From a virus, in IMG/VR virus record IMGVR_UViG_3300037193_000788, positions 1-40,284 of that record: a stretch of 40,284 nt of DNA, one strand, 5' to 3'. This document shows, piece after piece, positions 1 to 40,284 of this stretch. How positions within the stretch are numbered: position 1 is the first letter of the stretch; every line of letters starts with the position of its first letter. Both the position numbers and the translations under genes were made by a program. A model generated the notes under the pieces. That model did no database searches, had not been told where the DNA came from, and was given only the letters and a program-made list of their open reading frames with translations.

Positions 1-183
1 AGTGCAAATGCATTTCGCCTTGGGTAAGCCGCGAACCCATCTCTGCACAGTCTTTGTCTCATAGATCCGGATGAGCCCCCATATAATCGAAACGAGCGCT
101 GCTATAGAGGGGAGCCACCCCCCCATGATTGCGACGATATTGGCGACAGACAGTGTGTCAACCGCTGGTTTGAGCTGTTGCAT
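1..183 (-). CDS. Holin-like small membrane protein (C-terminus cut by window edge)
   Basis: The reading frame starts at the ATG at 183-181, with an AAGGGG ribosome-binding site just upstream, and is still open at the window edge after 61 residues. The visible part has a hydrophilic start (MQQLKPAVDTLSV), a hydrophobic stretch of about 30 residues (NIVAIMGGWLPSIAALVSII), then a basic tail beginning RIYETKTVQRW. Short proteins with GWLP-type turns and an RIYE-type tail are familiar as podovirus holins, which form inner-membrane lesions at lysis. Being last in the late operon, after the ejection genes, fits lysis. The call is by appearance and position; a small spanin-like protein is an alternative. 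Confidence 0.6.
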   Translation of the reverse strand, partial: MQQLKPAVDTLSVANIVAIMGGWLPSIAALVSIIWGLIRIYETKTVQRWVRGLPKAKCICT

Positions 184-195
184 GGGCTACCCCTT

Positions 196-219
196 AAAAA
201 AAATCCCGCTCGTGGCGGG
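196..219 (-). terminator. Rho-independent terminator, leftward
   Basis: On the minus strand a CCCGC/GCGGG stem with a five-base loop is followed by A and eight T. It lies between the protease gene and the holin-like gene. Confidence 0.75.
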
Positions 220-266
220 TTGTTGTAGAACTTTTTGTTTTGCACTGCATCAAATGTCTTCTGGAA

Positions 267-1238
267 TTACATCCGTTCGGCGGCCAGCCACAAAATGAAA
301 ACCAAGAGAATGGCGCCGGCGATAATCACTCCGGATTTGCTGGATTTTTTCTCCGGCTTCGGAGCTGGTGGAACGGGATCTGGCGCGGGTTCTGGCTTCG
401 GCGGTTCAGGGATTGGTTCGGGCTGAGGTTCTGGCGCGGGCGCTGGGGGAGGCTCGGGCTTCACAATCTCAACGTCACGATATCCGCGAATTACCCACGC
501 CTCGAAAACCTCGCCAAGCTGGCGGTACTCCAGCCGCCCGAACCCACCGTCGCCCCACTCTTTCCCCCACGAGTTGACGTAAATGAAGCTCGCCAAGTCA
601 TCGTCGTAGCCAATAATCGTGACGGCGTGATTGCCGATGTACTTGGCGCCATTGCTGTAGATCGTATAGTTCTGGTCTTTCAGTGGGCCTTTCAGAGCCA
701 AAATTGGCTCATACACCCGCATGGCAATAATCACCGGCAGGCCCTCTGCCAGCGCGCTCTTGACGTTGGTCACCGCATCCCAGAAGCCGACGCCACTACC
801 AAAGGTTGCCAATTGAACGGCCTCATACCGGGTGATTTTGCGCGTGGCCGCACTAGCATAGCACTCGGGCGGCGGAGTGCCGGTCTTCTCAGAGTTCGCG
901 TAGGGATATTCTGACTCAAGGCAGAAGCCGAACTTCATCCCCATCTTGATCGCATTGCGCAGGTTCGCGCCTGGCTGGTCAAGACGCTGCTCGTAGGCTC
1001 GCGTCACGTCGTAGTTGAATTGCGGACTGAGGTCATCCAGGTAACCGCCGCAATTGTCGATCACTTCGGCCGCCGTCGTCGTGGAATGCGCAGTGCAAGA
1101 GCCGGCGTCCCGCTGGTTCTCGATTTCCTCCACTTCCGGTATCAGATCCACCGCTGGCGGCAGTTCCTTGTTCGACGGCTGATAGATAAAATCCCGGTCA
1201 TCAGCCGGCGATTGGACGAGGTGCGATAGGCGAATCAA
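267..1238 (-). CDS. Papain-like (C1A) cysteine protease with proline-rich stalk and C-terminal membrane anchor
   Basis: This 323-aa protein has the papain catalytic set in order: Gln42 (oxyanion) and Cys48 in NQRDAGSCTAHS, His204 in GNHAVTIIGYD and Asn222 in YVNSWGKEWGDGGFG. Residues 25-255 form the peptidase domain. There is no signal peptide and little room for a propeptide. Residues 261-296 are a Pro/Glu/Ala-rich stalk, and 303-319 are a single hydrophobic helix ending in AAERM, so it looks tail-anchored. Lysis endopeptidases of phages are usually of other folds. It sits between the ejection-protein genes and the holin, with terminators on both sides. It could act on the envelope during lysis or entry, or on a host protein. 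The fold is clear; the target is unknown. Confidence 0.88.
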   Translation of the reverse strand: MIRLSHLVQSPADDRDFIYQPSNKELPPAVDLIPEVEEIENQRDAGSCTAHSTTTAAEVIDNCGGYLDDLSPQFNYDVTRAYEQRLDQPGANLRNAIKMGMKFGFCLESEYPYANSEKTGTPPPECYASAATRKITRYEAVQLATFGSGVGFWDAVTNVKSALAEGLPVIIAMRVYEPILALKGPLKDQNYTIYSNGAKYIGNHAVTIIGYDDDLASFIYVNSWGKEWGDGGFGRLEYRQLGEVFEAWVIRGYRDVEIVKPEPPPAPAPEPQPEPIPEPPKPEPAPDPVPPAPKPEKKSSKSGVIIAGAILLVFILWLAAERM

Positions 1239-1250
1239 TTTCGGCTCCAG

Positions 1251-1275
1251 AAATAAAAAACCGCCCGGAGGCGGT
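1251..1275 (-). terminator. Rho-independent terminator, leftward
   Basis: Minus strand: ACCGCC-TCCG-GGCGGT stem-loop followed by TTTTTTATTT. It separates the ejection-protein gene from the protease gene. The same stem and loop recur inside the portal gene near 20045. Confidence 0.85.
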
Positions 1276-1321
1276 CAGTTGTTATTATTGCAACGCATCA
1301 ATACAGCCACTTGGCCGTGTG

Positions 1322-1327
1322 TATAAT
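1322..1327 (+). promoter_or_regulatory. Possible -10 box for a rightward small gene
   Basis: A perfect TATAAT lies 28 nt before the GTG at 1355. No convincing -35 is seen at the usual distance, so the promoter is tentative. Confidence 0.3.
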
Positions 1328-1354
1328 GGGGATTTTGGTTATTGGGCGGTGGCC

Positions 1355-1507
1355 GTGGAATTTACTGATTACCTTTGGCTGAAGTTCTTTGTCCTTGTTG
1401 GCCTTGCTGCAATATATGGTTTTTGGCGGGGCTTTACCGGGAAGTCGAAACCACCGGCGCAGCGAGATAAAGCGGCTGCTGAACGCGAGAATCAGACAAA
1501 ATCCTAG
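1355..1507 (+). CDS. Small single-span membrane protein on the opposite strand
   Basis: A 50-aa frame starts at GTG 1355, after GGGCGGTGGCC; a longer version could start at GTG 1319. The protein has a hydrophobic core (YLWLKFFVLVGLAAIYGFW), then RGFTGKS and a charged, Lys/Glu-rich tail. It runs against the late operon, and its end overlaps the 3' end of the neighbouring leftward gene by 74 bp. The possible -10 box upstream suggests independent expression, like a moron or lysogenic-conversion gene. The function is unknown. The membrane segment and sensible composition favour a real gene, but a chance frame is possible. Confidence 0.45.
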   Translation: MEFTDYLWLKFFVLVGLAAIYGFWRGFTGKSKPPAQRDKAAAERENQTKS

Positions 1508-3368
1508 TCAGCATCCCAGGCGCTGCCAACTGCGGATTGCTAACGAGTCCCGGCGCCGCCAATTGCGGATCAAGCATCATGTTCACCAGCCTGTTTCTGA
1601 TTGCCTCGTTCGGCCCGGAGTAAGCCAAGCGCCCAACCTGACCAAGCACCCCACTTACACCATACTTATCAGCAAGTCGCGACAGCCCATCGCCAAGAGC
1701 TGAATTCAGGATGTTGTCCGTAGCAAGATTTTGGAACGTGTTAGAACCTATTGATCTTCCAAGGCCAAGGTTATCCTGCCGAAGCAGATCATCATGAATG
1801 GCCCTTAGGGCGCTAAGTTGATCGTCGGTTACGGATTTGGCTGCATTAAAACCAGGTGCAGACCGAAGTCTTTCTAGTGACTCTATGGAATTTTTTACTT
1901 TTGCGAGAGTAATATTTCCTCTCGCATCTGTTAATCTCAGCCCCTGCAGAGTTTCCATTGAGTTAATTGGCTTGCTCATAGCCGCATAAGTTGCATTTGC
2001 CTCTGCATAAGTTTGGCTCAACTTCTCCATCACTGTTGTAAGTTTATTTTGCAGATTACCCAGTGATTCTGCCTCCCCTCCCCGTCCCTCTCTGACGGCC
2101 TTGCTAATCTTGTCGTCAATGATGGTCTTCATGTCTTGCAACCCGCGAAGGCTTCCATTAAAAGAGGGCTTTTCGAGCCTATCGCGCGCCAAACGTTGCG
2201 CTTCCTTCCTCGCTTCGAGGATGGTAGGGGCTTTGTTCAATTGGGTGATTTGCCCTTTTAGCCATGGTGTTAATGGTTGCTGATTAGCCTGGTCTAGCGC
2301 CTCGTCATAAAGTTGCTTTGCGACAGTTTTACGGTCAGCTTTGAAAAACTCCAGCTTGCTAGGATCGCCAGCAATCTCATCAAACAGTGCGGTACGCGCA
2401 GCAGCATTTTGCGCCTCGCGCTCAATAAACGCGTTCGGTCGGATGTCTCGCGTGCCCCGCTGAAGCGTCGCCAAGCCTGCGTTTCCGGTTGCTTCGGCTA
2501 ACGTCGGCGTGGAGCCAGGAACGATTTGTGCCGCATTGATCGATGTTGGCCCCCCCCTAGCAAACTGACGAATCACATTCTGTGCAATTTCTTCCTGCCC
2601 CTTTTGGGTAAATGGCTGCACGAAAGAACGCATGGCGTTTCCGAGATATTCACTACCCCTAGCAGCGCCAGCGATAGCAGGAGGCAAGGCAGCTCCTACC
2701 ATTGCGCCGGTCAAAGCGCTATCAGGGCTCACAAGCGCGGTTGACGCGCCGCCAGTAATCGCGCCGCCGGCAGAGCGCAGGCCAATATTCCCAAGCTTTG
2801 CCAGTTTAGACGCATCATCCGCGAGATTGATGCCAGTGCGAAAGCCGCCAGATGAGATTGCGTTGCCGAGTGCCTGCACTTTCGGCGCAGCGGACAGCGC
2901 CTTCACTCCAGCGCCAAGGACGCCGCCAACCGGCCAAGTGGCAGCTACGTTTCCGCCGATACGCCCAACGTTGAAGGCGGTCGAATCATTGTGCTCGTCA
3001 TTAAAGGCTTTCAGCGACTCATTACGAGCGTCGTTCCAGCGTTTGATGGCGGACGGCTGCCGGCCTGTCACGAGTTCGCTTACCGCGGGCGATGTGACCT
3101 TGTCTCGCACGTATTCGCCACCTTCGACGGCTGCATTAATCAGCGTGTTGCCGATATCCGCGAACCCGCTTGCGATGCCTCCAGCAGTATTGCCAAGGCC
3201 AGACGCAACACTGTTGATAAATGACTCATCATTTTTCTTGATTGCCATCTGCTTATCGCCAACAAGTGCAGAGTGAGTCGCTTTCTTCGGCGGCTGAATG
3301 TCATCAAACATCCCGCCGCCACCAGTCGGCGCGCCTCGTTGCGGCGCCAGATCGTCAAACATTCCCAT
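1434..3368 (-). CDS. Ejection-type internal virion protein, 644 aa
   Basis: The start ATG shares a base with the upstream stop (TAATG), so translation is coupled. The N-terminus carries two copies of an MFDD(L/I) motif (MGMFDDLAPQ and GGMFDDIQPP), often seen at the start of podovirus internal proteins. A small-residue-rich hydrophobic stretch (about 130-230) with many Gly/Ala follows, then a long helical, Lys/Glu-rich part (about 250-540). This fits a protein packaged in the head and ejected ahead of the DNA to form a channel in the envelope, like the three ejection proteins of P22 or T7. It is the third of three consecutive large genes of this kind. No enzymatic motif is recognised. Confidence 0.55.
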   Translation of the reverse strand: MGMFDDLAPQRGAPTGGGGMFDDIQPPKKATHSALVGDKQMAIKKNDESFINSVASGLGNTAGGIASGFADIGNTLINAAVEGGEYVRDKVTSPAVSELVTGRQPSAIKRWNDARNESLKAFNDEHNDSTAFNVGRIGGNVAATWPVGGVLGAGVKALSAAPKVQALGNAISSGGFRTGINLADDASKLAKLGNIGLRSAGGAITGGASTALVSPDSALTGAMVGAALPPAIAGAARGSEYLGNAMRSFVQPFTQKGQEEIAQNVIRQFARGGPTSINAAQIVPGSTPTLAEATGNAGLATLQRGTRDIRPNAFIEREAQNAAARTALFDEIAGDPSKLEFFKADRKTVAKQLYDEALDQANQQPLTPWLKGQITQLNKAPTILEARKEAQRLARDRLEKPSFNGSLRGLQDMKTIIDDKISKAVREGRGGEAESLGNLQNKLTTVMEKLSQTYAEANATYAAMSKPINSMETLQGLRLTDARGNITLAKVKNSIESLERLRSAPGFNAAKSVTDDQLSALRAIHDDLLRQDNLGLGRSIGSNTFQNLATDNILNSALGDGLSRLADKYGVSGVLGQVGRLAYSGPNEAIRNRLVNMMLDPQLAAPGLVSNPQLAAPGMLTRILSDSRVQQPLYLAAPVVSTSR

Positions 3369-4906
3369 TATCGAATCCCATGATTTGTTATGCCGGCAGC
3401 CTCAAGACGGCGGATGATTTCAGCTTTTGCGGACGGGTTACGCATGATGGCGTTTTGAGCGTCGCGAACGGCTGCTTGCTGGTTTGCATACCCGAACTCC
3501 TTCCACGTCTTCTGCGCTGTCTGCGGTGCCGACTTGGCACCTTGTGTGCGGCCAATTTCCCGCTCAAGCGCGGCACGGTTCGCCGGGTTGGTTTCGCGGG
3601 ACAATTCCTCTTGCAGAATTGCGAGGCGTTCAGAATCGCGTGCTGGCTGCGTACCAGCGACACTTTCATTTATCTGCGTCCATGAGCCGTTAGGATTTGC
3701 CAAAGGCGCGGTAGGCGGCTTCCCGCCGTCTTTGCCGCCACCTTTCATGCGCTGGAATGCCTCGTCAACGCCGACCAAGTGCCCTTTTTCAGTCAAATAG
3801 CGCTCCCGGAACGCAAGCTGCTCTTCTGCGTTCCTCAACTGCTCAGCGAACTGCTCGCGGATGTTGCGGTTGACATTGCCGTCTTTATCAACACCAGGCA
3901 GACTCTGCAAATAGAGCGCAATGTCACGGTCGGAAGTCGTGCCAGAGCCCGGAACACGTTGCATTGGCGCTAGCCTGGCTTGGATCGACTCCATTTCGCG
4001 CTTTTCTGGGTCAAACGTCCACAAGTTAGCTCTATCAAGCAAGCCTCCTGTTGCTTGCTCGCGGTTCAACTCCCCGAATCGCTCAAGGTCGCGCATAGCA
4101 GCCCGACCTTGGGTGACTTGTGCACGCAGATCGTCCAAGCGCTTGTTGTCTTGCTCATATACACGAGCGCGCATCTGGTCTTGCTCTTTTGGAGAACGAA
4201 GGCTAGCCCAAGGAGCAAGCTGGTCAACTGCGGGCGCAACTTCGGCGCTAGCAGGAACTCCTGCAGGCATGCCGAGGGCCGCTGCTGTCGGCGATGCGGG
4301 GGCAGCGTTTGACGACTGAGCAGCAAATGGACGAGCCGGCGCGACCTCGCCACCACGCGGATTGAATGTTTGTGCTGGTGTGTATTCATTGCCAGGAATG
4401 TACTTCAAGTTATCCGGCACGCCAGCATCAAGCCATTTCGTCCCGCTGCGATTGTCCTGCACGAAATAACCAGGTTTGCCAGTAGTTGGATGAATACCGA
4501 TCTTTGGCTCCAGGCCGAAATCCGCAGTGCTCGTCATGCTCTTAAGCGCGGATTCCGGGTCGATCTCGAACATATCTGCCGACGTTGGCTTGTAAGTCGG
4601 ATCGCTCTCCATCTTTGCGCGAAGGCGCCCGATAGCTGCCTGTTGGGCAGTCTCGGTGTCAATTTTGCGCTGGATTTGGCTCATCTGCGCCTTCCGATGA
4701 TCCGCCATCATCTTGCGCTCTTCCGCCTCCTGCTGCGCCCTCAATGCGCCCTGATACCCCTGCAGCCCGCCTCCCAGCATGGAACCAAGCACCTGCCCGG
4801 TACTCACCGGCACGCGAGACGGCCCGGACATTTGCAGCCCTTGCGCGGCAGCAGCTAGCAGGCCCATCGTTTCCGGATTGGCGAAGGCATTTTCAAACAG
4901 ACCCAT
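3368..4906 (-). CDS. Ejection-type or coiled-coil structural protein, 512 aa
   Basis: I start this at ATG 4906 because AAAGGG lies at the right distance (AAAGGGATGAAA then ATG); a TTG at 4921 and an ATG at 4910 are also in frame but have no usable ribosome-binding site. The protein begins MGLFENAFANPETMGLLAAA, a short amphipathic and hydrophobic stretch. An Arg/Gln/Glu-rich coiled-coil region (about 60-100), a Pro/Ala-rich linker and further helices follow. Position between two other ejection-type proteins and the lack of enzyme motifs suggest an internal virion protein. It is a confident gene with a tentative role. Confidence 0.55.
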   Translation of the reverse strand: MGLFENAFANPETMGLLAAAAQGLQMSGPSRVPVSTGQVLGSMLGGGLQGYQGALRAQQEAEERKMMADHRKAQMSQIQRKIDTETAQQAAIGRLRAKMESDPTYKPTSADMFEIDPESALKSMTSTADFGLEPKIGIHPTTGKPGYFVQDNRSGTKWLDAGVPDNLKYIPGNEYTPAQTFNPRGGEVAPARPFAAQSSNAAPASPTAAALGMPAGVPASAEVAPAVDQLAPWASLRSPKEQDQMRARVYEQDNKRLDDLRAQVTQGRAAMRDLERFGELNREQATGGLLDRANLWTFDPEKREMESIQARLAPMQRVPGSGTTSDRDIALYLQSLPGVDKDGNVNRNIREQFAEQLRNAEEQLAFRERYLTEKGHLVGVDEAFQRMKGGGKDGGKPPTAPLANPNGSWTQINESVAGTQPARDSERLAILQEELSRETNPANRAALEREIGRTQGAKSAPQTAQKTWKEFGYANQQAAVRDAQNAIMRNPSAKAEIIRRLEAAGITNHGIR

Positions 4907-4917
4907 TTTCATCCCTT

Positions 4918-6846
4918 TCAAAACGAATTTGCGAGATCAGACCAGCCCAAACCGGTCGACGCCGAGTTCCCGCCAAGCCAGTTGTTGAAGCCGCTGTTGT
5001 TCAACGAACCGGAGCCTTTCATCGCATTCCAAAGCCCCAGGCCAGCCATCGCACCGCTCAAAGCGCCGCCTACCTTGTTCTCGTATAGCGGAGAGGTTTG
5101 AGTCGAAGATGTGCCAAGACCAGTATATGGCGACAGCAAATTACTCGTCTGCCCAAGGCGCGACATGCCGTAAGCATCCTGATTGGCGCCATATTGGTAT
5201 GCATCGCCAAGCAATCCTCTCGATGCGCCAATGCCTGCGATCTTATTTGCGGAGTTGAGTTGATTGGTGGAAAGTTGCGATTGCAGATTGGCCTGATTGG
5301 CTTGCTGGTTAAGCTGCGCCTGATTGGTCGCTACGCCGTACTGCTGCGCGCCAAGACCAGACATTGCCGACAATGCGCGGTTGCGGTCAGTGTCATATGC
5401 CCCCGCCTGCGCGGCCACGGCGGCATCCGTGTTGCCCTGGCCGAAACGCTGCAGTGCGCGGCCCATCTGCGTGCTGTAGTCTTCCAGTGCGCGGCCCTCA
5501 GCAATGCCCTGCCGGCTGCTGCCCATGGCGCCGTTGATCATCGCGCCGCTACGGATGCTTGGCAAAATATTCTGTGTCAGGTTCCGCGTGACGTCGGAAA
5601 GCTGATCTTGGAATGCATTGGTGGACTGGTTGATGCCGCGCTGAATCGCGCCAGTCAGGAACGGATTCGAACCAGGGGCGCCATAAACCATGTCCTGGTA
5701 GGCTGGCGCCAAATTGAGATTGTTCTGCCCTGGCGCATTGATCTGGGCGGCTTGCATCTGCGGGGCCGCGATATTACTGTCCTGCAGCCCTCGTGCCGCG
5801 TTTTGGCTCTCATAGAAATTCTGAGAACCCCATGTCTGCAGATACTTGTCCATGTCCGAGCCAAACCCGGCCATGCCGGTATTCTGCGGCTTGGTAGACT
5901 CAGACAGAACGCGAGACAGGAACCCATTATTGCCGTTCGATCCATACAGAATCGCAGCCATGCGGGGGTCAATCTGCTGCTGCGTCGTCGAGGTCATGTT
6001 GTCGGGGCCATTGCTCCCGGCACCGCCGAGCAGGCCGCCGATAAGAGTCGATCCGGCCTTGCTGGTCGCGAAGTCTATCCCTTTGTCTATGGCAGTGTCC
6101 CACATGCTGCCGCCACCTGTGCCGCCGGCACTTCCACCGATGCCGCCAGCTCCACTTGCCGCCCCGCCGCCAGCACCACTACCAGCCGCGCTACCTGCGC
6201 CAGACGCTAAGCCGGCACCACCAGCGGCCCCAAGTCCAGCCAACGTTTCCGCGCCAAAGAAGCCAGAGCCAAGGCTACCAAGCGCCCCTGTCGATGCGCC
6301 GGTAGCGGTAAATCCAAGACCCGTTCCGGCGCCAGCGGTCAATCCGCCAGAGCCAACTGCGCCAGTGATGCCAGTCGCGCCGCCAGCTCCCAAGGACACC
6401 CCGGAGCCAAGCGTCGCGCCAGCTCCAGCACCAGCACCAGCCGTCCCGGCCGCCGCGCCGCCAGCACTACCAGCAGCCGCACCGGTGCCGGCAGCGCCAA
6501 CACCTGCAGCATACGCAGCCAATGGCGCAAAAAGTGTGGCCAGCATCCACGGGTTCGGGCGAGTCTGTCCATATGCATAGGGAATACGCTCAATACTGCC
6601 GTCCGCACCGCGAGTTAACTTCCAGCCGGAGCCCCGCCCTTTGTAGCCCTCTTCGGCAAGGTCCGACTCCAAATTGTGCATCTGCACAATCGGATCACCG
6701 TTGCTGTAATAGTTGCCGGAGAATGTGAGGCCGGGAACCTGTCGAAGCAGGTTCTCTCTTGTATATAAATCATCACCGGCATTCCGGATCTGATTGATAT
6801 ACGAAGCCAATTGATCGTAATTCCAATTGTCGATTGGAGTCGCCAT
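4918..6846 (-). CDS. Gly/Ala-rich ejection-type virion protein, 642 aa
   Basis: The start has an AAGGGCG site eight bases upstream. After a folded N-terminal 100 residues (MATPIDNWNYDQLASYINQ...), residues 100-290 are an almost pure Gly/Ala/Ser/Thr low-complexity stretch. A Gln/Asn-rich helical part follows, with repeated NQAQLNQQANQ-type segments around 510-560. Such glycine-rich segments are common in phage DNA-ejection and tail-tip proteins that insert into membranes. It ends 12 bases before the start of the next gene, with that gene's ribosome-binding site in its last codons. The role is inferred from composition and from its place after the fibre and nozzle genes. Confidence 0.55.
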   Translation of the reverse strand: MATPIDNWNYDQLASYINQIRNAGDDLYTRENLLRQVPGLTFSGNYYSNGDPIVQMHNLESDLAEEGYKGRGSGWKLTRGADGSIERIPYAYGQTRPNPWMLATLFAPLAAYAAGVGAAGTGAAAGSAGGAAAGTAGAGAGAGATLGSGVSLGAGGATGITGAVGSGGLTAGAGTGLGFTATGASTGALGSLGSGFFGAETLAGLGAAGGAGLASGAGSAAGSGAGGGAASGAGGIGGSAGGTGGGSMWDTAIDKGIDFATSKAGSTLIGGLLGGAGSNGPDNMTSTTQQQIDPRMAAILYGSNGNNGFLSRVLSESTKPQNTGMAGFGSDMDKYLQTWGSQNFYESQNAARGLQDSNIAAPQMQAAQINAPGQNNLNLAPAYQDMVYGAPGSNPFLTGAIQRGINQSTNAFQDQLSDVTRNLTQNILPSIRSGAMINGAMGSSRQGIAEGRALEDYSTQMGRALQRFGQGNTDAAVAAQAGAYDTDRNRALSAMSGLGAQQYGVATNQAQLNQQANQANLQSQLSTNQLNSANKIAGIGASRGLLGDAYQYGANQDAYGMSRLGQTSNLLSPYTGLGTSSTQTSPLYENKVGGALSGAMAGLGLWNAMKGSGSLNNSGFNNWLGGNSASTGLGWSDLANSF

Positions 6847-6860
6847 GATTCGCCCTTAGC

Positions 6861-6889
6861 AAATAAAAAAGGCACCCGAAGGTGCCTTT
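6861..6889 (-). terminator. Rho-independent terminator, leftward
   Basis: Minus strand: AAAGGCACC-TTCG-GGTGCCTTT stem-loop running into TTTTTTATTT. It lies between the fibre-like gene and the first ejection-protein gene. Confidence 0.85.
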
Positions 6890-6907
6890 GTTGATCTTTC
6901 AATTTCT

Positions 6908-7669
6908 CTAGTCAATTTCCACGTTCAGCATTTCGAGCCGAGCGCTTGTATTTGCCGTATTGCTGGACCACTTGGCGCGGACATCTAGAGTCAATGCGCC
7001 ATTCGTTGCAAAATTTGTTGGCGCAAGCAGCCCGGTTCCGTGTGCAATCGTGCCGCCCGTGTTCGTGATCCAGCGGCCAGCGCCAACGCAAGAAGTTGCT
7101 GCAGACGGTGCCGCCCTCGCCGTGAACTCAAATTCGAGCAAGTGCAGATCCGTCGTCGCGCCAGGGTCTACGGCTGTCGTGGCAATCAGGCTAGTTCCGC
7201 CGATGCGCATTTCTACGGTCAGCGTGTCCGTACCTGATGCGTTGTTCACCACCACCAGCGCCTTTGCCTTGAGCACGCTCCCCTGCTGCAGAACACTTGC
7301 CGGGATGCTATAGGTCTGCGCGAAGGCAACGAAAGCATTGTTTGATGCTGCCGCCGTCACTGTGTCGGATGCCGAGACATTCGCCGTCACCCGGCCACCC
7401 ATTGCAAAGCGCTTCCAATAGGTTCCAAGGTAGATGTAGGCGCCCTGACCATAGCCAGGATTCCAGTTCGAGCCGTCTGCATAACGCATATCGCCGTCGC
7501 GTGGCTTCGATGGCGATACGTGCGTCTTGTCGAGATGTCCAAGCGCCAGCAACTGCACAGACGCACTGATCTTGCGCAATTCATCACGCAGAAATCGCTG
7601 TAATTGCCTTGGCTCAGCTGGCGGATCGTCTGGCGCGTAACCGATACTGCTAATAGTCGTTGTGCGCAT
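6908..7669 (-). CDS. Fibre- or spike-like structural protein, 253 aa
   Basis: The start overlaps the stop of the nozzle-like gene (TGATG). The N-terminal part (about 1-90) has a helical segment (RQLQRFLRDELRKISASVQ) followed by DGDMRYADGSNWNPGYGQG and YIYLGTYWKRF, an arrangement common in virion-attached domains of podovirus fibres. The remainder is beta-rich with alternating Thr/Val/Ala, consistent with a jelly-roll receptor-binding or decoration domain. It may be a short tail spike or head fibre. The family is not firmly recognised. Confidence 0.5.
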   Translation of the reverse strand: MRTTTISSIGYAPDDPPAEPRQLQRFLRDELRKISASVQLLALGHLDKTHVSPSKPRDGDMRYADGSNWNPGYGQGAYIYLGTYWKRFAMGGRVTANVSASDTVTAAASNNAFVAFAQTYSIPASVLQQGSVLKAKALVVVNNASGTDTLTVEMRIGGTSLIATTAVDPGATTDLHLLEFEFTARAAPSAATSCVGAGRWITNTGGTIAHGTGLLAPTNFATNGALTLDVRAKWSSNTANTSARLEMLNVEID

Positions 7670-9225
7670 CAGTACATCCCGTCCAAATCAAATTCCACGT
7701 CGTAGCTGTCCAAACGCCATTGATACGCGGTCCCCGTTTCAAACCGGATTGCCGGGTAGCGGTAAGACACATCGGGGTTGACCTCCAATGTTGTGCCGAT
7801 GGTATGCGTCATCGTCTGGTCATAGGTTGGATCGGTATATGGATCGGTATTGTGACCGCCGACCTTGATCGTGACTGTATCGCCGTTGTTGCCAGTAATG
7901 CGCGCCCGGATGCCCTTGATCAACTTCATGTACTCTGGCGCGTCGAATGTCATGCCGCGACGCTCCAAGTATGCACTCGGCAAAGAGCCGTCGAACGATG
8001 CCGATGCGTCCAGCATGAATAGCTTCGTGTCCGCGCTTGCCATTATTACGCGGGAGACATCCGGCGTGAAATCCTGGCCGTTCCATACGGTCAGGTCAGA
8101 AGACCACGATGCCGAATCCTGATTCCAGTTTCCAGCCAAGGAGTTGTCCACTGGGCCGCAATCTGCGTGATTGATGTTTGGCAGGCTACGGAAGCTCACC
8201 GTCTTGTCCACGAAGTTGTAGACCATCGCCTTGTCGCACGAGGTTGCGCCAATTGAGGGGTAACAGACAAAAATCTCGTTCAGGAATGGATTGCGAAACA
8301 CGAAGCATTTTGACGTCTGTGCTGTGTCGATGTTCTGGAACAGGTAGCGTCGCGTACGCTTATCAAGAACTGATTGTGCGTTGTAGCCTTCATGAATCAC
8401 AACGTCGGAATTGGTCAGTACCAAATGCCAGCCGTCGAACTCGGCAATGCAATTGCGGTTCATGGCCCCGGACATGCCGAACACCTTGCGATTACGTAAG
8501 ATGAAGACGCCCCCGACGTAATCCAGCGCGTGCGTGCTGTTCTCGGCGTACAGGATGAACGAATCTTTCAGTTCCATCCCATCGACCAGAGGCCCGACTG
8601 CGTCTGCAATCGGCTGATCACCGGCATCCTTCGTCGCGTCTGTGTCATCCCACGACGTGGGCAATGTGCCCGGATCTGCAGGATGTGAGAACATGATTTT
8701 CGTCGGGTAGTTCGTGCCGCTCTCGGTAATGTTCCCGGCAATTAGAATGTTCTTGAACCGGCGCAGGAACTTGCAGTACGTGTTCGCCGGCCAGTTCGAC
8801 AGGTTGACGAAATCGTTTGCCGTGTTCAGATCCCAGTACATCGGCACCTTCGATGTGTCGCCAACGTTCAGAATCGGGATGCCACCCAATACCGTACCGG
8901 TCCACTGGTTCACCACGCCAGTATGTGGCGTCGCGTGCGTGATATCCGTGTGCACAGCAGAGCCGCCGCTATTGGTCACCACGAACGCCTTTGCCGCGCT
9001 CACGTAGATCCAATATCGCGTGCTGCCGCTATAGACCGGCATCACATACTGCGGCGCTACGCTTGGGCTGTTGTAGACCTCGCCATGGCCGTAAAACTGC
9101 AGCGCGGAGCCATCCAGGAAGCGAATATTGCTGCAATCAGTCCAAGCGTTCGGCGGAAGGTCGTCCAGCGACAGGTCCTTGATTACTCCGACCGCACCGG
9201 CCTTTTTGACGCGAAGCATTGCCAT
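7669..9225 (-). CDS. Tail nozzle-like beta-propeller protein (P22 gp10 type), 518 aa
   Basis: The protein has no enzymatic motif and is built of repeated beta-rich blocks containing aromatic and Asp/Gly turns (for example YWDLNTANDF, FDGWHLVLTNSDVV, VYNFVDKTVSF). This is typical of the beta-propeller nozzle or stabilisation proteins that close podovirus tails (P22 gp10, T7 gp12). Length is close to P22 gp10. The opening MAMLRVKKAGAVGVIKDL and phrases such as LPPNAWTDCSNIRF are usual for this group. It starts after AGAGGCGGTAAGC, 12 bp from the fibre-companion gene, in a run of tail genes. Confidence 0.6.
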   Translation of the reverse strand: MAMLRVKKAGAVGVIKDLSLDDLPPNAWTDCSNIRFLDGSALQFYGHGEVYNSPSVAPQYVMPVYSGSTRYWIYVSAAKAFVVTNSGGSAVHTDITHATPHTGVVNQWTGTVLGGIPILNVGDTSKVPMYWDLNTANDFVNLSNWPANTYCKFLRRFKNILIAGNITESGTNYPTKIMFSHPADPGTLPTSWDDTDATKDAGDQPIADAVGPLVDGMELKDSFILYAENSTHALDYVGGVFILRNRKVFGMSGAMNRNCIAEFDGWHLVLTNSDVVIHEGYNAQSVLDKRTRRYLFQNIDTAQTSKCFVFRNPFLNEIFVCYPSIGATSCDKAMVYNFVDKTVSFRSLPNINHADCGPVDNSLAGNWNQDSASWSSDLTVWNGQDFTPDVSRVIMASADTKLFMLDASASFDGSLPSAYLERRGMTFDAPEYMKLIKGIRARITGNNGDTVTIKVGGHNTDPYTDPTYDQTMTHTIGTTLEVNPDVSYRYPAIRFETGTAYQWRLDSYDVEFDLDGMY

Positions 9226-9237
9226 GCTTACCGCCTC

Positions 9238-9678
9238 TTACAGTGGCTGAATAGCCATAAGTTCATGAACGCTTGAGGCGGCGCTTAGCTCTCCGGCTAT
9301 CGTTTCCGGCAGGTCGCGTAATTCCTGCTTTCGTTGCCGCACCGCAATCAACCCGGCTTCGTCCCCAATGTCCTGCGCCTTGATAGCCTCAATGTCCAGA
9401 CGCGCAAGTTCGGCATTCCGGAGTTTACGAATTCGATCAAGATGAATACTGCGCGCCTTGTCCATGTCAATATCAATAACAGGTTCTAGCGTAATGTCAT
9501 CCCACGCATCTCGGAAAGTGCGGTCTATTGGAATCGCGTCATCCGGCATTTCACGGTGGCTCACGTAAAGCCCTTGATTAACCGATTTCCATTTTTCGAT
9601 GGCCTCGTTTGCATCAGCGTCACCGATCAAGCGCATGACCGCGACACCACCAGTAGAGAGTTTGATTACGATTGGCAT
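9238..9678 (-). CDS. Tail-fibre companion (assembly-chaperone-like) protein, 146 aa
   Basis: I start at ATG 9678, which overlaps the fibre stop (TAATG) and is preceded by GGAG; an upstream in-frame start inside the fibre gene is unlikely. The middle segment DRTFRDAWDD followed by DMDKARSIHLDRIRKLRN and RQRKQELRDLP is a widespread pattern in small proteins encoded right after phage tail fibres. These probably help fibre folding or attachment. The N-terminal 40 residues are beta-like, the rest helical. The role is inferred from the neighbour and the pattern. Confidence 0.6.
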   Translation of the reverse strand: MPIVIKLSTGGVAVMRLIGDADANEAIEKWKSVNQGLYVSHREMPDDAIPIDRTFRDAWDDITLEPVIDIDMDKARSIHLDRIRKLRNAELARLDIEAIKAQDIGDEAGLIAVRQRKQELRDLPETIAGELSAASSVHELMAIQPL

Positions 9679-11078
9679 TATTGATCTCCAAAACAAGCCG
9701 CATACCAAGCATCAGGATCAGCCGCAGCACCTGCGGTATCCCGGTTCTGTATTTCAAATGAGCCAGCTGCGATAGCTGAGTTTAGGAGATAGGGCCATCG
9801 AATAACCGCGCCAGCCTGGCTAACTGAAGCCACCACAGCATAATTAGCACTACTGAAATCAGTAGCAATCGTTACTGTGATTCGACCAGTTGCGGTATCA
9901 GTGACAGATGTAATATTGTGCGATGCAAGCACATTTCCTGATGCGTCGGCCTTTACCCATGCCTTTGCCACCCCTGGATGCCAATTGACAGCAAGTGGCG
10001 TGACCATATTTGTATTATTTGTCGCCGTCTCCATCGTTGACTGAGAGGCGACCGTAGGCGCAGTAACCGCTGTGCCATCAGCCTTTTTGATCGTCACGCG
10101 GAATGTCGAAGTCGTGATCGCATGAACGGTAACAATGTCGCCAGCCGCCGCCGTGTAGTTGGCCGCGCCCTCAACTGAGATATTCGCGTTGTTTGTAAAT
10201 GTGCAAGCGCCTGCGCAGTGCAGAATACGAGACGCGCCAGCTACCGGGGCATCCGGGAAGTCAGTGATCGTTTCCGTGCCGGTGAAGTCGATTTCATTGC
10301 CGGCAGCGGACCAAATATCAGCGGTCGTCGCGTGGCTTGCCACCGTTGCACGCACTGTATTGACCGCAAACCCTGTGAACGTTTTCGTGAAACTGGCATT
10401 TGTACCATCAGACCCCAAGAACCCAAGAGCCTGTGCCGGGAGTGCTGCGGCAAACGCTTTCTGCGTCACATACGCTGTGGTCGCGTATTTGGTTGAGTTA
10501 TCGCTTTGCGCCTCAGTTACACCAGTTACCGACGATGTGAAAGAACCACCACCTGTAACGGTAAGCGCACCGGTAGAAACCGCGCCAGTCACGCCAAGCG
10601 TGCCGGAAACAGTCTGATTGCCTGTCAATGTCAGGTTACCGGTAAAGGTCTGATTGCCAGTCTTGGACAAAAACGCCGATCCTGACAACAGAACCATGTT
10701 CGTGCCGTCATAGACAAACAAGCAGTAGCCGCTTACATCGCCCGCCGATGGATCGGCTCCGGCAATGGTCTTGATGTTCTTTGCCCCCAAGCTGGAAACG
10801 TTAAGCGTACACGCGCCAGTGTTCGCGTTGAGGATTTTGACGAGGAAGAATGTATTCGTCGAGTACCCGGCAAGCGTCGTAGTTGGGGCTATTGCATAGG
10901 TATTGGCAGAACCAGTGTCAGTTCCGGTAACGAGGATAGCCCCGGCAAATCCATTCAGGCACTGTTTAATGACCGACTTAATTAACCGAAAATGATCATC
11001 GCCGACTGATTTGGGGTCGGTTGCAGTGGGATTTGTTACCACCAAATCATTTATATAGTTACCCGTCTCAAGACCCAT
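9678..11078 (-). CDS. Tail fibre protein, 466 aa
   Basis: The start at ATG 11078 has a strong AAGGAG site; the frame stays open upstream only by chance. The N-terminus MGLETGNYINDLVVTNPTATDP, with GDDHFRLIKSVIKQ, is the standard virion-proximal start of many podovirus fibres. A Thr/Gly-rich beta region follows, with hexapeptide-like repeats (TFTGNLTLTGNQTVSGTLG, about 170-200), as in trimeric fibre shafts, then a globular C-terminus. It sits next to the homing endonuclease, and a diverged copy of its first codons lies beyond that gene. The fibre probably binds the host surface. Confidence 0.75.
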   Translation of the reverse strand: MGLETGNYINDLVVTNPTATDPKSVGDDHFRLIKSVIKQCLNGFAGAILVTGTDTGSANTYAIAPTTTLAGYSTNTFFLVKILNANTGACTLNVSSLGAKNIKTIAGADPSAGDVSGYCLFVYDGTNMVLLSGSAFLSKTGNQTFTGNLTLTGNQTVSGTLGVTGAVSTGALTVTGGGSFTSSVTGVTEAQSDNSTKYATTAYVTQKAFAAALPAQALGFLGSDGTNASFTKTFTGFAVNTVRATVASHATTADIWSAAGNEIDFTGTETITDFPDAPVAGASRILHCAGACTFTNNANISVEGAANYTAAAGDIVTVHAITTSTFRVTIKKADGTAVTAPTVASQSTMETATNNTNMVTPLAVNWHPGVAKAWVKADASGNVLASHNITSVTDTATGRITVTIATDFSSANYAVVASVSQAGAVIRWPYLLNSAIAAGSFEIQNRDTAGAAADPDAWYAACFGDQ

Positions 11079-11179
11079 TAAAATACTCCTTGCGAGGCTA
11101 GGGTAGCTCCCGAAAATCGGTCTCCGTGCCGACTGCCGCGCAACCACACACGGAGCGAATCAATTAGCGGAGATTGATC

Positions 11180-11695
11180 ATGGAAGAAACTTGGAAGCCA
11201 ATCCCAGGCTACGAAACGCGGTATCACGTATCCAACCTTGGGCGCGTTCGACGCGTCGGCAAGGTGCATGGGAAAAGCGACTGCTATCGAATTCTCAAGC
11301 CTTACAACGGCACCTATGGTCATGGACGCGTCCAGCTTTGCATGGATGGGCATAAAAAGCGCGAACTTGTTCATCGACTTGTTGCCAAGGCATTTCTCCC
11401 TGAACCGCCTGAAGGCTGCGAAGTCAATCATATTGACTTCGACCCAACGAACAATCGTGTTGACAATTTGGAGTGGGTCCCGCACCGACAGAATATTCTT
11501 CATTCTCGGGAGCGTCTTGCAAGAAAGTGTGGAATCGAGCATGGCATGGTTAAGCTCACTGAAGAATTGGTAAAGGCGATCCGCGATAGATATGCTCGCG
11601 GTGGAATTTCGTTCGCCAAGCTTGGCGCAGAATATGGCATTTGCGCCCAGCAATGCCATCGCATCGTGCGCGGGAAGCGCTGGAGTCATATCTAG
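11180..11695 (+). CDS. NUMOD4/HNH homing endonuclease beside the tail-fibre gene
   Basis: This 171-aa protein is encoded against the late operon. ATG 11180 follows GCGGAG at seven bases; a TTG at 11174 is the only earlier start. Residues 1-30 are a NUMOD4 DNA-binding module (WKPIPGYE, then YHVSNLGRVR). Residues 64-100 carry the HNH core (VHRLVAKAF, VNHIDFDPTNNRVDNLEWV), and 125-171 a helix-turn-helix-like end (ISFAKLGAEYGICAQQCHRI). Free-standing enzymes of this kind cut an allele lacking the gene and spread by repair. It sits exactly between two copies of the fibre gene start, which marks the insertion site. Confidence 0.93.
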   Translation: MEETWKPIPGYETRYHVSNLGRVRRVGKVHGKSDCYRILKPYNGTYGHGRVQLCMDGHKKRELVHRLVAKAFLPEPPEGCEVNHIDFDPTNNRVDNLEWVPHRQNILHSRERLARKCGIEHGMVKLTEELVKAIRDRYARGGISFAKLGAEYGICAQQCHRIVRGKRWSHI

Positions 11696-11752
11696 CGAGG
11701 TCGGATTCGTGACAACCAAATCGCTGATGTGGGTTACGCTTTCGAGTGCCAT
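11696..11752 (-). pseudogene. Detached first codons of a tail-fibre gene
   Basis: Next to the endonuclease stop, on the minus strand, is an AAGGAC ribosome-binding site followed by MALESVTHISDLVVTNPTSL. It aligns with MGLETGNYINDLVVTNPTAT at the start of the intact fibre gene at 11078. The nucleotide sequences are clearly related but diverged, so this is not a recent simple duplication. The minus frame stays open through the reverse of the endonuclease gene to 11078, which looks accidental. I read it as the original 5' end of the fibre gene, separated when the endonuclease gene arrived. Confidence 0.7.
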
Positions 11753-11760
11753 TTTCGTCC

Positions 11761-12390
11761 TTACAATGAATGCGATGTGAGACGACCAGACATCAAACGC
11801 TCGTCGTTCTCTGCTCTGGCCTGCGGATAGAGTTCGGTGCGCAGATACAGGGAAAGCCGGTCCGCCATTTCATAGTTGCGAATGACATCCCTGCAGATGA
11901 TTTCCTTTGCCTTGGTGCGAATTAATGCCTCAAGATCGTCTACCCATTCGTTCGTGTCGGCGGAGGCTGATAGCGTTGTCAGTCGCTTCTGGTAACTAAT
12001 CGTGACGACATAAGCGGAGTCGGGAATCGGGTAATGTCTAAGCAGATTTCCATAAACGGCCCAAAACTTCGGCGGCCCCTTGACAGAAGCATTACCAGCA
12101 TCACGGGAGTCCATTTCAATGTACGGCATCGGCTCCGATTTGCTCTTCCAGCCGTTTTGCGTGATCATCACGTTGTCCATCTTCATGAAGTCAGCAGGAA
12201 GCGAATACGTCGCCAAAGATGTAGAGGTTGTGAGAGAAGTCGAGGTTGTCGCTTCGTTGAAATACCACCGTTCGCGCTCGTAATGCTTGATCGCAGATTG
12301 GATAGCGTTTGTGATGTGGTTGTCAGTAGACAGATTGCTGCGCTTTAGCTCATTCGCTATCCGCGTTTGCATTGCTCCGTACGTGGACAT
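11761..12390 (-). CDS. Head-to-tail adaptor protein, 209 aa
   Basis: The protein opens MSTYGAMQTRIANELKRSNL and continues with ITNAIQSAIKHYERERWYFNE, a helical start typical of podovirus adaptor (head-completion) proteins such as those of the SU10 and P22 gp4 type. The middle has beta segments with PPKFWAVYGNLLRHYPIP, a phrase common in the family, and the C-terminus is helical. It would form a ring below the portal and receive the nozzle. It is encoded between the capsid and tail modules, as expected. Confidence 0.65.
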   Translation of the reverse strand: MSTYGAMQTRIANELKRSNLSTDNHITNAIQSAIKHYERERWYFNEATTSTSLTTSTSLATYSLPADFMKMDNVMITQNGWKSKSEPMPYIEMDSRDAGNASVKGPPKFWAVYGNLLRHYPIPDSAYVVTISYQKRLTTLSASADTNEWVDDLEALIRTKAKEIICRDVIRNYEMADRLSLYLRTELYPQARAENDERLMSGRLTSHSL

Positions 12391-12400
12391 ATCGCACCCA

Positions 12401-12425
12401 ATAAAAAAGCCCCATTACGGGGCTT
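12401..12425 (-). terminator. Rho-independent terminator overlapping a stop codon
   Basis: Minus strand: AAGCCCC-GTAAT-GGGGCTT followed by TTTTAT. The TAA stop of the 86-aa gene lies in the loop. Confidence 0.8.
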
Positions 12426-12675
12426 GTTTGTTCTTCGGCGGCCTACCTAATTTCTTAGGCGGCAATCGTAAAATAGGTCTACTCTCTTCCAGCTTCTCAT
12501 GCCGCTCCTGCTGTTGGACGATTCGCTCAGCTAAATCGATAGCCACGCCAGACTCATGAGCCAGCACAGTACGCCGCCTTGGCGTTGCCTCTGGTGGCTT
12601 TGCCTCGTTAATCGGCTTTTCCTCTGTTTGCACAAATTCAGGCGGGTTTTTCGCCCATTCTTGTCTACGCCTCAT
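12415..12675 (-). CDS. Small basic protein with an AT-hook-like end, 86 aa
   Basis: The gene overlaps the end of the methyltransferase gene by 11 bp. The protein is charged and Pro-rich, without hydrophobic core, and ends PPKKLGRPPKNKQAP. The GRP core flanked by Lys/Pro resembles an AT-hook, a minor-groove DNA-binding motif. Its place among structural genes suggests a minor packaged or assembly protein. I do not recognise the family; the AT-hook reading is suggestive only. Confidence 0.55.
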   Translation of the reverse strand: MRRRQEWAKNPPEFVQTEEKPINEAKPPEATPRRRTVLAHESGVAIDLAERIVQQQERHEKLEESRPILRLPPKKLGRPPKNKQAP

Positions 12676-13177
12676 TTTTCGCCTCTACTACAACGATGAA
12701 TTCGCCACCGAGATTGTGGAAAGTGCGCAGCACGAATCGATCCGTCAATTTCGGCAGCCACCATGCATGTGATTCCTGGATAAGGTGTGCATTGCGGCCA
12801 TCGGGGAGCGTCTTTTTTGCTGGTCGCGTCGCGATAGTGAAAAAACCTACTCGCTTCACGCAACGCTTCAGGTCGTCGAGCACAGAATCCAGGCAATCCG
12901 GTTCGATGTGCTCCAAAACGTCCGTGCAAACCACCAGTTCAGCCGGTGATGGCGACGCATCTTTTCCCTCAATGGCGGGGTCGTATTCCTGAATATTGGC
13001 CCAGCCGAGTGTTTGTTTAAGCAAGCCCTTTCCACAGCCGTAATCAAGCACCGCTTGCACGCCGTAAGTAGCGCAAACACCACGAACTTCATTCACCCAT
13101 TTGGCCGACGAGACGCCGAATCCAGGATTTTTATGCAACTCTTTGTTCTGCGCCTTGTAGTCTTCCGAAATCAGCAT
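12665..13177 (-). CDS. Class I SAM-dependent methyltransferase, 170 aa
   Basis: Motif I is DYGCGKG at residues 45-51 and a post-motif DVLEHI follows at 86-91. EYDPAIEG (64-71) is the acidic strand-2 end, so the S-adenosylmethionine site is complete. The substrate part is small. No DNA-methyltransferase catalytic motif (DPPY or PC) is visible, so a protein, sugar or small-molecule target is more likely. It lies among structural genes close to a glycosyltransferase, which would fit modification of a virion component. That last step is inference. Confidence 0.8.
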   Translation of the reverse strand: MLISEDYKAQNKELHKNPGFGVSSAKWVNEVRGVCATYGVQAVLDYGCGKGLLKQTLGWANIQEYDPAIEGKDASPSPAELVVCTDVLEHIEPDCLDSVLDDLKRCVKRVGFFTIATRPAKKTLPDGRNAHLIQESHAWWLPKLTDRFVLRTFHNLGGEFIVVVEAKNEA

Positions 13178-13209
13178 ATTCGCTATCCCATCAATTTATG
13201 TCGATCAAA

Positions 13210-13647
13210 TTACTCAATTGCAGCTGCAACTGTAAGATCGAATCCTGGGCTTGTGCCATTAGTAAATGATGGCGTCAACACAAGCCGCACTAAGCAGCCA
13301 AGTGCAGGAGCACGGAAACGACGATTCACTAGCTTGTACGCGGCAGTCTGATCGGCTAGAGACGCAGGCCATGCACCATCCAGCAGTAAATGGCCGGTAA
13401 ATGTGTCCGCCGCGACCACATCAATCCACGGCTGAGTGCCAGATACTTCGGCGTTCAGGTTCAGCCCGTTGAATTCAATCGGCGAAATCTGAAACTTTGC
13501 CGCCAGGCTTGCAGCTGTCGGCGTTCCTGTAACACTTTCGATCAGCACATCAAAGCTGATAATTTCGCCAGGGTTGCATTCGATCTCAGGCAGATTCAGT
13601 GCTGATGCACCGGTCAGCGAATAATTCGCAATCAGAAAGTTCCGCAT
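13210..13647 (-). CDS. Beta-rich virion protein, 145 aa
   Basis: The start ATG is two bases after the stop of the preceding gene. The sequence is a run of short beta strands separated by Gly/Pro/Asn turns (ECNPGEIISFDVLIES, GLNLNAEVSG, GCLVRLVLTPSFTNG), with no charged helices. The composition resembles capsid decoration or fibre accessory domains. I do not recognise a family. Confidence 0.5.
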   Translation of the reverse strand: MRNFLIANYSLTGASALNLPEIECNPGEIISFDVLIESVTGTPTAASLAAKFQISPIEFNGLNLNAEVSGTQPWIDVVAADTFTGHLLLDGAWPASLADQTAAYKLVNRRFRAPALGCLVRLVLTPSFTNGTSPGFDLTVAAAIE

Positions 13648-13648
13648 G

Positions 13649-14518
13649 TCACGCCCCTAGGTAGGTTGTGCGGTGCTCGTGAATCGATATTGCGCCGCGT
13701 GTTTGCGCCGCGTTAGATCGATTCACAAGGTCAAAGAATGGGTTCAGGCCGCCAGAGAATGCCGTCAGCGTCTCGTTGTACACCACCCCTAGGGCGGTCA
13801 TCGACGAACTTGAGGTTGCAGCCAGGGAGCCCTCTCTGATCGCGGCATTAACGCGGAATCCTTCAAACAGGCCCGTCGTTGTATTGACTACCATTGCCAT
13901 ATAAACCGGCAGTGCTTTGTTCTCATTGGCCTGCCACGTGAAAGAGCCGTTCGGCACATCAGCATACGACCCGTCCGCCAGCTTGATCTGAAACTTGCGC
14001 GGTTGAGATGCGCCTGCTTCGTCATAGTTAAGCCAGCGAACATAGAAATACTTACGCGTGCCATCAGCTAAGGCAATATCCAGCCCCCAACCGTACCAAC
14101 GTGGGCGGTCAGTCGACAAATTCACGAACTCGATGGATGTAAGGAACTCGACCAGATAGCGGCCATCGCCATGCCAGTTCCCCATGCGTTTGATGCCCAT
14201 CACTTCCGCTGACGCCACGGCAGGCGTGCGAATTAGTATGCGCGGCTCGCCTCTAGAGATAATTCGTGATGCTGTGCCGCGAGAGATGGCAGACTCGACA
14301 GGGCTGGAACGTGGCGTGAATAGCTGCAACCACCCGCTCGCGTCCTCTTCAAACGTGTCGTGGCATAGCACAACAGAATTTGGTTTTCGCACCAAACCAG
14401 TTATATCACCGAGCATTCCTTTGGGAAGTCCAAATGGAACGTGCACGTTAGCAGCTTGCCCCGTTGAGAGCTGCTTTGTCGGGTATCCACTTGTGCTATC
14501 TATTTGCGCATCAGGCAT
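13649..14518 (-). CDS. Beta-sandwich virion protein, 289 aa
   Basis: The start follows AGGAGCGAATC and overlaps the preceding gene by 8 bp. After a short N-terminal arm (residues 1-50), the rest looks like a beta sandwich with aromatic strands (RPRWYGWGLDIAL, RKYFYVRWLNYD, YADVPNGSFTWQANENKAL). The pattern recalls carbohydrate-binding-like domains found in phage virion proteins. With the gene before it, it may form surface decorations. No catalytic residues can be named. Confidence 0.5.
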   Translation of the reverse strand: MPDAQIDSTSGYPTKQLSTGQAANVHVPFGLPKGMLGDITGLVRKPNSVVLCHDTFEEDASGWLQLFTPRSSPVESAISRGTASRIISRGEPRILIRTPAVASAEVMGIKRMGNWHGDGRYLVEFLTSIEFVNLSTDRPRWYGWGLDIALADGTRKYFYVRWLNYDEAGASQPRKFQIKLADGSYADVPNGSFTWQANENKALPVYMAMVVNTTTGLFEGFRVNAAIREGSLAATSSSSMTALGVVYNETLTAFSGGLNPFFDLVNRSNAAQTRGAISIHEHRTTYLGA

Positions 14519-15845
14519 GATTCGCTCCTAAATCATTTTTCAGTGCCTCAAAAATCATCGAGACCACTTTAGACCAAGAATCCTTTTGTCTAAACAGACG
14601 AACGGAGTCGTACCAAGGCAACTTTTCGCCCTCTACGCCGTATCTCCAGTGCGGATGCGAGGAAATCATGGCGTAAGTTTTCGTTCCAACCGCTCCGGCC
14701 ACATGCACGGCGGTTTGCTGGACGGTTACAACGGCATCCACGGCGGCAAAAAGTGCCGCCTGCTCATGCAGATCAAGACCGGTAGATTCATCATTGATCT
14801 TGTGCAGACCCGCTTTTGCGCGCTCTGACTCGATCATTGGGTTCGTGTCGCTGTATTGACCGGATACGCACGTAAATGCGTCCATGATCGGGCGCAGTTC
14901 TTCCAGGCGGATCGATCTATCCTCAACCCGCGTCACCTTGGCACCGCCCATCCACGTCAAGGCGATGTACGGCCCCGGCCCCAACTTCTCCAGTTCAGCG
15001 CGATAAAAGGCGACTCGCTCAGGAGACGGCGACAGATACGCCCCTTCGTTGAACTTATCGAAAAGCACGTTCAGTGAGCCAATCGGAATCTTGGCGTCGT
15101 AGTCGCCCGGCGTCTCTTCGGTTACTACTGTCCATTCAGGCCACGTTTGCTTGATCAGCGCAGCCATCTTGGTATTCACTTCAATCGTGACGCGTTTTGC
15201 GTTCGTCACATACGGCAGCATTGAGGCGAACATGACCTCATCGCCCACGCCTTGCTCGCCGTGGATGTACAGATGATCGACCGGCTTGCCATCCCACAGC
15301 GGGGCATTGATCGACTTTCGAGAATCCCAAGATGCAAGCTTCTGCCGGTATTCGTACAGCTTCCAGCCCTCTTTCCAGCGCTTCATGGTCAAGGTCGCCA
15401 GCGCCTTTTGCCAATGCGCCTCAACGTTGCTGGGATCAAGCTTCAATGCCCTATCACACCACTCGATTGCCTTATCAGGCATGGCGCGGTCAGCGTACAG
15501 GCCGGCGAGATTGCTGCACACCTCGACAGTTTCGCCACCCACTTCAATGGCACGCATCCACGCGGATTTGGCGAAATCGTACTGATTCTCTTTGCGGAAA
15601 CCGACACCCAAATTGCACCAGGCCATAGCGTGCTTCGGGTTGTTCTGCAGGAGATTACTTAAAAGGTTGATTGCAAGCCCGTTGTATTCCTTCCTGAGAT
15701 ACAGATCAGCCAGAAGGAACAGGATGGGCTCTTCGAAATTCTTTCGATTCAGCAGACGGTTATAGATATCTTCCGCCTCATCGAATCTACCCTGCTTGTG
15801 CAAGGCCAGCGCTTCGTTCAGAACTTCTTGATATACGTCGTTCAT
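14511..15845 (-). CDS. TPR-repeat glycosyltransferase, 444 aa
   Basis: Residues 1-170 are tetratricopeptide repeats (for example HAMAWCNLGVGFRKENQYD and VEVCSNLAGLYADRAMPDKA). Residues 190-440 resemble the GT-B fold used by heptosyltransferase and OGT-like enzymes: HGEQGVGDEVMFASMLP at 195-211, IALTWMGG, then a donor-binding end with LHEQAALFAAVDAVVTVQQTAVHVAGAVG. It probably transfers a sugar to a phage or host protein. A terminator hairpin lies directly before the ATG, and no ribosome-binding site is visible between them, so its expression is odd. A second, unrelated glycosyltransferase is encoded at 24.4 kb. Confidence 0.82.
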   Translation of the reverse strand: MNDVYQEVLNEALALHKQGRFDEAEDIYNRLLNRKNFEEPILFLLADLYLRKEYNGLAINLLSNLLQNNPKHAMAWCNLGVGFRKENQYDFAKSAWMRAIEVGGETVEVCSNLAGLYADRAMPDKAIEWCDRALKLDPSNVEAHWQKALATLTMKRWKEGWKLYEYRQKLASWDSRKSINAPLWDGKPVDHLYIHGEQGVGDEVMFASMLPYVTNAKRVTIEVNTKMAALIKQTWPEWTVVTEETPGDYDAKIPIGSLNVLFDKFNEGAYLSPSPERVAFYRAELEKLGPGPYIALTWMGGAKVTRVEDRSIRLEELRPIMDAFTCVSGQYSDTNPMIESERAKAGLHKINDESTGLDLHEQAALFAAVDAVVTVQQTAVHVAGAVGTKTYAMISSHPHWRYGVEGEKLPWYDSVRLFRQKDSWSKVVSMIFEALKNDLGANHA

Positions 15846-15848
15846 GTG

Positions 15849-15872
15849 AAAACGGGGTGCCGAAGCACCCCG
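15849..15872 (-). terminator. Terminator hairpin abutting a start codon
   Basis: Minus strand: CGGGGTGC-TTCG-GCACCCCG (8 bp) followed by TTTTCAC and then the ATG of the glycosyltransferase gene. The T-tract is short, so it may be partial or may control translation. Confidence 0.65.
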
Positions 15873-15880
15873 CCCTATGG

Positions 15881-16345
15881 TTAGACGTTCGATCCGTCCG
15901 ACAGATACTTCACGGAACCCTGGAACGAGAAGCTTACCGTTTCCGATGCGCCGGTTGTGCAGTTCAGCGCCAGAACAGCGTACTGAACAGCCCGGTCATC
16001 GGATAGACTCAACTTGGTCGGGATGTAGCTGGAGAACGTCGCAGCCGTGGCTGATGCGGTCATGGAACCGATCAGCGTTGCTAGCGTCGTAAAAGTACCA
16101 GATGCATCCGTGCCAAGCAGAACCAGCGCGCAATGCGCAGCGGCAGTGCCTTCCGCTCCAAAGCGGATGTTGACGTCAGTGAGTAGAGCGCCGTTCGGGA
16201 TCTTCCCCAGCAAAACCATGTCGGACAGAGTGCCCCACTTGGTCGCGCCGGAGTTGAAGTCAAACGGCAGGATGTTTAGACCGCGATGAGCCGCTTTTGC
16301 AGGAGCGGCCATGTTGATCGTATAGGTTAGCGTGCGAGCAGCCAT
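15881..16345 (-). CDS. Capsid decoration-type protein, 154 aa
   Basis: The gene directly follows the major capsid gene and has an AAAGGAG site. The protein is rich in Ala, Gly, Ser and Thr with alternating beta strands (GALLTDVNIRFGAEGTAAAHCALVLLG, SETVSFSFQGSVKYLSDG). Small beta-rich proteins immediately after the capsid gene are often decoration or cement proteins of N4 gp56-type capsids. The function is inferred from position and composition. Confidence 0.55.
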   Translation of the reverse strand: MAARTLTYTINMAAPAKAAHRGLNILPFDFNSGATKWGTLSDMVLLGKIPNGALLTDVNIRFGAEGTAAAHCALVLLGTDASGTFTTLATLIGSMTASATAATFSSYIPTKLSLSDDRAVQYAVLALNCTTGASETVSFSFQGSVKYLSDGSNV

Positions 16346-16380
16346 GATTTAATCTCCTTTAATAGATTTCGCGACGATTA

Positions 16381-18309
16381 TCACGGGGCTGGTGCGTACC
16401 CACTTAGTACAATGGTTGCGAAGTCGATGCTGTTAAACACCGATTTCTTCACACCGAAGATCATGCCGGCCTCGATACCGAGCTGATTGCCGAAGTCGAA
16501 CCATTCATGTTCGCCATGGGTCGCTAATCCATGACCGCCAAATAAAAAAGCCGCTCATCGCGGCTTTAATTGGCTGCTGCATATTGCTATGCAGATCAGA
16601 CTATATCTTCACCCTCTTAAGAGGGGCTGTGCGCTTCCGCCCGCTTGGGCGTACTCCCTTTCGGGATAGTCGTTACACCTTTTGTTTATGAGGGCAAATC
16701 CCGCCATTTCTGTGCTTCCCATGATTGCAGTTCATGCAAAGCACTTGAAAACCTGCCGGATAATGGTTGTCTTTCAACCATTTGTATAACTTATGGCCTC
16801 CAGTTGAACCGATTAATTTTCTATGCTCATTTCCATCGTTATTGATATGGTCTAGAGCAAGAAACATCGGCTCGGTTTCGCCACAACATGCGCAGCGATA
16901 CCCGCCGTAAGCCACGATTGCCTCGTCTTGCAAGCGATAATAGTAAGCAAGAGCATTTTTCCGACGCTTTCCCGGGTTGTTTTTGGCCCATTCAATAGCC
17001 TTATCAACAACCAACTCTTTGTTCTTAGCGTAATAGTTGCGCCTGTTTTCTATTACTCGCTGCTTAGATTCTGCTGACCATTTCTTTAGGTACTCAGACT
17101 TGCACGCCTTGCAAGTATGCCGTCTTGTTCCAGTTACTTTGTTCAGCAATTCATAAGCATCAAGAGGAAGCAATTTTTTACAGGATTTGCATTCCTTCAT
17201 TGTAGTCTCCGTGGCACTGATTTCCTAAATCATACGCCATTTTGACTACGCAAACAACTTGGCTCGGTATTGTCCTTTACAGGAGTTCCACCGAATTCAC
17301 ACAGTTTCTAATGCACCGTTACCGATGCATGGAGCCTGTTCTCGTTAAGCTCCTCGTTCCAGCTCATAGCGTTCTCGCCGCCCCCCTGACCGTGCGCAAT
17401 CACGGCAGACTGAGCGCCGCAAAGCACGCCACGACGGAAGTCCGACGCAGAGCCAGAGTTCGGCGTACCCGCGATGGTCGGCAGGTAGTTCCACTCGTGG
17501 ACAATGCACTGGTTGTAGACGAACTCAGCGCCGGTCATGAGCGGGTTATCGGAAATCTTCCCGCCCTGGAGTTGTGCCTTCTGGATGTCGAAGAAGTTAC
17601 CAGCGGTGGATGCATCGCGGCGAAGCTGGTAAATCTGATACGGGTGCAGGAACACCACGTAGTAAGACTTCCCGTCCACTTTGACCGGACGAATGCGCGG
17701 ATGACCGGAAGTGGAAGGCTGTTTGGCCTGAGCCACAGCACGATCAAGGTCGGTCAACTGAATAGCGTGCGTAGTCGTGGCCGACAGCGATGCCTCGGTA
17801 GTGTGCCCACCGCCGCACCGAATACGTCCAGTTGTAGGCGCAATGGTCGCGTTATTGCCTGTATAGCGTGTATCAGATTCACCAGTGTTACCAGTGAGCT
17901 GATTAGCCACGCAGGTTTCAAGACGCTCTGCCCACCAGTCAGTAAGGCCGGCGCGTGCTTCTTCTCGAACGCTGAACGGAACGCGCTGCTCGGACATTTT
18001 TCCAGCAGACCTAACCGCATGGCGAAGTTGATCAATGAAGGTGTTGTCGGCGTACGTGGACAGCGCCTCCTCGTTGCCTTCCAGGGTGTTATCGCCCTGA
18101 ATACCGGCGCCGGTCAGCAGCGGGCGCAAACCAACAGTGATCCGGTCGCCGGCGTCTTTGTTGAGGTCAGTCTTCAGTTGAATTAGGCTCGAATCAGATT
18201 TGCCGGTGAACTTACCGACGAACGTCGAGCCGATGGTGTCGTGAAACAGCTTCTTAGCCCATACTTTGACGGCTAATGGGTGATTCACGCCATATGACGT
18301 ATTTGCCAT
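16381..18309 (-). CDS. Major capsid protein, N4 gp56 family, split by a group I intron: complement(join(16381..16501,17348..18309))
   Basis: Exon 1 (962 nt) encodes 320 residues with family hallmarks: GIQGDNTLEGNEEALSTYAD, QLRHAVRSAGKMSEQRVPFS, LTDWWAERLE and QLTGNTGE. Without splicing it would stop 13 codons into the intron. Exon 2 (121 nt) supplies the missing C-terminus, FDFGNQLGIEAG through DFATIVLSGYAPAP. Joining CT with G rebuilds a Leu codon and gives ...SWNEEL-FDFGNQLG..., 360 aa in frame, which matches how this family ends. Start: AAGGAG CTATC ATG. The 342-nt leader upstream is highly structured. This is the shell subunit of the head. Confidence 0.9.
16540..16567 (-). terminator. Terminator-like hairpin inside the intron
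   Basis: Minus strand: AAAGCCGC-GATGA-GCGGCTTT followed by TTTTATTT, located between P9 and the 3' splice site. It has the same T-tract as the intergenic terminators of this genome, yet exon 2 of the capsid gene lies beyond it. Confidence 0.65.
16673..17200 (-). CDS. Intron-encoded HNH homing endonuclease, 175 aa
   Basis: The protein has paired cysteines at 4/7, 30/33, 103/106 and 155/158, and an HNH core LALDHINNDGNEHRK (114-128) followed by CMNCNHGKHRNGG (155-167). This is the zinc-stabilised HNH type seen in phage introns and in free-standing homing genes. The start ATG is preceded by GGAG, which is also part of the intron's P7 strand, so folding and translation compete. The enzyme would cut intronless capsid genes near the exon junction and so spread the intron. 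Confidence 0.92.
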   Translation of the reverse strand: MKECKSCKKLLPLDAYELLNKVTGTRRHTCKACKSEYLKKWSAESKQRVIENRRNYYAKNKELVVDKAIEWAKNNPGKRRKNALAYYYRLQDEAIVAYGGYRCACCGETEPMFLALDHINNDGNEHRKLIGSTGGHKLYKWLKDNHYPAGFQVLCMNCNHGKHRNGGICPHKQKV

Positions 18310-18655
18310 GATAGCTCCTTATGAATGAATGAAAAGTTGAAGTCCTTGACGCCGGACGGCGACTGATCACCCACTTACGCGGGGCTATTGCGAAGACTGA
18401 ATTACGCCTCAGTAAAGGCGAAAACGCTGTTTTGGTCGGCGTTAAGACAAGGCCGATAGGCCAATGCAGCACATCCGACTTGAACGGCTATGTGCCGAAC
18501 AGAGGAGCGCAATGTATAGCTGCATTGGCGTCGTGCCTACCAACATTTTTATTTTGGAGGGACGCCAGTCATAACCCTCACAACCCATCAGCATAGAGTC
18601 TCGCCACTCTCTGCCTCACGACCTGGGTTAGCCGTTACGAGAACCTGTTGGACGC
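18310..18655 (-). promoter_or_regulatory. Structured leader between scaffold and capsid genes
   Basis: These 346 bases contain no convincing gene. On the minus strand GCCAATGCAGC (18529-18519) can pair with GCTGCATTGGC (18470-18460), 11 perfect pairs. The overlapping TGGCGTC (18575-18569) can instead pair with GACGCCA (18532-18526), so the two stems exclude each other. Further hairpins include GGCC-GATA-GGCC type (18451-18462) and AGAGT/ACTCT near 18600. Only the last bases are a normal ribosome-binding site. It may tune capsid expression; no known RNA family is recognised. Confidence 0.5.
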
Positions 18656-19627
18656 TTATCGCGCCAGTTTCTGGATCTCTGCCCAGTGTTTATCTAGTTC
18701 ATCGGCGTCCATCTCAGCCAATGCCTCAAGGGTCAACTCACCCTTACCTTGTCCGCCAGTGGACGAAAGCGATTTAGCAGCCGATTGACCCTTGTTGATG
18801 GACTCGATCTTTTGTTGATTCTGTTGCTGCTGCTGCGCTCTTTGCTGCGCTTGTTCTTGCGCCTGGCGCTGCTCCGCTTCCTGCGCGGATTTCGACTTAA
18901 AGCCTCGCGACTGGGCCATGTGGTAGGCCACTTGCGCAGGATTCATGCCGACTTGCAGCATCTGCCTAGCCATTGCGCCTATCTGATTGTCGATCATTGC
19001 AGGGATCTCATCTGGCAAGGCGCCGCGATTCAACAGGTCGTTATACATCCCCTGCTTCAAAAATAACGTAGCCTCGTCGTAGTCCGGAGTTTGAGCTTTG
19101 AATTGACTTTCAAGCGTATAGACCTGGCGCGCAAACTGTGATTGCTGCTCGCGCTGGCGTTGCTCATGATCCCCACTCTCTAGGCGCTTGTTCATCTCCT
19201 GAATCGTTTGTTCCAGTTGCTGAGTGCGCGCCTGGAAATGGGCAATCGGGTCTACATCTACCGTCGGAATCTGCGGCTCCGGTGGAGCAAAGCGCTTCTG
19301 AAACTCTTGGAACGTACGCTCCATGTTCTCGAGCTTTTGGCGCATCTCCTTGTTTTCCATACGCGCCTGATGCAAAGCGTGAATGGAAACCATCTTCTCC
19401 GGCTTATCTTGCTTGTCCTGCTTCTGCTCAGTCGTTTGCTGGGCGCTCTCAGCTTGCGCCTGCTCTGTTTGTTGCGTTTGTTGTGTTTGCTCTACGCCTG
19501 AGTCCTGCGTTACTTGCGATTCGTTTTCCGTCGCCTCGCTCGACGTGGTTTCAACTGCATCCGGAGCAGTCTGCCCGCCACTTTCAAAGAACGCCTGTTC
19601 GGAAGGCGTTAGTCCGCTGTTTTCCAT
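18656..19627 (-). CDS. Scaffolding protein, 323 aa
   Basis: The start has AAGGAAAAAA before ATG. The protein has an acidic, Gln/Glu/Thr-rich disordered N-terminus (about 20-75), a coiled coil (MENKEMRQKLENMERTFQEF, then repeated Gln/Glu heptads), a helical middle and a Gln-rich stretch (260-285). It ends with an acidic and basic segment (MDADELDKHWAEIQKLAR). It has no enzymatic motif. Composition and its place between portal and capsid genes are those of the internal scaffold that guides procapsid assembly and then leaves. Confidence 0.75.
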   Translation of the reverse strand: MENSGLTPSEQAFFESGGQTAPDAVETTSSEATENESQVTQDSGVEQTQQTQQTEQAQAESAQQTTEQKQDKQDKPEKMVSIHALHQARMENKEMRQKLENMERTFQEFQKRFAPPEPQIPTVDVDPIAHFQARTQQLEQTIQEMNKRLESGDHEQRQREQQSQFARQVYTLESQFKAQTPDYDEATLFLKQGMYNDLLNRGALPDEIPAMIDNQIGAMARQMLQVGMNPAQVAYHMAQSRGFKSKSAQEAEQRQAQEQAQQRAQQQQQNQQKIESINKGQSAAKSLSSTGGQGKGELTLEALAEMDADELDKHWAEIQKLAR

Positions 19628-19674
19628 TTTTTTCCTTGGTTAATGCTGGTGATCCCCGCCAGCAGGGCAACGCG

Positions 19675-19971
19675 TTATCCCAACTTTGTTGGGTCAAGCC
19701 ACATCCGAGATAAAAACGACGCCATGCATGCCTTCGCCGTCTCGTCGTCGGCAATACGATTATTGTCGCAATATTGGTTAATCGAATTGGCCCACATGTC
19801 CAACAACACCAAGTCATCAGAAAGAGAATCACCCTCGTCCAGCAGCAGACAGTAATTCTTCGCAGCTACTGCGGCACCCTGTTTTTCTGCAACAGTAAAG
19901 GGGCCGGCAAACTCGACATTGGCGAAATGCTTGGCGCGCTTATATGCCGAAGTAAGGTTCGAGCAATCCAT
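19675..19971 (-). CDS. Small protein between portal and scaffold genes, 98 aa
   Basis: A helical, Ala/Asp-rich protein beginning MDCSNLTSAYKRAKHFANVE. It has no recognisable domain. It starts three bases after the portal stop, and the gene ends within a CCCAAC-AAA-GTTGGG hairpin without a T-tract. Position suggests a minor head-assembly or packaging role, but I do not recognise the family. Confidence 0.6.
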   Translation of the reverse strand: MDCSNLTSAYKRAKHFANVEFAGPFTVAEKQGAAVAAKNYCLLLDEGDSLSDDLVLLDMWANSINQYCDNNRIADDETAKACMASFLSRMWLDPTKLG

Positions 19972-19974
19972 CGA

Positions 19975-22005
19975 TCATTGCGCCATCGGCGGCATTGGCA
20001 GCGATTGGGGCTGCGGCTGCGGCCCGCTGGGCGTAAAAAAACCGCCCGGAGGCGGTTGATCTGCATTCATCTGTGGATTAGGCGGCTGCATCGGTGGCGG
20101 CATCTGTTGCCCAGCTGGCGCCGGCAGCATCATCTGCTCTGCCATCATGTTTGCCTGGACCACATCCAACCCCGTCTTCATGATTTCAGCCGCAGTCTTC
20201 GCCTCATCCAATCCAGCCTTGGCATTGGTTGCATGCGTTTCAGCTTCCAATTTCGCAAGCTGCGCCTTCTGCGCCGGATTCGGCCCTTGCTGTGCGTTCT
20301 GCGCCATCAATTGCTTCATCTTCTCTGCGAACGACTCAGGCAGCGGTGAGTAGCGGATGAACTCTTCCAGCATCTGCGGCGGCATGCCGGCATTCATCAG
20401 TTGCGGCAATAGGACTTGCAGCGATGCCCAGACACGCTCCTTGTTGTTCGGCGAATCTGGCATTTCGTCCACGATCACATCGAACTTGACGGTGTCAGGC
20501 TGACGAACGAGCGGAACGTAACGCTGGCCTTGCTGTCCGTTGATGCGCACCAATCGGCCATCGGACATGTATTCACGCACGAAGTACAGCAGCAGCGTGC
20601 CTTGATCCTTGTGATACTGCCTGAACGAGTCGAACAGCGCGGCAAGCATCGTGATGCCGGTCTTCTTGCGCTCTGCTTCCAGCACGCCGGCCTGATCGCG
20701 GTCGACCATGCCAATTAACTCTAGCGGCAGGCCGGTAACATCACCCAGACTCTGGATAGCGAACTGCATCATGCGGTCAATCGATGCAGGGAACTGCGAT
20801 TGAGTGCGCTCTTTTACCTTGGCAAGACCGCCTTGTTTCAGCAGCACGACAGCAGACGGGTTTGCCCAGTCTTCCTCAGCCTTGCGCGGATTAACGAACG
20901 CATCCGTTTCAGCCAGCAATCCACCCTTGGCGTTCGAGTTGATGATGTGGTTGATCTGGGAGAAGAACTTATTCGCCCACTCCTGCGGATCGATCATCGC
21001 TCGAACGATTCCATACCACATCTTACGGTTGCGGTCGCGGTAACCGGTGATGAACTTGCGCGTCGACGACTCTTTGCACGGCGCCGGGCCTACTTCCATC
21101 ACCGAATTGCCAACGATGAAAGCGCGGTACCAGACTTTTCGGCGAAGCTTTGCGGCCTGCAGTTGAACGCCGTACTTTTTCAGGTTGCCGCTGAGCTTTT
21201 CGAACTTCTCAGCTTCCATGTCCACAATCTGACCAGACATCGGATCTGCAACCTTGTAATACTGCTCTTTCTCGCACCACTGATAATCCACCAGCGTGTA
21301 TTTCTTCTTTTTCGGCTGATCGGAATCGCGGTCCTTTTTATAGCTGGTTTCCGGGTTGCGGTTCCACGGCTCCTGATCGTCTTCCGTGTCGTTCAGCCAG
21401 CTATCACCAGTGCCAGAACTGGCAAGCTCATTTTCCTTGCCCGGAAACATGGCCTTGATTTCGTCTTCGTCAAGGTCATGCTTGACGCGGAAATCATACT
21501 TTCGGTCAGTGAGATTGCGCTTCTTCGCTGTCGGGTCCCAGACCACCTCTGTCAAGCAGTCCAGATGATCGATGCAGACCTTGCCTTCTGGGTCTTCATC
21601 GTAGTCTAGGTACGTTTCGGTCGCGCCAATGCCAGAAATAACCGCATCGATAAACGCATCAGCTTCCTCGAACTCGGCGTCGGCCAGATCGCGAATCCAT
21701 CTAACCGTTTCCGTGTACAGCTCATTAATACCGACATCGCCCATCTCACGCGGGATATAGCGGATTTCCTGCCGATTGCCGGCCTCCAGCCCTGCGATAG
21801 CGCGCACATACGGATCGACACGGTTAAACGTGGTCGGCATGCGCATTTGCTCCATCAGCGCGAGCTTATCCTCTTCCTTCCACTGGTTGCCGGCGCGGAA
21901 GTCGAAGCAACGACGCGCCTCCTCGCGCCAGGCAGACGAGAGTTGACGCGCTTCTTTATAGCGCTCCCTCGCCTTGCTTAAGATTTCGTCGTTGTTGAAT
22001 TCCAT
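19975..22005 (-). CDS. P22-type portal protein, 676 aa
   Basis: Length and sequence fit the P22 portal family: an N-terminal helical part (YKEARQLSSAWREEARRCFDF, then GNQWKEED), FNRVDPYVRAIAGLEAGNRQEIRY, and GDVTGLPLELIGMVDRDQAGVLEAERKKTG near residue 440. The helical barrel follows, with a long Pro/Gln-rich tail (600-676). Portals form the dodecameric ring through which DNA is packaged and ejected. The tail contains an intrinsic-terminator-like sequence read as QPPPGGFFTP. It lies downstream of terminase and upstream of scaffold, the standard order. Confidence 0.92.
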   Translation of the reverse strand: MEFNNDEILSKARERYKEARQLSSAWREEARRCFDFRAGNQWKEEDKLALMEQMRMPTTFNRVDPYVRAIAGLEAGNRQEIRYIPREMGDVGINELYTETVRWIRDLADAEFEEADAFIDAVISGIGATETYLDYDEDPEGKVCIDHLDCLTEVVWDPTAKKRNLTDRKYDFRVKHDLDEDEIKAMFPGKENELASSGTGDSWLNDTEDDQEPWNRNPETSYKKDRDSDQPKKKKYTLVDYQWCEKEQYYKVADPMSGQIVDMEAEKFEKLSGNLKKYGVQLQAAKLRRKVWYRAFIVGNSVMEVGPAPCKESSTRKFITGYRDRNRKMWYGIVRAMIDPQEWANKFFSQINHIINSNAKGGLLAETDAFVNPRKAEEDWANPSAVVLLKQGGLAKVKERTQSQFPASIDRMMQFAIQSLGDVTGLPLELIGMVDRDQAGVLEAERKKTGITMLAALFDSFRQYHKDQGTLLLYFVREYMSDGRLVRINGQQGQRYVPLVRQPDTVKFDVIVDEMPDSPNNKERVWASLQVLLPQLMNAGMPPQMLEEFIRYSPLPESFAEKMKQLMAQNAQQGPNPAQKAQLAKLEAETHATNAKAGLDEAKTAAEIMKTGLDVVQANMMAEQMMLPAPAGQQMPPPMQPPNPQMNADQPPPGGFFTPSGPQPQPQSLPMPPMAQ
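20034..20057 (-). terminator. Terminator-like hairpin inside the portal coding region
   Basis: Minus strand: AACCGCC-TCCG-GGCGGTT followed by TTTTT. The stem and loop are the same as in the intergenic terminator at 1251-1275. It lies about 20 codons before the portal stop. Confidence 0.6.
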
Positions 22006-22008
22006 TTG

Positions 22009-22245
22009 CTATTCAATTCCGCATTCTTTTTTTAACGCATCAATCTCATCTGGAAAACGCGCAAGCATCACCGTCTGATCTGTGGTAAGCGTACGTTTCT
22101 CGCCTTTACGCATCGGGTTGATTCGTATGCTTTTATGAGAAAGATTCACCCACGCCGTATATGTAAACTCGTCATCTTCAGCAACATCAGAAAATGTCCT
22201 AACGTTCAGCGAATCAAGAAGAAAATTGTTTGTTGTTTCTTTCAT
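22009..22245 (-). CDS. Small phage protein of unknown function, 78 aa
   Basis: The start has a GAGGGAAGGG site. The sequence includes FTYTAWVNLSHKSIRINPMRKGEKRTLTTDQTVML and an acidic end; no known motif is seen. It lies between the large terminase and portal genes, with short spacers, so it is probably co-translated with packaging genes. Confidence 0.6.
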   Translation of the reverse strand: MKETTNNFLLDSLNVRTFSDVAEDDEFTYTAWVNLSHKSIRINPMRKGEKRTLTTDQTVMLARFPDEIDALKKECGIE

Positions 22246-22255
22246 TGCCCTTCCC

Positions 22256-23824
22256 TCACGCTGTCATATAAGATCGTGTTTTCTTCCGCCCGTAGCCGCT
22301 ATAGCGCTCCGGTTCTTCGTAGGTCATCGGCCAGTCGAGATTCATATCCGGTTCAGCTATCCGAGAAAGCGCATCAAGCATGTCGTCATGGCGACCAACC
22401 GGGAACGATAAATATTCCTCGTTCGCGAACTCGTGCACCATGTCATATGGCTTGCCATCGGTGCGCGTGTACCAATACGAGTTTGGGAAAAAGAACTTCC
22501 CGCTCTGGAATATCGGAATAATCCTGCGGATGCGATCCTCTTTCTTCAATCCGCCGCCAACCTCAACGACGCGGAAGCGATAGTTCTCACGCTCCATCAC
22601 CGATTGCAGATGCTCGATGTCGGCCATCATGCCGTAGCGCTCGTATCGAACCTCATACGGCTTCCACTTGCGATGAAGCTGGAAAACCTTTGCGGCTCGT
22701 TCGGCCAAGTTCATCCGGTCGCGGACAATATCCAGGGCGTAGTAGTTACCATCCTCAGCCAATCCGATCACCCAAATGGATGTGTAATCGTTGGTCGTCC
22801 GCTTTCCACTCGCTGGGTCAACAAGCATGATTTTGTTCATGCCCAGCCCGTCGTGATGGTCTTTGTAATACTGCAGCCACTCACGCTTGAACTCGCCGCC
22901 CTCGCTTGGACGCGGCTTCTGTTGATACAGTGCGAACCATGTACGCGGGTTATGCTCGAACTGCGCCCAATGCTTCCTGTCGAACCACTCAGGCCAAAGA
23001 TATTCACCAACCTTGCGGCCTAGCGGGTCGTTCTCAGTCTCGCATTTGGCCTGCAGGCATACAATTTCCCACTCGTTGCCATCCTTGCAGAGGATCTTGC
23101 CGCTTTCACCGTCCCATCCATCAGGGAGGATTCGACCTGACAGATCATCCTCATGCCAACGTGTCTGAATAATGCAAATCCATCCACCAGGGATAAGGCG
23201 AGTCTTCAAGTCGTCTTCGTACGCATCCCAGGTGCTTTTGCGGATTGCCTCGCTTTCTGCCTCAGCGCGCCCTTTGATCGGGTCATCAATGATGATGCCG
23301 TGCGCCCGGTTACCAGTCAGGCCGGACATGATGCCGCCCGCCATGTACTCAGAACCGTTCGTCAGGCTCCATTCATCTGCAGCGCTGCTCTCTTTCGACA
23401 ACTCGCAGCCAAATATGGATTTGAAGCGCGGGGAGCGGACAATCTGCCTTGTCCTGCGCCCCATCTTCTTGGCGAGGTCATCGCCGTATGACGCCAAAAT
23501 GATCTTGCGTCCAGACTTCTCGCCCAGGAACTTGGACGGGAAAACAACTGATGCGTATGTGCTCTTCGCACTACCAGGCGGCATGAAAACCATCATGCGC
23601 CCGTGCGGGGTCTTGCTTACCTCGTCTAACCTCGTCAGCAACAGCCTGTGATGGTCAGCGACAGTCGTTTCAATCGGTAGGAAGAACTCTTCATCCGGGC
23701 TATCCGTCGCCGGCTTTCCAGGAATATCAACTGCGTTGACATAATCCAGAATGCTGGACCGTGCGCGCCTTCTAATCAGGAGTTCCCGCGCTGCCTGCTG
23801 CGGCGATAGCTGCGAGTTCGTCAT
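22256..23824 (-). CDS. terL: Terminase large subunit (ATPase and nuclease), 522 aa
   Basis: The ATPase half has a deviant Walker A, MPPGSAKST (81-89), Walker B GIIIDD (176-181) and a coupling segment IIQTRWHEDD (218-227). The nuclease half has the RNase-H-like acids at LVDPASG (Asp336) and FPVGRHDDMLDALS (474-487). Together these drive DNA packaging and cut the concatemer. It overlaps the small subunit gene by 53 bp. Length is typical for podovirus TerL. Confidence 0.95.
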   Translation of the reverse strand: MTNSQLSPQQAARELLIRRRARSSILDYVNAVDIPGKPATDSPDEEFFLPIETTVADHHRLLLTRLDEVSKTPHGRMMVFMPPGSAKSTYASVVFPSKFLGEKSGRKIILASYGDDLAKKMGRRTRQIVRSPRFKSIFGCELSKESSAADEWSLTNGSEYMAGGIMSGLTGNRAHGIIIDDPIKGRAEAESEAIRKSTWDAYEDDLKTRLIPGGWICIIQTRWHEDDLSGRILPDGWDGESGKILCKDGNEWEIVCLQAKCETENDPLGRKVGEYLWPEWFDRKHWAQFEHNPRTWFALYQQKPRPSEGGEFKREWLQYYKDHHDGLGMNKIMLVDPASGKRTTNDYTSIWVIGLAEDGNYYALDIVRDRMNLAERAAKVFQLHRKWKPYEVRYERYGMMADIEHLQSVMERENYRFRVVEVGGGLKKEDRIRRIIPIFQSGKFFFPNSYWYTRTDGKPYDMVHEFANEEYLSFPVGRHDDMLDALSRIAEPDMNLDWPMTYEEPERYSGYGRKKTRSYMTA

Positions 23825-24350
23825 CTGTTAGTTCCTGTACGCGCTTGTGTTCTATTGGGCCGCCGTCTTTGCCGGTGTGCTCCACCTTGTCCTTCAACAT
23901 GCCAAGATGGCGCATGGCGTTGGTGATAGCCGTGTTTTTGTCTGCAACCTTGTACTTCTTCGTGTACCCAACAAACACGCGGTCCTCGCCGGAACCAACG
24001 TATTCTTCCATCACATCAAGCCCAGCGAGTGCGGCAGCCGTATCGTCATCGAGTTGATTAATTGGGATGGGTTTCCCCTCCTTATCGAACAACTTGCGCG
24101 CATCAAAGAACGCGATGCGCGCCAATTCCTGTAGAACCCGGTCCTGCGTGATATTGGTTCGCTTTTCTCGCTCACTCATGGCCTCCTTGACTTTTTCTTC
24201 GATCTTAGGATTCCTTAGGAGCTTTGCAGACTCAACGGCGGCCACGTTATCGTTCTTAGCCTTGTAACCGGCGCGTTTGTACGCGGCAGTTGCATTTAAA
24301 TCAATGAGGTATTCATCGACAAATAACTGCTGTTTTGGCGTCAAACTCAT
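23772..24350 (-). CDS. terS: Terminase small subunit, 192 aa
   Basis: The N-terminus MSLTPKQQLFVDEYLIDLNATAAYKRAGYK is the signature of the Terminase_2 family: a helix-turn-helix that recognises the packaging site. RTNITQDRVLQELARIAFFDARKL follows, then an acidic C-terminus (LTDDELAAIAAAGSAG). The gene starts after AGGGAAAAAA and overlaps terL by 53 bp. Confidence 0.92.
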   Translation of the reverse strand: MSLTPKQQLFVDEYLIDLNATAAYKRAGYKAKNDNVAAVESAKLLRNPKIEEKVKEAMSEREKRTNITQDRVLQELARIAFFDARKLFDKEGKPIPINQLDDDTAAALAGLDVMEEYVGSGEDRVFVGYTKKYKVADKNTAITNAMRHLGMLKDKVEHTGKDGGPIEHKRVQELTDDELAAIAAAGSAGTPD

Positions 24351-24358
24351 TTTTTTCC

Positions 24359-25045
24359 CTACTCGTAATCCACTACCCCGTTATCACAGCTATTCAGAAT
24401 CTGACGCTCCTGATACCACTCTTCCGCATGATCGCAGCCGGCATATTCCTCGAAACACGGAGTTCCAAGCGTGTAATGCAAGAGCTTCGCTTGCGGGTTC
24501 TTGTCGTACTCGCCGACGAGCCAATTCCACTCTTTCGGCAGTTCTCCAATGAACCGGTCTTCCAGATGCTGGAACCGGTGGAGCTGGGCGCCTGTTGCGT
24601 GTTGCACGTGATCAACTGTCAGCTTGCGGTTTTGATGGTGCCCGCAATTCCACAGAATCACGCTTGACCAGTTCTTGCGCGGGTAGTCCTCGTTCTTCGC
24701 ACCGAGATACTTCTTCGCGGCCTTTGTCTTGTAGTCGTGCTGAACGACTTGAACCGCCTTGAGCGGATCACGCATATCCCACAATTCAGCGATGTCGCCG
24801 GTTACGATCATGTCGCCGTCGATATACAGCGCCCACCCCTGGAAATCACATAGAGCCGGGACAAGGAATCGGCTGTAGATGAACTGGTTACTGCCATCCT
24901 GGTGCAGCTCTTTGTACCCAGTCAGATTATTTAATGCTAGCGGCGTCACGCTAAATGGCATTGATGCATGGCGTGTGATGCTGGATACACATGCATGGAA
25001 CGCGACCGGCTCACGCGGGTCGTAACCGATGAAAATGCGGATCAC
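24359..25045 (-). CDS. GT-A type glycosyltransferase, 228 aa
   Basis: The start is GTG and overlaps the previous stop (GTGA). IFIGYDPREPVAFHAC at the N-terminus, the metal-binding DGD at 76-78 (ALYIDGDMIVTGDI) and LHYTLGTPCFEEY near the C-terminus are typical of GT8-like enzymes that use a nucleotide sugar. It is common just upstream of terminase genes in such phages. The acceptor is unknown and could be a virion protein or the host surface. Confidence 0.82.
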   Translation of the reverse strand: MIRIFIGYDPREPVAFHACVSSITRHASMPFSVTPLALNNLTGYKELHQDGSNQFIYSRFLVPALCDFQGWALYIDGDMIVTGDIAELWDMRDPLKAVQVVQHDYKTKAAKKYLGAKNEDYPRKNWSSVILWNCGHHQNRKLTVDHVQHATGAQLHRFQHLEDRFIGELPKEWNWLVGEYDKNPQAKLLHYTLGTPCFEEYAGCDHAEEWYQERQILNSCDNGVVDYE

Positions 25046-25299
25046 CTGATACGCTCCAACCAGTAGCCTTTGCCGTCGTCATGCCCCTCAACCTGGAATT
25101 GCGGTCGAATCTCGTCGCCTGTAACATTGCGCGCATACTCGGCGGCCTGCTCGTACACTTGGCGGTTCTCGGTGCCCCACTTCGATGCAGGCATCTTTAC
25201 CTTGTCGCCGACCTGCATCGACGCGAAATCGATCAGCACTTCTTTTTCCCTTTGCCGGGCATTGGCGTCGGTTTTGATGGCTTCTTTTTCATAGCGCAC
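25042..25299 (-). CDS. Small conserved-looking phage protein, start uncertain
   Basis: The frame is open from 25323, but that start lies inside a terminator stem. I take GTG 25299 as the longest credible start (85 aa); GTG 25240 or ATG 25219 are also possible, the former coupled to the stop of a nested 19-codon frame. The body (MQVGDKVKMPASKWGTENRQ ... GYWLERIR) looks like a compact beta/alpha domain of unknown function. Confidence 0.5.
   Translation of the reverse strand: MRYEKEAIKTDANARQREKEVLIDFASMQVGDKVKMPASKWGTENRQVYEQAAEYARNVTGDEIRPQFQVEGHDDGKGYWLERIR
25233..25292 (-). CDS. Very small Lys/Pro-rich frame, 19 aa
   Basis: The ATG at 25292 follows CAGGTGCGCT and encodes MKKKPSKPTPMPGKGKKKC before a TGA that overlaps a GTG of the larger frame. 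Short Lys/Pro proteins ending in Cys are met in phages, but this could be chance. Confidence 0.3.
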   Translation of the reverse strand: MKKKPSKPTPMPGKGKKKC

Positions 25300-25304
25300 C
25301 TGCG

Positions 25305-25332
25305 AAATAAAAAAAGCCGGCACTTGGCCGGC
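25305..25332 (-). terminator. Rho-independent terminator, leftward
   Basis: Minus strand: GCCGGC-CAAGT-GCCGGC followed by TTTTTTTATTT, between the 69-aa gene and the next leftward gene. Confidence 0.85.
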
Positions 25333-25356
25333 GAATCTCCGTGAAGGGAGGGAGGA

Positions 25357-25566
25357 TTACTGTTGCTTAATCTGCTGCAATATCTCATCGACCCGCGCCA
25401 TGTCGGCACCAATGCCGATGATGCGGTCTTCTTCGTGCCACTCTATTGCGCGGCGCACAAGAGCTTCGAGAGTCCGCACATACGTAGCTTGCCGGTTTGG
25501 CGTGTTCGCTGGCAGGTTGCATAGCGCACTGGCTATGTCCTGTATGGCTACGTCTGTGCGGGTCAT
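25357..25566 (-). CDS. Small helical protein, 69 aa
   Basis: The start has a GGAG site. The sequence is mostly amphipathic helix (VAIQDIASALCNLP, VRTLEALVRRAIEWHEEDRIIG) with no recognised motif. It lies just left of the toxin-antitoxin cassette and is transcribed away from it. I do not recognise the family. Confidence 0.55.
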   Translation of the reverse strand: MTRTDVAIQDIASALCNLPANTPNRQATYVRTLEALVRRAIEWHEEDRIIGIGADMARVDEILQQIKQQ

Positions 25567-25646
25567 TTGCAGCTCCAGATATAGAAATGCCCGCTCAACC
25601 TATACAGATTGGCGGGCGCGCAACATAAGGTTATTTCCTGATTTCC

Positions 25647-25675
25647 TTGCGTTGCCTTATATTTTGCCTTATAAT
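25647..25675 (+). promoter_or_regulatory. Promoter and repeated operator of the RelE/Xre cassette
   Basis: TTGCGT and a perfect TATAAT are 17 bp apart. GCCTTATA occurs twice (25654-25661 and 25666-25673) over the spacer and -10, with an inverted ATAAGG at 25625-25630, a likely antitoxin-binding operator. The expected transcript start falls at or next to the toxin ATG at 25682. Confidence 0.75.
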
Positions 25676-25681
25676 TGACTC

Positions 25682-25936
25682 ATGAACTCGATTGAATGGT
25701 CAACCAAGGCACTCAAACAACTGCTCAAGGTCAACAAGCCAGAGCAAGTCGCAATCAAGAACTCCGTGGGCGAACTTGCCAACATGCCGAATGTCCGCAA
25801 CGTCAAAGCCCTGACGAACCACGAACACCAGTACCGCCTGCGCGTTGGCAACTATCGAGTGTTTTTCAATTTCGACGGCGCAATCCGCATCGTCTATATC
25901 GAGGAAGTGAGGAAGCGCGATGAACGCACCTACTAA
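25682..25936 (+). CDS. RelE/HigB-type toxin, 84 aa
   Basis: The fold signature is complete: WSTKALKQLLKVN at the N-terminal helices, then VKALTNHEHQYRLRVGNYRVFF (42-62) and an RIVYIEEVRKRDERTY end. Such toxins usually cut mRNA on the ribosome. The gene precedes and overlaps its antitoxin gene by 17 bp, the HigBA order. It is encoded against the late operon from its own promoter, so it is probably expressed in the lysogen. Confidence 0.88.
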   Translation: MNSIEWSTKALKQLLKVNKPEQVAIKNSVGELANMPNVRNVKALTNHEHQYRLRVGNYRVFFNFDGAIRIVYIEEVRKRDERTY

Positions 25937-26246
25937 CATCCAAGTAATCAACGGGCCGGACGGGAAACCGGCTTTTGTCGTTATCCCATACGCCGACTAT
26001 GTAAAGTCGCGGGAGGAAGACACTTACATTCCGCATGAGGTCGTCACCCTCATGGTGGATAACGATTGGACCATTACCCGAGCCTGGCGTGAGCATCTGG
26101 GCATCACCCAGGCTGAAATGGCGGAACGTCTCGGGGTCAGCCAGTCGGCCTACTCTCAACAGGAAGCCAATCCGAAGAACCGCAAGAGCACTCGCGAGAA
26201 AATCGCGGAAGCCCTTGGAATCCTGCCGGAGCAGCTGGACGTTTAA
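25920..26246 (+). CDS. Xre-type antitoxin, 108 aa
   Basis: Residues 1-40 (VINGPDGKPAFVVIPYADYV) form a beta-like N-terminal part, and residues 58-84 an Xre helix-turn-helix (LGITQAEMAERLGVSQSAYSQQE), followed by REKIAEALGILPEQLDV. It should neutralise the preceding toxin and repress the pair through the GCCTTATA repeats. Start choice is fixed by the overlap with the toxin gene. Confidence 0.88.
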   Translation: MNAPTNIQVINGPDGKPAFVVIPYADYVKSREEDTYIPHEVVTLMVDNDWTITRAWREHLGITQAEMAERLGVSQSAYSQQEANPKNRKSTREKIAEALGILPEQLDV

Positions 26247-26303
26247 TAGCCCACCAACTAGGGCGGGCGCGCATCGAGTGGATGCGAAATCAGCATCCGG
26301 CGA

Positions 26304-26429
26304 TCAACCTGGATGGCCTATCAAATTGAACTCATACGTTTTTTGCATTAGTTCGTTTGATAGGACTTCAAGCCCCATTACGGGAACAATCGCCGCGCCG
26401 GTTTGAGCATCGCCCCATCGGGCCAGCAC
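26304..26429 (-). CDS. Possible 41-aa protein
   Basis: GTG 26429 follows GGGAG at nine bases and opens a frame with natural-looking composition (GAAIVPVMGLEVLSNELMQK). The frame stays open some way upstream without a start. It could be the remnant of a longer gene. Confidence 0.28.
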   Translation of the reverse strand: MLARWGDAQTGAAIVPVMGLEVLSNELMQKTYEFNLIGHPG

Positions 26430-26449
26430 TGCCGGGAACTCCCAGCGTT

Positions 26450-26623
26450 CTAGGCTTGGCGCGGCCTAAAGGTTGATGGCGCAAGCATAAAACTACGTCC
26501 GTCAGCCGGTCGCGGCGGTCTGATCAGCCGCCCAACTGCGAAGCCTAGCGCCTCGCCATTTTGTTTTAGATCAGTTCTAACGCCATCAGGTCTAGTTGAC
26601 TGTAGGACTCTTATCACCTGCAC
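26450..26623 (-). CDS. Possible 57-aa protein
   Basis: A GTG-started frame (GTG 26623 or 26617) without a clear ribosome-binding site. It contains LKQNGEALGFAVGRLIRPPR and ends FRPRQA. It runs through the repeat-rich interval, so it may be chance or a gene relic. Confidence 0.22.
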   Translation of the reverse strand: MQVIRVLQSTRPDGVRTDLKQNGEALGFAVGRLIRPPRPADGRSFMLAPSTFRPRQA

Positions 26624-26676
26624 CCATTAGACGGTGCGACAAATCCCGTTGTCCTTCCGACGGTGCAGTCAACTAG
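26592..26676. repeat. 11-bp perfect inverted repeat enclosing two hairpins
   Basis: CTAGTTGACTG at 26592-26602 pairs with CAGTCAACTAG at 26666-26676. On the minus strand the 63-base loop can form GACAA/TTGTC and GCACC/GGTGC hairpins, giving a branched fold. No tRNA features are present. Confidence 0.55.
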
Positions 26677-26740
26677 CCTCATGGCGCTCTTTCTTCGGCG
26701 GATTCCAGATCAGCGCCCACCACCAGATCCAGAATGTCAC
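26669..26740 (-). CDS. Tryptophan-rich 23-aa membrane microprotein
   Basis: GTG 26740 overlaps the stop of the preceding gene (GTGA), so translation is probably coupled. The product begins MTFWIWWWALIW and continues with NPPKKERHEAS: a hydrophobic, Trp-rich segment and a basic tail, the usual shape of small inserted membrane peptides. Its 3' end lies in the inverted repeat. It might be chance, but the coupling and composition speak for it. Confidence 0.42.
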   Translation of the reverse strand: MTFWIWWWALIWNPPKKERHEAS

Positions 26741-26985
26741 AGCTCGCCCTCTTCGTTCGACGGCCAGCACATCAAACCGCCCGTCAGCTGCTCGATCTCC
26801 TCAGCAGTCGCCATCCTCCAGCCGTTTCCGTCGTCTACCAGAATCGAACCCATCTCGAACCGGAACGTTAGCTGCTTCGGCTTTTCTGGCTCGACCTTCC
26901 GAACGCTGAACGCCATATCGGCCATGTCGTAGGAGCCAGTCGGCATGTTGCCCAGCTGGCGGCGGATTTCATCTTTGGCGCTCAT
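26737..26985 (-). CDS. Small phage protein, 82 aa
   Basis: The start overlaps the stop of the 49-aa gene (ATGA). The sequence runs MSAKDEIRRQLGNMPTGSYD, a beta segment LTFRFEMGSILVDDGNGWRMAT, then an acidic end. No known domain is recognised. It belongs to the first genes downstream of the proposed late promoter. Confidence 0.6.
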   Translation of the reverse strand: MSAKDEIRRQLGNMPTGSYDMADMAFSVRKVEPEKPKQLTFRFEMGSILVDDGNGWRMATAEEIEQLTGGLMCWPSNEEGEL

Positions 26986-27131
26986 GAAAGGCTCGCTTTC
27001 CTGTCACGCTCTTGCACCGGCCAGAGCTGGCTGCGAATCACATTAGAATCAGGCGGCGGCTTGCGCGCTTCGACTTGCTCGCGCATCCATTCCCGGATTT
27101 CCTCTTTTGAAGGCTGGTGACGCTGTTCCAT
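26982..27131 (-). CDS. Small charged protein, 49 aa, first gene after the late terminator
   Basis: ATG 27131 has the best ribosome-binding site of the area (TAGGAGGT, four bases before). The product, MEQRHQPSKEEIREWMREQ followed by a Pro-rich linker and RDRKASLS, is highly charged and helical. Its stop overlaps the next start (ATGA). It is the first gene read once transcription passes the terminator at 27158-27191. Confidence 0.65.
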   Translation of the reverse strand: MEQRHQPSKEEIREWMREQVEARKPPPDSNVIRSQLWPVQERDRKASLS

Positions 27132-27157
27132 GATGACCTCCTAAGGTCAGGAAACGC

Positions 27158-27191
27158 AAAAAGGCCCGCTCGATTAAGAGGCGGGCCTTTT
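27158..27191 (-). terminator. Strong bidirectional terminator directly after a promoter (tR'-like)
   Basis: AAAAGGCCCGC at 27159-27169 pairs with GCGGGCCTTTT at 27181-27191; on the minus strand a T-tract follows. It lies about 25-60 nt downstream of the predicted start of the leftward promoter at 27224-27252, so only a very short RNA would form unless read through. Confidence 0.85.
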
Positions 27192-27220
27192 CTCTGGACG
27201 CAAAAAGACAACCAGTGCCC

Positions 27221-27252
27221 AAAAGTTTACGCTCAACTTTTCGGGTTTACAA
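27221..27252 (-). promoter_or_regulatory. Leftward promoter with inverted repeat over -10 and spacer (pR'-like)
   Basis: Minus strand: TTGTAA (27252-27247), 17-bp spacer, TAAACT (27229-27224). AAAAGTT and AACTTTT (7-bp arms, 27221-27227 and 27235-27241) bracket the spacer and overlap the -10. A protein site in this place matches where the Q-binding element lies in lambdoid late promoters. Confidence 0.6.
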
Positions 27253-27300
27253 GTGCTTTTTGCAACTTTTTTATTGTGCATCGCAGTATACTTTTTAGGC

Positions 27301-27765
27301 TTATAGAAATTGCGTTGCGGTCGCAATATGGTTCCGCAACTTCCGTTCCAACTCGGTTTCTGCATCTGCCAAGCAGGAAAGGAAATCAGCGGAAGGGAAT
27401 TTCCAGACGGTAGAAATCCCGCACTTCTTATAGATCGCCCAGCGCCATACCGGCTTCAGATCCTCGATCATTGCGCCCGTGGCCTCGCCTACCTTCATAT
27501 CCGCCTTGCGCTGCTCATCGTATGGGTTGGTTTCATAGCCGATATGAATCGGATTGCCGTACTCATCGACCATTGGCTCATCCGCCCCGCCATCCAGCTT
27601 CATCCTGGATGCGCTCAAGTCCCGATCATCGGAAAGCATCCAGTCCTTCCAGCACGCCAAGCAAATGGATAGCCCATCCTGTTTTAGAACGGGATGGATT
27701 ACCACATCCTCCTTCCGTACACGGACGCGGACCACCGGCTTCATCGTTTGCTTATTTCCGTCCAC
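27301..27765 (-). CDS. Candidate late antiterminator (Q-like by position), 154 aa
   Basis: GTG 27765 has a GGGAGGT site. The N-terminus is basic (MKPVVRVRVRKEDVVIHP), followed by a CxxC (LSICLACWKDWM), an acidic middle with YETNPYDEQRKADMKVGEATG, and a helical C-terminus (LKPVWRWAIYKKCGISTVWKFPSADF ...). I do not recognise a named family. It is the last gene of the early operon and is followed at once by a promoter and a terminator, beyond which all late genes lie. That is exactly where lambdoid phages keep Q. A function in antitermination is inference from this layout. Confidence 0.45.
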   Translation of the reverse strand: MDGNKQTMKPVVRVRVRKEDVVIHPVLKQDGLSICLACWKDWMLSDDRDLSASRMKLDGGADEPMVDEYGNPIHIGYETNPYDEQRKADMKVGEATGAMIEDLKPVWRWAIYKKCGISTVWKFPSADFLSCLADAETELERKLRNHIATATQFL

Positions 27766-27823
27766 TTGCGACCTCCCTTCCAGTAAAATAATGGCCGCAC
27801 CAAATCACCCGTATTACCCTTTT

Positions 27824-27850
27824 GCCCCGTCATGCGCGGGGCTTTCTTTT
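27824..27850 (+). terminator. Rightward-facing terminator
   Basis: GCCCCG (27824-27829) pairs with CGGGGC (27837-27842), followed by TTTCTTTTT on the plus strand. No rightward gene ends here, so it may block antisense transcription. Confidence 0.6.
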
Positions 27851-28050
27851 TAGCCAGTCGTTTCTTCGCTCGACAAAACGGCAAATGCTGCAAGCCTACC
27901 CTCTAGCCACGCGCGCTCGGCGGGCGAGCCGCGTACAGCGCGCCGAGAATCCAGCCCATTAATGCCTCTGTGCCACATATCCGCAAGAAAATCGTCGTCT
28001 TTGTAAGGGCATGCTGGAACAAGCTTCCAGCCATGTGGAATTCGCATCAT
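27850..28050 (-). CDS. Small early protein, 66 aa
   Basis: I start at ATG 28050, which overlaps the upstream stop (ATGA), instead of an earlier GTG-type start. The protein, MMRIPHGWKLVPACPYKDDDFLADMWHRG followed by an Ala/Arg-rich helix, has one Cys and no known motif. The function is unknown. Confidence 0.55.
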   Translation of the reverse strand: MMRIPHGWKLVPACPYKDDDFLADMWHRGINGLDSRRAVRGSPAERAWLEGRLAAFAVLSSEETTG

Positions 28051-28310
28051 TTGGCATCCCCGATGGTTATTAACCAAATATTCCCGTCAGAAGGGTTAAA
28101 CCACCTCAGCCTCGTTAGAACCCCTTTTCTCCGCAGCCGATTTAATGCGACACCAAAGCTCGCTCGACTGATCGCTGGTAGCCCACGATTCGTGCGGCGC
28201 TCATTGATCCAAAGCAGCATCATGTCTTGCACGAGCGGCGTGTAATTAGGGCCAATGCACGCATATCTGAAAATCCACCTTACTTCGTCTTCAATAGAGT
28301 AACGAGACAT
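28047..28310 (-). CDS. Small winged-helix-like protein, 87 aa
   Basis: ATG 28310 overlaps the preceding stop (TGATG) with GAGG upstream. Residues 40-85 (LPAISRASFGVALNRLRRKGVLTRLRWFNPSDGNIWLITIG) read like a recognition helix followed by a beta wing. It may bind DNA, perhaps as a regulator. The domain call is by eye only. Confidence 0.5.
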   Translation of the reverse strand: MSRYSIEDEVRWIFRYACIGPNYTPLVQDMMLLWINERRTNRGLPAISRASFGVALNRLRRKGVLTRLRWFNPSDGNIWLITIGDAK

Positions 28311-28510
28311 CACTTCCTCTCTTTCCGTTTAGCCCGCTCCCGCCGCTTCATCTCCTCTTTGCGCAGTCGCTCGGACGGGTATTCGAACGAATCAAGAGGG
28401 TCTTTGCTGTAATACCGCGACTCAACCGCATACGATCTTTCACCGCTCTGCCGGCCGCCTGCCATGTGCGCTTCTAGTAGCTCGTCTTTGGTGATTGGCT
28501 TGTCGCTCAA
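28310..28510 (-). CDS. Small highly charged protein, 66 aa
   Basis: The gene overlaps both neighbours by 1-4 bp. The protein has an acidic N-terminal half and a C-terminus made almost only of Lys, Arg and Glu (KRRERAKRKERK), suggesting nucleic-acid binding. No family is recognised. Confidence 0.55.
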   Translation of the reverse strand: MSDKPITKDELLEAHMAGGRQSGERSYAVESRYYSKDPLDSFEYPSERLRKEEMKRRERAKRKERK

Positions 28511-28812
28511 GATACGTCTACCTCTTTCAATTTCTTGCCGTCCCAGCCGTGCACAACAATCCGCACACCAGCCTTCCGCACCGCCGCGACATTCTCGTGC
28601 TCGGCGATCTTCTTTACCCTGGCACTGACGTTGCTCATGCTCGTGGTCTGCACTGCAATAACCTCGTTCTCACCAAGACAAAGAACATCCGCAAATCCCC
28701 ATAGATCCCGGCGTGTCCTACTGAAGCTGTGCCAATACTCAACAATCCAGCAGAAGTAGCCGCGATTTCTCATTTCCTCCAGCGTGCGCTGAGTGGGCGA
28801 TTTGCTTGCCAT
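28507..28812 (-). CDS. PD-(D/E)XK-fold nuclease-like protein, 101 aa
   Basis: The start overlaps the lipoprotein gene's stop (TAATG). The order helix with Glu12, then RRDLWGFADVLCL (Asp42), EVIAVQTTSMSN and a helix (VSARVKKIAEHENVAA), ending IVVHGW, fits the core of VRR-NUC or Holliday-resolvase-like nucleases. The (D/E)XK site would be Gln55-Thr-Thr, so the usual acid and lysine are missing. It may be a divergent or inactive member that binds DNA. It is a familiar type in phage early operons. Confidence 0.6.
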   Translation of the reverse strand: MASKSPTQRTLEEMRNRGYFCWIVEYWHSFSRTRRDLWGFADVLCLGENEVIAVQTTSMSNVSARVKKIAEHENVAAVRKAGVRIVVHGWDGKKLKEVDVS

Positions 28813-28967
28813 TAGTCCTCTTTCTTATAGCAACTAATTTGAGTAGGCATTACCCTCACCTCCATCCCGTGTTTAATGCACACTTCGGCAACAGGACTAA
28901 CCGCCTCAGGCGGGACGTATGTGCATGCAGCTAGCATTACAACAAAAGCCCATATGATCTTTCTCAT
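28812..28967 (-). CDS. Small lipoprotein, 51 aa
   Basis: ATG 28967 is five to six bases after AAGGGGGA. The N-terminus MRKIIWAFVVMLAAC is a lipoprotein signal with lipobox LAAC (Cys15), leaving a mature peptide of 37 residues with two more Cys. Outer-membrane lipopeptides of this size include o-spanins, but an early position makes superinfection exclusion or an envelope stress role equally possible. Its stop overlaps the next start. Confidence 0.62.
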   Translation of the reverse strand: MRKIIWAFVVMLAACTYVPPEAVSPVAEVCIKHGMEVRVMPTQISCYKKED

Positions 28968-29057
28968 CATTCCCCCTTATCCAAATTCTCTGGTTCCTGC
29001 TACCTGTTTATGCTCACCTTGCAAGGTCGGGTGAGTTGCTAGAAAAATCCCAAGAAA

Positions 29058-29222
29058 TTACTTCGCCGCCATAAACGTCACGGCAACGTTCAAGCAGGCC
29101 GCCGATAACCAGTAAACCGACTGCGGCCAGTTTTTCTCCCACACCCACCGCGCCGCAGCAAACACAAACATCACGATGATTACGTAGTTGAACACCCGAG
29201 GATCAAGCAACCAGTTCAGCAT
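29058..29222 (-). CDS. Two-span membrane protein, 54 aa
   Basis: The start overlaps the stop of the upstream gene (TGATG). Two hydrophobic segments (YVIIVMFVFAAARWVW and VYWLSAACLNVAVTFMAA) are joined by EKNWPQS. The size and shape recall small phage membrane proteins such as antiholins or exclusion proteins. The function is not known. Between its stop (29058) and the lipoprotein start (28967) no gene is seen. Confidence 0.58.
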   Translation of the reverse strand: MLNWLLDPRVFNYVIIVMFVFAAARWVWEKNWPQSVYWLSAACLNVAVTFMAAK

Positions 29223-29758
29223 CATCCCTCCCTTTTCCGCTTTTCCTTAAGCTGCCTGGCAAACAAAGTGACAATTTCTGGCACAATGGTTCTCACAAGT
29301 TCTTTCTCCGGCATTCTTTGGATAGCTAGTTCGCTCATCGCATAGCCGACATCACCATTGGCAAACCTCACCCGCACATGCATCTGCTGGCTGAGGGAAT
29401 CGCGGATTGCATCTACTTCGAGAAGGCGCATAATTTCAGGCCGAAGCACTGCATTAATTGGCATGGCATCCACGCAAGCCATCAACGGCAATCTCTGTTT
29501 AGCCACCATTTCAAAAGATGGCCTCTTGGGCTCCGAAATCGCCAAAAACGTAGGCTCGCCAGCAATCACGGCCTCTCGTCCCACCGCATCTGCTACAGCA
29601 GCAGCAAAATCCTTGTAGTCGCCAATCATTCGCCCTTGCTCGGCGAGCAATGCGCGGTCCATCGCCATTCCGCACTCAAGATGCGCTTTATCGGCGGCGA
29701 TCTGCGCAATCTGCTCGCGCATGCGTCGTTTCTGGTTCCTGCCAAATCGTTTGCTCAC
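29222..29758 (-). CDS. Early protein of unknown function, 178 aa
   Basis: GTG 29758 follows GGAGGATAAGAG. The N-terminus is very basic (MSKRFGRNQKRRMREQ), followed by a helical segment, then KQRLPLMACVDAMPINAVLRPEIMRLLEVDAIRDSLSQQ and a beta segment VRVRFANGDVGYAMSEL. It may bind nucleic acid. No family is recognised. Confidence 0.55.
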   Translation of the reverse strand: MSKRFGRNQKRRMREQIAQIAADKAHLECGMAMDRALLAEQGRMIGDYKDFAAAVADAVGREAVIAGEPTFLAISEPKRPSFEMVAKQRLPLMACVDAMPINAVLRPEIMRLLEVDAIRDSLSQQMHVRVRFANGDVGYAMSELAIQRMPEKELVRTIVPEIVTLFARQLKEKRKREG

Positions 29759-29761
29759 CTC

Positions 29762-29851
29762 TTATCCTCCCAATCTCGCCACCACATGCACCACCCCTAC
29801 CGCCAGCACCGGCCCGATTACTATCCATGACAGGTGCATGGCGGTTGGCAT
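29762..29851 (-). CDS. Membrane microprotein, 29 aa
   Basis: ATG 29851 (or ATG 29839) lies two bases after the stop of the preceding gene and before the ribosome-binding site of the next. The product, MPTAMHLSWIVIGPVLAVGV followed by VHVVARLGG, is one hydrophobic helix. It fills the gap between two genes exactly, which supports it. Confidence 0.45.
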   Translation of the reverse strand: MPTAMHLSWIVIGPVLAVGVVHVVARLGG

Positions 29852-29853
29852 AC

Positions 29854-30120
29854 TTAAAACTTGATCGCCCCGACAATCAGGCGCAGGTCGGATAACCGAA
29901 TCTCTGCCTCCCATTCAGTCCCAGCGTGGACGCAATGGATAACATCTGGATCAATGCCGCGTATCGGCATCACGTTCCGCATGTGCAGGTAACGCTCTAC
30001 GCGAGCTAATGCGCCGCGAACCTCTTGCGTAACTGCTGCGTTCCGGTTCCTCGTCGCCTCCAAATGCACTTGCGGCGATGCGCCTAATTCCTCTTGCAGA
30101 TTGTGGTTTCCGATTTCCAT
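29854..30120 (-). CDS. Early protein of unknown function, 88 aa
   Basis: The start follows AGGAGAGGAC. The first half is helical and Glu/Ala-rich (LEATRNRNAAVTQEVRGALARVERYL); the second is mixed (GIDPDVIHCVHAGTEWEAEIRLSDLRLIVGAIKF), ending in a beta-like stretch. No motif is recognised. Confidence 0.55.
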   Translation of the reverse strand: MEIGNHNLQEELGASPQVHLEATRNRNAAVTQEVRGALARVERYLHMRNVMPIRGIDPDVIHCVHAGTEWEAEIRLSDLRLIVGAIKF

Positions 30121-30129
30121 GTCCTCTCC

Positions 30130-30300
30130 TTATTGCAACGTTTGCGGGCCTTCGTCTTCCGCCACCAGTCCAACTATTTGCATCGGCATCAGTGCCTGCG
30201 CTATCAGATACTGCGATTCAGCAATGGATGTCATCGCCTCGATCAGACCTTTGTTTGTCTCGATCAGCTTCTCCAGTAGTGCTAGTTCTTGGTCAGTCAT
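30130..30300 (-). CDS. Small helical protein, 56 aa
   Basis: I start at ATG 30300, which overlaps the stop of the HTH gene (TGATG); an earlier in-frame ATG lies inside that gene. The sequence is one or two amphipathic helices (MTDQELALLEKLIETNKGLI, MTSIAESQYLIAQAL) and an acidic end. The function is unknown. Confidence 0.55.
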   Translation of the reverse strand: MTDQELALLEKLIETNKGLIEAMTSIAESQYLIAQALMPMQIVGLVAEDEGPQTLQ

Positions 30301-30533
30301 CACTCCATCCCTCCCCATTTACGCAGTTCCTTCGCCGGCAGACCGGTAAGGTCGTGCAGTGCGAGCAAAAGCTTTGCGCTGATACCGATTCTCTTGCTGC
30401 GAACCCCGCATATCTGCGACCGGTGGCAATGCAGCGCCTTTGCTAGCTGGTTGTCTGATTCGAAGTTCATCATTTCCAAGACTCGATTCATGAGCGCATT
30501 TGGCTTGTAGGACGGGTTATCTAGCGCCTTCAT
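30300..30533 (-). CDS. Helix-turn-helix protein, 77 aa (paralogue A)
   Basis: ATG 30533 has AGGTG upstream; GTG 30542 is an alternative coupled start. The segment DNQLAKALHCHRSQICGVRSKRIGISAK reads as a Cro-like helix-turn-helix, followed by LLLALHDLTGLPAKELRKWGGM. The same arrangement is found in the protein encoded at 34289-34678, so the two are paralogues. Probably a DNA-binding regulator in the early operon. Confidence 0.62.
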   Translation of the reverse strand: MKALDNPSYKPNALMNRVLEMMNFESDNQLAKALHCHRSQICGVRSKRIGISAKLLLALHDLTGLPAKELRKWGGME

Positions 30534-30538
30534 GGCGG

Positions 30539-30781
30539 TCACCTGAGCCTGTGAACGGTAGTTCCAGTGATGCCCGACGGCAGCTCCTGCTTCGGCTCAA
30601 GAAAACCGCCGACCTTCTTGCCGGTCACCTTCGCATGCTCAACTTCCACCTTTGCGCTATTCACCATGACCTGCGCCAAGTCAGAAATACATGCCGCCTT
30701 TTCCACGCTAAGAGTTCCGTTCTTTACGCCATCCAGAGCATCAAAAAGCACCGCCCGCAGGTCTTCAATCGTCTTGCTCAT
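30539..30781 (-). CDS. Conserved-type early phage protein, 80 aa
   Basis: The protein opens MSKTIEDLRAVLFDALDGVK and continues with EKAACISDLAQVMVNSAKVEVEHAKVTGKK. This helical pattern is frequent in betaproteobacterial and other phages next to HTH regulators. Its function is not known to me. It overlaps both neighbours by four bases. Confidence 0.62.
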   Translation of the reverse strand: MSKTIEDLRAVLFDALDGVKNGTLSVEKAACISDLAQVMVNSAKVEVEHAKVTGKKVGGFLEPKQELPSGITGTTVHRLR

Positions 30782-31407
30782 TTTTCCGTCCTCCTATTGA
30801 TTTGCCGGTTCAATGCCCCGCGCAGTTGAATCAGCTCTGCAAGCTCTTTCGGCAGCCTGTGGACCGTGTTCCGGCGCATCAGCTCAGCGCGGGTGATGCA
30901 TTCCAAGTTCTCGATATCGATGTTTTTCTTGTCGCCGTCCTTGAACACCACGGCGCAGCCAGCCGGAACCGGGCCGTTGTGTTGCTCCCAAAGTAGAACG
31001 TGAACCATGACCCAATCCACTTTTTTATTCCTGGTATCAGAAACTTTTCGATACACGTAGCCGTCGCTGTCAATGCGCTCTGAGCCGATTGGTTTCCACG
31101 TCTGCGGGAAATTCCCGGGCTTAAATCTGGTTTCCTTACCGCCAATGTCCAAGCCCTTCATGCCCTTGTTCCAGGTTGCGCATCCCTTCTGAAAGCGATT
31201 TGCAACGCTCTTTGGCCCGGTCAACCGCTCCACGGCCTGCGCTCTAATCAACTCCGGAGACTTCTTCAAGCCCATCGAAACGGCCTTGTTGTAGATGCAC
31301 TTAATAGACCGGTCGAACATCGCGCAAAGCTCTGCGGTCAGAGTTGTCGCGTAAATTTCGCGCAGATTCGCCTCTTCTTCCTGTTTCCAGTAACGGCGTT
31401 TTTTCAC
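30778..31407 (-). CDS. HNH endonuclease-like protein with N-terminal Myb/SANT-like helices, 209 aa
   Basis: Residues 1-50 (RRYWKQEEEANLREIYATTLTAELCAMF) resemble a Myb/SANT-type DNA-binding unit. The centre has FKPGNFPQTWKPIG and YVYRKVSD. Residues 130-180 (VMVHVLLWEQHNGPVPAGCAVVFKDGDKKNIDIENLECI) match the HNH_3 core, in which His would be His135 and Asn that of NIDIENLE. It lies inside the operon in the same direction with four-base overlaps, unlike the two homing genes of this genome, so it is probably a resident phage gene. Confidence 0.75.
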   Translation of the reverse strand: MKKRRYWKQEEEANLREIYATTLTAELCAMFDRSIKCIYNKAVSMGLKKSPELIRAQAVERLTGPKSVANRFQKGCATWNKGMKGLDIGGKETRFKPGNFPQTWKPIGSERIDSDGYVYRKVSDTRNKKVDWVMVHVLLWEQHNGPVPAGCAVVFKDGDKKNIDIENLECITRAELMRRNTVHRLPKELAELIQLRGALNRQINRRTEK

Positions 31408-31628
31408 TTCTCAACCCTCCGAAATATCTCCAGTTGATCCCGCCATGCCATCCGCTTCAAAATCACTTCCTCTGCTGCTCTGTCGTACTGCTTACACTCT
31501 CGCCGGTAGAGGTAGCTGAAAAACTCGCCTGACTTCGCGTCCCGCTTGCATTGGCCTAAGCCTTCGTTTGCGTGCTTTGGATGCTCCCGAAGCGTGATGT
31601 GCTTGCAGTCAATGCAGCGGGCGGTCAT
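31404..31628 (-). CDS. Small Cys-rich protein, probably zinc-binding, 74 aa
   Basis: Cys5, Cys8 (CIDCKH), Cys27 (GQCKRD) and Cys45 (RRECKQY) can form one zinc site. The rest is basic and helical. Small zinc-knuckle proteins like this are common in phage early operons with nin-type genes. The role is unknown. Confidence 0.62.
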   Translation of the reverse strand: MTARCIDCKHITLREHPKHANEGLGQCKRDAKSGEFFSYLYRRECKQYDRAAEEVILKRMAWRDQLEIFRRVEK

Positions 31629-32398
31629 TCGGCAGTGTTCTTTCCATACGCTGCGACCTTCGCGGCAATTTCTTGCTTTCGCTTGGCCTCGGCCTCACGT
31701 TGTGCCTCAAGCTCTGCCGCACGGCGTTCTGCAGCAGCAGTCCATGCGTCCTTCATCTTTGCCATTTCCGCTTTCAGCCTTGTCAGGCCCTCAGGGCACA
31801 TCTCGGTTATGGCCTTGCCGTCCTTGCCAATGTGATGCGGAAGTAGCGCATGCGCAGTTGGGGCAGGAAGTAGACCAGCGACAGTTGCCTTCTCAATCGC
31901 TGCCTCACGCCTCCCCACATCCCACCCAAGCGAGACATTCCAGGCAGCAGGCTTGCCAGCAATGCGGGCTGCATTCACAAGCCGGTTGTAAGCGTCCTTG
32001 AATGCAACCCGGGCGCCCACTTTCTCACCAAGCTGCAGCACGGGCGAGCAAATCGAAAACGCTTCTGCGGCTTCAGCAGTCCAAACAACGGTCTCAGCTT
32101 CGTCGCGGCTCGTAATGGCGATTGCCCATGCCTCGTCTGCACCAGGGCGACCGTCGCCCCCAGTCATGCCCTCAATTTGCTCAATCAGGTCGGCTGGTTT
32201 CGGAGTGAAGCGCCCGCGCTCCTTATGCAGGCAATGAGCGTTCAACGCAGCACGAACAACATCTAGTGGATAAGGAGCCATTGCGGCAAAAAACATACTC
32301 TTCGCCCCTCCGCTAATGATCTTGTTAGCGCCAACGCCGATCAGGTCGTATGCGTCGTCCAGCAATCTGGCGAACTCGTCAAAATCTTCGTTACGCAT
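31625..32398 (-). CDS. Probable replication accessory (helicase-loader-like) protein, 257 aa
   Basis: The N-terminal 90 residues (FARLLDDAYDLIGVGANKIISG, then FFAAMAPYPLDVVRAALNAHC, GRFTPKPADLIEQIEG) form a compact helical domain commonly found downstream of phage replication initiators, as with loader or P-type proteins. A long Ala/Glu/Lys coiled coil (215-250) closes it. It overlaps the initiator gene by eight bases. No ATP-binding motif is visible, so it is not a DnaC-type ATPase. Confidence 0.55.
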   Translation of the reverse strand: MRNEDFDEFARLLDDAYDLIGVGANKIISGGAKSMFFAAMAPYPLDVVRAALNAHCLHKERGRFTPKPADLIEQIEGMTGGDGRPGADEAWAIAITSRDEAETVVWTAEAAEAFSICSPVLQLGEKVGARVAFKDAYNRLVNAARIAGKPAAWNVSLGWDVGRREAAIEKATVAGLLPAPTAHALLPHHIGKDGKAITEMCPEGLTRLKAEMAKMKDAWTAAAERRAAELEAQREAEAKRKQEIAAKVAAYGKNTAE

Positions 32399-33191
32399 CT
32401 ATCGTCCTTCCATCGTCATTGCCGAACAGTCGTCGCTTCGCTTCTTCGTTCGCTGCCTTCTGGGCCGCTGCCAGATCCAACTGCGGCTTTGCAGGGGATG
32501 CACGTGCTTGTGGCGTATTCAGCTTTGCCCAATCGTTGCGAATGGCCCCCATGAACGCCTCATCCCAGCATGCATAGGTGTAACCCTTTGCTTTGCAAGC
32601 GCCAACGAAATTCTCGAAATGCCGCTCCAAGTGCGAATAGCCTTTTTCGACAGCCCAAGAACGGACACGCTCAGAAATGCAAAACCCGTCTGGCAATGGC
32701 GTCTTTGCAGGGGCTCGCGATTTTTTCGGCGCAGCCGCAGCGTCCGAGCCGGGCGCGATTTCCTCATTCAGCAATCCGGAATCAGAAGAGAGGGATTCAG
32801 GAATCAGACAATCAGGCGGATTCCCACCATGCTGATCTGGTGCTTGCACCGTGTTTGCACCGTGCTCGCATGGTGCTGGTATGGTGCTCGCCTTTTCGTC
32901 CTTGTGTGGACTCTGATGCTTACTGAATGCGAGCACCTGGATATAGCGCACACCAGAATGTTCATATCGCAGCAAAAAACCCGCTTGTTGAAGCTCATTC
33001 AGCGCAGCATCGACATCAACACTATCCGCAGGGAAGATAGCCATCTTGATCTTCTTTGGGCGGTCCTCAAGCCGTCCCGCTCGATCTGCAAGAGTCCACA
33101 GCCCAATGAACAAAAGACGCGTAGAAAACGGGAGCTCCACTAACTCTTCGTTGGTAAAAAATCCCGGTTTAATGTTTCTTGCGCGGGCCAT
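32391..33191 (-). CDS. Phage replication initiator-like protein, 266 aa
   Basis: I start at ATG 33191, overlapping the upstream stop (TAATG). The N-terminus MARARNIKPGFFTNEELVEL, then LPFSTRLLFIGLWTLADRAGRLEDRPKKIKM and ALNELQQAGFLLRYE, is the winged-helix start of replisome-organiser or O-like phage proteins. The C-terminal part (FENFVGACKAKGYTYACWDEAFMGAIRNDW) matches the usual primosome-interacting tail. It should bind the phage origin, possibly within its own gene. The middle (about 100-160) is a low-complexity linker. Confidence 0.78.
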   Translation of the reverse strand: MARARNIKPGFFTNEELVELPFSTRLLFIGLWTLADRAGRLEDRPKKIKMAIFPADSVDVDAALNELQQAGFLLRYEHSGVRYIQVLAFSKHQSPHKDEKASTIPAPCEHGANTVQAPDQHGGNPPDCLIPESLSSDSGLLNEEIAPGSDAAAAPKKSRAPAKTPLPDGFCISERVRSWAVEKGYSHLERHFENFVGACKAKGYTYACWDEAFMGAIRNDWAKLNTPQARASPAKPQLDLAAAQKAANEEAKRRLFGNDDGRTIDA

Positions 33192-33751
33192 TACACTGCT
33201 TCCTTCACAACCTTCAACTCTCCGCTCTCGATGAGCGAAACCAATAGAACAGCCAAATTCTCGTAGTCGTGGCAAACGGATGGAGTCGCCACAAGCAATG
33301 TCATCGTCGAGCCTGTCAACTTCCCGGAACGAACCAGCGCCGCAACCGTCAAACAGATATGCTTGTACTCGAATTGATTGCGCTCTTCCTTCGTCATCAT
33401 CCCGCCCTGGTCGAGGCGGTTGTGGCATCCGGGAAAATCTGGCGTAGAGCAGCAGAGCGCCATAGAAGTGGCGTCCGATGCTTTCTGTCCTTTGGCCTTC
33501 GAAAACCTGAGTTGATTGCTATGTGCCGCTTGGGTGTACCATCTCCATCTGCCGCAGCAGACGCAATTCAACGTGCGTACAGCAGCTAGGTACTCAGGCG
33601 AGCGGAATACGGGCTTCTCGTCCAGAATCACGCGCTGACGCAGTTTCTTTTCTCCGGACTTGAGCGCGGCTTTGTGGGATGTGCGGCGTAGAGGCGCCTT
33701 GCGCGCCAATGGCTTGCCGGGGGTTTTGAAGGTTGAGTTCCAGGTGTTCAT
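33191..33751 (-). CDS. YbcO-like HNH nuclease of the nin type, 186 aa
   Basis: ATG 33751 has GGAGG at the right distance and follows the ninB stop. Cys63/65/66, QAAHSNQLRFSKAKGQKASD (74-93) and ALCCSTPDFPGCHNRLDQG (98-116) match the Cys/His arrangement of DUF1364/YbcO proteins, a zinc-bound HNH nuclease family coded beside ninB in lambdoid phages. The N-terminus is very basic. A role in recombination or Holliday-junction processing is likely. Confidence 0.68.
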   Translation of the reverse strand: MNTWNSTFKTPGKPLARKAPLRRTSHKAALKSGEKKLRQRVILDEKPVFRSPEYLAAVRTLNCVCCGRWRWYTQAAHSNQLRFSKAKGQKASDATSMALCCSTPDFPGCHNRLDQGGMMTKEERNQFEYKHICLTVAALVRSGKLTGSTMTLLVATPSVCHDYENLAVLLVSLIESGELKVVKEAV

Positions 33752-33752
33752 G

Positions 33753-34184
33753 TCACGCCTCCGGATACTCAAGCCACACGCCGCGCTGGGCGAAATCAGT
33801 CTGCACAGCCTCGGCGTACTTGCTCAACTGCTCTTTGGTCATGAGCGATGTCACCGGCCAGCAGCGCATAGCAATCAGCTTTTGCTCATAGGTCAGCGGC
33901 TTGATTACAGCGTCGTAGGTCGTGCGGAATTCCTCGTCTTCAGCACGCAGGATCGGGATGCCGTGATGGAGCTTGCAGTACGATTTCCAACCAAGCTCAT
34001 CGTCCTCGCGAAGTTCGCGGGCAATCTGGGCATACCAGACATGAGTAATGGAGTTCTGCGGCAAGCTGCGGTCTTTTCCGGCCTTGATGTTCAGGCGTAG
34101 GAACTTGTGTTTGTTCCACAGGTCACGCAGCTCGCCCAAGGCACGTTGCAGCGAATCAGCACTATTGATGACAATCGCGCCCAT
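33753..34184 (-). CDS. ninB: NinB-like recombination protein, 143 aa
   Basis: The pattern KDRSLPQNSITHVWYAQIARELREDD, then GWKSYCKLHHGIPILRAEDEEFR and YEQKLIAMRCWPVTSLMTKEQLSKYAE, ending GVWLEYPEA, is that of lambda NinB (Orf), a single-strand-DNA and SSB-associated recombination mediator. Full length. The start has a GAGGTG site. Confidence 0.85.
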   Translation of the reverse strand: MGAIVINSADSLQRALGELRDLWNKHKFLRLNIKAGKDRSLPQNSITHVWYAQIARELREDDELGWKSYCKLHHGIPILRAEDEEFRTTYDAVIKPLTYEQKLIAMRCWPVTSLMTKEQLSKYAEAVQTDFAQRGVWLEYPEA

Positions 34185-34187
34185 TGT

Positions 34188-34286
34188 TCACCTCGCCTGA
34201 TCTACATCAGAACCTACTTCACGGAGTGCGGCAGAATTGTTATCGATGGAGAGTAATGTGCCCGGAATCGACTTAAACGCGCCCAT
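34188..34286 (-). CDS. Possible 32-aa protein before ninB
   Basis: ATG 34286 follows GTGAGGTAGCC and encodes MGAFKSIPGTLLSIDNNSAA followed by a short acidic end. Its stop lies three bases before the ninB ATG, and its last codons hold the ninB ribosome-binding site. The neat fit supports it; composition says little. Confidence 0.4.
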   Translation of the reverse strand: MGAFKSIPGTLLSIDNNSAALREVGSDVDQAR

Positions 34287-34288
34287 GG

Positions 34289-34678
34289 CTACCTCACGCG
34301 TGCTCTGGTGTCGAACTTCTCGCCCTCTGCCATGCCTAACAACTTGCGCATGTCGGCGAAAGATAGGCCGGTTTCCTCGTGCGCTAAAATCGCCATCGAA
34401 GCACTGAACTTACACACCCCGTGCCTGATCTTACTCAGAACAGGCGGTTGAACATCGAGCAGACGCGCAAGGGCTGCGTCGTTCTTCAGCTTGAGAGCGT
34501 CAAGCAGGTGATCCAGGAGCGGATGTGGGTTCTTTGCTGCCCCGAATTTGACGCCAGTGCGTAGAACTTCGTCGATTGCCGACGTATCCTCATTGTGAGC
34601 GCGCAGCTTTTCACGAGCCTGCATCAGCGCAATCGTCGCGGTCACGCACTGAGTATTGCTTACTGTTCCTGTTTCCAT
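34289..34678 (-). CDS. Helix-turn-helix protein, 129 aa (paralogue B)
   Basis: I start at ATG 34678, after GGGAGGGATGAG; the frame upstream is an artefact. Residues 70-115 (LKNDAALARLLDVQPPVLSKIRHGVCKFSASMAILAHEETGLSFADMRKLLGM) align with the HTH protein encoded at 30300-30533. The N-terminal half (QCVTATIALMQAREKLRAHNE) is a separate helical part. It may act as an early regulator. Confidence 0.62.
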   Translation of the reverse strand: METGTVSNTQCVTATIALMQAREKLRAHNEDTSAIDEVLRTGVKFGAAKNPHPLLDHLLDALKLKNDAALARLLDVQPPVLSKIRHGVCKFSASMAILAHEETGLSFADMRKLLGMAEGEKFDTRARVR

Positions 34679-34709
34679 CTCATCCCTCCCTAGATAACAA
34701 CAACGATAT

Positions 34710-34913
34710 TTAGAACTTCGGCGCCTTCCGCGCAGCGCGAGCGGCCTTTGCTGCACGCTTCTTGTGATTGATATACGTGCCTTGAATTCCGCTATTCCAA
34801 AACAACGTAGTGCGGATTCTGGAAACGTAGTTGGCAGTTGCGCGGCGACGCTTGTATGCATTAAAGGATTCGCCTTCTGCGCGCTCCGGACGAAGTAAAG
34901 TTCTCAATTCCAT
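34710..34913 (-). CDS. Small very basic protein, 67 aa
   Basis: The start has an AAGGGG site. The sequence is rich in Arg, Lys and Ala (MELRTLLRPERAEGESFNAYKRRRATANY ... KKRAAKAARAARKAPKF), suggesting binding to nucleic acid. No family is recognised. Confidence 0.55.
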   Translation of the reverse strand: MELRTLLRPERAEGESFNAYKRRRATANYVSRIRTTLFWNSGIQGTYINHKKRAAKAARAARKAPKF

Positions 34914-34925
34914 GTTGTTTCCCCT

Positions 34926-35108
34926 TTAAGCAGCCATTGCGGCCAAATACAGTTCGTTAGATTTGCGGAAATACGCACCCGCCCAGATGTGCCCCAGTTT
35001 TGAGTCGGCCGGATGCGGGCAGGCATCAATAGCCCCTTGTTCGGCGGCAGACTCAGCATCGGCTATAACAGCGGCGATTTCGGCATCGATTCGGATTAGC
35101 TCGGACAT
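34926..35108 (-). CDS. Small protein with a weak RMF-like end, 60 aa
   Basis: The first half is an Ala/Glu helix. The second (GAIDACPHPADSKLGHIWAGAYFRKSNE) has the Gly...Cys-Pro...Trp-x-x-Gly spacing of ribosome-modulation-factor-like phage proteins. A clearer member is encoded at 39266-39502. The match is weak. Confidence 0.48.
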   Translation of the reverse strand: MSELIRIDAEIAAVIADAESAAEQGAIDACPHPADSKLGHIWAGAYFRKSNELYLAAMAA

Positions 35109-35275
35109 GTCATCTTCCTAGCCGCAATATCAACCGCCTCGCCGAGTTTTCGAGTCGCGTCTCGATGCGCTGATTTGGCTGCCTTATCGCCATTTGACGC
35201 AATCATTTTTTTCTCTGTCTCGCGCCAGTAAAACGCACGCTGTACTACATATTGTTCGGGACTTGGTTTGTTCAT
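35096..35275 (-). CDS. Small early protein, 59 aa
   Basis: I take ATG 35275 (MNKPSPEQYVVQRAFYWRETEKK); the frame opens further upstream without a good site. Basic and helical (AAKSAHRDATRKLGEAVDIAARK). It overlaps the next gene by 13 bp. The function is unknown. Confidence 0.5.
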   Translation of the reverse strand: MNKPSPEQYVVQRAFYWRETEKKMIASNGDKAAKSAHRDATRKLGEAVDIAARKMTCPS

Positions 35276-35314
35276 TTCTCTATCCACCGTTTCTAATTCG
35301 ATTCGATTGACCAA

Positions 35315-35578
35315 TTACGTCCGCATCCGCATATGCGGCATCGCGCCATAGTTCACACGAGACGGAAAAAACATGGCCTGGTTATGTACCTGTGCGGGCC
35401 ATTCACTACGAGAGCGCCGACGCCTATCATTTCTACCAGTCGCAAAGTTCTTCGCCATTTCGCGCAGCTTTGCGCTGTGCGTCTTGTCGGCTTCTTTGCA
35501 TGCCTGATCAAACTCGAGGAATTCGTCTGCATTCATCAGTGTTTTCACGACGATGTGACGGGCTGGCTTCTTGTTCAT
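35315..35578 (-). CDS. Ribbon-helix-helix-like early protein, 87 aa
   Basis: The sequence VVKTLMNADEFLEFDQACKEADKTHSAKLREMAK (10-43) has the strand then two helices typical of ribbon-helix-helix proteins such as mobilisation or plasmid-copy regulators. A basic tail (GRNDRRRRSRSEW) follows. The start has AAGGAAGAAA. It is the first gene after cro and may regulate early transcription. Confidence 0.58.
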   Translation of the reverse strand: MNKKPARHIVVKTLMNADEFLEFDQACKEADKTHSAKLREMAKNFATGRNDRRRRSRSEWPAQVHNQAMFFPSRVNYGAMPHMRMRT

Positions 35579-35679
35579 GTTTCTTCCTTGTAAAAGTGCT
35601 GCAGTTGTTGTGTAAAAAAATGAATCGGTTCAATCAATCTCGAATTCTTCTGATCTGCCTCAATAACCTTTCTTTGGCA

Positions 35680-35713
35680 ACAAAATTGGGCGGCCCCGTA
35701 CTGGCGACCGCCC
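35680..35713 (-). terminator. Probable terminator after cro
   Basis: Minus strand: GGGCGG (35713-35708) pairs with CCGCCC (35693-35688), followed by AATTTTGTT. The T-tract is weak; a lambda tR1-like partial stop fits the place. The rest of the interval 35579-35721 shows nothing else. Confidence 0.5.
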
Positions 35714-35721
35714 GAAGTGCC

Positions 35722-35961
35722 TCAGGGAGAGATCTTTTTGCGACGGTCCGAATTTTTTCGGCGGGTAGCGCCTTTCTGTCCAAGAACACGCTCTCTATGC
35801 AAGTCGATCAAGCGGTTCCCGATTTCGAGGGAAGGCCGCATTCCTCTTTTTCTGTGCAAATAAGCGTTGATCGTCGGCTGCTTGCAAGGGACCAAGTCAG
35901 CCAATCCCTGTTGGGTCAGCCCAGTCGAAAGCAGCTCAGAAACTATTTTTTGCATGTCCAT
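35722..35961 (-). CDS. cro: Cro-like repressor, 79 aa
   Basis: Residues 8-45 (ELLSTGLTQQGLADLVPCKQPTINAYLHRKRGMRPS) are a Cro/Xre helix-turn-helix, followed by LEIGNRLIDLHRERVLG and a basic tail. It is transcribed from PR, divergent from the CI gene. The predicted transcript start (seven bases past the -10) coincides with its ATG, so the mRNA may be leaderless. A second in-frame ATG lies two codons on. Confidence 0.82.
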   Translation of the reverse strand: MDMQKIVSELLSTGLTQQGLADLVPCKQPTINAYLHRKRGMRPSLEIGNRLIDLHRERVLGQKGATRRKNSDRRKKISP

Positions 35962-35967
35962 GAATCC

Positions 35968-35996
35968 ATTATCACGTACGTGTTTGCATAAGTCAA
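35968..35996 (-). promoter_or_regulatory. Early promoter PR (leftward)
   Basis: Minus strand: TTGACT (35996-35991), 17-bp spacer, GATAAT (35973-35968). The -10 and -35 each overlap one 14-bp operator, so repressor binding would block RNA polymerase. Confidence 0.85.
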
Positions 35997-36053
35997 CACA
36001 TATGTGTTCGGCAGGGAAACACCAACGTGATTGCTAGCAAACACCAACGTGAT
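35971..36053. promoter_or_regulatory. Four tandem CI/Cro operators
   Basis: Related 14-bp sites occur at 35971-35984 (ATCACGTACGTGTT), 35995-36008 (AACACATATGTGTT, a perfect palindrome), 36018-36031 and 36040-36053 (both AACACCAACGTGAT, within an exact 18-bp direct repeat). Centre spacings are 24, 23 and 22 bp, about two helical turns. The two rightmost sites lie upstream of cI. Confidence 0.82.
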
Positions 36054-36077
36054 TGCGTTTTAAATTACATTCGTGAT

Positions 36078-36509
36078 ATGGATACTCTGGCTAAGCGCCT
36101 TGCGTGGGCGCGAGAAAAAAAGGGGATGACTCAGGGGCAACTGGCAAAGGCTGTCAAAGTCTCCCAATCAACAATAGGGAATCTTGAGGCAGGGATTCGA
36201 CTGACAAGCAGAAAGGTGGCTCTCATAGCAGATGTGCTTGAGGTTGATGCACTATGGCTTGCGGAGGGCGGTGCACGTTCACCAGAAAAGAGCGATCACA
36301 CACAACATGATGCCCCTGCCAAGCAAGTTGCTGTGAATGATACAGTTCACAACGTCGCGTTAGAAAGATTTCAACGCATAGCCTATATATATTGGCAATC
36401 AGACGAAGCTGGACAACGGCGGATTCTTCGGATGGCCGACAATGTCCAAAAGAGTTCTAAAAAGCATACTAGCGGCGAGCGACAAGAGGTTCTGGGTAAA
36501 CTTGTCTAA
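36078..36509 (+). CDS. cI: CI-like repressor without an autoprotease domain, 143 aa
   Basis: I start at ATG 36078 (MDTLAKRLAWAREKKGMTQG); an earlier GTG (36027) lies inside an operator. The N-terminal 70 residues are an Xre helix-turn-helix (MTQGQLAKAVKVSQSTIGNLEAG, then ALWLAEGG). The C-terminal 70 residues are helical (VALERFQRIAYIYWQSDEAGQRRILRMAD) and lack the S24 Ser/Lys peptidase motifs of lambda CI. It is divergent from cro across the operators. No strong promoter is seen, in keeping with activation by CI itself. Confidence 0.8.
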   Translation: MDTLAKRLAWAREKKGMTQGQLAKAVKVSQSTIGNLEAGIRLTSRKVALIADVLEVDALWLAEGGARSPEKSDHTQHDAPAKQVAVNDTVHNVALERFQRIAYIYWQSDEAGQRRILRMADNVQKSSKKHTSGERQEVLGKLV

Positions 36510-36654
36510 GTGGCATAGTGGTATCCTGGCGCGGGTTATCTCTGACAGAATCCCTCACGAAGCCAACCGTATCTATAAGGTCATCATCCGTCATCTTTTT
36601 GGCTAACTCCATTAACGCCGCCAACAGTTCTGCTCTATCTCGCTGCGTAAGCAT
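36469..36654 (-). CDS. Small helical protein converging on cI, 61 aa
   Basis: ATG 36654 follows GAGGAGTGGAT. The first half is a clear helix (MLTQRDRAELLAALMELAKK, then MTDDDLIDTVGFV); the second is disordered and overlaps the cI 3' end by 41 bp on the opposite strand. Its transcription could interfere with cI. The function is unknown. Confidence 0.5.
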   Translation of the reverse strand: MLTQRDRAELLAALMELAKKMTDDDLIDTVGFVRDSVRDNPRQDTTMPLRQVYPEPLVARR

Positions 36655-36832
36655 ATCCACTCCTCGCTATATGGTTAAGAATAAACCGTTACGGCTTAGT
36701 TGCATATTGGAATTGATACGAAATGTAAGAGCTGTATGTAAACACAGTGTACTGCAGATTCCACGGGAAAACCATGCGTAGAAGACTTAGTTTTTAGAGC
36801 AAGTTAACTAGAAATAGTTGCAACTACACTGA

Positions 36833-36879
36833 TACACGCGTGTAGCTGTTGCAGAGAGTGCTTAATTAGTACTCTCTGC
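36833..36879 (+). promoter_or_regulatory. Palindrome and 9-bp inverted repeat upstream of the Arc-like gene
   Basis: TACACGCGTGTA (36833-36844) is a perfect palindrome resembling the CI/Cro operators. GCAGAGAGT (36851-36859) and ACTCTCTGC (36871-36879) form an inverted repeat that ends three bases before the ATG at 36883 and so probably is the operator of that gene. Confidence 0.6.
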
Positions 36880-36882
36880 CCG

Positions 36883-37146
36883 ATGAAATACAGAGATATC
36901 GCACCCTATGGCTTGCGCCTGCAGCCAGACCTAAAAGCAAAACTTGATGCCGTTGTGCAAAAGAAAAAATCCAAAACACCGGACTGGTCGCTCAATTCTG
37001 AAATATCGCAGCGCTTGGAAGAGAGCTTTGCAGAGCGCAACCAACTGAAAGACTTTACAGACGGCGAGCTGATCGACGAGTTAATCCGCCGCTGGGGGCG
37101 CGATGGCGTGTATATTAGGCTTGGGAAAGATACTGACACCCCATGA
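36883..37146 (+). CDS. Arc-like ribbon-helix-helix DNA-binding protein, 87 aa
   Basis: The sequence YRDIAPYGLRLQPDLKAKLDAVVQKK followed by WSLNSEISQRLEESF (3-52) is the Arc/Mnt fold: a short beta strand and two helices, with SLNSEI in the usual place. A charged C-terminal helix follows. An inverted repeat abuts the ATG and no ribosome-binding site is visible, suggesting tight autorepression. It lies in the interval between CI and PL, where lysogeny genes are expected. Confidence 0.78.
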   Translation: MKYRDIAPYGLRLQPDLKAKLDAVVQKKKSKTPDWSLNSEISQRLEESFAERNQLKDFTDGELIDELIRRWGRDGVYIRLGKDTDTP

Positions 37147-37265
37147 ATATGCGATGCTGGAGGGCAAGGTTTTGGGTAATGTGTCGCGCCGCCTTGGGAG
37201 TGGCGGCGCGGGAACCAAGCCTTCTTTTAAGTCACTAATGGGAAGCAAAGATCTTTGATGTGGCG
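37147..37265. other. Gap with a strong GC hairpin
   Basis: CGCGCCGCC (37185-37193) pairs with GGCGGCGCG (37202-37210). A short T-tract follows 17 bases later on the plus strand, so it may be a weak terminator for the Arc-like gene. Two frames of about 30 codons cross it without support. Confidence 0.5.
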
Positions 37266-37266
37266 A

Positions 37267-37282
37267 TGTGATCTACATCACG
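37267..37282 (+). promoter_or_regulatory. CRP-like site upstream of hicBA
   Basis: TGTGATCTACATCACG is TGTGA-N6-TCACG, one base from the CRP consensus TGTGA-N6-TCACA. It lies 84 bases before the hicB ATG. A TTTACA and TATATT follow at 37292-37297 and 37313-37318, an imperfect promoter with a 15-bp spacer. Confidence 0.45.
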
Positions 37283-37365
37283 TCAAAAGTGGTTTACACC
37301 GATTATCATTTGCTATATTGAAACATAAAAATAATATGGTTTTTACATTACGGGCGGGAGCTACT

Positions 37366-37629
37366 ATGTATCGAATTGGCTATCCATTTTGGAAATTGCT
37401 TGCTCGTTGCGGCGTGCCAATGGCGCTACGTATTAACGTTATGCATGACGATGAGGCTGGCGTCTTTGTCGCAACGAGCAATGATTTGCGCGGCCTGGTC
37501 TGCGAAGCGCCAACCATGGACGAACTATTGTCTGAGGTAAAGGGTGCGACCCATGAGCTATTGAAACTGCAACTGCACGATGAGGCAATTGCGCGACCGG
37601 TTACCGATTTGCGCATTTGCCCTGCATGA
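37366..37629 (+). CDS. hicB: HicB-type antitoxin (DUF1902-like), 87 aa
   Basis: ATG 37366 follows GGGAG. The domain INVMHDDEAGVFVATSNDLRGLVCEAPTMDELLSEVKGATHELLKLQL (24-71) is the partial RNase-H-like fold of HicB/DUF1902 antitoxins. It would bind and neutralise the HicA encoded next, and may act as autorepressor, though no separate helix-turn-helix is visible. The stop overlaps the hicA start (ATGA). Confidence 0.85.
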   Translation: MYRIGYPFWKLLARCGVPMALRINVMHDDEAGVFVATSNDLRGLVCEAPTMDELLSEVKGATHELLKLQLHDEAIARPVTDLRICPA

Positions 37630-37814
37630 ACGGTTATTACAAGCTAGTTATCGAGCAACTCAAACTTCACGGATTTACTTACCTACGCCAAGGAAAAGGC
37701 TCACACGAAGTATGGTGTCGAGGCTCACATCACCAAATTGTCCCGTTTAATTGCTGGTCTAGACATACTGCCAATGGCATTATGAAAGACTGCGGAATCG
37801 CTCACCGGTTCTAA
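37626..37814 (+). CDS. hicA: HicA-type mRNA interferase toxin, 62 aa
   Basis: The fold is a small dsRNA-binding-like domain: LVIEQLKLHGFTYLRQGKGSHEVWCRG, with the catalytic His27 in GSHEVW, then HHQIVPFNCWSRHTANGIMKDCGI. It cuts mRNA in this family. The start ATG overlaps the hicB stop. The antitoxin-first order is the reverse of E. coli hicAB but common for DUF1902 partners. A terminator follows the stop directly. Confidence 0.87.
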   Translation: MNGYYKLVIEQLKLHGFTYLRQGKGSHEVWCRGSHHQIVPFNCWSRHTANGIMKDCGIAHRF

Positions 37815-37842
37815 CCCTCCCCTCGCGGAGGGTTTTTTATTT
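37815..37842 (+). terminator. Rho-independent terminator after hicBA
   Basis: CCCTCC-CCTCGC-GGAGGG followed by TTTTTTATTT, the same T-tract as the late-operon terminators but rightward. Confidence 0.87.
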
Positions 37843-37966
37843 CTGCCAAAACTTCTCATGAATGAGAATAGCCTGCCACGACCGGGCTTTTAAATTTCCC
37901 GAATTCATGTGATGCCGATAGGCAGTGTTTATGGTTTAATACCATGGGGAAACTAAGGGGATATAA

Positions 37967-38272
37967 ATGAAGAAGGTTGTTTTACTCGCAGCTCTTGCCC
38001 TCATTGGATGCGGTTCCTTCCCGCTCGGCTACGTGCATGCTCCGGATGGCGTCACCAAGGTCCAGATGGAGCAGGACATGTTGGTTTGCAAAGACCGCGC
38101 TTTTCACGAGGCCAATACCAACGAGCGCCAAGCTGGCTCTTTTCTGGCCGGCCTAACCATCATCGGCGCACCTATTGCCATTGAGGCGGAAAAGGCAAAG
38201 CAGCGCGAGGTCTTCAAGTTTTGCATGGAAAATCGGGGATATAGGGTGACGCCGCCCTCTGACACAAGATAG
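37967..38272 (+). CDS. Lipoprotein, 101 aa
   Basis: ATG 37967 follows AAGGGGATATAA. MKKVVLLAALALIGC is a lipoprotein signal with lipobox LIGC (Cys15). The mature part contains VQMEQDMLVCKDRAFHEANTNER, a short hydrophobic Gly/Ala segment (AGSFLAGLTIIGAPIAIEAE) and FKFCMENRGYRV with two Cys. Its own terminator and position between CI and PL suggest expression in the lysogen, for example for superinfection exclusion. The role is inferred. Confidence 0.72.
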   Translation: MKKVVLLAALALIGCGSFPLGYVHAPDGVTKVQMEQDMLVCKDRAFHEANTNERQAGSFLAGLTIIGAPIAIEAEKAKQREVFKFCMENRGYRVTPPSDTR

Positions 38273-38294
38273 CCACACCAACAAGCAATCCATA

Positions 38295-38316
38295 GAGCCC
38301 GCATATGCGGGCTTTT
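38295..38316 (+). terminator. Terminator after the lipoprotein gene
   Basis: AGCCCGC-ATAT-GCGGGCT followed by TTT. The interval from here to 38489 has no gene but a TATAAT at 38455-38460 that may serve the next gene. Confidence 0.75.
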
Positions 38317-38489
38317 GCCCTAAAGGTGGAGATGGAAACTGCGTAGTAATAATTAATGGAACAAATCTCAACCTTTTGCCACTAAAGATATGCATGGAAG
38401 CACTATTTTGATATATTGAATTTGTGCGAAGCCGCATTTCAACAAAAGCGTTGTGTATAATCAAAAGCTTTTAATTTTTAGGCGGCAAC

Positions 38490-38855
38490 ATGGACGACAA
38501 GAATATACCGCTCCTGCAAGATGCAGCGATCAAGGATAGGGTAAACAAGGTTTGGGAAGAGGTTTTCGCATCAAGCAATGTGGCAATTGTCCATGCAAAG
38601 CGATACGGATTCATCGGAATGGAAATTATCCCGAATCCGAATATTCACCAAATAATGGTTTCGATCCGCATTCTCGATGAAATGATTGATACCTTCATCA
38701 ATGAGAATGGACTTGAATACGACGAAAAGCGGAAGATGCTCAACGCCAAGCGGCAACTGACAACAATGGAATTGGTTGCGGTAGCGCTGCGCGAAGGTAG
38801 GCGAGAAGATTTCGATAGCGCCATGAATGAACTGGAAACTCAGGCGTGTTTTTAA
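38490..38855 (+). CDS. Protein of unknown function, 121 aa
   Basis: The start follows AGGCGGCAAC. The protein is alpha/beta in look: AIKDRVNKVWEEVFASSNVAI, then IIPNPNIHQIMVSIRILDEMIDTFINENGLEYDEKRKML and ELVAVALREGRREDFDSAM. No catalytic motif is recognised. A possible -10 TATAAT lies 30 bases upstream. It may be a lysogeny or cargo gene. Confidence 0.6.
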   Translation: MDDKNIPLLQDAAIKDRVNKVWEEVFASSNVAIVHAKRYGFIGMEIIPNPNIHQIMVSIRILDEMIDTFINENGLEYDEKRKMLNAKRQLTTMELVAVALREGRREDFDSAMNELETQACF

Positions 38856-38896
38856 TGTCTAGTAGATGACACAGTGTGTCTTAACGGGAGAAAATT

Positions 38897-39058
38897 ATGG
38901 AACTGAATAACCGCACAGATGGGCCGGAGCGCGATTCAAAGGCCGAGCTTATCCAGAGGCTGGACGCCGCCATTGCCGTAGCCAAAGACATTAGGCGGCA
39001 GTGGGAAGAAATCGGCGCTATTCTTGAAGACCATAACAAAATACCACTCGCAGCCTAA
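38897..39058 (+). CDS. Small helical protein, 53 aa
   Basis: ATG 38897 follows GGGAG at six bases. The product (MELNNRTDGPERDSKAELIQ, then RLDAAIAVAKDIRRQWEEIGAILEDHNK) is mainly one long amphipathic helix. A terminator follows. It is probably co-transcribed with the preceding gene. The function is unknown. Confidence 0.58.
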   Translation: MELNNRTDGPERDSKAELIQRLDAAIAVAKDIRRQWEEIGAILEDHNKIPLAA

Positions 39059-39126
39059 GCAAAGAATTCAAAAAAACTCAGCTCAATGCGGTGTCCCTTA
39101 AGTGCGACCTCTTTAGAGCGAGTTAA

Positions 39127-39155
39127 AGCCACCTAACCAGGTGGCTTTTTTATTT
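39127..39155 (+). terminator. Rho-independent terminator, rightward
   Basis: AGCCACCT-AACC-AGGTGGCT followed by TTTTTATTTT, closing the two-gene unit at 38.5-39.1 kb. Confidence 0.88.
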
Positions 39156-39240
39156 TCCGTGCCCGGCTTGGGTCCTGCCTTAAATCAAGCATTCATGCGG
39201 CTTTTCGGCGAATTTGCGCCATTTTTAGCACCGCCTTCAC

Positions 39241-39262
39241 GCCCGCCGAGCGGGCTTTTTTA
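39241..39262 (+). terminator. Second rightward terminator
   Basis: GCCCGC-CGA-GCGGGC followed by TTTTTT. No rightward gene lies between it and the previous terminator; it faces the stop of the leftward RMF-like gene. Confidence 0.7.
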
Positions 39263-39265
39263 CGC

Positions 39266-39502
39266 CTAGTGCAGGCCGACATAGCGCCCAACAACCTCCC
39301 GCGCCAGCATCTGTTGAGCTGCATCGATCTGTTCCCTCCCGCTATCCACCATGCCATTTCGCCACCCGTGCCAGTAAGACCGACTTTTATCGCTGCCAGG
39401 CTCTGGCTCACCGGCAAAGCCAGCCATATAGCCAGCAACCATATCTGACTCATCCAGGAGTTCTAATTCGGCCTTTGTGGTGACCGGCTGAAATTCGCTC
39501 AT
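39266..39502 (-). CDS. Ribosome-modulation-factor-like protein, 78 aa
   Basis: Residues 20-55 (DMVAGYMAGFAGEPEPGSDKSRSYWHGWRNGMVD) have the G-x3-G...W-x2-GW-x2-G pattern of RMF-family proteins, which are frequent in phages and in host ribosome hibernation. The N- and C-terminal extensions are helical. The start has GGGAAG. It is leftward, back to back with the PL promoter region. Confidence 0.72.
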   Translation of the reverse strand: MSEFQPVTTKAELELLDESDMVAGYMAGFAGEPEPGSDKSRSYWHGWRNGMVDSGREQIDAAQQMLAREVVGRYVGLH

Positions 39503-39586
39503 CTTGCTTCCCTTTCATTTCGTGCCCGGCCAGTCCGGGATTTTTTTCGCCCGTTGCGCGGGTGTGGAAATATTTTCGCATTTCTA

Positions 39587-39627
39587 ATCACGTTCGTGTT
39601 GACTTTTCAAAACACGTTTGTGATAAT
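39587..39627 (+). promoter_or_regulatory. Early promoter PL (rightward) with two operators
   Basis: TTGACT (39599-39604), 17-bp spacer, GATAAT (39622-39627). The 14-bp operators ATCACGTTCGTGTT (39587-39600) and AACACGTTTGTGAT (39611-39624) overlap both boxes with 24-bp centre spacing, as at PR. The leader to the next gene is about 165 nt and holds no clear gene. Confidence 0.85.
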
Positions 39628-39800
39628 GAATCCATCGAGCAAGCAATTCACCGCAGCAACCGAGCAAACGAAGCAACAGAGTTTTAGCAGCCTTGCGGCC
39701 CGCCTTAAACAACCGGGGGACAAGACTGACATGTGATCTGGGAGGGTCGCTGGCAGCCGGGAAATAGCGGCACATTTTCAAAATTCATCGGAGGAATCAA

Positions 39801-40091
39801 ATGCCAAACGAAGGAAAGCGCCCTGTTCTTGTGACCACCGAATATCGCGGCGTGTTTTTCGGATATGCGGACGACACCAGCGGCGACACGATCAAGTTGA
39901 CCGGTATGCGCAACTGTATTTACTGGGACAGTAAGACTGGTGGATTTGCAGGTCTTGCTGAATTCGGTCCTGGGAAAGGTTGCCGTATTGGTGCTCGTGC
40001 AGACGGCGAGCTTCGGAAGGTGACCGGCGTTTTCGAGGTAACTCCGGCCGCTGTCGATGCATGGGAGAGCGCTCCATGCTTCAAGTCCTGA
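39801..40091 (+). CDS. DUF6948-like phage protein, 96 aa
   Basis: ATG 39801 has a GGAGG site. The protein has a small beta domain (VLVTTEYRGVFFGYADD, IKLTGMRNCIYWDSKTGGFAGLAEFGPGKGCRIGARADG) and a family-typical end FEVTPAAVDAWESAPC. Such proteins are common in phage early-left operons and are often followed by a YG-repeat protein, as here. The function is unknown. It should be controlled by PL. Confidence 0.75.
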   Translation: MPNEGKRPVLVTTEYRGVFFGYADDTSGDTIKLTGMRNCIYWDSKTGGFAGLAEFGPGKGCRIGARADGELRKVTGVFEVTPAAVDAWESAPCFKS

Positions 40092-40284
40092 ACGGTAGTT
40101 TGCCGGAATGGGCTAAAAGCTACGGCTACGGCGACGGCGACGGCGACGGCTACGGCTCCGGCTACGGCGACGGCTACGGCGACGGCGACGGCTACGGCTA
40201 CGGCTACGGCGACGGCTACGGCGACGGCTACGGCGACGGCTACGGCGACGGCTACGGCTACGGCTACGGCTACGGCTACGGCTA
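40076..40284 (+). CDS. Tyr-Gly/Asp-Gly repeat protein (cut by window edge)
   Basis: ATG 40076 lies within the last codons of the preceding gene, which it overlaps by 16 bp. After MLQVLNGSLPEWAKS the frame continues as YG, DG and occasional SG dipeptides to the window edge without a stop. No fold is expected of such a sequence; it may be flexible or aggregate. Proteins of this kind are known in several phages without a proven role. Confidence 0.72.
   Translation, partial: MLQVLNGSLPEWAKSYGYGDGDGDGYGSGYGDGYGDGDGYGYGYGDGYGDGYGDGYGDGYGYGYGYGYG
40119..40284 (+). repeat. Tandem hexamer repeat GGCTAC/GGCGAC
   Basis: At least 27 hexamers follow each other, each TACGGC, GACGGC or once TCCGGC, reaching the window edge. 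The hexamers keep the reading frame, so copy number can change without frameshift. Confidence 0.9.

Follow-up and report, generated by a model that had tools for sequence, protein, structure and literature searches.

Introns in the major capsid genes of phages have been described before. The major capsid gene of mycobacteriophage LittleE carries an intron of about 820 bp, whose splicing was proven by RT-PCR and protein N-terminal sequencing (PMC3706429), and a capsid intron of lactococcal phage Tuc2009 is cited in the same paper (PMC3706429); a capsid intron as such is therefore already known. The introns of the T-even phages, including T4 td (IA2, I-TevI), reside in genes of nucleotide metabolism, and those in td and nrdD carry GIY-YIG enzymes (PMC2988022). 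A survey of the Bastillevirinae from 2025 places most split phage genes in the class of nucleotide- and DNA-metabolism genes, and asks why introns occupy only genes of this class (PMC11878797). Papers on introns in N4-gp56-type capsid genes were not found in the open literature, which does not by itself prove that there are none.

Here, we describe an insertion in the window, i.e. the whole IMG/VR virus record IMGVR_UViG_3300037193_000788 (40,284 bases), which is almost certainly a mobile group I intron of type IA2, located in the conserved EEL/FDY motif near the 3' end of a major capsid gene. It resembles the LittleE intron in its host gene, in the U preceding the 5' cut, in the 3' G and in an endonuclease ORF inside the intron, whereas in LittleE the intron type is only inferred, the ORF is LAGLIDADG-like and lies on the opposite strand, the site is near the start of the mature protein, and the capsid belongs to another family (PMC3706429). 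With the T-even introns such as T4 td it has in common that the endonuclease is encoded inside the intron, but ORF position, enzyme type and host gene differ (PMC2988022). The Bastillevirinae introns are likewise of the IA type and contain endonuclease ORFs that interrupt the core, so that Rfam fails to detect them; unlike in the window, their hosts are exclusively nucleotide- and DNA-metabolism genes (PMC11878797). Podoviridae sp. ctDrO704 (MW202512.1, locus L002) shares the capsid family, the HNH family and a related intron core, but is interrupted near codon 30. In the GenBank record of this locus (2278-3975), the capsid is truncated and given an alternative start, the endonuclease is called 'icea protein', and the intron is unannotated, which exemplifies that automatic annotation truncates intron-split capsids. 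The window intron is thus one more case on a short list, and the wider pattern described below matters more.

The left half of the window encodes, on the minus strand, terminase subunits, a P22-like portal, the capsid and other virion proteins. A repressor-like gene (36027-36509) and a replication initiator gene (32391-33428) make a temperate lifestyle possible, although the window ORFs scanned did not include an integrase. The ORF 17308-18309(-) encodes a 333-aa Phage_capsid_3 / N4-gp56 major capsid protein (PF13252, 191 bits with a cut-off of 23, E 3.6e-56; TIGR04387, 100 bits with a cut-off of 60; phrog_334, E 1.3e-69). Its family match ends at residue 320-322 and, as the sequence-only reading had noticed, the final 12 codons (NENRLHASVTVH) form a nonsense tail without any match, while the C-terminus of the family is encoded separately at 16381-16501(-). 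Joining 18309-17348 with 16501-16381 results in a 360-aa protein, whose junction shows neither a gap nor an extra residue when aligned with the intact capsids of Paracoccus phage KLEP18-1, Microcystis phage Mae-JY35 and Rhizobium phage RHph_Y1_10. Against an HMM (length 354) of 82 intact capsids drawn from IMG/VR and GenBank, the spliced protein reaches 493.3 bits and covers positions 1-352, compared to 424.9 bits and an end at position 316 for the unspliced ORF, so that the predicted exact restoration of the frame holds. The residues of exon 2 are present at the junction in the 82 homologues, which mostly read VEELFDY with the junction between EEL and FDY; these intact genes represent the empty sites. 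A direct search of viral contigs with the exon 1 protein revealed two loci only. The alignment search returned the best 80 capsids, which are uninterrupted by ranking; because the ranking favours such genes, they give no measure of how often these capsids are interrupted. The features of the locus are listed in Table 1.

Table 1 Features of the interrupted capsid gene and its intron in the window.
Feature	Position	Strand	Evidence
Exon 1, major capsid gene (codons 1-320 and two bases of codon 321)	17348..18309	-	PF13252, TIGR04387, phrog_334
Exon 2, last base of codon 321 to stop TGA	16381..16501	-	39 residues FDFGNQLGIEAGMIFGVKKSVFNSIDFATIVLSGYAPAP align with intact capsids L003, L005, L006
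Putative group I intron, 846 nt, IA2 type	16502..17347	-	held-out covariance models; RF00028 E 1.2e-8; fold z -5.68; covariation
P1: exon GGAGCU (17353-17348) / internal guide GGCUCC (17336-17331), U.G at the cut	17331..17353	-	sequence; MFE fold
P10: GAAC / exon 2 GUUC	17341-17338 / 16501-16498	-	sequence
5' core half: P3 5' strand (17304-17298), P4, P5, P6 5' strand	17257..17317	-	model R2
HNH/EndoVII-like endonuclease ORF, 175 aa, in P6 loop	16673..17200	-	phrog_2255, phrog_1035
3' core half: P6 3' strand, P7 (16671-16666 / 16604-16599), P7.1, P7.2, P3 3' strand (16633-16627), P8, P9 (16594-16577)	16571..16680	-	model R1
P9.1 with nested terminator-like hairpin AAAGCCGC-GATGA-GCGGCTTT and TTTATTT (16567-16547 and tail)	16537..16574	-	
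P9.2 and intron 3' end ...GAACATGAATG, terminal G	16502..16535	-	P9.2 covaries; canonical 3' end

To place the splice sites, all frame-keeping U/...G junctions were scored. The top junctions were GAGGAGCT/TAACG ... AACATGAATG/GTTCGAC and its neighbour one nucleotide downstream (CTT/TTC), which encodes the same protein and has an equal protein score. A 6-bp P1 with U.G at the cut is formed at the chosen junction only and not at its neighbour. The chosen junction is favoured because of this U.G rule and because its UAA intron start is shared with L009b and L051. The cut point that had been proposed from the letters is therefore the preferred one, although the protein alone does not separate it from its neighbour. 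Both hallmarks of group I splice sites are present, i.e. U.G in P1 at the 5' exon end and an intron-terminal G (...AAUG/GUUC). Since a 6-bp P1 occurs in 5.6% of shuffles, P1 by itself is weak evidence. The predicted ligated-exon sequence is GAGGAGCUGUUCGAC.

The pairings P1, P10, P3 (CUGUGUG/CGCACAG, 7 bp), P7 (GACUAU/AUAGUC) and P9 (CUGCAUA/UAUGCAG), which the sequence-only reading had placed, are all present; the IA2 subgroup was assigned by anatomy and not by subgroup models. The T4 td intron has the same overall core layout as the window intron, with P7.1/P7.2, and likewise starts with UAA. A default Rfam scan of the window contained no group I match, and a permissive scan of a 1-kb stretch detected RF00028 with 40.5 bits (E 1.2e-8; gathering score 50) in an alignment that places ORF sequence where the true 5' core half belongs. 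The window remains below gathering because the endonuclease ORF in P6 splits the core, whereas homologous capsid introns whose core is not interrupted by an ORF exceed this score (L009 intron 1, 91.4 bits; L230 intron 2, 72.7 bits; L013, 66.9 bits; L015, 60.2 bits). Default Rfam scans thus miss ORF-split introns.

For the covariation analysis, 15 ORF-deleted introns were aligned and tested against the window's own structure, including the pseudoknot. Among these introns, 85% of the cells were paired, compared to 68% after shuffling and 38-45% after sliding by one column; two-sided changes were found in 43 of 59 pairs (shuffled mean 29) and the covariation score was 0.44 (shuffled 0.17). P3, P4, P6, P7, P7.1, P7.2, P9 and P9.2 are strongly conserved and covarying (cells paired: P3 98%, P4 100%, P6 98%, P7 93%), and P7.1/P7.2, located between P7 and P3 (columns 163-197 of alignment A3), are 91-95% paired with two-sided changes. 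P1 and P2 align poorly, because both follow the exon. Since this structure was taken from one of the aligned sequences, the window was left out of two additional models. The held-out model R1 (P7-P9) matches 16571-16680(-) with 122.6 bits (E 2.1e-29) and R2 (P3-P6) matches 17257-17317(-) with 60.7 bits (E 7.3e-14), each match being the sole significant one in 40 kb; in 20 intact-capsid loci R1 had no match. The covariance search, which had been set beforehand as the test for a group I intron in the capsid gene, has therefore found one in 16502-17347. When the ORF is deleted, the window intron folds alone into P1-P9.2 (z -5.68) except for P7, which is missing from the unaided fold because it is pseudoknotted with P3. 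The whole intron structure is far beyond chance.

From the anatomy of the element we infer splicing, endonuclease cleavage and homing as follows. The transcribed RNA would fold, and guanosine would attack at GAGGAGCU/UAACG, the 5' splice site. The exon released in this way would next attack behind the terminal G (AACAUGAAUG/GUUCGAC), and the ligated mRNA would give rise to the 360-aa capsid. The HNH/EndoVII-like protein encoded in the P6 loop would cut intron-less capsid alleles at or near the site, and repair would copy the intron.

The P9.1 pairs GCC/GGC are kept in 15/15 introns, and in the window they enclose an 8-bp hairpin, which is followed by a U-tract. Such a nested hairpin with U-tract is present in 2 of 247 introns, namely in the window and, in similar form, in L014 (2776-2959; intron at codon 82), with 0.05 expected in shuffles; this P9.1-nested terminator-like hairpin of the window and one relative is new here. 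Being located between the ribozyme core and exon 2, it could lower the transcription of exon 2. If it were a working intrinsic terminator, exon 2 would be reached only under antitermination late in infection, and the intron transcript that serves the endonuclease would stop inside the intron. We consider such a switch unlikely: the canonical form of hairpin and U-tract, its frequency above that in shuffles, and the repressor-like gene of a genome that is maybe temperate point towards it, but there is no strict-consensus promoter within 16381-17500, an antiterminator gene was not identified, the two cases possibly go back to one inherited insertion, and within a peripheral loop such a hairpin may have no effect. 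That the hairpin in P9.1 is a working terminator in both the window and L014, so that self-splicing, an endonuclease gene and control by termination over the transcription of the last capsid exon would be united in one RNA element, is quite improbable. A promoter candidate for the endonuclease ORF, TTGTTT-17-TATGAT (17251-17223; a similar pair is found in L009), was rejected by the consensus scan.

The same hairpin ahead of exon 2 would also agree with an intron that is present but defective, in which case the capsid would be truncated and probably non-functional, or the record would represent a degraded provirus. However, every core helix pairs in the window and its relatives keep compensatory changes, the reading frames of exon 2 and of the endonuclease are uninterrupted and conserved, and both exons fit the capsid family well, which makes this very improbable. 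A reading without any intron, in which the two parts would be united by an assembly error, by an intein, or by frameshifting or readthrough, found no support and has hardly any probability left. The insert of 846 nt contains a full ribozyme core that covaries and is bordered by canonical splice sites, insertions related to it recur in numerous independent contigs, and an intein read in frame is excluded by stops in the capsid frame of the insert.

We therefore return to the mobile group I intron and its endonuclease. The sequence-only reading had not mentioned the endonuclease ORF inside the intron, which matches phrog_2255 (HNH endonuclease, E 1.8e-16) and phrog_1035 (endonuclease VII, E 4.6e-14). 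Pfam and NCBIfam gave no match, a PDB sequence search returned nothing useful, and a match to a Kaiso zinc finger was weak and not meaningful. Using the endonuclease as query, 76 loci were found in viral contigs, several of which contain a capsid gene of this family that is interrupted at or close to the place of the window intron; in a bacterial genome collection, the single match was a metagenome-assembled contig (L164). Related endonucleases occupy different peripheral loops, i.e. before P3 in L013 and L015, and P6 in the window, L009 and L051. The window contains a second HNH endonuclease gene, 30778-31407(-), which belongs to another family (phrog_1891, E 1.2e-61).

Within the N4-gp56 / Phage_capsid_3 family, introns were found at several positions. 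One cluster spans 20 bases (codons 318-324) in the EELFDY motif and includes the window, L009 (codon 321, one base earlier), L051 (codon 318), L011 (codon 324) and, less exactly placed, L010; the cluster introns of L009, L051, L011 and L010 carry HNH proteins close to that of the window. Further introns are located at codons of about 8 (L013 and L015, and from the same reading L164 and L273), 30 (L002 and L009 intron 1), 82 (L014, L016 and L310), 103 (L204, L264 and L278), 133 (L373) and 262 (L043 and L230), and an extra site probably exists near codon 15-17 in L248. The sites of L009 intron 2 were set by hand, and junction scoring gave no exact position for L010 and L012. L009 and L230 have two introns each, and the capsid gene of L373 (1755-3545) harbors three short introns near codons 8, 133 and 321, all without an endonuclease ORF. 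As judged from these sequences, the capsid family has been invaded at about 8 sites or tight clusters, with up to 3 introns per gene, which is new here. Two loci with a SU10-type capsid (L293 and L344) seemingly contain three or more introns each.

In a tree of the endonucleases, the enzymes from codon 8, codon 82 and codon 103 each form one clade. The 318-324 group does not do so and requires 2 changes, and the two codon-262 enzymes lie apart. Mapping the site labels on the tree takes 9 changes (minimum 8; shuffled mean 19.7). We conclude that the endonuclease clades largely track the insertion site, which is new here and fits the homing prediction that the enzymes stay with their target.

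To estimate which genes host this type of intron, IMG/VR was sampled with two exact core patterns, and all counts refer to the matches listed. Among these, 147 usable 3' exons were assigned by Pfam to DNA polymerase A (22), P22 coat (10), Mu gpT (10), Phage_capsid_3 (8), SU10 capsid (4), ribonucleotide reductase (4) and terminase (4), among others. The 3' exon belonged to one of four capsid families (P22 coat, Mu gpT, SU10 and Phage_capsid_3) in 21 of 102 and 31 of 116 unique introns among the matches listed, shares which are rough because the core patterns do not sample group I introns at random. Split copies were directly visible with intact capsid queries for Mu gpT (break at about residue 92) and SU10 (about 108, 248 and others). 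With P22 coat as query, most matches begin at residue 21-35 directly after the core, and the upstream exon was found in L303 only, so that the P22-coat share rests mainly on 3' exons. As a rough estimate that is new here, genes of shell proteins are a common intron target among the matches listed. The expectation that introns are commoner in polymerase, reductase and terminase genes, which the sequence-only reading had stated, agrees with the literature but does not carry over to these IMG/VR samples, where capsid genes are at least as frequent as DNA polymerase A among the matches listed. These samples suggest, among the matches listed, that the premise of the Bastillevirinae survey (PMC11878797) fails outside the phage groups studied there.

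Three minor observations concern neighbouring material. In L403 (1399-2908, MW202674.1), a P22-type coat gene is annotated as two CDS about 250 nt apart, and a core of the window's intron type was not found in this interruption. In the window, Rfam detects an int-alpA RNA at 11091-11156(+) with 40.2 bits (gathering 35.8), which is antisense to and overlaps two minus-strand ORFs, has no adjoining integrase and may be spurious. Within the virion gene block, 14511-15845(-) encodes a TPR-repeat protein with a weak glycosyltransferase-9 match, and a TPR protein is found at the corresponding place in MW202512.1.
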